The position numbers and the translations under genes were made by a program. A model generated the notes under the pieces. It worked only from the letters and a program-made list of their open reading frames with translations, was not told the DNA's origin and searched no databases. Below, piece after piece: positions 1 through 64,000 of a stretch of DNA of 64,000 bases; positions within the stretch are counted from its first letter, which is position 1; the number at the start of each line of letters is the position of its first letter. The DNA lies in the NCBI GenBank assembly GCA_947459245.1, contig CANHCV010000004.1:20644-84643 (forward strand), in the 5' to 3' direction. Origin of the DNA: Bacteroidota bacterium. Its GTDB lineage: Bacteria > Bacteroidota > Bacteroidia > UBA7662 > CANHCV01.

Positions 1-2
1 TG

Positions 3-1385
3 TGGAAGGAATCCATCAAAAGTGCAAACATCGCATCTTCCACCAAAGCGGTCATGTTGGGAGAACAGTTTGTTCCTTACCGAACCAATGGAATGAGTCA
101 ACTTACTGTTGAGGAATGGGTTTTCCTTGGATATGGAATTGAAGATGCGAAGTACACCGATTTTGAGGTTAAAACAGACGTTCGTGGAAAGGGAGTGATT
201 ATTTGGGATGGAGAACCTCAACAAAAAAATGGAAATTATTTGTTGAGTGGAAGCAAACAAGCCAGCAAATGGGGGCGTTTACAAACCAAAATCGAGAATT
301 TATCCAAAAAAGGAGCGGTATGTGTTTTGGTGGTGACGCAAAACCCAGCGACCATTCAATCTCAACTCAACCGATGGAAAGAACCACGTATTCAGCTTGA
401 TACCACTTATTTAGATGTTTTGAAAGGCCAACGTTTTGATGTTGCTCCAGAAGAAAAGCTAATGCCAGTTCAAGAAATGGTGTTGGCTGATCCCTCTCAA
501 CAACCGAAGCCTGCCCCCAAAGCAGTTACCCGCCCCCCCGTTTTTTACATCATGGAAAATTCGGCCATGGAAATTTTTCCAACATTACCATGGAAAAAAA
601 TGATCAAAGCACGTCAATCTTTGAAAACCATGGCCAATCAAGGAGTTTTGATGAATGTGTCGCTTTCGGTTCAAAAGAATTTGGAGAAAATTGAAGAACC
701 CAACGTGGTGGGATACATTCCCGGTGAAAGTGGAAAAACCGTGGTGGTGTCGGCTCACTTGGACCACCTTGGCATACACGAAGGGAAAGTTTATCCTGGA
801 GCCGACGATGATGGTTCAGGTTCATCCGCCATTTTGATGATGGCAAAAAACATCATTGAATTAAAGAAGGCCAATTTCCCGTTTCAAAATGGAATCCTAT
901 TCGTTTGGTTTACCGGAGAGGAAAGCGGACTTTTAGGGTCGGAGGTTTTTGCCAACGTTCCTACCATCAAAAAGGAGAATATCATTTGCAATTTGAACGT
1001 TGACATGATCGGGAGAAACGATCAGATTCACCAAGGAAATACCGATTATTTGTATTTGATAGGATCGGATAGAATTAGCCAACGATTGCACGAGATTTCT
1101 GAACAAGTAAACGAAAGGTGCTGCCAGCTAAAACTGGATTATACCTACAACGATGAAAAAGATCCAAACCGGTATTATTACCGAAGCGATCATTACAATT
1201 TTGCCGAAAAAGGAATTCCAGTCATTTTTTACTTCAAGGGAGTTCACGAAGATTACCACAAACCAACCGATACGGTTGATAAAATTGAATTGGATTCTTA
1301 TCTCAAAGCGTGCCGTTTGGTGTATGAAACGGCTTACGAACTCATTTCTCGTTCCGAAGATTTACCGCGAAAAACCAAAAAATAA
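3..1385 (+). CDS. M28 family metallopeptidase (5' truncated by window edge)
   Basis: Open frame runs to the left edge (WKESIKSANIASSTKAVMLGEQFVPY...); VVVSAHLDHLG, GADDDGSGSSAILMMAK and WFTGEESGLLGS are M28 zinc-ligand motifs. Confidence 0.9.
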   Translation, partial: WKESIKSANIASSTKAVMLGEQFVPYRTNGMSQLTVEEWVFLGYGIEDAKYTDFEVKTDVRGKGVIIWDGEPQQKNGNYLLSGSKQASKWGRLQTKIENLSKKGAVCVLVVTQNPATIQSQLNRWKEPRIQLDTTYLDVLKGQRFDVAPEEKLMPVQEMVLADPSQQPKPAPKAVTRPPVFYIMENSAMEIFPTLPWKKMIKARQSLKTMANQGVLMNVSLSVQKNLEKIEEPNVVGYIPGESGKTVVVSAHLDHLGIHEGKVYPGADDDGSGSSAILMMAKNIIELKKANFPFQNGILFVWFTGEESGLLGSEVFANVPTIKKENIICNLNVDMIGRNDQIHQGNTDYLYLIGSDRISQRLHEISEQVNERCCQLKLDYTYNDEKDPNRYYYRSDHYNFAEKGIPVIFYFKGVHEDYHKPTDTVDKIELDSYLKACRLVYETAYELISRSEDLPRKTKK

Positions 1386-2777
1386 ATGAGTGTAGTTTCT
1401 CAATTTTTAAAAGAATCGGATGGGAAAGCCTTCGATTCGGAACACCGAAGGAAAATCCAATTCAACATTGGAAAGTACGATCATTCGGTGGATATTGGGA
1501 AAGCGCTCATCAAAGATTTGCCGTATTTGCGGAAGAAAACCAACTACATCAAGTGGAAATCCATCGAAAATCTTGAAGCCTATTTGCTGGAGTTTGAAAG
1601 GAATTTTACTGCTCGAGGAGGAAAAGTAATTTGGGCAAGAAATGCCGATGAGGCCAATACGGAAATTTTAAAAATTTTCCAAAAGCATCAAGCCTCCCAA
1701 GCAGTAAAATCCAAGTCCATGGTCACCGAGGAAATTCACCTCAATAAAGCCATGAAAGACCATGGAATTGATGTGCTCGAAACCGATTTGGGAGAGTTCA
1801 TCGTTCAACTTAGAAATGAAGCCCCCTACCACATCGTAACCCCTGCCATGCACCTTTCCAAGGAAGACATTGCGCTTACGTTTCACGAAAAGTTTGGCCT
1901 CCCCATCAATTCTACCCCACAAGAAATTGCGGCTTTTGCACGCAAAATTCTACGCGATAAATACCTGGAGTCGGCCATTGGAATTACAGGAGTGAATTTT
2001 CTGTTGGCCAAAGAAGGTGGCATGGCCATGACCGAAAATGAAGGCAATGGCCGGTTGTCGTTCGGTTACCCCAAAGTTCACATTGCCATTGCAGGAATTG
2101 AGAAGATTATTCCTTCCATGAATGATTTGAACCTATTTTGGCCCATGCTGGGTATTCATGGAACGGGCCAATTCGTAACGGTTTATAATTCTCTGGTGTT
2201 TGGCCCGAAACAAAGCAAAGAGTCCGACGGACCTGAAGAAATGTACGTTATTCTTCTCGATAATGGTCGTACGGAAATCTTAGCAAAACCCGAAGCCCGT
2301 CAATCCTTGTATTGCATTCGCTGTGGTGCATGTCTCAATGCCTGTCCGGTTTACAAAAACATCGGTGGACACACGTATGGCACCACCTATGCAGGACCCA
2401 TCGGGGCCGTTATTTCTCCTCACTTGAATGGAATGAAAGAAGCAGGGCACCTCAGTTATGCTTCTTCTTTGTGCGGAAATTGCACGGAGGTTTGTCCCGT
2501 AAACATCGAATTGCACAAAATTTTACTAACCAACCGGAAAGAATACGTTGAAAATCAGTTTTCTACTTCAACGGAACGACTTACTTGGAAAATTTGGAAG
2601 AAAGCCATGTTGAATCGTTCATGGATGAATCAAGGTTCTGCCTCGGTGAAAAATTTTGTTTTTCGCCACCTCGCCAAATCCGTTTGGGGAAACCGACGGA
2701 GTCCCATTCATTTTGCTGAAATGTCTTTTCACGAATTATGGAAAGCAGAACGCGGATTTCAGGACGAAAACTCCTGA
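1386..2777 (+). CDS. lutB: LutB/YkgF-like lactate utilization iron-sulfur protein
   Basis: CIRCGACLNACPVY and CGNCTEVCPVNI 4Fe-4S motifs; LutB-type N-terminal LUD domain. Confidence 0.85.
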   Translation: MSVVSQFLKESDGKAFDSEHRRKIQFNIGKYDHSVDIGKALIKDLPYLRKKTNYIKWKSIENLEAYLLEFERNFTARGGKVIWARNADEANTEILKIFQKHQASQAVKSKSMVTEEIHLNKAMKDHGIDVLETDLGEFIVQLRNEAPYHIVTPAMHLSKEDIALTFHEKFGLPINSTPQEIAAFARKILRDKYLESAIGITGVNFLLAKEGGMAMTENEGNGRLSFGYPKVHIAIAGIEKIIPSMNDLNLFWPMLGIHGTGQFVTVYNSLVFGPKQSKESDGPEEMYVILLDNGRTEILAKPEARQSLYCIRCGACLNACPVYKNIGGHTYGTTYAGPIGAVISPHLNGMKEAGHLSYASSLCGNCTEVCPVNIELHKILLTNRKEYVENQFSTSTERLTWKIWKKAMLNRSWMNQGSASVKNFVFRHLAKSVWGNRRSPIHFAEMSFHELWKAERGFQDENS

Positions 2778-3865
2778 CGAATTTGCGCAGAATGCTCCCC
2801 TAATCGTGGAGGTTCAGCTAATGGAATTTCTTTCTGCAAGGGTCCTCTCCAATGGATAAAATCTCCCGATTTTTGAATAAACGCTGCTACTTTCGAATCT
2901 GTTAATGCCTCGGAAACGGTCATTACCGGTGCGATGGGTAATTTTTTAGAATGAAGTAATTGGATCCATTCTTCTCTGTTTTTTTTAGAAAAGAGATTTT
3001 GAAGCAACGCATGAATGTCGTTTCGGTTTTTTACCCGATTGGCGTTGCTGATCCAATGTTCGGGAAGCGCAAATCCAAGAATGTCTGAAAGAAGTTGAAA
3101 TTGATGGTCGGAACCGATGGCAATAACAAAAGGTTGTTGCTTGGAATCTCTGAAAATGGAACCGTAAGGAACGATATTGGGGTGTTCAGACCCCATGGGT
3201 TGCGGGTTGAATCCGGCATTGAGCCAAGCGGATGCTTGATTGGTAAGGGATTGAAGGGCGACCTCCCAAAGGGAAACATCTACTGTATTTCCCATGGAAT
3301 TCGTAGTGCGATCTAAGAACGCCAACAACGTTTTTTGAATCAGGTGATGCCCTGCAAGAACATCAATCAAAGCCACGGGCATTTTGTGGAAATCGGCGGT
3401 TGAATTACCGTTGATGTACATGAATCCACTTTCGGCCTGCAATAGCGCATCGTAACCAACTCTTTGATCGTTTTTTCCGTATGCAGAAATGTTGGCGACA
3501 ATAGCTTTGGGGTTGATATCGTGAAGGTGTTGCGGGGTAAGCCCAAATTTGGTTTCATCGCCCGGTTTGAAAGAAGAAATGATTAAATCGGATTGGGCGA
3601 TGATGTTTTGTAAAATGGATTTATCCTGATCGGAAGAATAATCAAAAACGACCGATTCTTTTCCCGCATTGATCCAGGAGAAGTAACTGGGCCGATCGTT
3701 GTTCGGGTCTTCGGTAGGTAATTTCCAAGTTCGTGTAACATCGCCTTGTTGACTTTCTACCTTGATGACCCGGGCCCCGAGTTGCGCATAAAAATACCCC
3801 ACCGAAGGGCCGGCTAACACATTGGCCAATTCCAAAACGGTAATGGACGACCAATCAAATCCCAT
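2759..3865 (-). CDS. CaiB/BaiF family CoA-transferase
   Basis: MGFDWSSITVLELANVLAGPSVGYFYAQLGARVIKVE typical of family III CoA-transferases; start placed at 3865 (TAATG overlap with udk stop) rather than ORF-track 3916. Confidence 0.85.
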   Translation of the reverse strand: MGFDWSSITVLELANVLAGPSVGYFYAQLGARVIKVESQQGDVTRTWKLPTEDPNNDRPSYFSWINAGKESVVFDYSSDQDKSILQNIIAQSDLIISSFKPGDETKFGLTPQHLHDINPKAIVANISAYGKNDQRVGYDALLQAESGFMYINGNSTADFHKMPVALIDVLAGHHLIQKTLLAFLDRTTNSMGNTVDVSLWEVALQSLTNQASAWLNAGFNPQPMGSEHPNIVPYGSIFRDSKQQPFVIAIGSDHQFQLLSDILGFALPEHWISNANRVKNRNDIHALLQNLFSKKNREEWIQLLHSKKLPIAPVMTVSEALTDSKVAAFIQKSGDFIHWRGPLQKEIPLAEPPRLGEHSAQIRQEFSS

Positions 3866-4488
3866 TATCCGCGGTTGAGGTGAGCAGTGAGATGGTCGAT
3901 GACCATTTGAAGGCACAAATCGTAGCTTTTGATGTTGTGAATAACCAAGTCTGCTTCATATTTGTACGGTTCTAGGAATTCTTTGTAACTGGGTAAAACA
4001 TGATTGTTCCATTGGTACACCAACCAATCGGCTTCCAATCCTCGTTCGGCTTGGTCTCTTTTCAATCGTCTTTCCCACATTACTTCCTCGGTAGAATCGA
4101 TGTAAATTTTCAGGTCGAGATTGTTCCGAATTTCTTCATTGTGGAAAATGAACAGCCCCTCCATGATGATGATGGGAGAAGGTTCGACCACGATGGTTTT
4201 GGGTTCAGCATCTTTATTGTTGAAGGTATATTCCAAATAGGAAACTTGTTGTCCAGACCTAATGGAATTCAAGTCGTTTTGGAAGCGAACCATGTCGATG
4301 CTTTCCGGCAAATCGAAATGCGGGTGACCTTCGGGATCCCGGGGTTGGAAATCCAATGGTTTGTAATAATTATCTTGGGAAATCACCGAAAGGTCTTTCC
4401 CTGAGAAAATATCTCTTAAGCGGTGCACAAAAGAGGTTTTTCCCGATGCACTGCACCCTGTAATACCGATGATATAAGGTCTTTTCAT
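3865..4488 (-). CDS. udk: uridine kinase
   Basis: MKRPYIIGITGCSASGKTSFVHRL P-loop, QDNYYKPLDFQPRDPEGHPHFDLPESID. Confidence 0.92.
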   Translation of the reverse strand: MKRPYIIGITGCSASGKTSFVHRLRDIFSGKDLSVISQDNYYKPLDFQPRDPEGHPHFDLPESIDMVRFQNDLNSIRSGQQVSYLEYTFNNKDAEPKTIVVEPSPIIIMEGLFIFHNEEIRNNLDLKIYIDSTEEVMWERRLKRDQAERGLEADWLVYQWNNHVLPSYKEFLEPYKYEADLVIHNIKSYDLCLQMVIDHLTAHLNRG

Positions 4489-4490
4489 AC

Positions 4491-4519
4491 AAAAAAAAAG
4501 CTCCCTCACTGAGGAAGCC
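4491..4519 (-). terminator. intrinsic terminator/attenuator immediately upstream of udk
   Basis: Minus strand: GCTTCCTC-AGT-GAGGGAGC (8-bp stem, one U.G wobble) followed by 9 T; udk ATG 2 nt after the T-tract. Confidence 0.75.
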
Positions 4520-4539
4520 TTGAATTTCTTTCTAACAGA

Positions 4540-4755
4540 TTATTTGTTGTTTTTCTCTTTGATGCTTTTGTATGCGCCTTGTGCAATAAAATAGCTAGCA
4601 GCAAATCCCAAAACCATGATAATCAACGGCCAAGTGTAATTTCCATTGTAGCTCTGCTGGAAATATTTTTGGGGATCCATGGCTGTTAAAACGATGAACG
4701 TTAAAATTGAGATGCAGGTAATGATGGTGACAATCCAAGGAGTTGAAGTTTTCAT
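4540..4755 (-). CDS. small two-TM hypothetical membrane protein
   Basis: 71 aa with two hydrophobic segments; CAAAAATA (TATTTTTG on minus) upstream at 4770-4777. Confidence 0.7.
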   Translation of the reverse strand: MKTSTPWIVTIITCISILTFIVLTAMDPQKYFQQSYNGNYTWPLIIMVLGFAASYFIAQGAYKSIKEKNNK

Positions 4756-4769
4756 TGGTATTTTTTTTA

Positions 4770-4777
4770 CAAAAATA
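4770..4777 (-). promoter_or_regulatory. Bacteroidetes-type -7 box TATTTTTG
   Basis: Matches TAnnTTTG about 15 nt upstream of the 71-aa ORF. Confidence 0.5.
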
Positions 4778-4788
4778 AGGAAGAAAAG

Positions 4789-6243
4789 TTACGTTGCAAG
4801 GCTTTTTTTGCTACCCATCCACAATCCCAAGAAGGTTATTGCGGCATTGATCAGTAAAATTTCATAACCAAATTGGTAGCCGCCCAACAGATTGAGTTTT
4901 TTCGCTAAAACATCGGAGAGTAAATAACAAATTCCGGGACTTAAAATGGCCATAATGGGGGCGAAAATGGGCGAAAGGACTCGCTTTGTGAAAATTCCAA
5001 ACGCGAATAAACCCAAAAGTGGACCGTAGGTAAATCCAGCAATTTTAATGATCAAATCAATGATGGTTTTGTTGTCGATTTGATAAAACACCAACAAACA
5101 AACAAAGAACAATGCCGTGAATCCCAAATGAACCCATCTGCGGATTTTGGTTTTCTTTTCCTCGGTGTAATTTTTATGATTGAATTGCAATAGATCGATG
5201 CAAAAGGAAGCGGTTAGAGCGGTAATGGCGCCGTCGGCGCTTGGGAATAGTGCCGACACCAAAGCCACCAAGAAAATCAATCCGAAAATAGGTGGCAAAT
5301 GCTGAAGAGCAACCGTTGGGAAAAGGGTATCTCCGCTGGCGCTGATGCCCAATTCGGTTCCGTAAATGGTTAAAATGGCACCTAAAAAAACAAAAAGAAA
5401 ATTGACAAACAAAAGGGTAGAGGCAAAAACCAACATGTTCTTTTGAGAGTCCTTCAATGTTCTAACTGAAATGTTTTTTTGCATCATCTCTTGGTCCAAA
5501 CCGGTCATGGCTATGGTGGTAAAGAATCCACCCAACAAGTGTTTTACCCAAAAAGAAGGGGTGTGATAATCGGTATTGATCCAAAAATCTAAATGAACAG
5601 ATTTAATTTGATCCCAAACGGGAGCCGGGTTGTTCAGTTCACCGCTCACAAAAAGGGTACATGCTACCAAACCAAGAAGCATTAACGAGGTTTGAAGCGT
5701 ATCGGTCCAAACAATGGTTTTTACACCGCCTTTAAAAGTGTAGGCCAAAATCATGAGCAGAATGATGATGGAAGTTGCTGCAAAATGCAATCCTAAATCG
5801 TTGAAAATGAATGTTTGGAGAATAGCGATCACCAAATAAAGTCGAGCGGTGGCTCCCAAAGTTCGGCTGATGATGAATACGGTTGCCCCGGTTTGGTAAG
5901 GCAGTGTTCCGAAGCGTTCTTTAAGGTAATGGTAAATGCTGGTAACATTCAATCGATAATACAGGGGCAACAAAATGTAGGCTACTGCAAAGTACCCAAG
6001 AAAGAAACCCAAAACCACCATCATGTAGGTGAAACCTCCTTTGGCAACTCCACCGGGGACCGAAACGAAGGTTACCCCACTAAGGGAGGTGCCAATCATT
6101 CCGAATGCAACCAGCCACCACGATGAATTTTTATTCCCAACAAAATAGCCCTGATTGTCGGTCCCTTTGGCCGTTCGAAGGCTTACCCAAAAGAGGACCA
6201 GGAAATAAATTCCTAAAACCGAGGCTAGCAATAAGGGATTCAT
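4789..6243 (-). CDS. sodium:solute symporter (SSS family)
   Basis: Multi-TM protein; GYFVGNKNSSWWLVAFGMIGTSLSGVTFVSVPG SSS N-terminal signature; 4-nt overlap with tkt. Confidence 0.88.
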   Translation of the reverse strand: MNPLLLASVLGIYFLVLFWVSLRTAKGTDNQGYFVGNKNSSWWLVAFGMIGTSLSGVTFVSVPGGVAKGGFTYMMVVLGFFLGYFAVAYILLPLYYRLNVTSIYHYLKERFGTLPYQTGATVFIISRTLGATARLYLVIAILQTFIFNDLGLHFAATSIIILLMILAYTFKGGVKTIVWTDTLQTSLMLLGLVACTLFVSGELNNPAPVWDQIKSVHLDFWINTDYHTPSFWVKHLLGGFFTTIAMTGLDQEMMQKNISVRTLKDSQKNMLVFASTLLFVNFLFVFLGAILTIYGTELGISASGDTLFPTVALQHLPPIFGLIFLVALVSALFPSADGAITALTASFCIDLLQFNHKNYTEEKKTKIRRWVHLGFTALFFVCLLVFYQIDNKTIIDLIIKIAGFTYGPLLGLFAFGIFTKRVLSPIFAPIMAILSPGICYLLSDVLAKKLNLLGGYQFGYEILLINAAITFLGLWMGSKKSLAT

Positions 6244-8183
6244 CCGATTTGGAGAAATTGGGACATTTTTTGAGCAACTTTTTCTGGGGTAAATCCGAAA
6301 TAATCGGCCAAAACGTTGCCAGGTGCTGAAGCTCCAAAAGTATCAAGGCCGATGTTCAAGCCGTTCATGCCAGTAAACTTCTGCCATCCCAAGGTGCAGC
6401 CCGCTTCAATCGAAATTCTTTTCGAAGTGGTTGGAGACAGGATTTCGTTGCGGTATGCTTCATCCTGTTCCCAGAACAGCTCCCAACAAGGGATGGAAAC
6501 CACTCGAATATTTCCAGAGAAATCTAACTTTTGGGCCGCCTCAATGGCTACGTGAACTTCCGAACCGGTTGCAAAAACAATGGCATCGGCAGGTAGCCCG
6601 GGTTTTGTTTCAAACTTGATGAATGCTCCTTTTTCAATGGCAACGGAACCTTCCAAAGTGGGCACGTTTTGACGCGTTAAAGCGATTAAACTTGGCCGAT
6701 GGGTTTCTTTGAAATATTGGTTCATGCAGGCCAAGGTTTCGCGTGCATCCGCTGGTCGGAAAACCAATAAATTGGGAATGGCACGCAAACTCATCAAGTG
6801 TTCGATGGGTTGGTGGGTGGGGCCATCTTCTCCAACAAAAAACGAATCGTGAGTAAATACATGCAAGGTTTGAATTTCTTGAATGCCACTCATGCGGATA
6901 GCATTTCGAGAGTAATCGGCAAAAGTTAAAAATGTTGCTCCAAATGAATGCATTCCGCCATAAAGCGACATTCCGTTTTGAATGCAAGCCATGGAAAATT
7001 CACGAACTCCGAAAGCAATGTTTCGGCCCAATCGATTTTCTTTGGAGAATTCACCCACTTTTTTAGCAAATCCCTCCGTATTGTTTGACGGTTCTAGATC
7101 GGCCGATCCACCCATCAAATTGGGCGCAACATCGGCGGCTTGTTCCAAAACCATACCAAACGCTTTTCGGGTTGCCATGCTTTCGCCAACGGGAAAGTCC
7201 ACTTTCATTTCAGGTACAGCCGAGAAAAGGGAGGCAACTTTAGGTTGATTTTGATGTGCTTGAATCCAGCGCTCTGCTTCTTCGTTGAAAACATTGAAAT
7301 GGGTAGAGAAGCGCTGGTAAGTTGATTCCGATACTTGGAAGAATTTTTCCGGATCCAATCCTAATTTGGATTTGGTTGCTGCAATTTCTTCCGGTTTTAG
7401 GGGTTCCCCGTGGGTTTTGTGCGATCCTTCCATGGATGCAGTTCCCTTTGCAATGGTGGTATTCCCGATGATCAATAAGGGCTGAGTTCGTGGAGTTTGG
7501 GCATGATCCAAACAAGCACGAATGGCCGCATGATCGTGACCATCAATGGTTCGAACTTCCCAGCCAATAGCTTGAAACAGTAATTCGAAATTGGTGGAAT
7601 CTGATCTTGATGTTTTTCCCGAAATTTGAATGTCGTTTTTATCGTAAAAAACGACCAAATTGTCCAACGCCTGGTGTCCGGCAATCGCGGCAGTCCCGAT
7701 GGCTACGCTTTCTTGAAGGTCTCCATCACCCACCAAAACGTACACCTTGTTTTTAAGAATTTCAGAACCTAAAACCGCTTCTTGATGCTTTTCAGCCATG
7801 GCCATACCAACTGCCATGGAAATGCCTTGGCCCAATGGCCCCGTAGTGGCTTCAACACCGGGAGTGAGGTGAACTTCGGGGTGTCCGGGAGTTAAACTTC
7901 CCAACTGTCGGAAATTCTGAATTTCCTTCATTTCCAACAAACCCATCAAGTGCAACATGGAATATTGAAGCATGGATTCATGTCCTGCCGAAAGGATAAA
8001 TCGATCTCGGTTATGCCATTTTGGATATTTTGGAGCAAATCGCAAATAATCCATGTGGAGGATGCTCACAAAATCGGCGGAGGAAAAGGCCCCACCGGGG
8101 TGTCCGGAATTGGCGCTACGGGTGGCGTCCATGATCAATCCTTTTACTTCATTGATCACTTGAAAATCGATGGAATTCGACAT
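6240..8183 (-). CDS. tkt: transketolase
   Basis: RSANSGHPGGAFSSAD, GPLGQGISMAVGMAMAEK, FVGEDGPTHQPIEHLMSLRAIPN; start set at MSNSIDFQ. Confidence 0.95.
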   Translation of the reverse strand: MSNSIDFQVINEVKGLIMDATRSANSGHPGGAFSSADFVSILHMDYLRFAPKYPKWHNRDRFILSAGHESMLQYSMLHLMGLLEMKEIQNFRQLGSLTPGHPEVHLTPGVEATTGPLGQGISMAVGMAMAEKHQEAVLGSEILKNKVYVLVGDGDLQESVAIGTAAIAGHQALDNLVVFYDKNDIQISGKTSRSDSTNFELLFQAIGWEVRTIDGHDHAAIRACLDHAQTPRTQPLLIIGNTTIAKGTASMEGSHKTHGEPLKPEEIAATKSKLGLDPEKFFQVSESTYQRFSTHFNVFNEEAERWIQAHQNQPKVASLFSAVPEMKVDFPVGESMATRKAFGMVLEQAADVAPNLMGGSADLEPSNNTEGFAKKVGEFSKENRLGRNIAFGVREFSMACIQNGMSLYGGMHSFGATFLTFADYSRNAIRMSGIQEIQTLHVFTHDSFFVGEDGPTHQPIEHLMSLRAIPNLLVFRPADARETLACMNQYFKETHRPSLIALTRQNVPTLEGSVAIEKGAFIKFETKPGLPADAIVFATGSEVHVAIEAAQKLDFSGNIRVVSIPCWELFWEQDEAYRNEILSPTTSKRISIEAGCTLGWQKFTGMNGLNIGLDTFGASAPGNVLADYFGFTPEKVAQKMSQFLQIG

Positions 8184-8201
8184 GGAAAAGGGAATTTTTT
8201 G

Positions 8202-8209
8202 CAAAGGTA
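8202..8209 (-). promoter_or_regulatory. -7 box TACCTTTG upstream of tkt
   Basis: CAAAGGTA on plus strand, about 18 nt from the tkt start. Confidence 0.5.
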
Positions 8210-8231
8210 AGGGGAAAAGCTTTTTCCCTTT

Positions 8232-8840
8232 TCACTCGTTGTTCACAACCCACTTTTGAGGGATGATTCGCTTCCAAATTTCTGCCACCAAAATACCGAT
8301 GAATGACCCAACAACAACATCCATTGGAAAATGTTGTGCAAGGAAAATTCGAGAAAATCCTACCAATGAAGCTAAAATTAGTAAAAAGAGGGTAGCTGAT
8401 TTTGAAGGGACAAAAGAGGTTAATAGATAAAAAAAAGCGAATGCCCCAATGGTGTGTCCGGAAGGGAAGGAATGATGAAGATGAACTTCAACATGCTGCG
8501 GCAATTGAATCGCCCGATGCATTTTTTCGAAATGCAATTTTGGACGATCGCTTTCGGGGAAAACAACCCTTTTGAAAAACTGTCCAACCAACCCCGCAAC
8601 CGAAGGTGCAAGTCCCAAGAACAATCCTTGTTTCCAGCCTTTCCAAAACATCACGAGGATGGAAAGGATTCCAATCAACCAACCTTCGCCCAAAAAAGTA
8701 ATCCATTTCCAAAATTCGGGAATGGGGGAGAAGAGGTGATTGAAATAAAGAAAAACCGACTCGTTCCCCCAGGTAATGAGGGCAAGTAACCACAAGGCAA
8801 ACCAAGCAGTCAAGAAAATTGAAACGCTTTTTTGGTGCAT
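8232..8840 (-). CDS. PAP2 family phosphatase
   Basis: Multi-TM; HSFPSGHTIGAFAFFY and FSRIFLAQHFPMDVVVGSFIG PAP2 motifs. Confidence 0.88.
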   Translation of the reverse strand: MHQKSVSIFLTAWFALWLLALITWGNESVFLYFNHLFSPIPEFWKWITFLGEGWLIGILSILVMFWKGWKQGLFLGLAPSVAGLVGQFFKRVVFPESDRPKLHFEKMHRAIQLPQHVEVHLHHSFPSGHTIGAFAFFYLLTSFVPSKSATLFLLILASLVGFSRIFLAQHFPMDVVVGSFIGILVAEIWKRIIPQKWVVNNE

Positions 8841-8855
8841 TGAAGCAAATGTAGT

Positions 8856-8863
8856 TACTTTTG
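8856..8863 (+). promoter_or_regulatory. -7 box TACTTTTG upstream of sixA-like gene
   Basis: TAnnTTTG match about 15 nt before the proposed TTG start. Confidence 0.5.
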
Positions 8864-8877
8864 TTCAAAACCTAATT

Positions 8878-9366
8878 TTGAGAACCCTCTATTTAATGCG
8901 TCACGGACAAGCCCTTTCTGCAGAAATGGGTCAGGCCGACTTTTCTCGGAAACTATCGGAGAAGGGGGAAGCAGATATTGCGCACGAAGCTCAAATATTA
9001 CTTGAAAAAGCCATTCAGTTTGATTTGGTTCTGTGTTCACCCACAGAGCGCACCCAAAAAACTGCAGGAATTTTAGTTCATGGAATGGGTTTAAAACATG
9101 AAATCATTGAATTTGAAACACGATTGGTGAATGCATCTCCAGATCAAATATTCTTTTGCATCATGGAGGCCAATCCAGAAGCCAACCATCTGTTGGTTGT
9201 TGCTCACAATCCTGGAATATCCAATTTGGCTGGGATGTTGAGCACCCAAACCCCAATTCTTTCTTTTCAACCCGGTGGAATTGCCGCCTTTCGCTATCCT
9301 GAAGCTCGTTCGTGGATGGAGGCGGCACAGCAAGAACCCGATTTTCTTTGGTACGTACAGCCCTAA
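8878..9366 (+). CDS. SixA-like histidine phosphatase
   Basis: LYLMRHGQALS and HNPGISNLA; TTG start inferred because the upstream ORF extension overlaps the divergent PAP2 gene and promoter. Confidence 0.85.
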   Translation: MRTLYLMRHGQALSAEMGQADFSRKLSEKGEADIAHEAQILLEKAIQFDLVLCSPTERTQKTAGILVHGMGLKHEIIEFETRLVNASPDQIFFCIMEANPEANHLLVVAHNPGISNLAGMLSTQTPILSFQPGGIAAFRYPEARSWMEAAQQEPDFLWYVQP

Positions 9367-9374
9367 TTTGATAA

Positions 9375-10472
9375 ATGTTTACAGTGAATAAGCCCGATTT
9401 TTACCACGCCGATTGCCGACACTTGCGCGGTGACCTTCCTTGCAAGCCTCATAAAAAAACAGGAGCTCATTGCGGCAATTGTGGCGATTACGATCCCGTT
9501 TCTCAACGCATATTGATCATCAAGCTTGGCGCATTGGGCGATGTTATTCGGACAACGCCACTGGTAACACGGATGCGGCAGCGGTATCCTGGTTGTAAAA
9601 TCACTTGGCTCACGTTAAGTCCCGCCATTTTACCTTCTTCAGAAATTGAAGAGATCTTGCCTTTTGAATTGAAATCCATCGTTTATTTGGAAGGATGCCA
9701 TTTCGATGTGGCCATCAATTTGGATAAAGACAAGGAGGCTGGCTCTCTTTTGAAACGCATTTCAGCCGACCAGAAATTTGGGTTCATCTTAGAAAAAAAT
9801 GTTGTTCAACCCATTGATTCTAAGGCTTACCACAAATACCACACGGGTTTGTTCGATGATGTAAGCAAAGCCAATACCCTCAGTTATTGCGAGGAGATTT
9901 TCGCCATTTGCGGATTGGAATATGCAGGAGAAAAGTATTTGCTCGATAATCATTCCGACAAAGGGTACGAATGGCCAAGTTTAACCGTGGGGAAACCCAT
10001 TGTTGGATTGAATACCGGAGTTGGGGCCCGATGGCCAACCCGACTTTGGGACAATGAGAATTGGGTGGAGCTATGTCGACAAATTGAAAATGCAGGTTTT
10101 CAACCGCTGCTCTTGGGTGGAGAACAAGAACATCCCAATAACGTTGAGTTGCAAAAGCTAACCGGTGCAATGTATTTGGGGCATTTCTCCCTTCAACAAT
10201 ACATCAATTTAATGAACCAATGCGATGTTGTAGTTACTCAAGTAAGCATGTCGATGCACTTGGCGTTGGGTTTGCAGAAAAAAATTGTTCTGATGAATAA
10301 CATTTTCAATAAGCACGAATTCGATCTTTTTGGAAATGGGTTTCTTGTTGAGCCTGAGCACGATTGCACCTGTTTTTATGCCGGAACTTGCTCCCAAGGC
10401 AAGTCGTGCATGCAGTACTTAAAACCATCAACAGTCTTGGATCGAATAAAAAAATTGGTTGAAAAGGGTTGA
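9375..10472 (+). CDS. glycosyltransferase family 9 (heptosyltransferase-like) with Cys-rich termini
   Basis: ILIIKLGALGDVIRTTPLVTRMRQRYPG and NTGVGARWPTRLW GT9 motifs; CRHLRGDLPC...HCGNC N-terminus and CTCFYAGTCSQGKSC C-terminus. Confidence 0.87.
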   Translation: MFTVNKPDFYHADCRHLRGDLPCKPHKKTGAHCGNCGDYDPVSQRILIIKLGALGDVIRTTPLVTRMRQRYPGCKITWLTLSPAILPSSEIEEILPFELKSIVYLEGCHFDVAINLDKDKEAGSLLKRISADQKFGFILEKNVVQPIDSKAYHKYHTGLFDDVSKANTLSYCEEIFAICGLEYAGEKYLLDNHSDKGYEWPSLTVGKPIVGLNTGVGARWPTRLWDNENWVELCRQIENAGFQPLLLGGEQEHPNNVELQKLTGAMYLGHFSLQQYINLMNQCDVVVTQVSMSMHLALGLQKKIVLMNNIFNKHEFDLFGNGFLVEPEHDCTCFYAGTCSQGKSCMQYLKPSTVLDRIKKLVEKG

Positions 10473-10489
10473 CTTTTATGATTTTTTTT

Positions 10490-10497
10490 TATCTTTG
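10490..10497 (+). promoter_or_regulatory. -7 box TATCTTTG driving tRNA-Pro
   Basis: TAnnTTTG with TTGAC about 19 nt upstream. Confidence 0.6.
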
Positions 10498-10512
10498 CAC
10501 ACCCTAAACGTT

Positions 10513-10586
10513 CGGGGTGTAGCGTAGCCCGGTATCGCGCCTGCTTTGGGAGCAGGAGGTCGTAGGTTCGAATCCTGCCACCCCGA
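10513..10586 (+). tRNA. tRNA-Pro (anticodon TGG), CCA not encoded
   Basis: CGGGGTG/CACCCCG acceptor, CCTGC-TTTGGGA-GCAGG anticodon arm, GGTTCGAATCC T arm. Confidence 0.95.
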
Positions 10587-10593
10587 CGAACTT

Positions 10594-10628
10594 AAAAAGT
10601 CCTAACTTCGGTTGGGACTTTTTTTTTG
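10594..10628 (+). terminator. intrinsic terminator after tRNA-Pro
   Basis: AAAAAGTCCtAAC-TTCG-GTTgGGACTTTTTTTTT. Confidence 0.85.
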
Positions 10629-10648
10629 GCATATTCCATGCAAAAAAG

Positions 10649-10656
10649 TAACTTTG
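10649..10656 (+). promoter_or_regulatory. -7 box TAACTTTG upstream of serS
   Basis: TAnnTTTG 17 nt before serS ATG. Confidence 0.5.
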
Positions 10657-10673
10657 TAAGATAACCGGAACCC

Positions 10674-11945
10674 ATGTTAGATATTCGTACCATTCGAGAA
10701 CAAAAAGACCTCATCGCAGCACGTCTTGCTCGTCGATCCAAAGATTTTTCCGCCGATTTGGATCAAGTCATTGCTTTGGATGATCAACGGAAAGCCATTC
10801 AATTGCAATTGGATACCAATCTCGCCCGACAAAATGAATTGGCTAAATCCATTGGTGCGTTAATGAAGGATGGAAAAAAGGAAGATGCCGAAGCTGCAAA
10901 GCAAGAAGTTGCTCAGTTGAAGATGACTTCGAAGGACATCGAAGAAAAAAAGATTTCCAAGGAAATGGAAATCAAACAAATCCTTTTAACTATTCCGAAC
11001 GCTCCGGCAGAACGTGTTCCAATCGGAAAAACTCCCGAAGAAAATGAAATCGCTTTTGCCATGCCCGGTTTGCCATCGGTTCCAGAAGGTTCTATACCAC
11101 ACTGGGATTTAGCAAAAAAGTACGATTTGATCGATTTCGAAACGGGAGTGAAAATTGCCGGCGCAGGGTTTCCGCTCTACAAAGGAAAGGGTGCTCGTTT
11201 GCAACGTGCCTTGATCAATTTCTTTTTGGATGAGGCGGAAAAGGCCGGTTTTCAAGAAGTTCAGCCTCCAATTGTAGTGAACGAAGATTCGGGATATGGA
11301 ACCGGTCAGTTGCCCGATAAAGAAGGCCAAATGTATTACATCGGTTTGGATAACCTTTACTTGGTTCCTACCGCTGAAGTTCCTGTTACCAATATTTTTA
11401 GAGATACCATTCTAAAAGAATCCGACTTCCCCATTCAACTTACTGCATACACTCCGTGCTTTCGTCGAGAAGCAGGTAGTTATGGAAAAGATGTTCGAGG
11501 GTTAAATCGCTTGCATCAGTTTGATAAGGTTGAAATTGTGGTGGTGGATCATCCCGAAAATTCATACAGCAGGTTGGAGGAAATGAGGAATTACGTTGCA
11601 GGTTTGTTGGAGAAATTGGGATTGCATTACCGAACGCTTTTGTTGTGTGGAGGAGACATGGGTTTTGCATCAGCCATGACGTATGACATGGAAGTATATT
11701 CTGCAGCCCAAGAACGTTGGCTTGAGGTGAGTTCCGTTTCTAATTTTGAATCGTTCCAAGCCAATCGTCTTCAGTGCCGATTCAAAGGCGAGGACGGTAA
11801 AACGCGATTGGTGCACACCCTGAATGGGTCGGCCCTCGCATTGCCTCGCATCGTGGCATCTCTTTTGGAAAATAACCAAACCCCGGAAGGAATTCGAATC
11901 CCATCTTGCCTAGTTCCATATACCGGTTTTGACCTTATTTCCTAA
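10674..11945 (+). CDS. serS: serine--tRNA ligase
   Basis: MLDIRTIREQKDLIAARL; class II motifs TPCFRREAGSYGKDVRGLNRLHQFDKVE, NGSALALPRIVASLLENNQ. Confidence 0.96.
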   Translation: MLDIRTIREQKDLIAARLARRSKDFSADLDQVIALDDQRKAIQLQLDTNLARQNELAKSIGALMKDGKKEDAEAAKQEVAQLKMTSKDIEEKKISKEMEIKQILLTIPNAPAERVPIGKTPEENEIAFAMPGLPSVPEGSIPHWDLAKKYDLIDFETGVKIAGAGFPLYKGKGARLQRALINFFLDEAEKAGFQEVQPPIVVNEDSGYGTGQLPDKEGQMYYIGLDNLYLVPTAEVPVTNIFRDTILKESDFPIQLTAYTPCFRREAGSYGKDVRGLNRLHQFDKVEIVVVDHPENSYSRLEEMRNYVAGLLEKLGLHYRTLLLCGGDMGFASAMTYDMEVYSAAQERWLEVSSVSNFESFQANRLQCRFKGEDGKTRLVHTLNGSALALPRIVASLLENNQTPEGIRIPSCLVPYTGFDLIS

Positions 11946-13594
11946 TGAGAAAAATTGTCCTCTCTTTCCTTTTCCTTTGGATTGGCCTTGCATCTTCCGC
12001 TCAGTTAAGTGGAGATTTACAAGTAAACCAGAACTTTTTTATTCTGGATTCAGCAATTTTCCCCAATGGAAACGTAATTCCTCCCCAATACTACCAGCAA
12101 CTTTCATCCACTGAAGGTTGGCTAACGATGAATTACCGACATGATGACTACACCTTCGGTATTCGTTACGATTTGTTTCAAAACAGTGGTTTAAGGAATC
12201 CGCAAGCGGCGTACAACGGACAGGGATTAGGCTATTGGTTTGTTCAGAAAAAAACAGATAACCTTGAAATTACTGCAGGTTATTTCTACGAGCAATTTGG
12301 TTCTGGAGTTGCTTTCCGGGCTTACGAACAGCGCGGCCAAAATTTGGATTATGCCATTATGGGAATGCGGGCAAAATACCAGTTTTCCGATAAATGGAGC
12401 ATGAAGGCATTTACGGGTAAGCAGAAATTTCTTTTTGGAACGTATCAACCGGCCATCAGCGGGGTTTTTACCGAAAGAGAATTTCAACTTTCTGAAAATT
12501 TCAGATTCAACGCGTACACTTCGGTGGTTAACCGCGTTATGGATAATTCTGATGCTCAAACCATTTTGAATAATGTGAATTTACAAGCTCTTCAAGAACG
12601 ATTTGACGTTCGAAGAAACGTGTGGATTTACAACGGTGGAATTCAAGCCGATTACAAAAACTTTAGTTTTCAGGGAGAGGCAAACTTTAAAACCCGTGAA
12701 GCCATGAACGATAATAAAATTGATACGTTGGTGGATGGATCAGGGAATGTAAGTTACACGCAAAGAAACATTCTTGTGAATAAACCCGGCACCGTACTTT
12801 TCGGCTCGGTTAGTTATTCCAAGCCGGGATTAGGGGTTACGGCTCAATTCAAACGAACCGATCATTTCGATTTTCGCACGTCTCCGAATGAAATTCTAAA
12901 CAATGGCTTGGTTTCCTTTCTGCCTCCCATTGCCAGAATGAATACTTACCGATTGCCTAGTCGTTATGCCCCTGCAACCCAATTGATCGGTGAGCAAGGT
13001 TTTCAAATCGACGTTTCAAAACGCTTGAATAAAAAACACGATGTTGCTGTTAATCTCGCTCAAAGCACCGATTTAAGGAATCAATTGCTGTACCGAGAGG
13101 TTTATTTGGAAGTGAAGTCGAAAATTGGAACGAAAGTCAAAGCGGTTTACGGTGTTCAATACCTCAATTATAATTTTGGGGTGTATCAAAAACAAGAAAT
13201 TCCCGGTACCAACGGAAATACGACCGATAAATTGGTTCGTGCTGTTACTCCTTACATCGACGTTACTTACAAAATTGATCGGAAAAAGTCGCTTCGCATG
13301 GAACTATCTCACATGTCTACACAACAAGATCTTGGGTCATGGTGGTGGGGATTGCTGGAGTACAACATTGCGCCGAAATACAGCTTTTCCATTATGGATA
13401 TGTGGAATTATGGGAATCCAAGAGCTAACGAACGAATTCATTATTACACCATTTTTGGTGCAGTGAATTTTGGTAAAAACCGTTTAGCTGGTGGATACGT
13501 TAAGCAAGTTCAAGGCGTGGTTTGCAACGGTGGCGTTTGTAGGGTTGAACCCGCATTCAATGGATTTCGTTTTACCTTAACCTCAACGTTTTAA
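11945..13594 (+). CDS. DUF6029-like outer-membrane protein
   Basis: Signal peptide; beta-rich alternating pattern ending in aromatic F; TAATG overlap with serS. Confidence 0.65.
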   Translation: MRKIVLSFLFLWIGLASSAQLSGDLQVNQNFFILDSAIFPNGNVIPPQYYQQLSSTEGWLTMNYRHDDYTFGIRYDLFQNSGLRNPQAAYNGQGLGYWFVQKKTDNLEITAGYFYEQFGSGVAFRAYEQRGQNLDYAIMGMRAKYQFSDKWSMKAFTGKQKFLFGTYQPAISGVFTEREFQLSENFRFNAYTSVVNRVMDNSDAQTILNNVNLQALQERFDVRRNVWIYNGGIQADYKNFSFQGEANFKTREAMNDNKIDTLVDGSGNVSYTQRNILVNKPGTVLFGSVSYSKPGLGVTAQFKRTDHFDFRTSPNEILNNGLVSFLPPIARMNTYRLPSRYAPATQLIGEQGFQIDVSKRLNKKHDVAVNLAQSTDLRNQLLYREVYLEVKSKIGTKVKAVYGVQYLNYNFGVYQKQEIPGTNGNTTDKLVRAVTPYIDVTYKIDRKKSLRMELSHMSTQQDLGSWWWGLLEYNIAPKYSFSIMDMWNYGNPRANERIHYYTIFGAVNFGKNRLAGGYVKQVQGVVCNGGVCRVEPAFNGFRFTLTSTF

Positions 13595-13595
13595 C

Positions 13596-14447
13596 ATGAA
13601 GAAGTTCTTTTTTGGAATGGCAATTTTGGGAAGCATCGCTTCGTGTTCCGAAATTCCATTACCCTATGATCAATCGAAAGGTAGTTTGAAAGATACCACT
13701 TATGTTGGTCCTGTAGAATCGCCTCAGTTAAGAAATGTTTTGGTAGAAAAGTCAACCGGAGTTCAGTGCAATAATTGCCCGAAGGGCGATGCTGCTATCA
13801 AGCTTTTTGATTCCATTTATCCGAATAGAATTGTTGCGGTAGGAATCCATAACGGTTTTCTCGCCAATCCACATAAAGCTGGTGAGGACACCTTGAAAAC
13901 CCAATTTGGAGAAGACATCATTACTTATTTAGGGTTCCAAGCACAACCTTCTGCAGGCATCAATCGACGTAAATTCGATTCTCAACCCAACTTGTTGGTG
14001 GCCCTTCCTTTTTGGAAAAATTTGGTCGATAGCCAACTGACCACTTCAACGCCCATCAATCTTTCTTTGGGTCAAATTTCTTACAATGCCTCCAATCGAA
14101 CGGTTACGTTTGCCATCACAGGGAAGTTTACCCAACCCGTTTCTGGTGCACTGAATTTGAGTGTAATGGTGGTGGAAGATAAAATTGAAGCCGAGCAAAA
14201 AATGCCTGATGGCACTTACAACTCCACCTACGAACAAGAGCACGTTTTAAGAACCATGTTTACACCTGCTTTGGGTACCCCATTGAACCTGCCCGATCAA
14301 AATGCGGGAAGGGTGTTTACCAAGGTTTACGAGGAATCGCTTCCCGCCAAAATAAAACCGGAAAATGCTAAATTGGTGGTATTTATTCACCGAAGCAGTC
14401 CCGGACAAACCGAAGTGCTTCAAGCCATTCAAGCCAAACTAAAATGA
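13596..14447 (+). CDS. Omp28-related lipoprotein with thioredoxin-like CxxC
   Basis: Lipobox IASC; VEKSTGVQCNNCPKGDAAI. Confidence 0.75.
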   Translation: MKKFFFGMAILGSIASCSEIPLPYDQSKGSLKDTTYVGPVESPQLRNVLVEKSTGVQCNNCPKGDAAIKLFDSIYPNRIVAVGIHNGFLANPHKAGEDTLKTQFGEDIITYLGFQAQPSAGINRRKFDSQPNLLVALPFWKNLVDSQLTTSTPINLSLGQISYNASNRTVTFAITGKFTQPVSGALNLSVMVVEDKIEAEQKMPDGTYNSTYEQEHVLRTMFTPALGTPLNLPDQNAGRVFTKVYEESLPAKIKPENAKLVVFIHRSSPGQTEVLQAIQAKLK

Positions 14448-15679
14448 AATCCCTCCCGCGGATAGCCATCATTGGTGCTGGTCCGTCGGGTAGCACGTGT
14501 TCATTTTTTCTATCTCGATTTCAAATTCCCCATGTTCTAATTGATGCCGCTGAATTTCCGCGCGATAAAATATGCGGAGATGCCATCAGCGGAAAAGCAT
14601 TGCATATTCTTCGGAAAATGGACTCCCAAGCAGTGGAAGATCTCCATTCAAAAGCCGGGTTTACCGATACTTGGGGGATTTCATTCACTGCGCCAAACGG
14701 GAAAAAGCTCGATATTCCTTTCAAAAAAGATAAAAAAGAAGATGATTTGCCAGTTGGATTCGTTTCCAAGAGGTTGGATTTCGATCATTACTTATTTCAG
14801 AAAGCGCAATCAACTTTTGCTCAGATTCGAACCAATACGTCCTTGGTAGGCATTCAAAAAGGTCCCAATGGTGTAGTTTTAGAATTGAAGAAGAATGGAT
14901 TGATGGAAACGATGGAGGTAGATTGGGTGATCGGTGCCGAAGGTGAGCGATCCGTGGTTGCAAAGTCTTTAGCCGATTACCGAAAGGAGCCCCGACATTT
15001 TTCAGCGGGCATTCGGCAATACTGGAGAGGCGTTACCCAATGCCATTCAGAAAATTACATTGAACTCCATTTTTTAAAGGATTTACTTCCCGGTTATTTT
15101 TGGATCTTCCCTATGGCGGATGGAACCTGCAATGTAGGTTTGGGAATGCGATCCGATCGGGTGAGCAAAGGGAAGGTGAATTTGAAAAAAGAATTGGATC
15201 GAATCATTCAAGAACATCCCCAATTCAAAGATCGTTTTCAACAGGCCGAGGCCTTGGAAATGCCCAAAGGATGGGGTTTGCCGATGGGTTCCAAGCAACA
15301 AACCATCGCAGGAGACGGATTTTTACTGTTGGGCGATGCGGCTGCGTTGATTGATCCATTTACCGGAGAAGGCATTGGGAATGGCATGAAATCGGGTTGG
15401 ATGGCCGCCGAACTGATACGAGATTGTTGTGAAAATGGGTCATGGGCATCGCTTCCTTCGAGGTACCAGCAACGGGTTTACCGGAGTTTGGGCGATGAAT
15501 TACGGGTAAGCGACTTTCTTCAACGGTCGTTGGATTTTCCCTGGTTATTCAATGCCGTTGTTAGGAAAGCAAATAATAGTCCGCTTCTGAAAGAAACGCT
15601 GATTTGCATGTTTGAAGATGTAGATCTCCGGCAGCAGTTGCGCAAACCCAAGTTTTATTGGGATTTGTTGGTGAAATAA
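14444..15679 (+). CDS. geranylgeranyl reductase family FAD-dependent oxidoreductase
   Basis: IIGAGPSGSTCSFFLSR Rossmann FAD motif; GDAAALIDPFTGEGIGNGMKSG. Confidence 0.85.
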   Translation: MKSLPRIAIIGAGPSGSTCSFFLSRFQIPHVLIDAAEFPRDKICGDAISGKALHILRKMDSQAVEDLHSKAGFTDTWGISFTAPNGKKLDIPFKKDKKEDDLPVGFVSKRLDFDHYLFQKAQSTFAQIRTNTSLVGIQKGPNGVVLELKKNGLMETMEVDWVIGAEGERSVVAKSLADYRKEPRHFSAGIRQYWRGVTQCHSENYIELHFLKDLLPGYFWIFPMADGTCNVGLGMRSDRVSKGKVNLKKELDRIIQEHPQFKDRFQQAEALEMPKGWGLPMGSKQQTIAGDGFLLLGDAAALIDPFTGEGIGNGMKSGWMAAELIRDCCENGSWASLPSRYQQRVYRSLGDELRVSDFLQRSLDFPWLFNAVVRKANNSPLLKETLICMFEDVDLRQQLRKPKFYWDLLVK

Positions 15680-15682
15680 CGA

Positions 15683-17620
15683 TTATTTTTTGGGAAGAAT
15701 GAACGACCAGGGCTCTTTGAGTATGGTCCAAATGACGTGTCGAAAAAGCCCTGGTGTTTCTCCGAACTTGATTCCCCTGCTTCGCACGGCTACCAACATA
15801 CTTAATCCAAAGCTGAAAACCACATTGATGGTAGCAACGCCAAGCACTCCCAAAACAAAATGCCAGATGTGCCAGTTGTTCGGCAATTGGTTATCCAAAC
15901 TTTGAAATGCAACACCAATGTTTCCAAAAACAAAGGTTACGTGTCGAATATCGATGGGAAGACCGAGGATGAGTCCGAAGAAAGAAGCTGTTCCTAGGAA
16001 AAACCCTAGCGAGAAGTTACCCGCCAAGTTGCTAAGGTTGTGTTCAATATAATTGGAGATTTTGATGGTCCTTTTTACACCGAACAATTGCTTGAAAGCC
16101 AAACTGTTTTTGATCCTTGCCGGCAATCGGTCGTAGTTCATTTTGTTTTCTACAAAGCCGGCAATCAATCCCGACAGCATGAGGAAAACACCCGTAAGGA
16201 TGGCATAAAAGAATAATCCCGATTCCCACGGGTGGTTGTTCTTGAGCGTAATTTCCGCTTCTTCAAGAGTTAACAAGGAACTTCCCGTTTGAATTTTCCA
16301 TAAATATGCCCACAAATAAGCGAAAGGGCCTACCAGCATCAAATTCCCAATCAATGCAACCGTTTGGGTGCTCGAAATCCGCTTCACCAACCGGGTAAAA
16401 TCTACCTTGATGTTTTCTAAACTTGAGTTTTTACGAATAGCCCCTGCCAAAGTACTGGCTGTCATGGAAGGTTGTTTGGTGGCAATGGTGAATCCAAATG
16501 TTTGAACTATGGTGAATCCTAGTCCATAATTGAAACTGAATAGCAATGCTTCAATGAGCGGTGGGGCGTGAAGAAAATGAAGCAAGGTTTTGGTTAGAAC
16601 CATGATGGAAACGATAAATCCGCCTCCCATGGCAGCTTTTAGCATAGCGAACCATGCTTTTCTGCCAACCGCTATGAAATTTTCTCCTTTTCGCGAGGTT
16701 TGTTCAACAATTTTGTAGGCAAGCACATTCAGGGTGTCTTCCAACATGGGGCGAATGTGTTTTTTCTCAAATTCGTTTTTCAGAAGGGACTGAACCAAAT
16801 GAAACATCGCCTCTTGGGCATTGGGATCTTTTGGTTGATGGTAAATAAGAAGCAGTTGGCGAATTCTAGAAATCTCCAATTCCATCCGCTTCAAGGTAAA
16901 TGCCATTCGTAACGAAATTCCAAACTGGTCTTTGTGCCGTTGAAGTTGTTTCAATTGAAGTTCAACCTCGGCAATGTTTTCCCAAACCAAAATGTAATTG
17001 GGCTCCGTTCTACCTTCTTCGGTAAGGAAATGATGCATTTGGTGTTGAAGTTGCACCATGGGAGAAAGAACTTCATTCTCAATTTTTAGTTTCTCGATAA
17101 CTTCAGGCAATAGCCCTTCTGACGCTAAGCGAGTGGTTAAAATGATCAATGCGTCGCGAATTTCTCCCCGCATTTTTAAGCGGATGCCTTCAGGAATGGA
17201 GTCGAAAAATCGAAGTTTTTGGAACAATTCCCGGAGATTTCCGTGGGTAAATACGTGTTTTATGATCGCTCGATCTTTGGCAAGGAGGATTTTGGAAAGG
17301 TGGTCGTCCAAAGAGTTGGGCGAATACACGGGAGCAATGATTTTTGAACCAAAACGTTTGTTCAATTCCGACCAAAATCCTTCGTATCCAAGAATTCCAT
17401 TTTGAGCGAATGCCCACTGAAATTCGGTATGGTCTAAAAACCAATGCATCATTTCGAGGAATTTATCCCTAGCGAAAGCATTGGTTTCTATTTCGTGAAC
17501 AATTTTCTCCCATTGCAATTCTGCATTAACGCCTAAATGCAAAAAGCTCAGCATCTCCCGAAATCTTCGGTATTTGCCCATTCGGGGTTCGGTTAGAAAA
17601 ACGGGTTGAAGCTGAATCAT
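15683..17620 (-). CDS. 'site-specific recombinase' (Gcr/SpecificRecomb family) integral membrane protein
   Basis: Several TM segments; FIAVGRKAWFAMLKAAMGGGFIVSIMVLTK and KQPSMTASTLAGAI are family-like; no tyrosine/serine recombinase motifs seen. Confidence 0.7.
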   Translation of the reverse strand: MIQLQPVFLTEPRMGKYRRFREMLSFLHLGVNAELQWEKIVHEIETNAFARDKFLEMMHWFLDHTEFQWAFAQNGILGYEGFWSELNKRFGSKIIAPVYSPNSLDDHLSKILLAKDRAIIKHVFTHGNLRELFQKLRFFDSIPEGIRLKMRGEIRDALIILTTRLASEGLLPEVIEKLKIENEVLSPMVQLQHQMHHFLTEEGRTEPNYILVWENIAEVELQLKQLQRHKDQFGISLRMAFTLKRMELEISRIRQLLLIYHQPKDPNAQEAMFHLVQSLLKNEFEKKHIRPMLEDTLNVLAYKIVEQTSRKGENFIAVGRKAWFAMLKAAMGGGFIVSIMVLTKTLLHFLHAPPLIEALLFSFNYGLGFTIVQTFGFTIATKQPSMTASTLAGAIRKNSSLENIKVDFTRLVKRISSTQTVALIGNLMLVGPFAYLWAYLWKIQTGSSLLTLEEAEITLKNNHPWESGLFFYAILTGVFLMLSGLIAGFVENKMNYDRLPARIKNSLAFKQLFGVKRTIKISNYIEHNLSNLAGNFSLGFFLGTASFFGLILGLPIDIRHVTFVFGNIGVAFQSLDNQLPNNWHIWHFVLGVLGVATINVVFSFGLSMLVAVRSRGIKFGETPGLFRHVIWTILKEPWSFILPKK

Positions 17621-18750
17621 TAAAAATCAAATTCTCGTTCGCTGATATCAATGCCCATCAATCGAAACATCTGAGCCATGTCCATGGGGCGGGTTTGATC
17701 GTTGTTGCTCAAAACAATAACGCACGCATTTCTTTTGGGGATGCGGAGGAAATTATTTTTAAAGCCGTTCCACCAACCGCGGTGGTAAACGATCCCACTT
17801 CCATCTTTAAAAAGTCGCCATCCCAAACCGTAGTCTTTTATTCCCTTCATTTCCGGACTTCCTGCGTACATTTTCCGCTGAATCGAATCCGATAACAGAA
17901 AGTTGTTTTCTAAGGCAACGTGGAATTTCAGCAAGTCAAGGGCCGAGGCATAAATGCCTTTGTCTCCAACAATTCCATCAATCAATTTATCGTTTCGGGC
18001 ATATTTTCCACTGAATCCGATGGCTGAATTTTCGGTTCTCGGTGCATATCCATTTCTGAAAATGAAAGAATTGTACATGCCAATGGGCTCAAAAATTTCC
18101 TGATCCACAAAATCTTCAAAAGGAGCTTGGGTAACTTGTTCAACAATGCAAGCCAATAACGCGTAATTGGTATTGTTGTAACGGAAAAACTGACCGGGTT
18201 TGGTGTAGGGAGCGGGTTTCTTCTCAACCATGTACTGAACCAATTGTTCGTTGGTTATGGGCTCGCCTCCATTGTAGCTTTTTGGAAGGAAATTCAGGTA
18301 ATCGGGTAAGCCACTGCGGTGATTGAGAAGCATTTCTACGGTTACTTTGGGGTAGGGGATACCAGGAAAAAACTGGGGCAAAGTATCGGAAAGCGAAATA
18401 ATCCCGCGTTCTACCAAGATCATCACCGCGGAAGAAGTAATGGTTTTACTCACCGACGCCAATTGAAAGGAGGTGTTTAAATTCAAAGAATCCAAGGTTC
18501 TCCAATCGCGAACACCGTAAGAATTCCAAAATACCTGCCCATCGTTAAATAAAACAACACTTCCATTGAAATGCCCCGACTGGTGCAATCGCTTGAAATA
18601 CTGATCTATTTTTTGATGCGTTGCAGAATCAAAGGGTTGAAGCGAGTTTAAATAAATGGTCTCAGGATGAAGCGGAACAGGTGGATCTCCCGCAAAACTG
18701 AATTGGGATAAGCAAAAAGCGCAAAGGAGTAAAAAGAATCTACAAAGCAT
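17620..18750 (-). CDS. serine hydrolase (class C beta-lactamase family)
   Basis: SVSKTITSSAV (SxxK), YNNTNYALLA (YxN), YHRGWWNGF. Confidence 0.87.
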   Translation of the reverse strand: MLCRFFLLLCAFCLSQFSFAGDPPVPLHPETIYLNSLQPFDSATHQKIDQYFKRLHQSGHFNGSVVLFNDGQVFWNSYGVRDWRTLDSLNLNTSFQLASVSKTITSSAVMILVERGIISLSDTLPQFFPGIPYPKVTVEMLLNHRSGLPDYLNFLPKSYNGGEPITNEQLVQYMVEKKPAPYTKPGQFFRYNNTNYALLACIVEQVTQAPFEDFVDQEIFEPIGMYNSFIFRNGYAPRTENSAIGFSGKYARNDKLIDGIVGDKGIYASALDLLKFHVALENNFLLSDSIQRKMYAGSPEMKGIKDYGLGWRLFKDGSGIVYHRGWWNGFKNNFLRIPKRNACVIVLSNNDQTRPMDMAQMFRLMGIDISEREFDF

Positions 18751-18859
18751 ACCACAAGAACGAGAAAAGCGCGCATTGAATCAATAAGCCATCTGCAAGT
18801 AGACGTTAAAATTCTCCTAAAATGGACAATTGCACAACCTCTTTTCAACAATGTTGAAA

Positions 18860-20755
18860 TTAGCGCATCAATCTTTTGATATCCATTTTGGAATTCCAGT
18901 GCCTTAAATACTCGTTTTTTAACGCTTCTTCAATTTTTTCAAAATTGCTTTCGGAATAATTGAACACGTAATTTTTGTTTTTTCCTGGATTAGGAATCGG
19001 AACTCCTACCCAAGTTTTCCGACCGAGGAAAACGGAAAGTAGGTTGGTAAAAATGAGGTTTCTTCTTTTCGAAATTAGAAAATAAGGAAAAGTGAAGAAG
19101 AAAAAAAGGCAAATCAATAGGTCTAAAATTCGTTTGTTTCGTTGATTTGAGGGGGAGAAATAAGCCAAATTGAAATCTTTGCTGTACAATACCCCAGGTG
19201 TTTCAACCGATTGAGAGCCAATGATGAATGAACTTTCTTTGGGAACAATTTTGAAGACGTATTTCTTTTTCAATTGCTCCATGCTTTGAATGATGCTAGT
19301 ATTGGAAAGGGACGCGCCACAAAAAATGATTTGCTCCAGTTGTAAGTCAGATGCAATTTTGGGTAGCTCAAGGAAATTGCCGAGGCCATGGGTTGCAGAA
19401 GAAGGATTGATGTAGCCTAAATAACGAATGGAGGAATTGGCTTTTTGAAGAAGGCCTAAAACGCGTTCAACTTCCATTTCCGAGCCAATCATGATGGTTC
19501 TTAAATCGGTTTGAGAATCGTTTTTCCATTGGCCTAAACCAATTCTAATCAACAGCCATCGGAAGCCAATGAGGCCAATGCCTCCCACGAGTGCTCCAAC
19601 CAACAACATTCCTCTCGAAAATCGAACCGACTCATCCAATAATCCGTAGGCAGCTAACGTGATGGTTGTTCCCACGGCCAATCCTCGAAGCAATTTCCAA
19701 GGTTTGAACGGACGATCGTATCCTCCTGAAAAATACATCGAAAGCAACCAAACGAAAATGTAAGCCGGAACAAATCCAAACAGAAAAACATCGGGGTAGC
19801 GAACCCCATCCATTTCTTTGATGTTTCGCTCCCAATATCCTTCTAAAAAATAAAAAAGGGTCCAAAGGAGCGAAAAATCGAACAAAGGGAGCAAGCTTTT
19901 TTGAATCCTGTGCGATAAATAGGCCCAAATGGCTTTGCCAATGATGGCCGGATAGAGCAAGGTGGAGAGGAGGAAGGCCTGCCCTTTGGTAAAGTACCTT
20001 TTTGCGAAAATGATCATGGCTCCGTAAAAGGCTTTTACATAACTATAACTCTCTTTTCGAGTACTTTCTCCTTTGTAGTGAATGATGGGGGTGTAGGGGA
20101 AGTAATGATTTTCGTAACCTGCTAATCGAATGCGATGCGACAAATCGATGTCTTCACCGTACATGAAATAAGTTTCATCCAATAAACCTATTTCATCCAA
20201 GACCGATTTTCGCATCCACATGAAAGCACCGGCTAATACCTCTACTTTTTGGGGCATGGTTTCCGATAAATTTCCGTGGTAATAGGCCCCAAAACGCGGA
20301 TGTTCCGAAAATAATTTAGAGAGTCCTGTCATTTTGTAAACAGCAACCTCGGGCGTTGGTAGTCCTCGCTTGGATTCTGGCAAGTAAACGCCCGAACCAT
20401 CCAGCATTTTTACCCCAAGTCCACCCAGTTTTGGATGCTCCTGGCAATAACTCAAAATTTCTTTAAAACAATTTTCTGGTACAATCGTATCGGGATTAAG
20501 CAATAAAACCCATTCGCCCCTCGCCAAGCGAATGGCTTGATTATTGGCTTTGGAAAATCCAACATTGTTCTGATTTGCAATGAGTTTAACTTGAGGGAAT
20601 TGGAGTTTGATCCATTCCACCGACCCATCCGATGAGTTGTTGTCTACCACAAAAACTTCCGCTTCCAAATCTTGGGTAGCAGCAAAAACGCTTCTCAAGC
20701 ACTGCTCTAGAAAGTATTTGACGTTGTAATTGACAATGACTACCGTTAGTACCAT
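18860..20755 (-). CDS. GT2 glycosyltransferase fused to PGT-like TM/CoA-binding-like module
   Basis: MVLTVVIVNYNVKYFLEQCL...VFVVDNNSSDGS; C-terminal TMs, RTIMIGSEMEVERVLGLL, NQRNKRILDLLICLFFFFTFP. Confidence 0.8.
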   Translation of the reverse strand: MVLTVVIVNYNVKYFLEQCLRSVFAATQDLEAEVFVVDNNSSDGSVEWIKLQFPQVKLIANQNNVGFSKANNQAIRLARGEWVLLLNPDTIVPENCFKEILSYCQEHPKLGGLGVKMLDGSGVYLPESKRGLPTPEVAVYKMTGLSKLFSEHPRFGAYYHGNLSETMPQKVEVLAGAFMWMRKSVLDEIGLLDETYFMYGEDIDLSHRIRLAGYENHYFPYTPIIHYKGESTRKESYSYVKAFYGAMIIFAKRYFTKGQAFLLSTLLYPAIIGKAIWAYLSHRIQKSLLPLFDFSLLWTLFYFLEGYWERNIKEMDGVRYPDVFLFGFVPAYIFVWLLSMYFSGGYDRPFKPWKLLRGLAVGTTITLAAYGLLDESVRFSRGMLLVGALVGGIGLIGFRWLLIRIGLGQWKNDSQTDLRTIMIGSEMEVERVLGLLQKANSSIRYLGYINPSSATHGLGNFLELPKIASDLQLEQIIFCGASLSNTSIIQSMEQLKKKYVFKIVPKESSFIIGSQSVETPGVLYSKDFNLAYFSPSNQRNKRILDLLICLFFFFTFPYFLISKRRNLIFTNLLSVFLGRKTWVGVPIPNPGKNKNYVFNYSESNFEKIEEALKNEYLRHWNSKMDIKRLMR

Positions 20756-20772
20756 ACCAACGTGCAAGATAT

Positions 20773-21162
20773 TCAATAATATTCAACGGGCACAAAAGCG
20801 TGTTCAAAATGTTCCAATTCCCATGCTTTTTCAGGATGGGTAATGATGGAAATTACATCGAAACGAATTTCATCGGGATGGGGAAATTTTCGCAAATAAT
20901 GCCGTGCAGCTTGGGTGATTTTGCGTTGCTTGAGCGAATTTACGGCCTTTTCCGGGTGGGCGTTTTTCCAAGGTTTTCTCGATTTTACTTCCGTGAAAAC
21001 CAAGGTGTTCTGATCTTTGGAAACGAGATCAATTTCGGCAATGGTAGAGTAATGGAAGTTTTTTTGAAGGATAAGATGTCCTTTTTGCAGTAAATAAAGT
21101 TCTGCAAATGCCTCCGCCGAACGTCCTGTTTCGGTAGAGGCGTTTTTTTCCGTCTTTTTCAT
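20773..21162 (-). CDS. yraN: YraN family (UPF0102) protein
   Basis: GRSAEAFAELYLLQKGHLILQKNFHYSTIAEIDLVSKDQNTLVFTEVKSR. Confidence 0.9.
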   Translation of the reverse strand: MKKTEKNASTETGRSAEAFAELYLLQKGHLILQKNFHYSTIAEIDLVSKDQNTLVFTEVKSRKPWKNAHPEKAVNSLKQRKITQAARHYLRKFPHPDEIRFDVISIITHPEKAWELEHFEHAFVPVEYY

Positions 21163-21164
21163 GG

Positions 21165-21172
21165 TAACTTTG
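21165..21172 (+). promoter_or_regulatory. -7 box TAACTTTG for acyl-CoA thioesterase
   Basis: TAnnTTTG match 17 nt upstream of ATG at 21189. Confidence 0.5.
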
Positions 21173-21188
21173 CACAAAATACAAAAAA

Positions 21189-21719
21189 ATGCTGGCACCC
21201 AAAAAACCGAACGATTCGTTCACGGTAATGAACGAAATGATTTTGCCGAACGACACCAACGTGTTAAACAATTTGATGGGCGGCCGTTTGTTGCATTTTA
21301 TGGATATTTGCGCTGCCATCGCCGCCCAGAAACATTCCGGTCGAGTAGTGGTAACCGCATCGGTCGATTCGGTTTCTTTCAAAGAGCCCGTAAAACTGGG
21401 CGACGTTGTTACCCTCGAAGCTTGGGTTACCCGTGCCTTTACTTCTTCCATGGAGGTTTTCATTCGGGTGACTTGTGAAAACATCCCAACCCGAAGAAAA
21501 GTAAAGTGCAACGAAGCATATTACACGTTTGTTGCCGTGGATCAATTGGGTACACCCATTGCTGTTCCTCCCATTCAACCCGAAACAGAAGAAGATCAAC
21601 ACCGTTTTGAGGATGCTTTGAAAAGAAGGCAACTTCGCTTGCTGATCGCCGGGAAAATCAAACCGGAAGATGCACCCGAATTGAAAGAATTGTTTTCTCC
21701 AAAAACAGAAAACCTATGA
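21189..21719 (+). CDS. acyl-CoA thioesterase (hotdog fold)
   Basis: MILPNDTNVLNNLMGGRLLHFMDICAAIAAQKHSGRVVVTASVDSVSF. Confidence 0.9.
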   Translation: MLAPKKPNDSFTVMNEMILPNDTNVLNNLMGGRLLHFMDICAAIAAQKHSGRVVVTASVDSVSFKEPVKLGDVVTLEAWVTRAFTSSMEVFIRVTCENIPTRRKVKCNEAYYTFVAVDQLGTPIAVPPIQPETEEDQHRFEDALKRRQLRLLIAGKIKPEDAPELKELFSPKTENL

Positions 21720-22579
21720 TGCAATCCATGACCGGATTCGGTTCGGCGAGCGCCCAAACGAAATTGGGAAAAGTAACGATCGAATTAAGGGCGCTCAATA
21801 GCAAACAAATGGATTTAACCATTCGCTTGCCTAAGGAGTTTTCTAATTTGGAAGCTCACGTTCGGCAAGCCATTTCTGCCAAAAATCAACGTGGAAAAAT
21901 TACGTGTTTGATTCATCTTGAATCTGATTCAAACGTTGAAGTGAGTCTGAATAAAGAATTGGCAAACAGTTATTTAAATCAGCTAAAGAGTTTTGCGGAT
22001 GGGCATTCGTTGAAGGAGGTCGATTACTTAAGCATCATTTCCCGAATGCCAGAAGTTTTTTCCGGACAACTTTCTTCCGATGAAGAAGATGAAGGAGTGT
22101 TCATCTCGGCGGTTCATGAAGCATGTGATTCCTTGAATCAATTTCGTTTTCAAGAAGGAATGGAAACCCAGAAAGCCATCACAAACAGTGTTCGAGAAAT
22201 TCAATCCAATTTGCATCAAATTGAAGCATTGGATGCTGAACGCATTGCTTTGATGAAGGAAAAATTCGAATCCTGGGTGAAAGATCGCTTAACCAAAGCC
22301 GCTTTTGACCAGGAGCGATTTGAACAAGAACTGATCTATTACCTTGAAAAGTTGGATGTTTCTGAAGAAAAACAGCGTTTGAATCAACACTTGAATTTCT
22401 TTCAGGAAAACATCAATGAACCGCAAGCTGGACGAAAATTGGGTTTTATTGCACAAGAAATGGGGCGCGAAATCAATACCCTGGGTTCCAAGGCAAACCA
22501 TTTTGGAATTCAACAAAAAGTGGTTGAAATGAAGAATGAACTGGAGAAGATTAAAGAACAAGTGCTCAATATTTTATGA
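21716..22579 (+). CDS. YicC family endoribonuclease-like protein
   Basis: MQSMTGFGSASAQTKLGKVTIELRALNSKQMDL; GRKLGFIAQEMGREINTLGSKANH. Confidence 0.93.
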   Translation: MMQSMTGFGSASAQTKLGKVTIELRALNSKQMDLTIRLPKEFSNLEAHVRQAISAKNQRGKITCLIHLESDSNVEVSLNKELANSYLNQLKSFADGHSLKEVDYLSIISRMPEVFSGQLSSDEEDEGVFISAVHEACDSLNQFRFQEGMETQKAITNSVREIQSNLHQIEALDAERIALMKEKFESWVKDRLTKAAFDQERFEQELIYYLEKLDVSEEKQRLNQHLNFFQENINEPQAGRKLGFIAQEMGREINTLGSKANHFGIQQKVVEMKNELEKIKEQVLNIL

Positions 22580-23139
22580 AAAGAAAAGCCATTATTTTTT
22601 CAGCTCCTTCAGGGGCAGGTAAAACAACGCTCGTTCAACATTTAATGCAACAACTCCCCGTACTTCAGTTTTCTGTTTCGGCTACAAGCCGTGAAAAACG
22701 GGACCACGAGATTCACGGGAAGGATTACTTTTTCCTTTCTCCCGAACAGTTTCGGGCACACATTCAATCCAACGATTTTTTGGAATGGGAAGAGGTGTAT
22801 CCCGATCATTATTACGGAACCTTGAAAAGTGAAGTGGATCGAATTTTTGAAGAAGGAAAAGTAGTGATTTTTGATGTTGATGTGGTTGGCGGATTAAATT
22901 TGAAGGAGTATTTTGGATCTGAGGCCTTGGCCGTTTTTGTAAAACCTCCATCTGAGCAAGATTTAGAAGCTCGACTGAGATTTAGAAATACCGAAACAGA
23001 AGAAAAAATCCAATTGCGTTTGGCGAAAGCGAAACATGAATTGACTTTTGAAGATCGTTTTGACACCATCATTGTGAATGCCAACTTGGATGAGGCCAAG
23101 GAAGAATCGCTAGAAAAAGTTAAACAATTTATTCATTGA
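22576..23139 (+). CDS. gmk: guanylate kinase
   Basis: IIFSAPSGAGKTTLVQHL, SATSREKRDHEIHGKDYFF; follows YicC as in many bacteria. Confidence 0.95.
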   Translation: MKRKAIIFSAPSGAGKTTLVQHLMQQLPVLQFSVSATSREKRDHEIHGKDYFFLSPEQFRAHIQSNDFLEWEEVYPDHYYGTLKSEVDRIFEEGKVVIFDVDVVGGLNLKEYFGSEALAVFVKPPSEQDLEARLRFRNTETEEKIQLRLAKAKHELTFEDRFDTIIVNANLDEAKEESLEKVKQFIH

Positions 23140-23144
23140 ATTCC

Positions 23145-24086
23145 ATGAATGTACTCATTATTGGATCAGAAGGCCAATTGGGCTCTGAATTGTACGACGC
23201 ACTTGTACGTAAATACCCAAACGCCAAAGTGGTTTGCTCCGATATTCGAAATGCTTTTCCCGATAAAGAACGGTCATTTGAAATCCTAGACGCAACCGAT
23301 GCAAAAACCTTGGATCAAATCCTTGAAAAACATCAAATTACGCAGATTTATCATTTGGCTGCCATTTTATCAGCTCGTGGTGAGCAAAATCCCCTTTGGG
23401 CATGGGACATCAACATGCGGGGATTGTTGGTGGTGTTGGAAGCTGCGGTTAAACACAAAATTCATCGCATGTATTGGCCGAGCTCCATCGCCGCATTCGG
23501 TCCAAATACGCCTCGGGTTCAAACCCCGCAGCAAGTGGTGATGGATCCCAATACCGTTTACGGAATGAGCAAACAAGTGGGGGAACTGTGGTGCCGCTAC
23601 TATTTCGAAAAATACGGATTAGACGTTCGCAGCCTTCGCTACCCGGGCATCATCAGTTACAAAACCTTACCCGGTGGTGGTACCACCGATTATGCCATCG
23701 ATATTTTTCACAAAGCACTGAAAGGAGAGAAATTTTCTTGTTTTCTAGGTCCAGAAACTCCTCTCCCCATGATGTACATCGATGATGCCATCCGAGCAAC
23801 TTTGGAATTGATGGAGGCCCCTTCTGAACAAATTAAAGAACGAACCAGCTACAATCTCGCTGCCATTTCGTTTACTCCCAAACAATTGGGTGAAGCCATT
23901 AAAAAAGCTATTCCCGGATTTGAAATGGATTATACTCCCGATTTCCGACAAAAAATTGCCGATTCTTGGCCAGGTTCCATCGACGATTCAGAAGCGAGAA
24001 AAGATTGGGGATGGAATCATCAATTTGGAATGGATGAATTGGTGAAAGTTATGTTGGATGGATTGAATTCAGGGTATTTATCATGA
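23145..24086 (+). CDS. NAD-dependent epimerase / L-threonine 3-dehydrogenase-like SDR
   Basis: MNVLIIGSEGQLGSELYDAL; YGMSKQVGELWCRYY; RYPGIISYKTLPGGGTTDYAI. Confidence 0.85.
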   Translation: MNVLIIGSEGQLGSELYDALVRKYPNAKVVCSDIRNAFPDKERSFEILDATDAKTLDQILEKHQITQIYHLAAILSARGEQNPLWAWDINMRGLLVVLEAAVKHKIHRMYWPSSIAAFGPNTPRVQTPQQVVMDPNTVYGMSKQVGELWCRYYFEKYGLDVRSLRYPGIISYKTLPGGGTTDYAIDIFHKALKGEKFSCFLGPETPLPMMYIDDAIRATLELMEAPSEQIKERTSYNLAAISFTPKQLGEAIKKAIPGFEMDYTPDFRQKIADSWPGSIDDSEARKDWGWNHQFGMDELVKVMLDGLNSGYLS

Positions 24087-24892
24087 TTGGCTCCATCCGA
24101 AAAATGCGAACAGTTCATTTCCCAGAAGAGGGTGGAAGAGTGGAGTATTTTTGGAGAACTACCGAAGGTGAAATTCCGTTGAATGATTTTTTAGGAAGAG
24201 AAATTTCCATTGAGCATACGGGTCGTATTTTTTGCAAGAATTGCGGAAAAAAGACGAATAAGTCGTTTAGTCAGGGATTTTGTTACCCCTGTTTTCAGAA
24301 TGCCCCCGAGAATGCCGAATGCATTTTGCATCCTGAACTTTGCAGGGGGCATGAAGGATTGGGGAGAGATCCGGAATGGGAGAAAAATCATCACGTTCAG
24401 CCCCATTTTGTGTATTTGGCTTTTGCAACCGAGGTCAAAGTTGGTGTAACGCGAACAACACAGGGAATTACCCGGTGGATTGATCAAGGAGCCGAGGCCG
24501 TTCAAGTGATAGCCGAGGTTCCTTACCGGCAATTGGCCGGAGAAATTGAGGTATTTTTGAAGGATTATTTTACCGATAAAACCCATTGGCAGCGCATGTT
24601 AACCCATGCAGGTGGCCCCAATATTCAAGCCTTGAAGGAAGGGGTTAATCAGGCGGAAACGGTTCTTCCGGAGGTTTATCAAGAGTATTTTCCCATTGAA
24701 AATGAAGCATGCATCATTCGTTACCCGCAATTGGTAATTCCTGCAAAGGTTTCTTCTACCAATTTCGAAAAGGAATTGAAAGTTACTGGAAAATTAATTG
24801 GAATAAAGGGGCAATACCTGTTTCTTGAAGGAGGTAAAGTGATGAATGTTCGAACTATGGAAGGGTATGAAACAGAATTTTTTGAGAAATAA
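24083..24892 (+). CDS. DUF2797 domain-containing protein
   Basis: CKNCGKKTNKSFSQGFCYPCF zinc-ribbon-like motif; HFVYLAFATEVKVGVTRTTQGITRWIDQGA. Confidence 0.75.
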   Translation: MIGSIRKMRTVHFPEEGGRVEYFWRTTEGEIPLNDFLGREISIEHTGRIFCKNCGKKTNKSFSQGFCYPCFQNAPENAECILHPELCRGHEGLGRDPEWEKNHHVQPHFVYLAFATEVKVGVTRTTQGITRWIDQGAEAVQVIAEVPYRQLAGEIEVFLKDYFTDKTHWQRMLTHAGGPNIQALKEGVNQAETVLPEVYQEYFPIENEACIIRYPQLVIPAKVSSTNFEKELKVTGKLIGIKGQYLFLEGGKVMNVRTMEGYETEFFEK

Positions 24893-24966
24893 TTCGTCAA
24901 ATTTGAATTAATTATTGCAATTCCGAAATCAGTTTTCTAAATTGCGCATCATTAAACCCAAATACA

Positions 24967-25737
24967 ATGAAAAAAATCATGCTATTGTTGGCTGTTGGCG
25001 CGTTCGCAGCTAGTTGCTCGAAAGAAGCAAAAGTTACAGAAAACATCACTATTCCTCAGTCTCAAAAGACTCTTTTGATTTCTAGAAGCGCTACGTGGTG
25101 TGGTCCATGTGGTTCAAGTGGAAAGCCTGTTTTTCGTGCCTTGGAAGCTATTGGTGATGACAAAATCGTTTGTCTTGCTTCTCAATCTAGCGATGGTCTA
25201 AATTCTCCAGCTGGTGATTTGATTGGTAACAATTTGATGTCACGTTTCCAACAGAATGGAATTCCTCACATGTTCCAAACAGGAAATGGAAATACCCTCA
25301 ATTTCTATCCTAACCAATCAACGGCTACCAACAACATGAACACCATTAACGCGAAAGCCGCTAATGCAAACGTTTATGTTTCTGCTACCGTAGAAGGATC
25401 AACCATCAATATCAAAGCAAAAACCAAATTTTTTGCAACAGGATCAGGTAACTACCAGTTGGGAGTACTTATTCTAGAAAACGGAATCCAAAAAACTCAA
25501 TCAGGATCTTCAAATCCTAATCACGATGGTGTTATTCGCGGAAATGCAGGCTCTTCAGCTTGGGGTGAAGCCATCACAAGCACTGCCATGGATGCAGAGC
25601 AAGAGTTTACTTACACTGTGAATGTTGATCCTACTTGGAAAAAAGAAAATTTGAAAGTTGCTGCCATCATCTGGAAAAAGAATGGTAACAATTACGATGC
25701 TGAAAACGCATCTGCTGTAAAAGTAACTGTAAAATAA
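24967..25737 (+). CDS. Omp28-related / thioredoxin-like lipoprotein
   Basis: Lipobox AASC; SRSATWCGPCGSSGKPVF. Confidence 0.75.
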   Translation: MKKIMLLLAVGAFAASCSKEAKVTENITIPQSQKTLLISRSATWCGPCGSSGKPVFRALEAIGDDKIVCLASQSSDGLNSPAGDLIGNNLMSRFQQNGIPHMFQTGNGNTLNFYPNQSTATNNMNTINAKAANANVYVSATVEGSTINIKAKTKFFATGSGNYQLGVLILENGIQKTQSGSSNPNHDGVIRGNAGSSAWGEAITSTAMDAEQEFTYTVNVDPTWKKENLKVAAIIWKKNGNNYDAENASAVKVTVK

Positions 25738-25756
25738 TAGTTCACTAGAAACGATT

Positions 25757-25784
25757 AAAAAGCCCCATTTAGGGGCTTTTTTTA
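25757..25784 (+). terminator. intrinsic terminator
   Basis: AAAAAGCCCCatttaGGGGCTTTTTTT. Confidence 0.88.
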
Positions 25785-25814
25785 TTTTGCAACTGCAACT
25801 CCACTTTTGCGTTT

Positions 25815-25822
25815 TATTTTTG
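25815..25822 (+). promoter_or_regulatory. -7 box TATTTTTG
   Basis: TAnnTTTG 16 nt before ATG; TGCGTTTTATTTTTG is identical to the promoter-like sequence upstream of the 34429 gene. Confidence 0.55.
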
Positions 25823-25837
25823 TAAAAACTGAAAGAC

Positions 25838-26332
25838 ATGTTCAAGGTTTTCCTTCCCCTTTTTGTGCTATTTTTTTTAGCGATCGGCTGTTCCCACGTG
25901 CCCGATAAAGGAATCAACAATACCTGGTTTGCACCCGAATTAACCCAAAGTGAATTTGGAGATGATGAAAGCCACAATGCAGGGAAAAATTGCATGTCTT
26001 GCCACGTGAAGGGCGGCGATCGGGAAGCCGCTAAAGAAGGAATTTGGAGCATTGCTGGAACCGTTTATCAAACGGGGACCACCAAAATATTGCCCGGTTC
26101 AACCCTCGAACTTTTTACCGGACCCAACGGTAGCGGTTCGAAAGTAATTTCCCTCCCCGTGGATGACGAAGGAAATGCTTATACCAATAAAAACATCCCT
26201 CTTGGTACGGGGCTTTTCCCTGTGGTGACCGGCCCAACAGGAAAAAAAGCATTCATGATGTCCTCCATCGGAAATGGAGCATGCAACTCTTGCCACAACA
26301 ACGGAACTCCAAAAATTACGGTAGAAAAATAA
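25838..26332 (+). CDS. lipoprotein with two CxxCH heme-binding motifs
   Basis: Lipobox AIGC; GKNCMSCHVKGG and NGACNSCHNNG. Confidence 0.7.
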   Translation: MFKVFLPLFVLFFLAIGCSHVPDKGINNTWFAPELTQSEFGDDESHNAGKNCMSCHVKGGDREAAKEGIWSIAGTVYQTGTTKILPGSTLELFTGPNGSGSKVISLPVDDEGNAYTNKNIPLGTGLFPVVTGPTGKKAFMMSSIGNGACNSCHNNGTPKITVEK

Positions 26333-26333
26333 T

Positions 26334-27290
26334 ATGAACTCAGACGTAGCTCAAGTAGATCAACTAAAATCCAAATACGCCGAACTTCAAAAAGAAATCG
26401 GAAAAGCCATTTACGGACAAGAAGACGTCGTCAATGCGGTAATCACCTCGGTGCTGTGCAACGGTCACTGCTTATTGGTAGGCGTTCCCGGGTTAGCGAA
26501 AACCCTTTTGGTGCAAACCATATCAAAAGTATTGGATTTATCCTTCTCACGCATTCAGTTTACTCCAGATTTGATGCCTTCCGACATTACTGGAAACGAG
26601 ATTTTAGATGAGCAAAAACATTTTAAATTCATCCCTGGACCTTTGTTTTCCAACTTGGTCTTGGCCGATGAAATTAACCGAACACCACCCAAAACGCAAG
26701 CTGCCTTGCTCGAAGCGATGCAGGAACGAAAAGTAACCGTTGCTGGAAAATCGTATGCTTTGCCAAGCCCATTTTTTGTTTTGGCGACCCAAAATCCCAT
26801 CGAGCAAGAAGGAACCTATCCGCTCCCAGAAGCGCAATTGGATCGTTTCATGATGAACATCTCCTTGGATTATCCTCATTTTCACGATGAAGTTCGAGTA
26901 GTTCGAGATACCACTTCCAATCACAAGGCCGAATTAAAAAATGTTCTCTCTGCTCAAGAAATTCTTGAATATCAAGAATTGGTTAGAAGAGTACCTATCA
27001 ACGATTCGGTTTTAGAATACGCTGTTAAATTGGTTCATAAAACCCGACCCAATGGCGAATTCGCTACCGAAAAGGTAAAGAAATACGTTTCTTGGGGCGC
27101 CGGTCCACGTGCAAGTCAGTACTTGGTGCTTGGAGCCAAATGCCATGCCATCCTGCACGGAAAATATTCACCCGATATCGAAGATGTACAAGCTGTAGCG
27201 GTAAATATTTTGCGCCATCGCGTAGTCATCAATTACAAAGCCGAATCCGAAGGTCTCACCATCGACCAAATCATCAAGGAACTGTATTAA
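26334..27290 (+). CDS. MoxR family AAA ATPase
   Basis: GVPGLAKTLLVQTISKVLDLSFSRIQFTPDLMPSDITG; ADEINRTPPKTQAALLEAMQE. Confidence 0.93.
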   Translation: MNSDVAQVDQLKSKYAELQKEIGKAIYGQEDVVNAVITSVLCNGHCLLVGVPGLAKTLLVQTISKVLDLSFSRIQFTPDLMPSDITGNEILDEQKHFKFIPGPLFSNLVLADEINRTPPKTQAALLEAMQERKVTVAGKSYALPSPFFVLATQNPIEQEGTYPLPEAQLDRFMMNISLDYPHFHDEVRVVRDTTSNHKAELKNVLSAQEILEYQELVRRVPINDSVLEYAVKLVHKTRPNGEFATEKVKKYVSWGAGPRASQYLVLGAKCHAILHGKYSPDIEDVQAVAVNILRHRVVINYKAESEGLTIDQIIKELY

Positions 27291-27319
27291 ACACCCCTTT
27301 TCATCCTAATCAATAACTT

Positions 27320-29923
27320 GTGGCAAAATCCCCCGGTAAAAGTGGAAAAACTCCGCTCATGGAGCAGTACGAGCAAATCAAATCCCAACACCCTGGGACC
27401 ATTTTGCTGTTTCGCGTCGGTGATTTCTACGAAACCTTTGGTGAGGACGCCATTCTCGCAGCCGATATTCTTGGGATAGTTCTAACAAAACGGGGAAACG
27501 GATCTGCCACCGAGGTTGCTTTAGCCGGCTTCCCGCACCATTCCTTGGAGGTTTATTTGCCCAAACTCGTTCGTGCGGGCCAACGCGTTGCCGTTTGCGA
27601 ACAACTCGAAGATCCCAAAGAAACCAAAACCATTGTGAAGCGCGGAGTAACAGAATTGGTTACGCCTGGAACCTCACTGTCCGATCATTTACTTCACCAC
27701 AAGAAAAATAATTACCTCGCGGCACTTTCATTCTGGGAAAACGAAATTGGATTGGCATTGGCCGATGTTTCTACCGGTGAATTCATGGTTGTTTCTGGAA
27801 AACCTTCCAGCATCGAGGCCATCATTCAATCGTACCAACCGGCAGAAATCATCTTCCCAAAATCAAAATCTGCCGAACTCGCCCAATTGCAAGCCCATCG
27901 GTATTACCACCATCCTCTCGACGATTGGGCTTTTCGAACCGATTTTACCTACGAACGTTTAACCCGACATTTTCAAACCCAATCCTTGAAAGGGTTTGGA
28001 ATTGAGGAAGATGTGGCTTCCATCATCGCTTGCGGAATTGTTCTGTATTACCTCGAAGAAACCCGGCATCCCAATTTGGCTCACCTCAAAGGGATTTCAA
28101 AAATTCATCCCCTCGATTACCTTTTCCTCGATCGTTTTTCCATTCGGAATTTGGAATTGATGGAAAACCCTCAATCGGAAGGTCGGTCCTTTGTGGAGGT
28201 TTTAGATGCAACAAAAACCCCCATGGGAGCACGAATGTTGCGGAAGTGGACCTTGTTTCCATTGAAAGATTTGGAACAAATTCGATTCCGTCATTCCATC
28301 GTTTCTTCTTTTATTCAGCATAAAAAATGGTCCAAACAGGTTTCCGAAATTCTTCAAGAAATGGGAGATTTGGAACGGCTCATTGGGAAATCGGCAACCG
28401 GAAGAATCAATCCTCGGGAATTGGTTCAATTGAAAAGATCGGTTGAATTATTGCCAAAGGTTCAAAAATGCCTTTCTGAAATCAACGGAATAGAGGTGAA
28501 AACCTTGGCAAATCAACTTACCGATCAATCAGAATTCCTGCATCATTTAAAAACCTGGTTGAACGAAGATGCTCCGGCTCAGTTGGTTAAAGGTGGAGTT
28601 ATTTCCAAAGGAATATCGGCTGAATTGGATGAACTGCGAAGTCTTTCCAATTCAGGGAAGGATTATTTGATTCAAATTCAACAAAGAGAAATCCAACAAA
28701 CGGGAATTTCTAGTTTGAAAATTAGCTTTAACAGCGTTTTTGGTTACTATTTGGAAGTAACTCATACCCATAAAGACAAAGTGCCTGAAACATGGATCAG
28801 GAAACAAACGTTGGTGAACGCAGAACGCTACGTTACCCCTGAATTGAAGGAATACGAAGAGAAAATTCTTGGGGCTCAATCGAAAATTGAAGTCTTGGAA
28901 GCACGTCTATTCCAAGAGTTGGTTCAATTCGTTAATCAGTTCATTCCTGCCTTGCAGCAAAATGCAAAAGTGATTGCTACCGCAGATGTTTTGTTGGGCT
29001 TTGCTCAGCTTTCAGTTGAAAGAAAATACATACAGCCCACTGTAGATGAGTCGTATGAATTGGAGATCAAAGGTGGGCGTCACCCGGTGATTGAACAATT
29101 TTTACCCCACGGCAAAGACTACATTCCCAATGATGTTTTTTTAGATCATGAAACCCAACAAATCATGATCATTACTGGGCCAAACATGGCAGGAAAGTCG
29201 GCCTTGCTTCGGCAAACCGCATTGATTGTGATGATGGCCCAAATGGGTTGTTTCGTTCCCGCCACTTCTGCCAAATTGGGCATTGTTGATAAGATTTTTA
29301 CCCGGGTAGGCGCAAGCGATAATCAAGCTTTCGGCGAGTCAACATTCATGGTTGAAATGAATGAAACAGCCGCTATTTTGAACAATATTTCGGCAAGAAG
29401 CTTGATCCTTCTCGATGAAATCGGAAGAGGAACCTCCACCTACGATGGAATTTCCATTGCTTGGGCCATTGCCGAATTTCTGCATCAACAACCCATTCAT
29501 CGAGCAAAAACATTGTTTGCAACCCATTACCACGAATTGAATGAAATGGAAGGGCAGTTCGAACGAATCAAAAATTACAACGTTTCCGTAAAAGAGGTGG
29601 GAAATCAAATAGTTTTTGTTCGAAAATTGCAAAGAGGTGGCTCAGAACACAGTTTCGGAATTCATGTAGCCAAATTAGCCGGTATTCCCGCCGAAGTCGT
29701 TGCGCGTTCCGAAGATATCCTTCGCGATTTAGAAAGCCATCGCAGCCAAAATGGAAAACGTACGGTTTCAAAAAAATCTTCCGAGTGGCAAATGAACCTC
29801 TTTCAAACCTCCGATCCACAGCTGGAAGAAATAAGGAAAGCCCTCGAACAAATCGACCCCAATGCCATCACACCGATGGATGCTTTGTTTACCCTGCATC
29901 AGTTGAAGCAAATCCTGAAATAG
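27320..29923 (+). CDS. mutS: DNA mismatch repair protein MutS
   Basis: GTG start; LFRVGDFYETFGEDA; TGPNMAGKSALLRQTALI; LILLDEIGRGTSTYDG. Confidence 0.96.
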   Translation: MAKSPGKSGKTPLMEQYEQIKSQHPGTILLFRVGDFYETFGEDAILAADILGIVLTKRGNGSATEVALAGFPHHSLEVYLPKLVRAGQRVAVCEQLEDPKETKTIVKRGVTELVTPGTSLSDHLLHHKKNNYLAALSFWENEIGLALADVSTGEFMVVSGKPSSIEAIIQSYQPAEIIFPKSKSAELAQLQAHRYYHHPLDDWAFRTDFTYERLTRHFQTQSLKGFGIEEDVASIIACGIVLYYLEETRHPNLAHLKGISKIHPLDYLFLDRFSIRNLELMENPQSEGRSFVEVLDATKTPMGARMLRKWTLFPLKDLEQIRFRHSIVSSFIQHKKWSKQVSEILQEMGDLERLIGKSATGRINPRELVQLKRSVELLPKVQKCLSEINGIEVKTLANQLTDQSEFLHHLKTWLNEDAPAQLVKGGVISKGISAELDELRSLSNSGKDYLIQIQQREIQQTGISSLKISFNSVFGYYLEVTHTHKDKVPETWIRKQTLVNAERYVTPELKEYEEKILGAQSKIEVLEARLFQELVQFVNQFIPALQQNAKVIATADVLLGFAQLSVERKYIQPTVDESYELEIKGGRHPVIEQFLPHGKDYIPNDVFLDHETQQIMIITGPNMAGKSALLRQTALIVMMAQMGCFVPATSAKLGIVDKIFTRVGASDNQAFGESTFMVEMNETAAILNNISARSLILLDEIGRGTSTYDGISIAWAIAEFLHQQPIHRAKTLFATHYHELNEMEGQFERIKNYNVSVKEVGNQIVFVRKLQRGGSEHSFGIHVAKLAGIPAEVVARSEDILRDLESHRSQNGKRTVSKKSSEWQMNLFQTSDPQLEEIRKALEQIDPNAITPMDALFTLHQLKQILK

Positions 29924-29926
29924 TCG

Positions 29927-29934
29927 TATATTTG
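29927..29934 (+). promoter_or_regulatory. -7 box TATATTTG
   Basis: TAnnTTTG upstream of MarR gene. Confidence 0.55.
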
Positions 29935-29953
29935 TACCTACAACAATAGGGGC

Positions 29954-30403
29954 ATGCGCATCGAAGAGGAAATCAAACAAAGTCAATTTGAAGATGCTTA
30001 CCACAAAATGGTGGTAAACGTGATGTTTACAGCCCGATTCATTGAGTTGAAGTTTGAGCGAATTTTCAAAAAACACGGTCTTACCTCGCAGCAATACAAC
30101 GTTTTGCGCATCCTTCGCGGACAATTTCCCCAGCCGATTTGCGCAGGTGATGTTCTGTCTCGCATGTTGGACCAAAGCAGCAACATCACCCGATTGATGG
30201 AAAAACTCTTGCAAAAAGGATTGGTGGAACGAAAAATCAATGAAACCAATCGGCGAATGCACGATATTTCCATCACCGAAAAAGGACTTTCCCTTTTAGA
30301 AATGATCTCACCCGATTTCAACGAACTGATGTTGGGATACCAGAATATTTCTTCCGACGAAGCTGAAAACGTAAGCGATCTTCTCGATCAATTTCGAGGA
30401 TAA
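29954..30403 (+). CDS. MarR family transcriptional regulator
   Basis: LTSQQYNVLRILRG...LDQSSNITRLMEKLLQKGLVERKINETNRRMHDISITEKG. Confidence 0.9.
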   Translation: MRIEEEIKQSQFEDAYHKMVVNVMFTARFIELKFERIFKKHGLTSQQYNVLRILRGQFPQPICAGDVLSRMLDQSSNITRLMEKLLQKGLVERKINETNRRMHDISITEKGLSLLEMISPDFNELMLGYQNISSDEAENVSDLLDQFRG

Positions 30404-30444
30404 AACATTTCTAGCTCATTTCGTGTTTCTGAAAGAAAAGAAAC

Positions 30445-31122
30445 ATGAATTATTTAGTGGTAGGTGCATCGAGCGGTATTGGATCTGAAGTTGCAAATTT
30501 TTTAGTGAATGAAGGCCATCAAGTCTTTACCGCACAACGCAGAATGGTTGAAGGATTGCCCCACATTCCTTTTGATGCAACTCAACCCAATTTCGATTTT
30601 TCTGCGTTGCCGGATGAGTTGCACGGGGTTGTTTATGCGCCGGGAACCATTTTGTTAAAACCCTTTCATCGCTTTAGCATGGAAGATTTTCAAAACGATT
30701 TTCAAGTGAATGTGTTGGGTGCCGTTCACGTTTTACAAGCTTGTTTACCCAAATTAAAGAAAGCCAACGGAGCCAATGTGGTGTTGTTTAGTTCGGTTGC
30801 AGCACAAATGGGAATGGGTTTTCATGCATCGATCGCTGCCGCAAAATCGGCCGTTGAAGGATTAACGCGTTCCTTGGCGGCAGAATGGGCTCCTGCCCAA
30901 ATCAAAGTGAACGCCATAGCTCCATCGTTAACGAATACACCTTTGGCTTCGCCCTTGTTAAGCACACCCGAAAAAATGGAGGCCTCTGCTAAACGCCATC
31001 CATTGGGTAGGGTAGGAGAGAGCGGTGATTTAGCCCAAGCCGTTCAGTTCCTTCTTCAACCGAATTTGTGGATGACCGGAACCGTTCTTCAAGTGGACGG
31101 TGGACTAGGAAATACGAAATAA
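30445..31122 (+). CDS. SDR family oxidoreductase
   Basis: YLVVGASSGIGSEVANFL; DGGLGN C-terminus. Confidence 0.88.
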   Translation: MNYLVVGASSGIGSEVANFLVNEGHQVFTAQRRMVEGLPHIPFDATQPNFDFSALPDELHGVVYAPGTILLKPFHRFSMEDFQNDFQVNVLGAVHVLQACLPKLKKANGANVVLFSSVAAQMGMGFHASIAAAKSAVEGLTRSLAAEWAPAQIKVNAIAPSLTNTPLASPLLSTPEKMEASAKRHPLGRVGESGDLAQAVQFLLQPNLWMTGTVLQVDGGLGNTK

Positions 31123-31151
31123 AAAAAGGGGTTGAAATCAGCCCCTTTTTT
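31121..31151. terminator. bidirectional intrinsic terminator between convergent genes
   Basis: AAAAAAAGGGGTTGaaatCAGCCCCTTTTTTT. Confidence 0.82.
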
Positions 31152-31160
31152 ATTATTTGT

Positions 31161-32276
31161 TTATACCGCTGGTTTCCCAAGCTGCTTTTCTAACTCTTTC
31201 GCGATTTCTTCTCCCCTTAAATTCTTGGCAATGATTTTTCCATTGGGATCCAAAAGGAAGTTTTGAGGAATGAAATTCACTCCATAAACCTTTGCAGGTT
31301 CACATCTCCAACCCTTCAAATCACTCACATGAATCCATGGTAAGTTATCTTGTTGAACGGCTTCTGCCCATGCGGCTTTATCTTCGTCCAAACTCACGCC
31401 ATAAATTTCAAAATTCTTGTCGTGGTACATGGAATAAGCCAAAACAACATTTGGATTTTCTCTTCGGCAGGGTCCGCACCAAGAAGCCCAAAAATCTACC
31501 AATACATATTTTCCACGCAAAGAACTCAACTTAATTTTTTCGCCTTTTAAGTTGGGCAATTCGATATCTGGTGCCACAGCACCCATTTCTGTTCTTTTGT
31601 AGGCATCAATCAAGTCTTTAATTTTCTTGCCATAACGGGACTTTTGAGCATCTGCTCCAAATCCGGCGTAGAATTGCTCCATTTCTTTGGGAGTGGCATC
31701 CATGAAGTTTTCATACGTAAGCAATGCTGCCACGATGGAATTTTTATTCTTCCCAATGAAACTTTTGATGTTATTCAACCGCTGGTTATTCAACGATTCT
31801 CCGATGCGAGCAATGGAATCCATCAATCCGTAATTGCTGCTTTCCTGGGCCATTTGGTAGTACATGCCCAATTCTTGCATTTGATTTTCAATTTTATAAA
31901 CCGATTCTTGGTACTGGTGATAAACATCGTGGGTAGGAGATCCTGTAACGGATAATTTCTCCAAAGAATCCAAACTTCCACTTACGTTCATAAGGCTGTT
32001 TTCTACAAATAGAGGAAAAGAAACGTCTTTTCTCAAAAACATGATTTGGAAACGAGATGGTTCGTCTACGGTTCCTTCCAAAACCACTTTTCCATCTGCA
32101 CCGGCAATAACCGTATCAATTCTAGATGAATCTGCCACCGGCAATTGAACCAAAACCGTATCACCTTCTTTGGCTCCAGTGGCCTCAATGGTCACTTCAT
32201 AACCACCTCCACCGCAAGAGGCCAATAACGCTGTTAAACCAATTCCAAAACAGCCATTTAAAATCCAATTTTTCAT
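31161..32276 (-). CDS. TlpA-like lipoprotein (DUF4369 + thioredoxin-like)
   Basis: Lipobox LASC; FWASWCGPCRRENP; GVNFIPQNFLLDPNGKI. Confidence 0.88.
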   Translation of the reverse strand: MKNWILNGCFGIGLTALLASCGGGGYEVTIEATGAKEGDTVLVQLPVADSSRIDTVIAGADGKVVLEGTVDEPSRFQIMFLRKDVSFPLFVENSLMNVSGSLDSLEKLSVTGSPTHDVYHQYQESVYKIENQMQELGMYYQMAQESSNYGLMDSIARIGESLNNQRLNNIKSFIGKNKNSIVAALLTYENFMDATPKEMEQFYAGFGADAQKSRYGKKIKDLIDAYKRTEMGAVAPDIELPNLKGEKIKLSSLRGKYVLVDFWASWCGPCRRENPNVVLAYSMYHDKNFEIYGVSLDEDKAAWAEAVQQDNLPWIHVSDLKGWRCEPAKVYGVNFIPQNFLLDPNGKIIAKNLRGEEIAKELEKQLGKPAV

Positions 32277-32278
32277 GT

Positions 32279-33022
32279 TTAAATATTTTTTGTCAAAGAT
32301 AGAATATTTTTCACCCGTTCGGAATCCGTTCTTTGGTAAGAATATTCACCACCAAAATCGGGTTTCCCCATAAAAACTCCTTCTTTTTCGAAGGTCATTT
32401 CACTTTTTTCAGACGTTCGTAGCGAAACATGAACGTGCTTGCATCCAGTTTCTTTAAGAATTTTGGCAACATTCGTTTCGTCAATTCCACTTCCCGGCAT
32501 GATTTGAATTCGATTCCCAAATGATTTTTGCAAATCGGTGAGCAAATCAATTCCATCCATCGCTTTGTTCGAACCTCCCGAACTCAAAACTCGTATAAAA
32601 CCAAGAGATGCCAGTGATTCCACGGTTTCCAATGGATCTCTGCTCATGTCCACAGCTCGGTGAAATGCCCAAGGCAAAGTTGGTCCTTCTTTCATCAATG
32701 CTTTTAAAAAAGCGATGTCCAATTCTCCATTGCTCAACAAAGCACCGGTTACCATTCCTTGAATGGGTAATTTTTTGAGGTAGAAAACATCTCGAAGCAT
32801 GCTTTCTTTTTCTTCAGATTGGAAGAGGAAATCTCCACCTCTCGGACGTAGTATGGGCCAGATTTCGATTTTTGGGATTTTCGTGCAAATTTCTACGGTT
32901 CCGATCGATGGAGTGGTTCCACCTTCTCCCAAATTATCGCAAAGTTCAACCCGTTTGGCTCCGCCTTTGGCGGCTTCTTGGGTACTTCGAAACCCATTGG
33001 AACAAATTTCTACCTCAATCAT
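32279..33022 (-). CDS. cutC: copper homeostasis protein CutC
   Basis: MIEVEICSNGFRSTQEAAKGGAKRVELCDNLGEGGTTPS; start set at 33022 (TAATG overlap). Confidence 0.92.
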   Translation of the reverse strand: MIEVEICSNGFRSTQEAAKGGAKRVELCDNLGEGGTTPSIGTVEICTKIPKIEIWPILRPRGGDFLFQSEEKESMLRDVFYLKKLPIQGMVTGALLSNGELDIAFLKALMKEGPTLPWAFHRAVDMSRDPLETVESLASLGFIRVLSSGGSNKAMDGIDLLTDLQKSFGNRIQIMPGSGIDETNVAKILKETGCKHVHVSLRTSEKSEMTFEKEGVFMGKPDFGGEYSYQRTDSERVKNILSLTKNI

Positions 33023-34005
33023 TAGTCGATGAGGTATTTGCCGGGGATCAACTCGGTTTTTTGAGCCGTTTTTACCGCATAGGAAAATCCTTTGTGAACG
33101 CAATAGGCGCCGTATTCTCCTTCTTTACTCACCGCAATAAATCCAACTTGAATGTCTTTAATTCGATGTTTTTGTCGTTTGTAAACCCGGTCAACGGCTT
33201 CTTTGCAGGCAGCTTCGGGCGATTTTCCTTGTCGCATTAATTCCACCACCAAATGACTTCCAGCGATGCGTATAACTTCTTCACCGTGGCCGGTTGCTGT
33301 AGCACCTCCCACTTCTTCGTCTACAAACAAACCGGCTCCAATGATGGGCGAGTCTCCAATTCGGCCTCTCATTTTGAAAGCCATTCCGCTCGTGGTACAG
33401 GCCCCAGCCAATTTCCCAGCTTGGTCAATGGCCAACATGCCAATGGTGTCGTGGTTTTCAATGTTGATGATGGGTTTGTACTCGCTTTTTTTCAACCACT
33501 CTTTCCACGCTTTTTCCGATTCTGGAGTAAGTAGATTTTCTTTTTTAAATCCTTGTTGAAGAGCAAATTGCAAAGCCCCATCTCCCGTAAGAATCACGTG
33601 CGGTGTTTTCTCCATCACAGCCCGAGCTACGGAAACCGGATGAACAATGTTTTCCAAGGCGAGCACGGCTCCGCAAGCTCCATCTCCACGCATCACGCAA
33701 GCATCCAAGGTAACTCTTCCTTCCCGATCGGGGAATCCACCCAAACCCACGGTCATTTCTTTCGGGTCGGCCTCTGGGATCCAAACGCCTTGTTCTACTG
33801 CCGTAAGCGCATCTCCACCGGAAGAAAGAACATTCCAAGCTCCTTCGTTAGCGCCCAACCCCATGTTCCAAGTAGAAATGACCAATGGAAAACTGTTCGA
33901 AGCGTTCCTTTTTTTCTTTTTTTCTTCTCCAAAAACGGTTGTTGAATTGGAAAGAATTCCGGCTCCAGCGAGTCCGGCTAGTTTAATAAATGATTTGCGG
34001 TTCAT
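33022..34005 (-). CDS. N4-(beta-N-acetylglucosaminyl)-L-asparaginase (Ntn hydrolase)
   Basis: Signal peptide; ENHDTIGMLAIDQAGKLAGACTTSGMAFKMRGRIGDSPIIGAGLFVD. Confidence 0.9.
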   Translation of the reverse strand: MNRKSFIKLAGLAGAGILSNSTTVFGEEKKKKRNASNSFPLVISTWNMGLGANEGAWNVLSSGGDALTAVEQGVWIPEADPKEMTVGLGGFPDREGRVTLDACVMRGDGACGAVLALENIVHPVSVARAVMEKTPHVILTGDGALQFALQQGFKKENLLTPESEKAWKEWLKKSEYKPIINIENHDTIGMLAIDQAGKLAGACTTSGMAFKMRGRIGDSPIIGAGLFVDEEVGGATATGHGEEVIRIAGSHLVVELMRQGKSPEAACKEAVDRVYKRQKHRIKDIQVGFIAVSKEGEYGAYCVHKGFSYAVKTAQKTELIPGKYLID

Positions 34006-34364
34006 GCGGTAAATTCGGTTGTGGTAGCAATTCCATGAATGGCGGGACGCAATTTACGAACGGTTACGAAAACTTGTTGAGGGGAAAGGTTGAATGGAAG
34101 TAAATAGGCGTTTTTGATGGAAAAAGCCACTTCCTCTATGGTTTTTTTAGGAATAGCCATGTGGCTTTTTGCGATCGCAGAAATGCTTTCGTAATTGATG
34201 CTAGAGGTCAATTCGTCATCAATGCTGTTGGAAATGGGTAAAGAAAGTTCAACATCTACCTCAAACCATCCACCACATTTCTGCTCTTCAGGGTAGAAAC
34301 CATGAAAGGCAAAAAAACGAAGCCCTTTGACCCTCAAGATAGATTCTCTTTTTTCCATGTTCAA
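34002..34364 (-). CDS. folB: dihydroneopterin aldolase
   Basis: GLRFFAFHGFYPEEQKCGGWFEVDVEL; SINYESI; TIEEVAFSI. Confidence 0.88.
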   Translation of the reverse strand: MNMEKRESILRVKGLRFFAFHGFYPEEQKCGGWFEVDVELSLPISNSIDDELTSSINYESISAIAKSHMAIPKKTIEEVAFSIKNAYLLPFNLSPQQVFVTVRKLRPAIHGIATTTEFTA

Positions 34365-34405
34365 AGTTCTTGATTTTTAAGAACCAAAAAGCCAATTGTG
34401 CGTTT

Positions 34406-34413
34406 TATTTTTG
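34406..34413 (+). promoter_or_regulatory. -7 box TATTTTTG
   Basis: TAnnTTTG 16 nt upstream of ATG at 34429. Confidence 0.55.
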
Positions 34414-34428
34414 CAAAAACTTTTCATT

Positions 34429-35607
34429 ATGAGAACCGATAATTTCGAAGCACCCGATTATTACTTGTTGGACGAACTGCTAACCGATGAACATAAGTTG
34501 ATTCGCGATTCTGTTCGGGCTTGGGTAAAAAAAGAACTTTCTCCCATCATTGAAGATTACGCCCAACGTGCTGAGTTTCCTCGCCACATCATCAAGGGGC
34601 TAGGAGAAATTGGTGCATTTGGACCTGCTTTACCAGCCGAATACGGTTGTGGTGGTATGGATCAAATTACCTATGGAATCATCATGCAAGAATTGGAACG
34701 CTGCGATTCCGGTATTCGTTCAACCGCATCCGTTCAAGGTTCTTTGGTAATGTATCCCATTTACAAGTACGGTTCTGAAGAACAACGCAAAAAGTATCTT
34801 CCTAAACTTGCTTCCGGTGAATGGATGGGATGTTTCGGACTTACCGAACCCGACCACGGTTCAAATCCAGGTGGAATGACCACGAACATCAAAGACATGG
34901 GCGATCATTACTTGTTGAATGGGGCCAAAATGTGGATTTCAAACGCACCTTTCGCAGATGTTGCTGTAGTTTGGGCCAAAAATGAAGAAGGACGCATCAA
35001 AGGAATCATTGTTGAGCGTGGAATGGAAGGATTTTCAACGCCCGAAACCCACAACAAATGGTCGCTTCGCGCTTCCGCTACAGGAGAATTGGTTTTCGAT
35101 AACGTAAAAGTTCCAAAGGAAAATCTTCTTCCCAACATTGAGGGATTGAAGGGGCCTTTGGGTTGCTTGGATTCTGCTCGTTACGGCATTGCGTGGGGAG
35201 TGGTTGGAGCGGCTATGGATTGTTACGATAGCGCTTTGAAATACTCTTTGCAGCGCGAACAGTTCGGAAAGCCCATTGCCTCTTTCCAATTGCAACAAAA
35301 GAAATTGGCTGAAATGGTGACCGAAATTACCAAAATGCAATTGATGGTTTGGCGCCTTGGAACCTTGAAAAACGATGACCGTGCTTCAACGGCGCAAATT
35401 TCCATGGCAAAACGCAATAACGTAGAGAAAGCCATGTGGATCGCTCGCGAAGCTCGCCAAATTCACGGCGGAATGGGAATTACCGGTGAATACCCCATCA
35501 TGCGCCACATGATGAACTTGGAATCGGTGGTTACCTACGAAGGAACGCACGACATTCACTTGTTGATTACCGGAATGGACATCACTGGAATTTCAGCTTT
35601 CCGTTAA
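34429..35607 (+). CDS. acyl-CoA dehydrogenase (glutaryl-CoA dehydrogenase-like)
   Basis: GCFGLTEPDHGSNPGGM; RYGIAWGVVGAAMDCYDSAL; QIHGGMGITGEYPIMRHMMNLESVVTYEGTHDIH. Confidence 0.9.
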   Translation: MRTDNFEAPDYYLLDELLTDEHKLIRDSVRAWVKKELSPIIEDYAQRAEFPRHIIKGLGEIGAFGPALPAEYGCGGMDQITYGIIMQELERCDSGIRSTASVQGSLVMYPIYKYGSEEQRKKYLPKLASGEWMGCFGLTEPDHGSNPGGMTTNIKDMGDHYLLNGAKMWISNAPFADVAVVWAKNEEGRIKGIIVERGMEGFSTPETHNKWSLRASATGELVFDNVKVPKENLLPNIEGLKGPLGCLDSARYGIAWGVVGAAMDCYDSALKYSLQREQFGKPIASFQLQQKKLAEMVTEITKMQLMVWRLGTLKNDDRASTAQISMAKRNNVEKAMWIAREARQIHGGMGITGEYPIMRHMMNLESVVTYEGTHDIHLLITGMDITGISAFR

Positions 35608-36464
35608 TGAAACCGATATTTTTAAAAAGAGCGAAGGGGTTATTCTTCGCTCTTTTTGTTTCCCTTTTGGGAAAAGCGCAAACCCCCATTTTTGAAATAT
35701 CCGGAAACGGATTAAGCAAACCATCGTATTTGATTGGAACCCTGCATTTAGGGTGCGAGGAATCAAAGTTGGTGCCGCCCAATTTCAGATCTTATTTGGT
35801 TAATTCGGAGGCCTTGGTTTTAGAGTTAAACCTGAAGAAGGTATCGGAACAAATCAAAATCACCACCAAAGCCATTGTGCCCAAAGAGCGTTCGTTGGAT
35901 CTGCTGATGGGAGCTCGGTATTCTGAATTTAAAAGGGAAGTTCAACAACAGTACCAGTTGGATGTTGCGGCCTTTGAACGTTTTCATCCCATGATGACGA
36001 CCTCGCTCTTGGCGGCTAAATTACTTCCGTGTTCCAAATCCAAAGGTTCAGAAACCATTTTGATGGAAGTTGCCGATTCCATAAAGATTCCAGTCATGGG
36101 TTTGGAAACAGCCTCCGAACAAGCCAACATTCTTTTTTCGATTCCCGATTCGGAGGCCGTGCAATCACTTTGGGAAATGGGAACGAACCGAAGCAAGGCC
36201 CAGCACGATTGGGATGAACTCCAACGGGTTTTCGCCCTAGGTAACATCGATTCAATCGCGAAGTTCATCGAGGAATCGGATGAAATGAAGATGGACTTGG
36301 AAAAAATGCTGTTTCAACGCAACCGGAATTGGGCGAAAACCCTTCCGGCCCTGATGAAAAAGAAGTCGGTTTTCATTGCTGTTGGGGCCGGCCATCTCGG
36401 TGGTTCTCATGGTTTAGTGGCTTTACTTCGTGAAGCGGGTTACACGGTGGTGGAAAAACAGTGA
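35607..36464 (+). CDS. TraB/GumN family protein
   Basis: KPSYLIGTLHLGCEE; MGLETASEQANIL; VFIAVGAGHLGGSHGLVALLREAGYTV. Confidence 0.88.
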   Translation: MKPIFLKRAKGLFFALFVSLLGKAQTPIFEISGNGLSKPSYLIGTLHLGCEESKLVPPNFRSYLVNSEALVLELNLKKVSEQIKITTKAIVPKERSLDLLMGARYSEFKREVQQQYQLDVAAFERFHPMMTTSLLAAKLLPCSKSKGSETILMEVADSIKIPVMGLETASEQANILFSIPDSEAVQSLWEMGTNRSKAQHDWDELQRVFALGNIDSIAKFIEESDEMKMDLEKMLFQRNRNWAKTLPALMKKKSVFIAVGAGHLGGSHGLVALLREAGYTVVEKQ

Positions 36465-36534
36465 TTTAAAGAAACCGCAAAAAGTACTATCTTGGACTTT
36501 TAAAACCAATTCGGGCCATTCAAATGACCCCTTA

Positions 36535-38265
36535 ATGAAAAACTTTACTATGGAAAACACAAACTCAAAATCGCACCCCAAAGGACTATGGGTACTGTTT
36601 CTAACGGAAATGTGGGAACGTTTCGGTTATTATTTGATGTTGGGAATTTTCTCCTTGTACATGCTAGATGGATGGAACAACGGAGGTATGGGATTTAGCC
36701 CCGGTAAAAAATCCGATATCTATGGAACCTATCTCGGATTGGTGTATTTAACTCCTTTTATTGGAGGATTATTGGCCGACCGAATTTTGGGTTACCGCAG
36801 ATCGATTATTTCAGGTGGTTTAATGATGGCAGCCGGTTATTTTTTGTTGGCTGTTCATAGCAATACTACGTTTTACATCGCCTTGTTGTTAATTATTCTA
36901 GGAAATGGGTTCTTTAAACCAAATATTTCAACATTGGTAGGAAACCTTTACAGCGGAGATGATTTAAAAGATAAAAAGGACGCTGGTTTCAACATTTTCT
37001 ACATGGGAATTAACCTGGGTGCATTTATCTGCAATTTCGTTGCGGCATACATGCGCATCAACTACGGTTGGGGATTCGCTTTCGCAGCCGCTGGTGTGGG
37101 AATGATTATTGGAGTTCTTGTTTTTATCTCCGGTTCAAAACACATCAAACATGTAGATATCGTAAAACCAACCAAAGAAGGAGACATGTCTACCGGTCGC
37201 ATTTTGATGATGACCGTTTTACCCATGTTTGTGTTTGGTGCCATTGGTTATGCCTTGCCCGGAAATTTCTTGGGCTCAGATACCAATGATGCATTTATCA
37301 TTGGTTGTTTACCCGTAATAGGTTTCTTTATCTATTTGGCTTTCAAATCAGAAGTTAAAGAAAGTCGTGCCATTAAAGCTCTTTTGGCGGTATTTACTTG
37401 TGTTATTTTATTCTTCGCCATTTTTCACCAAAATGGAGATGCTCTAACCGTTTGGGCTGAAGATCATACCGATCGAAAAATGTCGGAAGGGGTTGCGCAA
37501 GTGGCCGACAAAATTGGAATGGCTCAAGTGGTTATCAACAACGATTTGGTATCGGCAGATCAGGCGACTTTTGATGCAGAAATTGGAAAAATGCGCGCTC
37601 AAGAAGAAGCAATGCCCGCTGTGTCTGTTGAAGAGATCAAAGCCAAAGGCGAGTTCAGTAACCAAGTTGGCCAACTGGAAAAATCTCGCAAATATTTTGA
37701 GACCTTGCCCAAGGACCAAATCCCAGCCCAAGGATCTAATTTGAAATTGTATTCTACCGAATTGTACCAATCGATTAATCCATTTTGGGTAGTTGTTTTA
37801 ACTCCTGTAGTTGTAGGTATTTTTGGATGGTTGGCTCGTAAAAAGAAAGAACCAAGTACACCAACAAAAATTGCCATTGGTTTGATCATTACCGCTCTTT
37901 CGGCCTTGGTTATGGTTGGCGCCGTTTCTGCTAGCCACGACTTATCTACCAAGGCAAGCTCATTATGGCTCATTGCATCCTATGGAGTTATTACCATCGG
38001 TGAGCTTTGTTTATCTCCAATGGGTCTCTCTCTGGTTTCTAAACTTTCTCCACCGCGCATTACGGCCCTCATGATGGGCGGTTATTTCTTAGCTATTTCA
38101 GTTGGAAATAAGCTTTCTGGAATGCTTTCCAGTTTGTGGGAAGGCATGGAAGATAAAAAAGATTTCTTCTACTTAAACTTCGGTTTGGTTTTGGGCGCAG
38201 CACTTTTACTGTTCTTAATGTTGAAGTGGTTGAATAATGTAATGAAAGAAAACAACGTTCAGTAA
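36535..38265 (+). CDS. POT family peptide transporter with long internal charged loop
   Basis: FLTEMWERFGYYLMLGIF; GNGFFKPNISTLVGNLY; about 105-residue insert absent from the downstream paralog. Confidence 0.87.
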   Translation: MKNFTMENTNSKSHPKGLWVLFLTEMWERFGYYLMLGIFSLYMLDGWNNGGMGFSPGKKSDIYGTYLGLVYLTPFIGGLLADRILGYRRSIISGGLMMAAGYFLLAVHSNTTFYIALLLIILGNGFFKPNISTLVGNLYSGDDLKDKKDAGFNIFYMGINLGAFICNFVAAYMRINYGWGFAFAAAGVGMIIGVLVFISGSKHIKHVDIVKPTKEGDMSTGRILMMTVLPMFVFGAIGYALPGNFLGSDTNDAFIIGCLPVIGFFIYLAFKSEVKESRAIKALLAVFTCVILFFAIFHQNGDALTVWAEDHTDRKMSEGVAQVADKIGMAQVVINNDLVSADQATFDAEIGKMRAQEEAMPAVSVEEIKAKGEFSNQVGQLEKSRKYFETLPKDQIPAQGSNLKLYSTELYQSINPFWVVVLTPVVVGIFGWLARKKKEPSTPTKIAIGLIITALSALVMVGAVSASHDLSTKASSLWLIASYGVITIGELCLSPMGLSLVSKLSPPRITALMMGGYFLAISVGNKLSGMLSSLWEGMEDKKDFFYLNFGLVLGAALLLFLMLKWLNNVMKENNVQ

Positions 38266-38282
38266 TCTCTAATCGCGAAATC

Positions 38283-39806
38283 GTGGAATCAAATCAGGCA
38301 TTAGCCGATATTCATAATTTTAAAGGCAAGTACCCCAAGCAATTGTGGTACTTGTTTTTTAGTGAAATGTGGGAACGTTTCAGCTTCTATGGAATGCGTG
38401 GAATGTTAACCTTTTTCATGATCAACCAACTGTTCATGGATGAAAAAGTAGCCAACCTTCAATATGGTGCTACTCAAGCATTTGTGTACGCATTTACGTT
38501 TATCGGTGGGCTATTTGCTGATAAAATCTTGGGATTTCAACGTTCCCTGTTTTGGGGTGGAATTTTAATGGTCTTGGGTAGTGTCATTTTGGCAATCGAT
38601 CCGGAAAAGTTCTTCTTCTTAGGAATCAGTTTTAATATTGTAGGTTCTGGTTTTTTCAAACCCAATATTTCAACCATGGTGGGTGCTTTGTACCGCGATG
38701 GAGATGAACGCCGAGATGCCGGTTTTTCATTATTCTATTCGGGCATCAATATTGGTGCACTTTTAGGAGGATATTTTTGTATCGCCATCGGAAAAGGTAC
38801 GTTCATGGAAAACAGCATTCCTGTCGATTTGAGATGGAATATGGCTTTCGGTGTGGTATCTGTTTTGATGACCATTAGTCTAATTACGTTTGTCTTTACA
38901 AAAAAATCATTGGGACCCATTGGTTTACCTCCTGTAAGAACCCATGCAGATGGAACACCAAAGAAGAAAGGAATGGCCGAAATTTCTGTTTTCGTTGGGT
39001 CTTTGCTTGCCATTCCCCTCATCATGAAAATGGTGGCCAATACCGAATATACCGATTGGTTTATGTACTTCATTGGACCATTCAGTTTGCTGTATTTGTT
39101 GTGGGAAATGCGGTCTACAAGCAGTAGCGAAAATAAAAAGCTCATTGCAGCCTTGTGTTTTATCTTGTTTTCTGTTGTCTTTTGGGCGATTTTCGAACAA
39201 GCCGGTGGCTCTTTAAGTATTTTCGCAGCCAATCACGTTCATGATCAGCTTTTGGGGATGTTTACTCTCGATCCCAACGGCGTAAACAATGCCGCCAATT
39301 CGCTATTCGTCATCATCTTTGCCCCGATTATTGGTTTGATTTGGCTGGCCATGGCAAAGAAGAAAATTGAACCAAACACCGTTGTGAAATTCGGAATTGC
39401 CTTTTTGTTTTTGGGACTCTCTTTTTACACGTTTTTTGCGACTCGATTTTTTGCAGATATTCAAGGAATGACGTCCTTGGATATGTTTACATTGGCCTAT
39501 TTTATTGTAACCCTAGGAGAGTTGTGTTTGTCACCCATTGGACTTTCCATCATGACCAAACTTTCTCCCAAGAAATTACAAGGATTAATGATGGGAATGT
39601 GGTTTTTAGCCAGTGCCTATGGGCAATATGTTGCCGGTTTATTCGGTGCTAGTATTGTTTCTGATGTTCAAAATGCTTCAAACTTGGACAAGCTGAATAC
39701 TTATACCGAAGGATACAAACAATTTGGTTTGTACGCTATCATTGCTGGTGTGGTATTGATCGCCATTTCACCGATCATAAGGAAGCTGATGCAAGAAGTT
39801 AAATAA
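38283..39806 (+). CDS. POT family peptide transporter
   Basis: GTG start; FFSEMWERFSFYGMRGML; GSGFFKPNISTMVGALY. Confidence 0.92.
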   Translation: MESNQALADIHNFKGKYPKQLWYLFFSEMWERFSFYGMRGMLTFFMINQLFMDEKVANLQYGATQAFVYAFTFIGGLFADKILGFQRSLFWGGILMVLGSVILAIDPEKFFFLGISFNIVGSGFFKPNISTMVGALYRDGDERRDAGFSLFYSGINIGALLGGYFCIAIGKGTFMENSIPVDLRWNMAFGVVSVLMTISLITFVFTKKSLGPIGLPPVRTHADGTPKKKGMAEISVFVGSLLAIPLIMKMVANTEYTDWFMYFIGPFSLLYLLWEMRSTSSSENKKLIAALCFILFSVVFWAIFEQAGGSLSIFAANHVHDQLLGMFTLDPNGVNNAANSLFVIIFAPIIGLIWLAMAKKKIEPNTVVKFGIAFLFLGLSFYTFFATRFFADIQGMTSLDMFTLAYFIVTLGELCLSPIGLSIMTKLSPKKLQGLMMGMWFLASAYGQYVAGLFGASIVSDVQNASNLDKLNTYTEGYKQFGLYAIIAGVVLIAISPIIRKLMQEVK

Positions 39807-39807
39807 C

Positions 39808-39837
39808 AAAAAAGCCCCGGAATTCGGGGCTTTTTTT
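39808..39837. terminator. bidirectional intrinsic terminator between convergent genes
   Basis: AAAAAAGCCCCGgaattCGGGGCTTTTTTT. Confidence 0.88.
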
Positions 39838-40375
39838 ATTTTACGAAACGAAATTTTTGGACTCGGGCCGATTGTTTTTCCAACAACCAAGCCACCGCAT
39901 TCAAGGAGTTTTTAAACCGTGGTTCCTTCACCTTCGATTGATGCTTGATGCTCAACCGTCCTTTTTGATGTCCAACCGAAAGCGTAAGAATCAATGTTTC
40001 TGCATCTTTAAAAGAAATCCAAGGAATCCATTTCCATTTTGAACGATTCAAAACCATGCGTTCCATCAACTCAAATCCAAAGTTTTCGGAGGCCTGTTTG
40101 AATGTGTGCGATTGATAAACGGTAAAACCTTCTTTTTTCACCATTTCAGAAAGGTATTCAAGCAGAAAATCTCCTTGTCCAAAAACGTCGTTGAAATCAA
40201 AAATAAATTGAATTTCGTCGGTTCTACCGGAATGAACGATTTCGATTGGATTCCCCTCCAACAAACTCACGTACCTCAACTCCATTTTGGAAAGCAAGGC
40301 TCTGAATAATCCTGCTTGTTTCCAACTTTGGTAGGATTGTTTAAAAAAACGCGAGCGGTGAATTCGGTTATTCAT
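39836..40375 (-). CDS. hypothetical protein
   Basis: About 180-aa ORF with no overlapping alternative; convergent terminator fits. Confidence 0.65.
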   Translation of the reverse strand: MNNRIHRSRFFKQSYQSWKQAGLFRALLSKMELRYVSLLEGNPIEIVHSGRTDEIQFIFDFNDVFGQGDFLLEYLSEMVKKEGFTVYQSHTFKQASENFGFELMERMVLNRSKWKWIPWISFKDAETLILTLSVGHQKGRLSIKHQSKVKEPRFKNSLNAVAWLLEKQSARVQKFRFVK

Positions 40376-40431
40376 GATCATCAAAATTACAAACAACAAC
40401 TTGCCAAAATGGTTGTATTTTCGTAAAATTT

Positions 40432-41856
40432 ATGAAGAGAACGATTTCATTTTTAGGTGCTGCAAAACAAGTTACGGGTTCCTTATTTCTGGTTGAGAAC
40501 GATGGAGTAAAAATATTGGTGGATTGTGGGATGGATATGGAGAAACGAAAGAAAGAAAACGTGGTTCCTGTTGAATTTCCGTTCGATCCGTCCGAAATTC
40601 ATGCCGTTGTATTAACCCATGCCCACATCGACCACTCGGGGAACTTGCCTCTTTTGAAACGATGGGGCTTTGAAGGAAAAATTTATTCCACCGTACCAAC
40701 GTATTACCTCACTCACTTGCTTTTGATGGATTGTGCAGGTATTAATCGAAAGAAAATTGCTTCCTTATCGGGGAAAAGGGCAGGGAAGAGGGGGCCAGGT
40801 TTGAACAAACAAGCCTACGATTCACTCTACCTAGAACCGCAAGTGGTGCAAACCATGAAGCAATTCGCGACTTTAAATTTCAATGTTCGTCATAAAATTG
40901 CCCCCAACGTAGCCATCAAATTCATTCCTGCCGGACACTTATTGGGAGCCGCACACGTGGTGATGTACCTCAAAAGAGAAGACGGATCGGAAACACGAAT
41001 TGGACTATCGGGAGACATCGGTCGAGATTATTACCCGCTCCTGGTTGATCCCGAACCCATGGAAGCTGTTGATTACCTCGTAACGGAATCTACCTACGGA
41101 GGCCGCATGCACGAACCCGGTAGAGATTATACTGGTTACCTCTCCAAAATCATCAAAGAAACCTGCGTGGAGAAGGGCGGCCGATTGATCATCCCCGCTT
41201 TTTCAGTTGGACGAACCCAGGCTTTGCTTTTCGAAATAAAAAAGATGGTCAACCTGGGGCTCATTCCCGAAATCAAGGTTTTTGTGGATAGCCCCCTTTC
41301 TTTGGAATCTACAAAGGCATACCAACAAATGCACAATTACCTCAATAAGGAAGCCAGAGAGGTACAAAAAGTGGATGGCGAAATTTTCATCTTCGATCAG
41401 CTTTTTTACATCGAAAACGAAAAGCAAAGCAAAATTTTGTCTCAATTCGACGAGCCAGCCATCATCATTTCGGCCTCGGGGATGTTGGACGGTGGGCGCA
41501 TTCAAACCCACATTCGTAAAAACATTGAAAACCCGAATGCGACCATCTTAATGGTGGGCTTTGCCTCACCGGGAACGTTGGGAGCGAAGTTGCGCGAACA
41601 ACCGAAAGAGCTTCATTTTGATAAGAAAACCTACCAAGTTCGCGCTCGAATTTTGTCAACCAGTCTGTTCTCCGGACACGGTGATCAAGCCGATTTGATT
41701 CGTTTTGTTCAACATCAAAATCCACAAGATTTAAAACAAGTATTCCTGGTTCACGGTGAAGAGCCCTCCATGGAACAATTATCTGCGTCCTTAAAAGAAA
41801 TCGGATTTTCATCCATTGAAATTCCTTCAAAAAATGATGTGTATGAATTGCATTAA
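40432..41856 (+). CDS. MBL-fold metallohydrolase with RNA-specificity (beta-CASP) domain
   Basis: LTHAHIDHSGNLPLL; AGHLLGAAHVV; SASGMLDGGRIQTHI; SGHGDQADL. Confidence 0.92.
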   Translation: MKRTISFLGAAKQVTGSLFLVENDGVKILVDCGMDMEKRKKENVVPVEFPFDPSEIHAVVLTHAHIDHSGNLPLLKRWGFEGKIYSTVPTYYLTHLLLMDCAGINRKKIASLSGKRAGKRGPGLNKQAYDSLYLEPQVVQTMKQFATLNFNVRHKIAPNVAIKFIPAGHLLGAAHVVMYLKREDGSETRIGLSGDIGRDYYPLLVDPEPMEAVDYLVTESTYGGRMHEPGRDYTGYLSKIIKETCVEKGGRLIIPAFSVGRTQALLFEIKKMVNLGLIPEIKVFVDSPLSLESTKAYQQMHNYLNKEAREVQKVDGEIFIFDQLFYIENEKQSKILSQFDEPAIIISASGMLDGGRIQTHIRKNIENPNATILMVGFASPGTLGAKLREQPKELHFDKKTYQVRARILSTSLFSGHGDQADLIRFVQHQNPQDLKQVFLVHGEEPSMEQLSASLKEIGFSSIEIPSKNDVYELH

Positions 41857-42469
41857 ATTTTTCCTTCTAACCGCATTTTTCTTCCTGTTTTCTATTTCCT
41901 TGTTTTCACAAGATTTCGAGGACGGACGTGGAAGAACATCATCAACCAAAAAATCTTCTTCCTCAGATAGCCTTCGTAAAAAGTCGTTTGAGGTAAAGGA
42001 AGTGGATCATACCCTTTCTGGCGGTTTGGTTTTGTGGACCGATCCAACTCAATTTAACAACAGTTTGCTCATCACAACCTTGGAGTATTGTCCGAGATTT
42101 ATCCTTGCTACCGGAAAAATTCAGTCGTCGCTTTCCATTGCGGCTCCCATCAACATTGGAATTGGGACCAATAGTGCGGGCGATTTTACAGTGATGGGTC
42201 ATGTACCTGTACTTTTAGAAGGAAGTTTGGGCCATTTCTCCCATCGAGACGCAGAAGCATTAGTCGGAATTTTTGCAGGCTTGGGCGTTTCTGGATCTTT
42301 TTCCAATTTGGAAGCGCCATTCAATAACAATTTTGGACCCTCGGTATCAGCCGGATTGAGAATGGGAAACATGAACTTCCGGTCGTATACCTTCCGACTT
42401 GGATTTACCCCTTCTTTGAAATCACTCGGAAATGGGGTTATTTATTTCTCTTCTGGACTTAATTTCTAA
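41834..42469 (+). CDS. hypothetical secreted/outer-membrane protein
   Basis: Signal peptide CIKFFLLTAFFFLFSISLFSQ; beta-rich body; start overlaps upstream gene. Confidence 0.65.
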   Translation: MMCMNCIKFFLLTAFFFLFSISLFSQDFEDGRGRTSSTKKSSSSDSLRKKSFEVKEVDHTLSGGLVLWTDPTQFNNSLLITTLEYCPRFILATGKIQSSLSIAAPINIGIGTNSAGDFTVMGHVPVLLEGSLGHFSHRDAEALVGIFAGLGVSGSFSNLEAPFNNNFGPSVSAGLRMGNMNFRSYTFRLGFTPSLKSLGNGVIYFSSGLNF

Positions 42470-42921
42470 TGTCGTTATCCATTTTTTCCGATGATTATTT
42501 CATGCGTGAAGCGCTGAAAGAAGCTCAGTATGCGTATGAAAAAGATGAAGTTCCGGTTGGAGCTGTAATTGTGGCAAACCAAAGAATCATTGCTCGAGCG
42601 CACAATTTAACCGAGCTGTTGAACGATGTTACCGCCCATGCGGAAATGCAGGCTATTACGGCCTCAGCGAACTATTTGGGCGGAAAATACCTCGATGAAT
42701 GTACGTTATACGTTACGTTAGAGCCTTGTACCATGTGTGCAGGAGCATTGAATTGGGCACAGATCAAAAAAGTAGTGTACGGGGCAAGCGACGAAAAACG
42801 AGGCGCACTAAAACATAAAATACACCTTCTTCATCCCAAAACCGAAGTGGTGGGCGGCATTTTGCAAGAAGAATGTTCCCAAATTCTTAAAGCCTTTTTC
42901 CTCAAAAAACGACTGAATTGA
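42469..42921 (+). CDS. tadA: tRNA adenosine/nucleoside deaminase
   Basis: HAEMQAI and LEPCTMCAGAL zinc motifs. Confidence 0.92.
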   Translation: MSLSIFSDDYFMREALKEAQYAYEKDEVPVGAVIVANQRIIARAHNLTELLNDVTAHAEMQAITASANYLGGKYLDECTLYVTLEPCTMCAGALNWAQIKKVVYGASDEKRGALKHKIHLLHPKTEVVGGILQEECSQILKAFFLKKRLN

Positions 42922-43718
42922 TGACTAATTTTTGGCAAAGAACCGTTTCTGGAGTGTTTATCGTAGGAATCATCGTGGCAGCAAGCTGGGGCGGTTATTA
43001 TTCGGGACTCGCTTTGTTGTCCATCATTGGTGCAATAGGTTTGGATGAGTTGTTGAAAATGGGGGAACCCGAATCTCGAAAAAATAAATTGCGTTGGATC
43101 GGCGCCTTTCATTCCGGGATTTTCCTCCTTGGACTTTGGCTGAAATTTGAAACCAATTGGCTTTCCTTGCTAACCATTCAATTGGTTTTGGCTGCGATCG
43201 GTTGCGTGTTAACCTTTCAAGAACACAGTTTTAAAGAATTATCCAAGTTGTTTTTTGGATGGATTTGGATTTGGTTACCGGTGTTTTTAGCCAAAGATAT
43301 TTTAGAAGATTTCTTGCTTCGTTTCCCCATGATTTTATTGCTGGTTTTTATTGGGCTCTGGACTTCAGATACCGGCGCTTATTTGGTTGGGAAATCGATC
43401 GGCAAGCATAAAATGATTCCCAACGTTTCACCCAATAAAACATGGGAAGGAACGGTAGGAGGGATGCTTTTGGCTTCGATGCTGGTATCCATTTTTGCTC
43501 ATTATTTCATTTCGATGGATTGGTGGCAAGGAGCACTTTTGGGTGGAATCATTTCGTTTTTCGGCACATTTGGAGATTTGATTCAAAGTGTGGTAAAACG
43601 AACGTTTGGAGTAAAAGATAGCGGGAACCTCATTCCTGGTCACGGCGGGATTCTCGACCGTTTCGACAGCTTTTTGTTAGCGATTCCCGCCGTTTGGTTG
43701 GCATTATCGCTCTTTTGA
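42918..43718 (+). CDS. cdsA: phosphatidate cytidylyltransferase
   Basis: SDTGAYLVGKSIGKHKMIPNVSPNKTWEGTVGG; KRTFGVKDSGNLIPGHGGILDRFDS. Confidence 0.95.
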   Translation: MMTNFWQRTVSGVFIVGIIVAASWGGYYSGLALLSIIGAIGLDELLKMGEPESRKNKLRWIGAFHSGIFLLGLWLKFETNWLSLLTIQLVLAAIGCVLTFQEHSFKELSKLFFGWIWIWLPVFLAKDILEDFLLRFPMILLLVFIGLWTSDTGAYLVGKSIGKHKMIPNVSPNKTWEGTVGGMLLASMLVSIFAHYFISMDWWQGALLGGIISFFGTFGDLIQSVVKRTFGVKDSGNLIPGHGGILDRFDSFLLAIPAVWLALSLF

Positions 43719-43733
43719 TTGTATTTTCGAACC

Positions 43734-44393
43734 ATGATACATCGAGAAGGGATAGCGAGCATTGTCATCGCACTAATTGTAACCGGTTTTATTTCATTTT
43801 CTGCGTACAAATGGATTGAAATTTCATGGTTGAAAATCGTACTTTGGATTTTTTCTCTTGCACTCTTGGCAATTGTTCTTCAATTTTTTAGAAATCCATC
43901 CCGCACTACCATCAAAAATGAAAACCACGTCATCGCTCCAGCCGACGGAAAAGTGGTGATCATTGAAGAAGTAGAAGAGCCTGAATTTTTTAAAGGGAAG
44001 CGTTTGTTGGTCAGCATCTTCATGTCGCCCTTTAACGTTCACGTGAACCGATATCCCATTTCCGGGGAGGTTATTTTTGAAAAGTACCATCCGGGGAAAT
44101 ACCTGGTAGCGTGGCATCCAAAAAGTTCTACTGAAAACGAAAGAACAACGGTGGTGGTTCAAGATTCACAAAATCACCAAGTGATGTTCCGCCAAATTGC
44201 TGGAGCCTTGGCACGTCGAATTGTTTGTTACTCTAAAAAAGGAGATCGTGCAGAACAGGGCGGTGAAATGGGCTTCATTAAATTCGGATCAAGGGTGGAT
44301 GTATACCTTCCAATTGGTACCGAAGTGCCTTTAGAACTTGGACAAAACGTGGTGGGTGGCGAAAGTATTATCGCAAAGTTTACCTCCAAATAA
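43734..44393 (+). CDS. psd: phosphatidylserine decarboxylase family protein
   Basis: FFRNPSR; VIAPADGKVVIIEEV; MSPFNVHVNRYPISG; MGFIKFGSRVDVYLP. Confidence 0.93.
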   Translation: MIHREGIASIVIALIVTGFISFSAYKWIEISWLKIVLWIFSLALLAIVLQFFRNPSRTTIKNENHVIAPADGKVVIIEEVEEPEFFKGKRLLVSIFMSPFNVHVNRYPISGEVIFEKYHPGKYLVAWHPKSSTENERTTVVVQDSQNHQVMFRQIAGALARRIVCYSKKGDRAEQGGEMGFIKFGSRVDVYLPIGTEVPLELGQNVVGGESIIAKFTSK

Positions 44394-44404
44394 CCTTTCA
44401 ACAT

Positions 44405-44412
44405 TAGTTTTG
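44405..44412 (+). promoter_or_regulatory. -7 box TAGTTTTG
   Basis: TAnnTTTG 14 nt upstream of ATG at 44426. Confidence 0.5.
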
Positions 44413-44425
44413 CTAAAAATAAGTT

Positions 44426-45325
44426 ATGAAACCAACATTACTTGTACTTGCAGCTGGTATGGCCAGCAGATACGGAGGAAATAAACAAACCGATTCTTTC
44501 GGCCCCAATGGCGAAACCATTATTGACTATTCTATTTTTGATGCGATTCGTGCCGGTTTCGGCAAAGTGGTTTTCATTATCAGAGAGGAATTCAAAGAGA
44601 ATTTTGAAAAACTATTCGCTTCCAAATTGCACGGTCGTATTGATATTGATTACGTTTTTCAACCCGTTGATCCCGAAATTCCAGGAATTGGCAAATTAAA
44701 TCGAACCAAACCATGGGGAACTGCTCACGCAGTGATGTGCGCCAAAAATCAAATCCATGAACCGTTCTGCGTAATCAATGCCGATGATTTTTACGGTCAG
44801 GAAGCCTTCGAAAAAATGGCTCAATTCCTTTCTCATGATGCCAATGCCACCACATTTTCCATGATTGGTTACTTGCTGGGCAACACCTTGTCGGAAAACG
44901 GTTCCGTTAGCCGAGGCGTTTGCCAAACCGATGAACATGGAAACCTCGTTGCCATCAATGAAAGAACGAAAATCTATAAAAACGCAGACCAGAAAATAGT
45001 GTTTGAAGATGAAAATGGACAAACGGAATTGCCTTCCCATAATCCAGTTTCAATGAATTTCTGGGGATTCACCCCTTCGGTTTTTGAAATGGCTGAAACC
45101 ATGTTTCATGATTTTGCATCAAAAAACCACGAAAATCCGAAATCCGAATTCTTTATTCCCCTATTGGCCGATGCCTTTATTCAAGTTCCCGGTCAGGTGT
45201 TGAAAGTCATTCCTACCCAATCACCTTGGTTTGGCGTAACCTATCAAGAAGATAAGCCCGTCGTTAAACAATCCTTGTTGAATCTGGTTGAAAAAGGAAT
45301 TTATCCCGCCCAATTATGGACTTGA
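44426..45325 (+). CDS. sugar-phosphate nucleotidyltransferase
   Basis: LLVLAAGMASRYGGNKQTDSFGPNGETIIDYSI; GTAHAVMCAKN; VINADDFYG. Confidence 0.88.
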   Translation: MKPTLLVLAAGMASRYGGNKQTDSFGPNGETIIDYSIFDAIRAGFGKVVFIIREEFKENFEKLFASKLHGRIDIDYVFQPVDPEIPGIGKLNRTKPWGTAHAVMCAKNQIHEPFCVINADDFYGQEAFEKMAQFLSHDANATTFSMIGYLLGNTLSENGSVSRGVCQTDEHGNLVAINERTKIYKNADQKIVFEDENGQTELPSHNPVSMNFWGFTPSVFEMAETMFHDFASKNHENPKSEFFIPLLADAFIQVPGQVLKVIPTQSPWFGVTYQEDKPVVKQSLLNLVEKGIYPAQLWT

Positions 45326-46323
45326 TTGCAAGTCAAATTCAACGAGTTTTTGGAATTCAAGTAGATTCCATTCAACATTTAAAAGGGGGGCACATCAACG
45401 CCTCCTTTTTTGTGAAGGAAAAAAACGGGGAGTTGAGTGTGGTTCAAAAGCTGAATCAACATGTTTTTCCCATGTGGAAGAATATTGAGCACAATTTATT
45501 ATTAACTCAAACGGTTCTGCATCAGCATCATTCGCTTGGCTTAATTCCTCAGTTTTATATGGTCAATGCCAGCATTCATCAGGAACAATTCGATGGAATT
45601 TGGAGAAGAATGGAGTACATACCTGGGAAATTCGAGGAACATTCGGTTGATTCATCTTCCATGGCTTTTCATGCAGCCAAATCGTTTGCTCAATTTTCTC
45701 AAATTTTATCCCAATCGTTCAATTCTTTAAATTGGAAGGAAGTCATTCCTCAATTTCACAACCTAGAGAGTAGAAAAGCTCAATTTGAAAATGCCATCAA
45801 AGAGGCAAATCGCCAAAGAAAAGAAGCGGCTGAATCGGTTATTCTTGGTTATCAAAATGGATTGAATCGATTAGGAAAAGTGGTGCCAATTCTCAATTTT
45901 CGAAGGATAACCCATAACGATGCCAAGGTTTCCAATGTGCTTTTTCGAAATGGCGATTTGAATGATGCGGTTGTGATTGATTTAGACACCGTGATGCCAG
46001 GAAGTGTTTTGTTCGATTTAGGAGATTTAATTCGTACGTTCGTGCCTCAAAAACCGGAGGGAGATTTTTCGAATTCCCGCCAAGTGGTTCAACAAAATAT
46101 TTTAGATTCGCTGTTGGCGGGTTATTTGGATGGTTGGAACAATCAATTAACCACCGAAGAAAAAGAATTTCTTCCTTTTGCCGGTTCCTACATGACCCTT
46201 CTCATCGGTTTGCGTTTTCTAACCGATTATTTAGAAAACGACCATTATTTTAAAGTGGAAAGTGAAAATCAAAATCTTTTGCGCGCAATGAACCAATTGG
46301 AATTGTTCGAATTGCTTCTTTAA
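45316..46323 (+). CDS. APH-family sugar kinase (N-acetylhexosamine 1-kinase/NahK-like)
   Basis: LKGGHINASFFVKEKNGELSVVQKLNQHVFPMWKNIEHN; ITHNDAKVSNVLF; VIDLDTVMPG; overlaps nucleotidyltransferase gene. Confidence 0.8.
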   Translation: MDLIASQIQRVFGIQVDSIQHLKGGHINASFFVKEKNGELSVVQKLNQHVFPMWKNIEHNLLLTQTVLHQHHSLGLIPQFYMVNASIHQEQFDGIWRRMEYIPGKFEEHSVDSSSMAFHAAKSFAQFSQILSQSFNSLNWKEVIPQFHNLESRKAQFENAIKEANRQRKEAAESVILGYQNGLNRLGKVVPILNFRRITHNDAKVSNVLFRNGDLNDAVVIDLDTVMPGSVLFDLGDLIRTFVPQKPEGDFSNSRQVVQQNILDSLLAGYLDGWNNQLTTEEKEFLPFAGSYMTLLIGLRFLTDYLENDHYFKVESENQNLLRAMNQLELFELLL

Positions 46324-48329
46324 TCTTCCTTCTTTTGTTCTTCTTTCAGCTCTTCTAAATTAGAATCCTCAACAGGTACAGAGTCCCCACGATCAATTTC
46401 AAACTCCACTCGGCGATTCAGTTTTCGATCTTCGTCGGTAACCTCAACTTTTTTAATGGGCTTCGAGCTACCATATCCCAAGGCTTTAATACGGTCGGGG
46501 TCAATATCTCCGGTGGTAATGAGATACTCCCGAATGCTTTCTGCTCGTTTTTGAGAAAGTTGCTGATTTTTTTCTGGATTTCCTTTGGAATCGGTATGCC
46601 CAGAAATGGTTAATTTAACCGTTGGATTGTCCAACAAATAATCAACCAGCTTATCCAAATCGGGTTTCATTTCTTCGAGAATCTCAAAGCTGTTGTTGGC
46701 AAATTCAATGGTTGAAAATTGAATGCGGTACGATTTTATTCCTTGCGCTTTAACCTCGAAAACCGTGTCTCCTTGGAGTTTGATTTCTTTCTCGATTCGG
46801 AAGAAATCCTCGCCTTGGATGATTAATAGGTATTTCTGATTATCAATCAAATCGAAAGAAAAGGTCCCATCTTCCCTAACAAATTTGGGTGCAACCTCAA
46901 TCCCGTTCTCTAAATCAATCACGGAAACAATTCCTTGGTAACTTTTACCGGTTACGGAATCCTTTAAAACTCCAGAAAATTCGGTCGTTGCGGTCGGTTG
47001 CGCTTCCATCGGAAGTGGAAATGAGAACAAATCAATGTTTTTGTTTTCATCGGATCGGGCGTAAAAAAGGTTTCTCGATTTGGAATCGATGGTGAAATAA
47101 TGTTCATCGCCCGCTCCATTCACCAACGGCCCGATGTTTTTGGGTTCCGAGAATTTTCCGTTGTTCAAATAGCTTTTGTAGATGTCAAATCCTCCAAAAT
47201 TGACAATTTCACCCGTTGAACTGAAATACAGGACATCGTATTCCGGGTGGAAAAAAGGCGACATTTCGTCGTTGATGGTATTGATCATGGGGCCCAAGTT
47301 GCGGGCAGGAAGCCAATTTCCTCGTTTGTCTTTTACCGAGAAAAACAAATCTGTGCCGCCCAATCCGCCTGGTCTATTCGAGGCAAAGAATAAAGTATCT
47401 CCAGTTCTGCTTAAACAGGGCTGACTCTCCCAAAACGAAGAGTTAATGGCCGGACCTACATTTTTAACCTTCCCAAAGGTGGTGTCATCCACCCGTTCAG
47501 CCAAATAAATATCGCATTCGCCCATACCATCTTTGGCATTGCATCGAACAAACAAAAGGGTATTCCCATCGGGGCTTAAACAAGGAGAACCTTCGTTATG
47601 AATGCTATTGATGCCCCAAATTTTAACCGCTTGCTGAAATTGTCCATCTTCTCCTTTAAGAGAGATGTACAAGTCTTCGTTGTAAATGTCTTGATTTCCA
47701 CTGTTCCCCATGTAATCGCGTTTCGAAGAAAAAAACAGGGCTGCATCATCCGCACTGATGCTCGGTCCATATTCTTCGAACGTGGTATTGATGGAATCTC
47801 CCATGTTTTCAAAAACACCTCGGGGAGGACGAAGGGTGTCAACTTTTTTTCGGTAATCGACCAGTTCGTAGTAGTACTTAATGGGAACAAATCGATCTTC
47901 GGAACCTTTATTGACTTCGTCGTAATATTGCTTCACCAAAGAATCAATGCTTAGATTTGAATTTCGGATCAATAAACCGTAATAAAACTTGGCTTTTTGA
48001 AGATCCCCTTGCTTCTCGAAAAGTTGGGCCAATTTCCAAAGGCTTTCCTTTTGATTTTTAAAGTTTTCAATCCCAAATTGCTGAACATATTGTTCAAGTT
48101 CTCGAATTAACTCGTTTGTTTTTCCGTCTTTTTCCAGTTGCCCAATTCGTTTTCGCTGATCAGGGTTGTTGTAAAAAGGAATGTTCCCGAAATTTTTAAA
48201 ATTTACCTGATAGGTTTCATTGACCTTCTTTTGAAAATCGGCATTGATGGATTGATAATTCGGCTGCCCTTGAGCCCAAAAAGACCCAAAGTATAGAAAA
48301 AGTAAGCAAAAAAATATTTTTCTAATCAC
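46320..48329 (-). CDS. OmpA-family protein with PD40/WD40-like repeats
   Basis: SPDGNTLLFV and SRTGDTLFFASNRPGGLGGTDLF repeats; C-terminal LTISGHTDSKGNPEKNQQLSQKRAESI...GYGSSKP. Confidence 0.9.
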   Translation of the reverse strand: MIRKIFFCLLFLYFGSFWAQGQPNYQSINADFQKKVNETYQVNFKNFGNIPFYNNPDQRKRIGQLEKDGKTNELIRELEQYVQQFGIENFKNQKESLWKLAQLFEKQGDLQKAKFYYGLLIRNSNLSIDSLVKQYYDEVNKGSEDRFVPIKYYYELVDYRKKVDTLRPPRGVFENMGDSINTTFEEYGPSISADDAALFFSSKRDYMGNSGNQDIYNEDLYISLKGEDGQFQQAVKIWGINSIHNEGSPCLSPDGNTLLFVRCNAKDGMGECDIYLAERVDDTTFGKVKNVGPAINSSFWESQPCLSRTGDTLFFASNRPGGLGGTDLFFSVKDKRGNWLPARNLGPMINTINDEMSPFFHPEYDVLYFSSTGEIVNFGGFDIYKSYLNNGKFSEPKNIGPLVNGAGDEHYFTIDSKSRNLFYARSDENKNIDLFSFPLPMEAQPTATTEFSGVLKDSVTGKSYQGIVSVIDLENGIEVAPKFVREDGTFSFDLIDNQKYLLIIQGEDFFRIEKEIKLQGDTVFEVKAQGIKSYRIQFSTIEFANNSFEILEEMKPDLDKLVDYLLDNPTVKLTISGHTDSKGNPEKNQQLSQKRAESIREYLITTGDIDPDRIKALGYGSSKPIKKVEVTDEDRKLNRRVEFEIDRGDSVPVEDSNLEELKEEQKKED

Positions 48330-48386
48330 ACCTTAAAGCTAGAAAAAAAAAAGCAGTTTTTAGTCATTAATCTTACAACGAAGTTT

Positions 48387-48394
48387 TAGCTTTG
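48387..48394 (+). promoter_or_regulatory. -7 box TAGCTTTG
   Basis: TAnnTTTG upstream of lemA-like gene. Confidence 0.5.
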
Positions 48395-48417
48395 TCGTTT
48401 AATCCTAAAATAAAAAA

Positions 48418-48975
48418 ATGAAAAGAAATAATTTAGTGAAGTGGGTGTTGTTGGGTGTTGTAGCCTTTTTGTTGATTTGGGTTTGGCGTTCCTACAATGG
48501 TTTGGTAGATAGTCAGTTAACTGTAGAGGAGTCGTATGCCCAAGTTCAAACCGATTATCAGCGCCGTGCAGATTTGATTCCTAATTTGGTAAAAACAGTG
48601 AAGGCTGCTGCCAAAAATGAAAAAGAAATTTTGGAAAACGTAACGGCAGCCCGTGCTGGAATTCAAAATGCAAAATCTCCTGCTCAGCTCGATGCGGCAG
48701 GTGCTCAGGTCAATCGTGCCATTAACATTGTGATGGAGGCTTATCCTCAAATTAGAAGTACAGAAAACTTCGGGAAGTTACAAGATCAATTGGAAGGAAC
48801 AGAAAACCGCATCAAAGAGTCGAGAAAAGATTACAACCGTGCGGTAAAAACCTACAATTCGTCCACCAAAAAATTCCCTGGAAACATCATTGCCTCTTGG
48901 TTTAATTTCGAACCCAAAGAATTTTTTGAAGCTTCTGCCGGTTCTGAAAAAGCACCTGAGCTTAATTTTGAATGA
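48418..48975 (+). CDS. lemA: LemA family protein
   Basis: N-terminal TM; YAQVQTDYQRRADLIPNLVKTVKAAAKNEKEILENVTAARAGI. Confidence 0.95.
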   Translation: MKRNNLVKWVLLGVVAFLLIWVWRSYNGLVDSQLTVEESYAQVQTDYQRRADLIPNLVKTVKAAAKNEKEILENVTAARAGIQNAKSPAQLDAAGAQVNRAINIVMEAYPQIRSTENFGKLQDQLEGTENRIKESRKDYNRAVKTYNSSTKKFPGNIIASWFNFEPKEFFEASAGSEKAPELNFE

Positions 48976-49400
48976 GTATTTTTTCCGAATCGGATTTAGA
49001 AATCCTAAAATCCTGCATCGAAAAGGCCGAAAAGGCCACTTCTGGTGAAATACGTTTGCACGTAGAAGCTGTTTGCTCCCATGATGTTCCCGAAAAGCGA
49101 GCCCATGAGGTATTCCAAGATTTGGGAATGCATCAAACTGAACAAAAAAATGCCATATTGATTTACCTCGCTTTTGAATCTAAAAAATTTGTCCTTTGGG
49201 GAGACCAAGGTATTCATGATCGCGTAGGTCAAGATTTTTGGGATAAACAGGCCCAATTTTTATCGGAACAGTTGAAAGGCGGAAATTTCGTTTCTGGAAT
49301 GCAAAAGGTCATTGAACAATTGGGTTTAGCCCTCGGAGAGTTTTTTCCTTGGGATGAATCCGATAAAGATGAGTTGGATAATTCAATTTCTACCGGATGA
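48972..49400 (+). CDS. TPM domain protein
   Basis: IEKAEKATSGEIRLHVEA; KNAILIYLAFESKKFVLWGDQGIHDRVGQDFW. Confidence 0.9.
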   Translation: MSIFSESDLEILKSCIEKAEKATSGEIRLHVEAVCSHDVPEKRAHEVFQDLGMHQTEQKNAILIYLAFESKKFVLWGDQGIHDRVGQDFWDKQAQFLSEQLKGGNFVSGMQKVIEQLGLALGEFFPWDESDKDELDNSISTG

Positions 49401-50134
49401 AGAAGTTTCGTTTCTTAGGATTGATTCTTTTTTCCTTGTGGATAGGGCCGCTATTCGCATTAGAAATTCCTCCAGCTACCGGCCGGCCCATCAACGATTA
49501 TGCTAAAATCTTTTCCGAAGAACAAGTTCAGCAGCTAGGCAAAAGCATGAAGCTTTTGTGCGATTCCACCTCCACCCAAATTGTGGTAGTTAGCATTCCA
49601 AATTTAGAAGGTGGAGATGTGTACGAAACCGCTATCCAATGGGCAAAGACGTGGGGAATCGGTCAAAAAGATAAAGACAATGGAATTCTGTTGTTTTTCG
49701 CCATGGAAGATCGAAAAATGTCGATCATCGTTGGAAGTGGACTAGAAGGTGTTTTTCCTGATGGAGCCGCCTATGACATTCGAACGGAAATATTAACGCC
49801 TTATTTTAAGCGTCAGGAATACTACGAAGGAGTTCAAAAAGCATTGGAAACCATTGCTATTGTGGTTCAAGGGGAATACAAAGGGGTGGAAAAAGAACAG
49901 CCATTCTCTCCACTTCTCCTTGTGGTCTTGCTGTTCATCTTTGCTATCGCATTGTTTTTCGGTAGAAAAGGTGGTGGCGGTGGCCGCGGAGGCGGATTGG
50001 GTGCAGCTCCTTTGTTTTGGGGTGGTGGCTTCGGAAGCAGGGGCGGTGGATCAGGCTACTCCGATAACAACAGTTTTGGCGGTGGATTCGGTGGTGGTGG
50101 CTTTGGTGGGGGAGGTTCTTCAGGAAGCTGGTAA
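49397..50134 (+). CDS. TPM domain protein with Gly-rich C-terminal tail (YgcG-like)
   Basis: Signal peptide; GRPINDYAKIFSEEQVQQL; DNGILLFFAMEDRKMSIIVGSGLEGVFPD; GGGFGGGGFGGGGSSGSW. Confidence 0.93.
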   Translation: MKKFRFLGLILFSLWIGPLFALEIPPATGRPINDYAKIFSEEQVQQLGKSMKLLCDSTSTQIVVVSIPNLEGGDVYETAIQWAKTWGIGQKDKDNGILLFFAMEDRKMSIIVGSGLEGVFPDGAAYDIRTEILTPYFKRQEYYEGVQKALETIAIVVQGEYKGVEKEQPFSPLLLVVLLFIFAIALFFGRKGGGGGRGGGLGAAPLFWGGGFGSRGGGSGYSDNNSFGGGFGGGGFGGGGSSGSW

Positions 50135-50139
50135 ATTCC

Positions 50140-50147
50140 TATCTTTG
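50140..50147 (+). promoter_or_regulatory. -7 box TATCTTTG
   Basis: TAnnTTTG 17 nt before GTG at 50164. Confidence 0.5.
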
Positions 50148-50163
50148 TACTAAATTTCTATTT

Positions 50164-50943
50164 GTGCTCAAATTTATTTTTGGAATCATTGGTGCCGCAA
50201 TTTTTAGAGGATTTACGGGATTCTTAATTGGTTATTTTGTTGGATATTTGATCGAAAGCTTTGCAACTGGTGACGATGAAACCAAGCAGGAGCGTAAAAG
50301 TGGCGGGAAATATTACCAGGGGATTCCCGATTTCGATTCGAGTTTATTGGTTTTGATGGCTTCGGTGATGAAAGCCGATGGGCGAGTGCTTCGAATAGAG
50401 TTGGAAGTGGCCAAAGAGTTTTTATTGCAGAGTTTCGGTGAAGAAAAAAGCAAGCAAATGTTGCTGCGGCTGCGGGAGTTCTTGAAGCAAGATATCGCGT
50501 TGCAGCCGGTTTGTCGTTCCATGGAAGCGAACCTGGCTTATGGAGCCCGCATTCAGTTGCTCCGTTTCCTGTTTCAAATGGCGGGCTCAGACGGAGAAAT
50601 GACCGATGTAGAAGTGGTGCTGATTGAGAAAATTGCTCGTTACATGGGCATCAATATTACCGATTATCAGCAAATTCGGAATCAGTTTAAAAATGCGTAC
50701 CAAAACGGAGGCGGATTTCAGTCCTTCGGTGCGTCATCGTCCAAGGAGAATTACGCCATGCTCGAATTGGATCCCAAGTGTTCCGATGAGGAGTTGAAAA
50801 AGCAATACCGGAAATTGGCCATGAAGTACCATCCCGATCGGATGGCCAATATGCCTGAAGTCGCAAAAAATGAAGCGAATTTCAAGTTCGCAAAAATTAA
50901 CGACGCATACGAGAAGATAAAAAAAGAGCGGGGCCTGATTTAA
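50164..50943 (+). CDS. TerB/DnaJ-domain membrane co-chaperone (DjlA-like)
   Basis: GTG start; N-terminal TM; TerB-like SSLLVLMASVMKADGRV; J domain with HPD (KYHPDRMAN). Confidence 0.88.
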   Translation: MLKFIFGIIGAAIFRGFTGFLIGYFVGYLIESFATGDDETKQERKSGGKYYQGIPDFDSSLLVLMASVMKADGRVLRIELEVAKEFLLQSFGEEKSKQMLLRLREFLKQDIALQPVCRSMEANLAYGARIQLLRFLFQMAGSDGEMTDVEVVLIEKIARYMGINITDYQQIRNQFKNAYQNGGGFQSFGASSSKENYAMLELDPKCSDEELKKQYRKLAMKYHPDRMANMPEVAKNEANFKFAKINDAYEKIKKERGLI

Positions 50944-50957
50944 GCCCCGCTCTTTTT
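50919..50957. terminator. bidirectional terminator overlapping the 3' end of the DjlA-like CDS
   Basis: AAAAAAGAGCGGGGC-ctgatttaa-GCCCCGCTCTTTTTT; stop codon TAA lies in the loop. Confidence 0.88.
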
Positions 50958-50959
50958 TC

Positions 50960-51118
50960 TTACTTTCTCTTCACTTTAACCGTTGCCTTTTTACGGTCTT
51001 TCGAATCATCTTCCCATTTTTCATAATCGGAGTAATAATCCAAAAAATCTTCGGGTGATTCAAAAAGGTTTAATCCAACCCAAAATCCTTGTCCTTCTAA
51101 AAAATCAAATAACTTCAT
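50960..51118 (-). CDS. small ORF, 52 aa (not in ORF track)
   Basis: Hand translation: MKLFDFLEGQGFWVGLNLFESPEDFLDYYSDYEKWEDDSKDRKKATVKVKRK*; own -7 box and downstream terminator. Confidence 0.55.
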   Translation of the reverse strand: MKLFDFLEGQGFWVGLNLFESPEDFLDYYSDYEKWEDDSKDRKKATVKVKRK

Positions 51119-51140
51119 GTCTTTGTTTGTTTGCTTAATT

Positions 51141-51148
51141 CAAAAGTA
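51141..51148 (-). promoter_or_regulatory. -7 box TACTTTTG for the 52-aa ORF
   Basis: CAAAAGTA on plus strand, 23 nt upstream of the ATG. Confidence 0.5.
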
Positions 51149-51284
51149 GAATTGCAATTTTTATTTAAATTTTTTCATAAGTTGATTTGATTTCATTGTG
51201 TTGAATAGATGGTTAATTTTGATTTTTTTTAGGGTTAAAGTTCTTTTTTGGCTCGTAATGGTGTATTTGTTCTTGTGGGGAAAT

Positions 51285-51313
51285 AAAAAAGCCCCGAATA
51301 ATCGAGGCTTTTT
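51285..51313 (-). terminator. terminator downstream of recA
   Basis: AAAAAAGCCcCGaataatCGaGGCTTTTT (one mismatch). Confidence 0.75.
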
Positions 51314-51363
51314 GCAATTGAAAAGTTTAAAAAGTGGTGATTGGTCACATGATTAAAAAATGA

Positions 51364-52431
51364 TTATCCTTCGTTTTCTTCAATCTTGTGGTCATGGATG
51401 TTGCTTTTTTCCATGATTTTGTGTTCGATTTCCTCGGCAAGTTCAGGATTGTCCAAAAGCAATTGCTTCACGCTATCCCTGCCTTGGCCCAAACGGGTGT
51501 CTCCATAACTGTACCAAGATCCCGCTTTAGAAATGATGTTCATTTCTGTTCCCAGATCAATGATCTCACCAACTTTGGAAATACCTTCTCCATAGACAAT
51601 GTCGAACTCGGTAACTCGGAAAGGAGGAGCCACTTTGTTTTTTACCACTTTCACCTTGGTGCGGTTACCGGTTACGTTGATGCCATCTTTCAATTGACCG
51701 ATTCTGCGAATGTCAAGTCGAACGGAAGCATAGAACTTCAATGCGTTTCCTCCGGTGGTGGTTTCGGGATTCCCGAACATCACCCCAATTTTATCGCGAA
51801 GTTGGTTGATGAAAATGCATACGGTGCCGCTCTTCGCGATGGAACCTGTTAGCTTTCGCATGGCTTGCGACATCAATCGGGCGTGAAGACCCATGGTGCT
51901 ATCGCCCATTTCGCCTTCAATTTCAGACTTCGGAACCAACGCTGCAACAGAATCTACCACGATCACGTCGATAGCTCCAGAACGAATAAGATTGTCGGCA
52001 ATTTCTAAGGCTTGCTCCCCGTTATCGGGTTGCGAGATGAGGAGGTTTTCGGTGTCGATGCCCAAGGCTTCTGCGTATTTGGGGTCGAATGCGTGTTCAG
52101 CATCGATAAAGGCAGCCATGCCACCTTTCTTTTGGGACTCGGCAATCACATGTAAAGCGATCGTCGTTTTTCCCGATGATTCTGGTCCGTAAATTTCAAT
52201 GATTCGTCCTTTAGGGAAACCACCAATGCCCAAGGCAAGATCCAAGCCCAATGAACCGGTGGGAATCACGTCCACGTCCACAACTTTGGCATCACCCATT
52301 TTCATCACAACGCCTTTCCCGAACGATTTTTCGAGCTTGTCCATGGTTAACTTGAGAGCTTTGAGCTTCGCGGCTTTATCTTCCATATCGATATTTATTT
52401 GAGGTTTTACAAAATTAACTGCTTCCATCAC
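51364..52431 (-). CDS. recA: recombinase RecA (start may be internal at 52386)
   Basis: [79 protein letters not shown]. Confidence 0.97.
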
Positions 52432-52557
52432 TGTTTGGTTTTAAGTTTATTACCTATTTATCAACGCAAATTTTCTACTTGAATGTGACATCTTGCGACT
52501 CATGATTTTATTTCATTCCTTTTCCTTTGGGTTAAATTTGCGTCTTACCTTTATTCT

Positions 52558-53199
52558 ATGAAAAGGATCTTCTTTTTTTTCCTATTGTTGCTGGGATTTT
52601 TCCCAACCATCAATGCCCAAAGTCAGCGTCGCCCGGTTCAATTCTCAGGGGTCGTGATCTCGTCGGATAGTCTCACGGAGCTTCCGTTTGTTACGGTTTA
52701 CGTTAAAAATCGTCGTTCGGGTACCTTTGCCGATCAGCGAGGATTTTTCTCGATGGCGGTCATGACGGGAGATACCGTAGTTTTCTCGGCCTTGGGATTC
52801 AAAGATGCTCTTTTTGTGATTCCCGCTCAAACTTCGGAAGAAGCGATTTCGGTGATTCAGCGATTGGAGATCGATCCAGTGACCATGAAAGGGGTACAAA
52901 TTTATCCATTTACCAAAGAGGAATTTAAAGACCTTTTTGTTCGAACCCGAATACCCGACGACATGCTTGCACGTGCGCAAAAGAATCTGAGTTTCAATCC
53001 GTACATCCCAACCTACGCCGACCCCCAAATGGTGGCCATCACGAACGCTGCGGCTTTCAAGGATTACCAATGGCGTCAAGGCTTTTATGCCGGCACCCAA
53101 AATGGGATGATTCCGATGCCCAACGGCTTGCCCATTCCAACCACGTTGTTGAGTCCTGCTGCGTGGTACAATCTGATTAAATCGCTCAAAAACAAATAA
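52558..53199 (+). CDS. secreted protein with carboxypeptidase-regulatory-like domain
   Basis: Signal peptide; FSGVVISSDSLTELPFVTVYVKNRRSGTFADQRGFFSMAVMTGDTVVFSALGFKD. Confidence 0.8.
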   Translation: MKRIFFFFLLLLGFFPTINAQSQRRPVQFSGVVISSDSLTELPFVTVYVKNRRSGTFADQRGFFSMAVMTGDTVVFSALGFKDALFVIPAQTSEEAISVIQRLEIDPVTMKGVQIYPFTKEEFKDLFVRTRIPDDMLARAQKNLSFNPYIPTYADPQMVAITNAAAFKDYQWRQGFYAGTQNGMIPMPNGLPIPTTLLSPAAWYNLIKSLKNK

Positions 53200-53243
53200 C
53201 ACAGCGCAAAGGTCTGCTCGCTAAAACCAGCTAGCCGTATATG

Positions 53244-53268
53244 AAACGTTTATAAACGTTTATAAACG
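53244..53268. repeat. 10-bp-period tandem/palindromic repeat AAACGTTTAT
   Basis: AAACGTTTAT AAACGTTTAT AAACG between convergent genes. Confidence 0.8.
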
Positions 53269-53332
53269 GATAGGGCGCATTAATGTGATAATTTTGTGTT
53301 TGGTTGGAGGGTTGGAGGGGAATAATAAAGGA

Positions 53333-54430
53333 TCAAAATTCTACCAATTCGTAATGGGTGCTTCTTCCTCCCTTGGGGTCTTGGCAAAGGATTCCTTTTT
53401 CAATCAAATCCTTCAGGTCGCGAAGTGCCGTGTCGGAGGAGCATTTGGTCATTTTCGCCCATTTGGAAGATTGTAATTTCCCCTCAAATCCATCAAAGAG
53501 TTTATTGATCATCACCCTCTGCCGTTCATTCAGCCGGGTTGCTTCATGAATTTTCCAAAATTCCGCCTTTTTAAGTAAATTCTTTAAGGTAGAAATGCTT
53601 TCCAATAATGCAGTTTTTAAACACTCTAAAAACCAGATGATCCAATCCGTTATGTCGCCCTGGCTGTGTTGAACCTGCTGCAAAATGGCATAATATTTTT
53701 TGCGTTCTACCAAAATTTGACTCGACATGCTGTAAAAACGTTCGGAAGATTTATCGGCACGTGCCAACCAAAAATCGGAAATGGCACGGGCAATTCTTCC
53801 ATTCCCGTCGTCAAATGGGTGGATAATGATGAACCAAAAATGAGCGATGGCCGATTTTATGACCGGATCCAATGCTTGTTCTTCATTCAACCAATTCAAA
53901 AAAAGCTCCATTTCTTTTTCAACACGGTTGGCTGGAACTGCTTCAAAATGCACCTTTTCTTTACCCATAGCTCCAGAAACAATTTGCATTTCACCACTTC
54001 GGTAGCGACCTACCTCAATTTTGAGCATTCCACTGTACCTGGTTGGAAAAAGTGCGGCATGCCAGCCCAATAATCTATTTTTGGTAATCGGATTCCCATG
54101 GTTTTGGGTAGCATCCAATATCATATCCACCACTCCTTCTACATTTCTGGAAACCGAATCCAACCCCGCTACCGATAGCCCAAGACGTCTGCTAATGGAT
54201 GATCGAACTTGATCGTAATCCAACTTTTCGCCTTCAATTTCCGATGAACGAACGATGTCTAACGTTAGCGTTGCAAGATTGAACTCTTCTTTTTTTGCAA
54301 ATCCTAGGGTACTCATCTGCCCCAATATCAATCCCTGTAAATGCCTTACTTCACCAAAAATGGCGTTTATTTCGACTTCTTTCCAAGAGAATTGAGGCCA
54401 ATCTTTCGAATCGTAAATGTATTTTGCCAA
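53333..54430 (-). CDS. class II Fic family protein (DUF4172-type N-terminus, C-terminal winged helix)
   Basis: HPFDDGNGRIAR Fic motif; SSEIEG inhibitory-helix motif; C-terminal NERQRVMINKLFDGFEGKLQSSKWAKMTKCSSDTALRDLKDLIEKGIL; TTG start inferred. Confidence 0.9.
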   Translation of the reverse strand: MAKYIYDSKDWPQFSWKEVEINAIFGEVRHLQGLILGQMSTLGFAKKEEFNLATLTLDIVRSSEIEGEKLDYDQVRSSISRRLGLSVAGLDSVSRNVEGVVDMILDATQNHGNPITKNRLLGWHAALFPTRYSGMLKIEVGRYRSGEMQIVSGAMGKEKVHFEAVPANRVEKEMELFLNWLNEEQALDPVIKSAIAHFWFIIIHPFDDGNGRIARAISDFWLARADKSSERFYSMSSQILVERKKYYAILQQVQHSQGDITDWIIWFLECLKTALLESISTLKNLLKKAEFWKIHEATRLNERQRVMINKLFDGFEGKLQSSKWAKMTKCSSDTALRDLKDLIEKGILCQDPKGGRSTHYELVEF

Positions 54431-54446
54431 GGTGAAGATGAATTGA

Positions 54447-54508
54447 TGCGGTAAATATAACGATTATTCACCGCAAAAATGCGGTGAATATGAAAATTAT
54501 TCGCCGTA
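54447..54508. promoter_or_regulatory. double palindromic operator-like element upstream of fic
   Basis: TGCGGTAAATA-taacgat-TATTCACCGCA-aaaa-TGCGGTGAATA-tgaaaat-TATTCGCCGTA. Confidence 0.75.
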
Positions 54509-54525
54509 AACCTTATTTTAATTCC

Positions 54526-55431
54526 TCAATGCCTCTCGCCCTTTACCATGTCCAATGCGTGAAGGCAAGATGGGAACCATGCATGGAAATAATCGTTGGC
54601 GGCGCCCAAAGACCCCGGAATGCCTAATACCAACATCCCGCGGCTGATGCCCGCAATGGCCCGTCCCAACATGGCCGTGGGAATGCGCGCCTGCCCATAC
54701 TGAAGTCCGTATTGAACCATCCCCGGCAACGATTCATCCATCAAATCCTCCAACGTAGAGTAGGTGAAGTCCCTCGGACCAACGCCCGTACCTCCCGAGA
54801 ATAGAATGACCTGAATACCACAATCGTGCGCTCGTTCCACCTCGTTGCGAATGGCTTGGGAATCGTCGGCAATAACGCGGAGCGGTTCGGTTTTCATGCC
54901 CATTCCCCCCAATTTCTGCACCAAAAAAGTGCCACTCTGGTCTACTGCTTCCCCACGACTAATGCGGTCTGAACACACCACTACCTGAACGGAAATCTCT
55001 TTTAAATCTTTCTTTATCTGGCTTTTGCCGCCCGTTTTGCTCAGCAATCCAATGGAAGAAATTGTTACCTTGGAATCAATGGGCTTCAGCATATCGTACA
55101 TGGTTAGCGCAACAATGGAGGCACCGGTCATGGCTTCCACTTCTACCCCCGTTTTGTAAACCGTATGCACTTCCACCAAAATGCGCACCTTCAATCCGTG
55201 AAATTCGTAATTCACCTGTGTAAATTCGATGGGAAGGGGGTGACAATCGGGAATTAAATCAGACGTACGCTTTACGCCAAAAAGTCCGGCTGTTCGGGCT
55301 ACTTCCAAAACGTTTCCTTTGGGTACTGTGCCTTGTTGAATGGCTTCAATGGTGGCTAAGGTACTCGCTTCGATCCACGCTTCTGCCGTGGCTTTGCGCA
55401 GGGTGCTGTTTTTATGGGTAATATCAACCAT
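54526..55431 (-). CDS. moaCB: bifunctional molybdenum cofactor biosynthesis protein MoaC/MoaB
   Basis: MVDITHKNSTLRKATAEAW; DLIPDCHPLPIEF; VEVEAMTGASIVALTMYDMLK; second half VVVCSDRISRGEAVDQSG and FSGGTGVGPRD. Confidence 0.93.
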   Translation of the reverse strand: MVDITHKNSTLRKATAEAWIEASTLATIEAIQQGTVPKGNVLEVARTAGLFGVKRTSDLIPDCHPLPIEFTQVNYEFHGLKVRILVEVHTVYKTGVEVEAMTGASIVALTMYDMLKPIDSKVTISSIGLLSKTGGKSQIKKDLKEISVQVVVCSDRISRGEAVDQSGTFLVQKLGGMGMKTEPLRVIADDSQAIRNEVERAHDCGIQVILFSGGTGVGPRDFTYSTLEDLMDESLPGMVQYGLQYGQARIPTAMLGRAIAGISRGMLVLGIPGSLGAANDYFHAWFPSCLHALDMVKGERH

Positions 55432-55864
55432 GATTTTCTTTCCAAAATGATTTTTCTGCTGTTTTTTCCTCTCCCCAAATGGGGCATTTGGCTTTGATTT
55501 CGTTCACCAACCATTCGCAAGCTTCGAAAGATGCTTTCCGGTGAGGCGAGGAAACAAAAACAAAGAAACAAATTTCACCGGTTTTAATCTCCCCTAAACT
55601 GTGGTGGATGTGCAAACACGTAATGGCAAATTTCTGAAATGCTTCCTCCCGAATTTCGTGACAAATGCTCAAGGCCAACGATTCATTCGCAGTATAAATA
55701 ATGGATGTAACGGGCAACCCCTCCTTTTCATCGGCTCGTACTTGACCCAAAAACAAGTCGTGTGCACCGATGGAAGTTTTGGTTTGGTGTTTAGCAATGC
55801 TATCTGCAATAAACGCAGGTGTGATGGGGCCTTGGGTAAAAATATTTTTGATCGATGCGCTCAT
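55424..55864 (-). CDS. moaE: molybdopterin synthase catalytic subunit
   Basis: DLFLGQVRADEKEGLPVTSIIYTA; HIHHSLGEIKTGEICFFVFVSSPHRKASFEACEWLV; start at 55864 (ATGA overlap), not ORF-track 56299. Confidence 0.92.
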   Translation of the reverse strand: MSASIKNIFTQGPITPAFIADSIAKHQTKTSIGAHDLFLGQVRADEKEGLPVTSIIYTANESLALSICHEIREEAFQKFAITCLHIHHSLGEIKTGEICFFVFVSSPHRKASFEACEWLVNEIKAKCPIWGEEKTAEKSFWKENHG

Positions 55865-56559
55865 AAAGGTATTTTTTGAAACTGAAAATCGGATAAATTT
55901 CCATGTAGAAGCGGGTTGGAGAGGGGATCTCTTCCATTTCCTAGAATTTCTAACGCTTGAATAACTTGCATTTGTGCCACCAATGCCGGAACCGGTGGGA
56001 GAACTCCTTGAATTTGGCAGCTTCCGCCTTCCGCGCCGGCCGATTCTCCAAACAGTTGGCGGAAAGAACGTCCACGGCTTGGATGGAAAACCCCCGTTTG
56101 AATCTCCGATTGAAAAATTCCAGCGAAAATCCAGGGAATACCCAATTCCTCGCAGGCTTCGTCCATCCAAACTCGGGCTGAAAAATCGTCGGTTCCATCC
56201 AAAACCATATCGCAGCCCGCTAAAAGTTCCAACCGATTTTCGGTGGTTAAAAACGTGGGAAAACCTTCCCATTGGGTATGCGGGAATTGTTCGGCACAAC
56301 GGCCCAACGCTACCTCGGCTTTCAGCTGATCAACATCCTTCGGGCCGTACAGCGGTTGACGGTGCAAGTTGGAGGTGGAAATGCGATCTCCATCGATCAA
56401 ACGAATGCGACCAACTCCGCAACCGCCAAGGGAAAGGGCCATCCAACTGCCCAATCCGCCAACGCCCACCAAAGCAACGGTTTTTTGCTGCAGGGCCGTT
56501 TGGGCTTGCATTCCCCAGCTCGTTAGGGCCAGTTGCCGCTGAAAATACTCGAAATTCAT
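55861..56559 (-). CDS. moeB: HesA/MoeB/ThiF family adenylyltransferase
   Basis: VALVGVGGLGSWMALSLGGCGVGRIRLIDGDRISTSNLHRQPLY; DMVLDGTDDFSAR. Confidence 0.92.
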   Translation of the reverse strand: MNFEYFQRQLALTSWGMQAQTALQQKTVALVGVGGLGSWMALSLGGCGVGRIRLIDGDRISTSNLHRQPLYGPKDVDQLKAEVALGRCAEQFPHTQWEGFPTFLTTENRLELLAGCDMVLDGTDDFSARVWMDEACEELGIPWIFAGIFQSEIQTGVFHPSRGRSFRQLFGESAGAEGGSCQIQGVLPPVPALVAQMQVIQALEILGNGRDPLSNPLLHGNLSDFQFQKIPL

Positions 56560-56783
56560 CCTCCAGAAAAAGGCGGCATGATGGAAATGGACTCGTTGCC
56601 CATTAAAGAATCGCTCTCGTGGAGCATCCCCTTTTCACTAGCGAGTAGAAAGGGCTCTCCATGAAGTTGAGGAACAAGCTGAACCAGCGCTGTATTTAAA
56701 TCACTTACCGAATGTTGAGATGGGATAACCACCGTTTCAGGGCACAATGCTTTGAGTTTTCCGTAAAAGGTGAAGGAATGCAT
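56556..56783 (-). CDS. moaD: MoaD/ThiS family sulfur-carrier protein
   Basis: MHSFTFYGKLKALCPETVVI...ISIMPPFSGG with C-terminal Gly-Gly; start reset from ORF-track 56939. Confidence 0.9.
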   Translation of the reverse strand: MHSFTFYGKLKALCPETVVIPSQHSVSDLNTALVQLVPQLHGEPFLLASEKGMLHESDSLMGNESISIMPPFSGG

Positions 56784-56784
56784 A

Positions 56785-57876
56785 TCAATGAAGGGGTCGA
56801 TTGTTGCAATGAAAACGGTAGAGTAGGAAATAGAAAAGCAATACAACGATCCATATTCCCAACTTTCCGCCAACCAAAATCGTAAGAATGCTGGTGAAAA
56901 CCAATCCCCAAAGGATAACCAGTACCATGCGAAAAGCAACTTCCATGGATTGGAAAAAATCGAGCGATTTAACCACTTTTTTGGTTAAACGGTTGGCAAT
57001 AAAGTGAGGAATAAAGAAGATGGGAAGCAAAAGGTTCGACTCTCCAATGGCTAACTTTTCTAAGAATCGATGTTTTTGAGGAACTGCAGGTGGAACTCCC
57101 TGAAGGTAATCGGCTACCCACTGGCGTTCTTCGGCAATTCCTGGCTCGCTTCCGGTTCCGTTCCGATGTTCGAGGATGGCCGCGATCCTTCTACCTTGGG
57201 TGTAAGCATTAATTTTTTCGTAATCGTCTACCGGATAATCCACCACGGCCTCTTTCAATCCTTCCACCAATCGGTTGTTGAACTGGTTAAGGGACGAAGC
57301 TTTTTCGTTTTCCGATTTGGGGTAATAATCATGGGCCTCAAACGGAGTAGAAAATTGCACCAAGGCATCTTCTCCCTCTTTACCGAATCCGGTGTAATTG
57401 ATTCCAACGGGAACAATTTGAAGATCTTCCAATCCTTCTTCAACGGCTTGAAAAGCCAATCGTGCTGATCCTTTTTTCAAGCTGCGAAGTCGTTTTTCGG
57501 CAATGCAATCGCCTTCAGAAAAGATAATCACGTGCTTTCCTTCTTTCAAAAGTTGCGTAACCTTATTAAAAGTGTCTTTGTTTCGGTCCAAGGCGTTGTA
57601 ACCATCTCGAATACGGTAAATGGGAATGATGTGCAGTTTATCTAAAATTTTTGCAGCCAATGGGTGGTTAAAAACATCGGCCCGAGCTAAAAAATAGAGT
57701 TTGGAATTGGGGTAATTGGCGGCAACAATAATTCCTTCTAAAAATGCATTTGTGTGGTTGCCGCACAACAAGGTAGGTTTTGATTCATCGATGTTTTCCA
57801 ATCCCGTAAGTTTAATTCTTCGGAAATACATCTTTAAAAAGAAGCCAATAGTTAGGCGTACGATTTGATACAACAT
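56785..57876 (-). CDS. lysophospholipid acyltransferase family protein
   Basis: LLCGNHTNAFLEGIIVAANY (HxxxxE-like), IIFSEGDCIAEKRLRSLKKGSARLA. Confidence 0.87.
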   Translation of the reverse strand: MLYQIVRLTIGFFLKMYFRRIKLTGLENIDESKPTLLCGNHTNAFLEGIIVAANYPNSKLYFLARADVFNHPLAAKILDKLHIIPIYRIRDGYNALDRNKDTFNKVTQLLKEGKHVIIFSEGDCIAEKRLRSLKKGSARLAFQAVEEGLEDLQIVPVGINYTGFGKEGEDALVQFSTPFEAHDYYPKSENEKASSLNQFNNRLVEGLKEAVVDYPVDDYEKINAYTQGRRIAAILEHRNGTGSEPGIAEERQWVADYLQGVPPAVPQKHRFLEKLAIGESNLLLPIFFIPHFIANRLTKKVVKSLDFFQSMEVAFRMVLVILWGLVFTSILTILVGGKLGIWIVVLLFYFLLYRFHCNNRPLH

Positions 57877-57880
57877 TCCA

Positions 57881-57888
57881 CAAAGTTA
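57881..57888 (-). promoter_or_regulatory. -7 box TAACTTTG for the acyltransferase/moa operon
   Basis: CAAAGTTA on plus strand just upstream of 57876. Confidence 0.5.
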
Positions 57889-57913
57889 GGATGAATTTTT
57901 GGTGCTTCTTGCC

Positions 57914-57921
57914 TACTTTTG
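57914..57921 (+). promoter_or_regulatory. -7 box TACTTTTG for fbaA
   Basis: TAnnTTTG 23 nt upstream of ATG at 57944. Confidence 0.55.
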
Positions 57922-57943
57922 CAGAAACAAAAAGGAAATCAAC

Positions 57944-59017
57944 ATGGCTTTGAAAATTGCTAGTGGAGTTGTCACTGGGGCAGATGTTCAAAAATTATTT
58001 GCACATGCCAAAGAAAATCGGTACGCCTTGCCTGCGGTTAACGTGGTGGGTACCAATTCCGTAAATGCCGTTTTAGAAACCGCAAAAGAGGTAAATTCTC
58101 CTGTTATCATTCAGTTTTCCAATGGAGGCGGGGTGTTTTATGCCGGTAAAGGACTCTCCAACGAACAGCAACGTGCTGCCATTTTGGGATCCATTTCGGG
58201 TGCTCAGCACATCCATCTTTTGGCAGAAGCCTACGGCGTGCCCGTTATCCTTCATACCGACCATTGCGCCCGCAACTTGATGCCTTGGGTTGATGGACTT
58301 TTGGATGCTTCAGAAAAACATTTCCAACAATTTGGAAAGCCGTTGTACAGTTCGCACATGTTGGACTTGAGCGAAGAACCCATTCATGAAAACATTGAAA
58401 CGTGCAAACGTTACTTGGAGCGCATGAGCAAAATGGGAATGACCTTGGAAATTGAATTGGGCGTGACCGGTGGAGAAGAAGATGGAGTAGATAACTCTGA
58501 TATTGATTCTTCGAAACTATACACTCAGCCTGAAGAGGTTGCCTATGCTTACGAAGAGCTGATGAAGGTAAGCAATCAATTCACCATCGCAGCCGCATTC
58601 GGAAACGTGCATGGCGTTTACAAACCCGGAAACGTTAAACTCACTCCGGTTATTCTTCATAATTCCCAAGAATTTGTTCGCCAGAAATTCGGGTTGTCGG
58701 AATCGAAACCCATTGATTTTGTTTTTCACGGCGGTTCGGGCTCTACTTTGGAAGAAATTCGCGAAGCGATTTCCTACGGAGTGATCAAAATGAACATCGA
58801 CACCGATTTGCAATACGCTTATTTGGAAGGTGTACGCGATTATGTTGAAAGCAAGAAAGGGTATTTGCAAGGGCAAATCGGGAATCCCGAAGGCGATGAT
58901 AAACCCAATAAGAAATACTACGACCCCCGTGTTTGGCTTCGAAAAGGGGAGGATACTTTCCGCACTCGTTTGAAGCAAGCGTTTGAAGATTTAAATAACA
59001 TCAATACCCTTGGCTAA
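57944..59017 (+). CDS. fbaA: class II fructose-bisphosphate aldolase
   Basis: [62 protein letters not shown]. Confidence 0.95.
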
Positions 59018-59018
59018 T

Positions 59019-59858
59019 ATGGCGTGGTTTAAGAGAGAAACTCAGGGGATTTTTACCCAAACTGAGGAGAAAAAGGAAGTTCCTGAAGGTCTTTGGTTCA
59101 AATGTGGAAGTTGTAAAACAACCATTCTAACCGACGATGTTCATGCCAATTCTTGGGTTTGTCCCAAGTGCGATTATCACTTGCGCATCGGTTCTGATGA
59201 GTATTTCGAAATTTTATTCGATAACAAATACACCGAGTTGGATGCGAATTTGGAAGCGGCAAATCCGTTGGAGTTTGTAGATAGCAAACCGTATTCGGAT
59301 CGCATCAAAGCTACCCAGAAATCAACCGGATTGAAAGATTCCATGCGTACTGCAACCGGAAAAGTTGATGGAGTTCCCATGACCGTTTGTTGCATGGACT
59401 TCAACTTCATCGGTGGATCGATGGGTGCTGTAGTGGGAGAAAAAATTGCTCGTGCGGTAGATCATTGCATCGCGAACCGACAGGCCCTCATGATCATTTC
59501 CAAATCGGGAGGTGCGCGCATGATGGAAGCTGCATTTTCATTGATGCAAATGGCCAAATCATCTGCGAAATTGGCTCAATTGGGTCGAGAAAAGTTGCCC
59601 TACATCTCTTTGATGACCGATCCTACCACCGGTGGCGTTACGGCATCTTACGCCATGTTGGGAGATTTCAATATTTCGGAGCCTGGAGCCATGATTGGAT
59701 TTGCTGGACCTCGTGTAATTAAAGAAACCATCAAACGCGATTTGCCGAAAGGATTTCAAACCGCTGAAATGGTTCAAGAAACCGGATTTCTCGATTTTAT
59801 TGTTCATCGAAAAGAACTAAAAACAAAAATTGCTCACCTTTTGCGCATGTTGATGTAA
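59019..59858 (+). CDS. accD: acetyl-CoA carboxylase carboxyltransferase subunit beta
   Basis: [34 protein letters not shown] zinc ribbon; [32 protein letters not shown]. Confidence 0.96.
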
Positions 59859-59888
59859 AAAAGGTTTGGAATATTAGAATTTAATTTT

Positions 59889-59896
59889 TAACTTTG
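59889..59896 (+). promoter_or_regulatory. -7 box TAACTTTG for rpsO
   Basis: TAnnTTTG with upstream TTTG at 59865-59868 (20-nt spacing). Confidence 0.6.
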
Positions 59897-59916
59897 CCCC
59901 TCGAAATTAGATAAGA

Positions 59917-60186
59917 ATGGCTACTAGCGCTCAAGACAAGAAATCAATTATTGCCGAACACGGAGGTTCTGAAAAGAACACCGGGTCATCTGAAGCACAA
60001 ATCGCATTGTTCACCAAGCACATCAGCGATCTTACTGCCCACTTGAAAATCCACAAAAAGGATTACAGCACTCAACTTTCGTTGGTGAAAATGGTAGGTA
60101 AACGTCGTAGTTTGTTGAACTACCTGATCAAAAAAGATATTACTCGCTATCGTGCGATCGTAAGCAAATTAGGTTTACGTAAGTAA
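59917..60186 (+). CDS. rpsO: 30S ribosomal protein S15
   Basis: GSSEAQIALFTKHISDLTAHLKIHKKDYSTQLSLVKMVGKRRSLLNYLIKKDITRYRAIVSKLGLRK. Confidence 0.98.
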   Translation: MATSAQDKKSIIAEHGGSEKNTGSSEAQIALFTKHISDLTAHLKIHKKDYSTQLSLVKMVGKRRSLLNYLIKKDITRYRAIVSKLGLRK

Positions 60187-60191
60187 TTTTT

Positions 60192-60221
60192 AAAGGCGAT
60201 TGTGAAACAATCGCCTTTTTT
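60192..60221 (+). terminator. intrinsic terminator/attenuator between rpsO and pnp
   Basis: AAAGGCGATTGTgaaACAATCGCCTTTTTT. Confidence 0.87.
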
Positions 60222-60339
60222 AGGCGGTCCTTTACCCAGCAATCCGGCTGAGGTAAGCGGTCGAGAAGAGGAAATAACATAAAAGCAAAAGGAGTTGTAC
60301 CCAACTCTTCTTACAATTCCCGATGCGTCGTTCTTGAAT

Positions 60340-62577
60340 ATGAACATTATTACCAAATCGTTTGACCTAGGAAACGGTCAAATGGCCACCATCGAAACCG
60401 GCAAACTTGCCCGTCAAGCCGATGGATCCGCCGTATTAAGGGTGGGAAATACCATGCTTTTAGCCACTGTTTGTGCAAAAGCTGATGCCGGTGAAAACGT
60501 GGATTTCATGCCACTCACCGTTGATTACCAAGAGAAATTCGCTTCCAACGGTAAAATTCCAGGATCATTCCACCGCCGCGAAATGCGCCCTTCCGACTAT
60601 GAAATTCTCATTTGTCGTTTGGTTGACCGTGCTCTACGTCCACTTTTTCCCGAAGATTTTCACGCCGATACGCAAGTTCAAGTTTTCTTGATCTCTGCCG
60701 ATCCAGAAATGCAACCCGATGCGCTAGCATGTTTGGCCGCCAATGCAGCTCTCGCAGCATCCGATATCCCATTCAATGGTCCTATCTCTGAAGTTCGTGT
60801 AGCTCGCGTAAATGGAGAATACTTGGTGAATCCAACCACTTCTCAAATTGAAACGGCTGATTTGGATATCATCGTTGCCGCAACCATGGACAACATTGTG
60901 ATGGTAGAAGGTGAAGGATCTGAAGTACAAGAAGCAGATTTGTTGAAAGCCATTCAAGTAGCTCACGATGCCATTAAAGTGCATTGCGCAGCCTTGATGG
61001 AATTTACGCAAATGGCGGGTAAAACGCAAAAGCGTGAGTATTGCCACGAGAACAACGACGAAGATTTGCGCGAAAAAATTGAAGCAGCTTGTTACGATAA
61101 AGTATATGCTGTTGCAAAAAGCGGTAAAGGCAAAAAAGAACGTGGTGTAGATTTCAAAGCCGTGTTGGAAGAGTTCCTTTCTACGTATTCCGATGAGGAG
61201 CGAGCTGGATTGAACATGTTTTTGGTGAAGAAGTATTTCCACGATGTGGAGTACAAAGCCATGCGTGAAATGATTTTGTCGGAACGCATTCGTTTGGATG
61301 GTCGCAATACCACCACCGTTCGCCCGATTTGGTCGGAAGTGGATTACCTCCCAGGAGCTCACGGTTCAGCTGTGTTTACCCGCGGAGAAACACAATCCCT
61401 AACTACGGTTACCTTGGGCGCGAAAAAGGACGAAAAGTTGTTGGATGGAGCCATGTTCGATTATCATGAGCGCTTCATGTTGCACTACAATTTCCCAGGA
61501 TTTTCTACCGGTGAAGTAAAGCCAAATCGCGGGCAAAGCCGTCGCGAAATTGGTCACGGTAACCTAGCTGCCCGCGCATTGCGCAAGGTGCTTCCAAACC
61601 AAGAAGAGTGTCCTTACACCATTCGTATTGTTTCCGATATTTTGGAATCAAACGGATCTTCTTCCATGGCTACCGTTTGTGCTGGAACATTGGCGCTGAT
61701 GGATGCCGGGGTTCAAATTAAAGCTCCTGTTTCAGGTATTGCCATGGGATTGATCAAAGAAGGTGATCGCGCAGCGATTCTTTCTGACATCTTGGGTGAT
61801 GAAGATCACTTGGGCGATATGGATTTCAAAGTAACCGGTACTTCCAACGGAATTACTGCGGTTCAAATGGACATCAAAATTGATGGACTTCCCTACGACC
61901 TATTGAATACAGCACTTTTGCAAGCAAAAGAAGGTCGTTTGCACATCTTAGGAAAAATGAATGAAACGCTTCAGGCTCCTAATGAAGATTACAAATCTCA
62001 TACACCACGCATTGTAGCCTTGAAAGTAGATGCAGAATTCATTGGGCCCATCATTGGACCCGGTGGTAAGCACATTCAAGAGCTTCAGCGTGAAACCAAT
62101 ACCACCATCAGCATTGAAGATGAAGGTAAATTCGGTTTGGTTCAAATTTATTCCATCGATCAGGAAGGAATGGAGAAAGCCATTGCTCGCATCAAAGGAA
62201 TTACCGGACGTCCAGAAATCGGAGCCGATTACGAAGGAAAAGTTCGTTCCATCCAAGCTTATGGTGCTTTCGTTGAATTCATGCCAGGACGTGACGGCTT
62301 GCTTCACGTTTCTGAATTGAGCTGGGATCGCATCGACAATGTGGCTGATGTGCTCGAAGAAGGCCAAATCATCAAAGTTCGTTTGTTGGAAATTGATCCG
62401 AAAACCGGAAAATTCCGTCTTAGTGCGAAAGTATTCCAAGACAAGCCTGAGGGTTATGTTGAGCGCCCCGCTACTCCACGTCCGCCTCGTCCCGAAGGGG
62501 ATCGTCGCGATCGTGGCGACCGTGGTGGTGATCGCCGTGATCGTGGAGATCGCGGACCTCGTACCCGAGAAAATTAA
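60340..62577 (+). CDS. pnp: polyribonucleotide nucleotidyltransferase with RGD-rich tail
   Basis: [32 protein letters not shown] domain [27 protein letters not shown]1 domain; start set at [13 protein letters not shown]. Confidence 0.97.
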
Positions 62578-62584
62578 TGTTCAC

Positions 62585-62612
62585 AAGCCCCGATTCATCG
62601 GGGCTTTTTTTA
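62585..62612 (+). terminator. intrinsic terminator after pnp
   Basis: AAGCCCCGATtcATCGGGGCTTTTTTT. Confidence 0.88.
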
Positions 62613-62622
62613 TCTTTATTCC

Positions 62623-63708
62623 ATGAATAAAAACACCATGGCCGCATTGCAGGTCGAAATCGATTCATCCTATTTGTACCAATGCGTTGCTAAGGCCCAA
62701 GAAAATCCGGAGTTGGCAGAGTATTATCAGCAAATGGCTCAATTTGAACAATTTCATGCCCAGAAAATGATGGACCATTGGGGGATTACCCAATCTCCTG
62801 AACCATCATTACGGGCAAGAGTTTGGAATTGGATTGGAATGAAGATGGGATATGATGTGGTTATTTCCCAATTGCTCAAAACCGAAAAATCGATCGGTTA
62901 TGCAGCAGGACAGAGCAAGAAAGCGGCTGGAATTCAATTGGATGGCAGGGAAAATATTCATACCGTTATTCTTCAGTCGATTCAATCGATGAGTGGTGGA
63001 AGTGTATCTTCGGTAGAAAAACGTCATCGTACCGTGGGCGGAAATGCCATTCGTGCTGCCATTTTAGGGGCAAACGATGGTTTAGTTTCCAATTTAAGCT
63101 TGGTAATGGGTGTTGCAGGGGCAACGCAAGGATCGGGCGATGTTTTGGTGGTAGGCATGGCTGGGTTGTTGGCTGGTTCCATTTCCATGGCCATGGGAGA
63201 GTGGATTTCGGTGAAGGGTGCTCAAGAAATGTACGAACGCCAAATGGATCTCGAAGCAGAAGAATTGGAAGCTCATCCGGAAGAGGAGCTTCGCGAATTG
63301 GAATTGCTATTTAAAGCCAAAGGATTCTCACCAGAAATTGCGCAAAAAATGGTTGCGGAAATCGCACAAGATCCAGAAAAACTGAAAGAGGTCTTGATTC
63401 GAGAAGAGTTGAACATCGATCCTGAAGAAATGAAGGACTCTGCCTGGGTTGCGGCCATTTCTTCATTTGTGTTGTTTTCAATTGGCGCTATTTTTCCTGT
63501 ATTGCCCTATTTTTGGACAGAAGGATTTCCAGCTATCGTTCAAGGAGGTATTTTTTCAGCACTTGGGCTTTTTTTGATTGGCGCTGCATTAACGTTGTTT
63601 ACAGGTAAAAGTGTTTGGTTCTCAGGCTTTAGGCAGGTTATTTTTGGATTGGCTGCTGCTGCAGTTACCTATGCAGTTGGTCATTGGTTGGGAGTTCAAT
63701 TGACGTAG
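62623..63708 (+). CDS. ferritin-like domain fused to VIT1/CCC1-type transporter (MbfA-like)
   Basis: N-terminal EIDSSYLYQCVAKAQENPELAEYYQQMAQFEQFHAQKM; then GANDGLVSNLSLVMGVAGA and MAMGEWISVKGAQEMYERQ. Confidence 0.87.
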   Translation: MNKNTMAALQVEIDSSYLYQCVAKAQENPELAEYYQQMAQFEQFHAQKMMDHWGITQSPEPSLRARVWNWIGMKMGYDVVISQLLKTEKSIGYAAGQSKKAAGIQLDGRENIHTVILQSIQSMSGGSVSSVEKRHRTVGGNAIRAAILGANDGLVSNLSLVMGVAGATQGSGDVLVVGMAGLLAGSISMAMGEWISVKGAQEMYERQMDLEAEELEAHPEEELRELELLFKAKGFSPEIAQKMVAEIAQDPEKLKEVLIREELNIDPEEMKDSAWVAAISSFVLFSIGAIFPVLPYFWTEGFPAIVQGGIFSALGLFLIGAALTLFTGKSVWFSGFRQVIFGLAAAAVTYAVGHWLGVQLT

Positions 63709-63845
63709 GCTCATTTATCTAGGAGTAGGAGGTACCTTTGCTCTACTGCTGGAATTCATTTTGGTTTATTTATCGATTGTTTCAAAAAAACAGTTATTCA
63801 GATTTAAAAACTTTTTGGAATGCACTTTTTTGAATAAGAAAACAC

Positions 63846-64000
63846 ATGACTCCTCGACGAATATCTAAAGTAGAAGAAATTGAGCACAGCGGATTCGTTT
63901 TTTTGGTAGGCCCATCCGGCTCTGGAAAATCTACGCTTGCAAGAAAATGGGCCAACCGTTTGGGATTGGAGCACGTTGATTTGGATCAAATGATCGAAAT
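63846..64000 (+). CDS. shikimate kinase-like P-loop protein (3' truncated by window edge)
   Basis: MTPRRISKVEEIEHSGFVFLVGPSGSGKSTLARKWANRLGLEHVDLDQMIE. Confidence 0.65.
   Translation, partial: MTPRRISKVEEIEHSGFVFLVGPSGSGKSTLARKWANRLGLEHVDLDQMIE

Follow-up and report, generated by a model that had tools for sequence, protein, structure and literature searches.

The class II Fic gene carried by this DNA (fic, 53333..54430 on the minus strand of the window, by which we mean the whole 64,000-nucleotide stretch analysed) is preceded by a tandem pair of 29-bp palindromes. This element is very probably a cooperative operator, to which the Fic protein would bind through its own C-terminal winged helix (wHTH) and thereby repress its own gene. 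The architecture is conserved ahead of related fic genes, half-site bases covary with recognition-helix residues, the palindromes are helically phased and overlap a putative promoter, and the association with fic is nearly exclusive.

The element is composed of four half-sites, TGCGGTAAATA (54447-54457), TATTCACCGCA (54465-54475), TGCGGTGAATA (54480-54490) and TATTCGCCGTA (54498-54508). Based upon a re-reading of the sequence, all four lie where a preliminary description of this DNA had placed them, and the 7-nt spacers, AAAA linker, 33-bp period and location 17-78 bp upstream of the fic start which it listed are likewise exact. It had also pointed to a promoter-like TATATTTA on the minus strand; this sequence is present, at 54452..54459, one base away from the coordinates then assigned to it. 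The motif, a putative Bacteroidetes -7 promoter box, falls inside half-site H4. The promoter-proximal palindrome (54447..54475, minus strand) comprises H3 and H4 in the orientation of fic, and the distal palindrome (54480..54508, minus strand) comprises H1 and H2, its outermost arm being imperfect (TACGG). The 4-nt linker between them (54476-54479, no strand assigned) has the same length in all 81 close homologues described below. The operator sits in a 95-bp gap between fic and moaC/B. Upstream on the same strand (54526-56559) are molybdenum cofactor genes, specifying a MoaC/MoaB fusion (NCBIfam PRK03604 match above cut-off) and a MoeB/ThiF-like protein.

The double-palindrome pattern matches once in the window and not at all in 100 dinucleotide-preserving shuffles. 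When up to three mismatches were permitted, the host genome yielded, besides the fic element, one three-mismatch site on another contig, with an incomplete AT-rich interior. A generic repeat is ruled out, as the host genome has one element site, at fic.

The fic product is a protein of 365 aa consisting of a DUF4172 domain, a class II Fic domain and a C-terminal winged helix. Its start at 54430 is a TTG codon; most homologues use ATG (MAKYIY...). Pfam matches were obtained to DUF4172 (E 1.5e-29; 102.6 bits for this N-terminal domain, above the cut-off of 25) and Fic (E 7e-17). The inhibitory helix (S/T)xxxE(G/N) is present as SSEIEG, and the Fic motif, HPFDDGNGRIAR, is intact. Among 56-64 diverse homologues I65 and E66 of the inhibitory motif and H204, P205, D208, N210, R212 and R215 of the Fic motif are invariant. 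An AF2 model built from 56 homologues (pLDDT 93.7) has PDB entry 8cil as its best match (TM 0.90 over 367 columns, C-terminal wHTH included), and its C-terminus forms a winged helix with helices at 302-314, 321-328 and 332-344 and strands at 348-350 and 360-362. By domain, motif and fold the protein is a member of the CbFic2-like DUF4172 class II Fic subfamily.

Conservation was assessed in a close set made up of the window and 80 relatives fetched from public genomes, picked partly for their similarity to the window protein and with start codons assigned by rule. Upstream conservation among fic orthologues, a check put forward in the preliminary description, was evident: TGCGG-N19-CCGCA-N4-TGCGG-N19-CCGCA precedes fic at this exact spacing in 75 of the 81, the remainder having spacings of 18-4-19 (five) or 16-4-19 (one). 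All 20 core bases are matched in 47/81, while shuffled upstream regions attain 14 at most. The last half-site typically lies 15-16 bp ahead of the predicted fic start.

Scattering of the element without fic, the other check that had been put forward, was examined in 299 Bacteroidota genomes, 33 of which possess DUF4172. Copies with the AT-rich interior occur in six genomes, each at a DUF4172-fic gene, with one orphan besides, in a genome without a DUF4172 gene (G143). This orphan (L115:1488-1538) retains H1, H2 and H3 with no H4, and lies downstream of an AbiEii-like ORF and beside an AbiEii/AbiEi-like pair; we read it as a remnant left by a lost fic. The looser pattern TGCGG-N18-20-CCGCA-N4-TGCGG gave chance sites in several genomes which, lacking the AT-rich GAATA/TATTC interior, were discarded by eye. 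DUF4172-Fic matches were found in 103 of 395 sampled genomes of the host's class; none was found in the phage records searched, and one viral scan returned nothing. At eight loci (in six of them ~110-190 bp upstream of fic) short sequences common to different genomes, TATAGCCAATGG and TTGGCGGTAATG, lie just upstream of the operator and possibly mark the boundary of a mobile unit or the end of a cassette.

The palindrome extends well beyond the close homologues. From distant loci, further genomes, IMG/VR contigs and plasmids we assembled 291 non-redundant DUF4172-fic genes and called palindromes with an overall length of 29 and at least 9/11 arm positions complementary. Such a palindrome occurs upstream of 227 of the 291, against 12.3 expected from dinucleotide shuffles; 27 more pass at a relaxed threshold of 8/11, at which ~13% of the genes still show none. 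Distant genes keep the unit and differ in their half-sites (TGAGCC, TGAGGC, TGCAAC, TGTTAC, TGACCC), the general pattern being TG-NNNN-(G/A)A(A/T)TAA, with some members using TGAG..ATAG. TGCGG is the commonest half-site (172), followed by TGAGC (43), TGCAA (7), TGCGA (5), TGAGG (4) and rarer types such as TGACCC, on a Deinococcus plasmid, and TGTTAC; the half-site caller accepts only a length of 29 and half-sites that begin with TG, so that some true operators are missed from these counts, and the TGTTAC pair (L337, L339) was identified by eye and entered manually. In five genomes with two fic genes the half-site codes mostly differ between the copies, as if insulated, for example TGCAAC and TGCGGT in G191, and TGCGGA and TGTTAC in G587. 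At four loci fic is preceded by at least three palindromes or by additional half-sites.

The variation among half-sites follows that of the protein. Mutual information was calculated between 365 protein columns and the half-site bases of 245 genes (effective number 113), and the top columns were 333 for base 3, 336 for base 5 and 332 for base 6, the last scoring 0.72 against 0.45 for the runner-up. Residue 333 corresponds to base 3 without exception in the 245 genes: Asp with C (189/189), Ala, Ser or Pro with A (54/54) and Met with T (2/2). Lys332 is paired with C at base 6 in 44 of 44 genes. For residue 336 and base 5 the pairings are Leu with G (157/159), Thr with C (43/52) and Ile or Val with A (12/13). 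All three residues fall at the beginning of the AF2 recognition helix 332-344, about one turn apart, in surroundings (S331, T334, A335, R337, D338) which are near-invariant in the alignments. The window protein has S-D-T-A at residues 332-335 (codons 53426..53437, minus strand), the start of this helix, and Leu336 (codon 53423..53425, minus strand) at the position which covaries with base 5.

Co-change was followed on a tree constructed from residues 1-290, that is, with the wHTH left out. Column 333 switches together with base 3 at 3/3 switches and ranks first of 365, base 3 having switched only ~3 times on the tree, so that the covariation is partly phylogenetic; column 332 ranks first of 365 for base 6. 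For base 5, column 336 falls outside the leaders despite leading by mutual information. Because base switches are few, the covariation p-values are nominal. Mean mutual information per domain (0.35, 0.32, 0.38) fails to distinguish the wHTH from the remainder of the protein, and the claim of a code thus rests on the top columns.

The rules were then fixed and used to score 14 new plasmid loci, mostly from other phyla, which gave 12 callable operators. Base 3 was predicted correctly in all 12, and the rule K332 to C6 in 2/2 cases; a rule linking Arg332 to C6 was wrong in 2/3 held-out cases and was rejected. Locus L369 gave no operator call and is ambiguous by eye, and at L360 a 28-bp palindrome (TGATCG), missed by the caller, is visible by eye and agrees with the prediction at base 3. 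With recognition-helix residues ranking first of 365 columns, the covariation and the held-out predictions together support the earlier suggestion that the element may be read by Fic's own C-terminal winged helix.

Where palindromes are paired, their centre-to-centre distances are 33/34 (97 cases), 44/45 (39 cases) or 52-55 bp (42 cases), approximating 3, 4 and 5 helical turns, and phase coherence peaks at a period of 10-10.5 bp. Since the palindrome unit is constant and the distance varies by whole turns, the simplest reading is that two dimers would occupy one face of the helix, and these whole-turn spacings lend support to the cooperative nature which the preliminary description had suggested for the operator.

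The Bacteroidetes -7 promoter box has the consensus TAnnTTTG. TAnnTTTR occurs in 165 of 211 Bacteroidota fic upstream regions, compared with 11% in shuffles, and in 138 of the 211 it overlaps or abuts a half-site core. Plasmids of Sulfitobacter and Deinococcus have TATAAT at the matching position. A further large group has its final palindrome lying over the start codon, with 46 loci at a distance of -1. Overlap with the -7 box and with the start codon both argue for repression by blocking, and from these positions we infer that the sign of the regulation is repression.

Autoregulators can of course activate, and the distal palindrome does lie upstream of the promoter; binding of Fic to the element might therefore serve activation of its own promoter, or sensing of the state of the DNA, rather than repression. 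We regard this as very unlikely, as the putative -7 box coincides in part with the proximal half-site and 46 loci have their last palindrome over the start codon, both of which fit blocking, and CccR, the Yersinia protein compared below, is a repressor (PMC9755527). Control of fic by an unlinked transcription factor would agree with the fact that conserved palindromic operators are mostly bound in trans, but half-site changes follow the Fic recognition-helix residues across three phyla. Such a factor would need to change along with fic, even on plasmids and between paralogues of one genome, and no further target site for it was found in the host genome; we judge it most unlikely.

The palindromes might instead work as hairpins in RNA or DNA, be it as an attenuator, a recombination site or a REP-like repeat, since inverted repeats can fold and, in 79 homologues, the outer five arm positions pair in 86-96%. 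Position 6 of the arms, however, is complementary in only 33-41% of the same homologues, the element is not repeated elsewhere in the host genome, and the putative -7 box is inside the proximal palindrome, so that most of the element would stay untranscribed. Together with the absence of an Rfam match, the mismatch at position 6 led us to reject an RNA element, and a hairpin function of any kind appears extremely improbable. A two-gene Fic toxin-antitoxin module was also rejected: no convincing small ORF adjoins fic, the upstream neighbour being moaC/moaB and the downstream neighbour convergent.

We therefore favour autorepression through the operator. The C-terminal wHTH of the DUF4172-Fic protein would bind the element in an autoregulatory circuit, presumably as one Fic dimer per 29-bp palindrome, and bases 3-6 of each half-site (TG-NNNN-GAATAA) are predicted to be read by the recognition-helix residues 332, 333 and 336. 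In the window two dimers, three helical turns apart on the same face of the DNA, would cover the fic promoter and, the -7 box being inside the proximal half-site, their binding would repress fic. By analogy with CbFic2, the operator-bound enzyme may shift toward a deAMPylating or silent state. One might go further and suggest that the operator, besides being a repressor site, serves as an off-switch for the enzyme, such that its loss, occlusion or destruction, for example by a phage breaking down host DNA, frees AMPylating monomers; we consider this rather unlikely. If true, fic would be a one-gene guard module sensing the state of its own promoter, and the many orthogonal operator codes would prevent cross-talk between paralogues within one cell.

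CccR of Yersinia is a known case of autorepression by a Fic protein. What appears to be new is the family-wide operator, together with its recognition code and the connection to the DNA-switched CbFic2 subfamily; a literature search covering few subscription journals found no description of the operator, and priority is unproven. DUF4172-Fic enzymes are widespread, and CbFic2, the best-studied member, is switched by DNA. Operator and code provide defined candidate DNA ligands for hundreds of members, and with these the control exerted by operator DNA on expression and catalysis becomes testable.

Among known systems the anti-phage protein SoFic (PADLOC PDLC03963; PMC12249575) also has a regulatory C-terminal domain, and the PADLOC SoFic profile matches our protein (E 5.8e-47). 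A bona fide SoFic was nevertheless rejected (73.5 bits against an NCBIfam equivalog cut-off of 550), and the separate small antitoxin of SoFic, AS1, has no evident counterpart at fic here.

The closest solved relative over the full length is CbFic2 of Coxiella burnetii (PDB 8cil), with which the protein shares its domain order throughout (E 5e-100, TM 0.90). Nonspecific DNA binds the wHTH of CbFic2, drives dimerisation and turns the enzyme from an AMPylase into a deAMPylase; its target is a host histone (PMC10628234). Within the subfamily, such a DNA-driven switch is known for CbFic2 only. That study used random DNA only and described no operator, its authors posing a specific sequence as a question (PMC10628234). 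How the CbFic2 dimer seen in the crystal could sit on DNA without rearrangement is not obvious (PMC10628234), which counts against our model.

CccR of Yersinia pseudotuberculosis is a Fic-wHTH protein and acts via inverted repeats to repress its own promoter, as established by EMSA, footprinting, ITC and lacZ fusions (PMC9755527). Its Fic sequence is distant from ours, it is a secreted T6SS effector whereas there is no indication of secretion here, and its operator consists of a single pair of 10-bp repeats set 26 bp apart, AGATAATCAT-N26-ATGATAATCT, rather than tandem phased 29-bp palindromes with another half-site, a difference in geometry which also counts against our model. The two systems are alike in having a Fic protein with a C-terminal wHTH and a palindromic element in its own promoter. 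The DNA-reading helices of the CccR apo dimer are 70.2 A apart (PMC9755527), and the base-reading positions of one 29-bp palindrome are ~21 bp (~71 A) apart; this agreement may be taken as a consistency rather than as a model.
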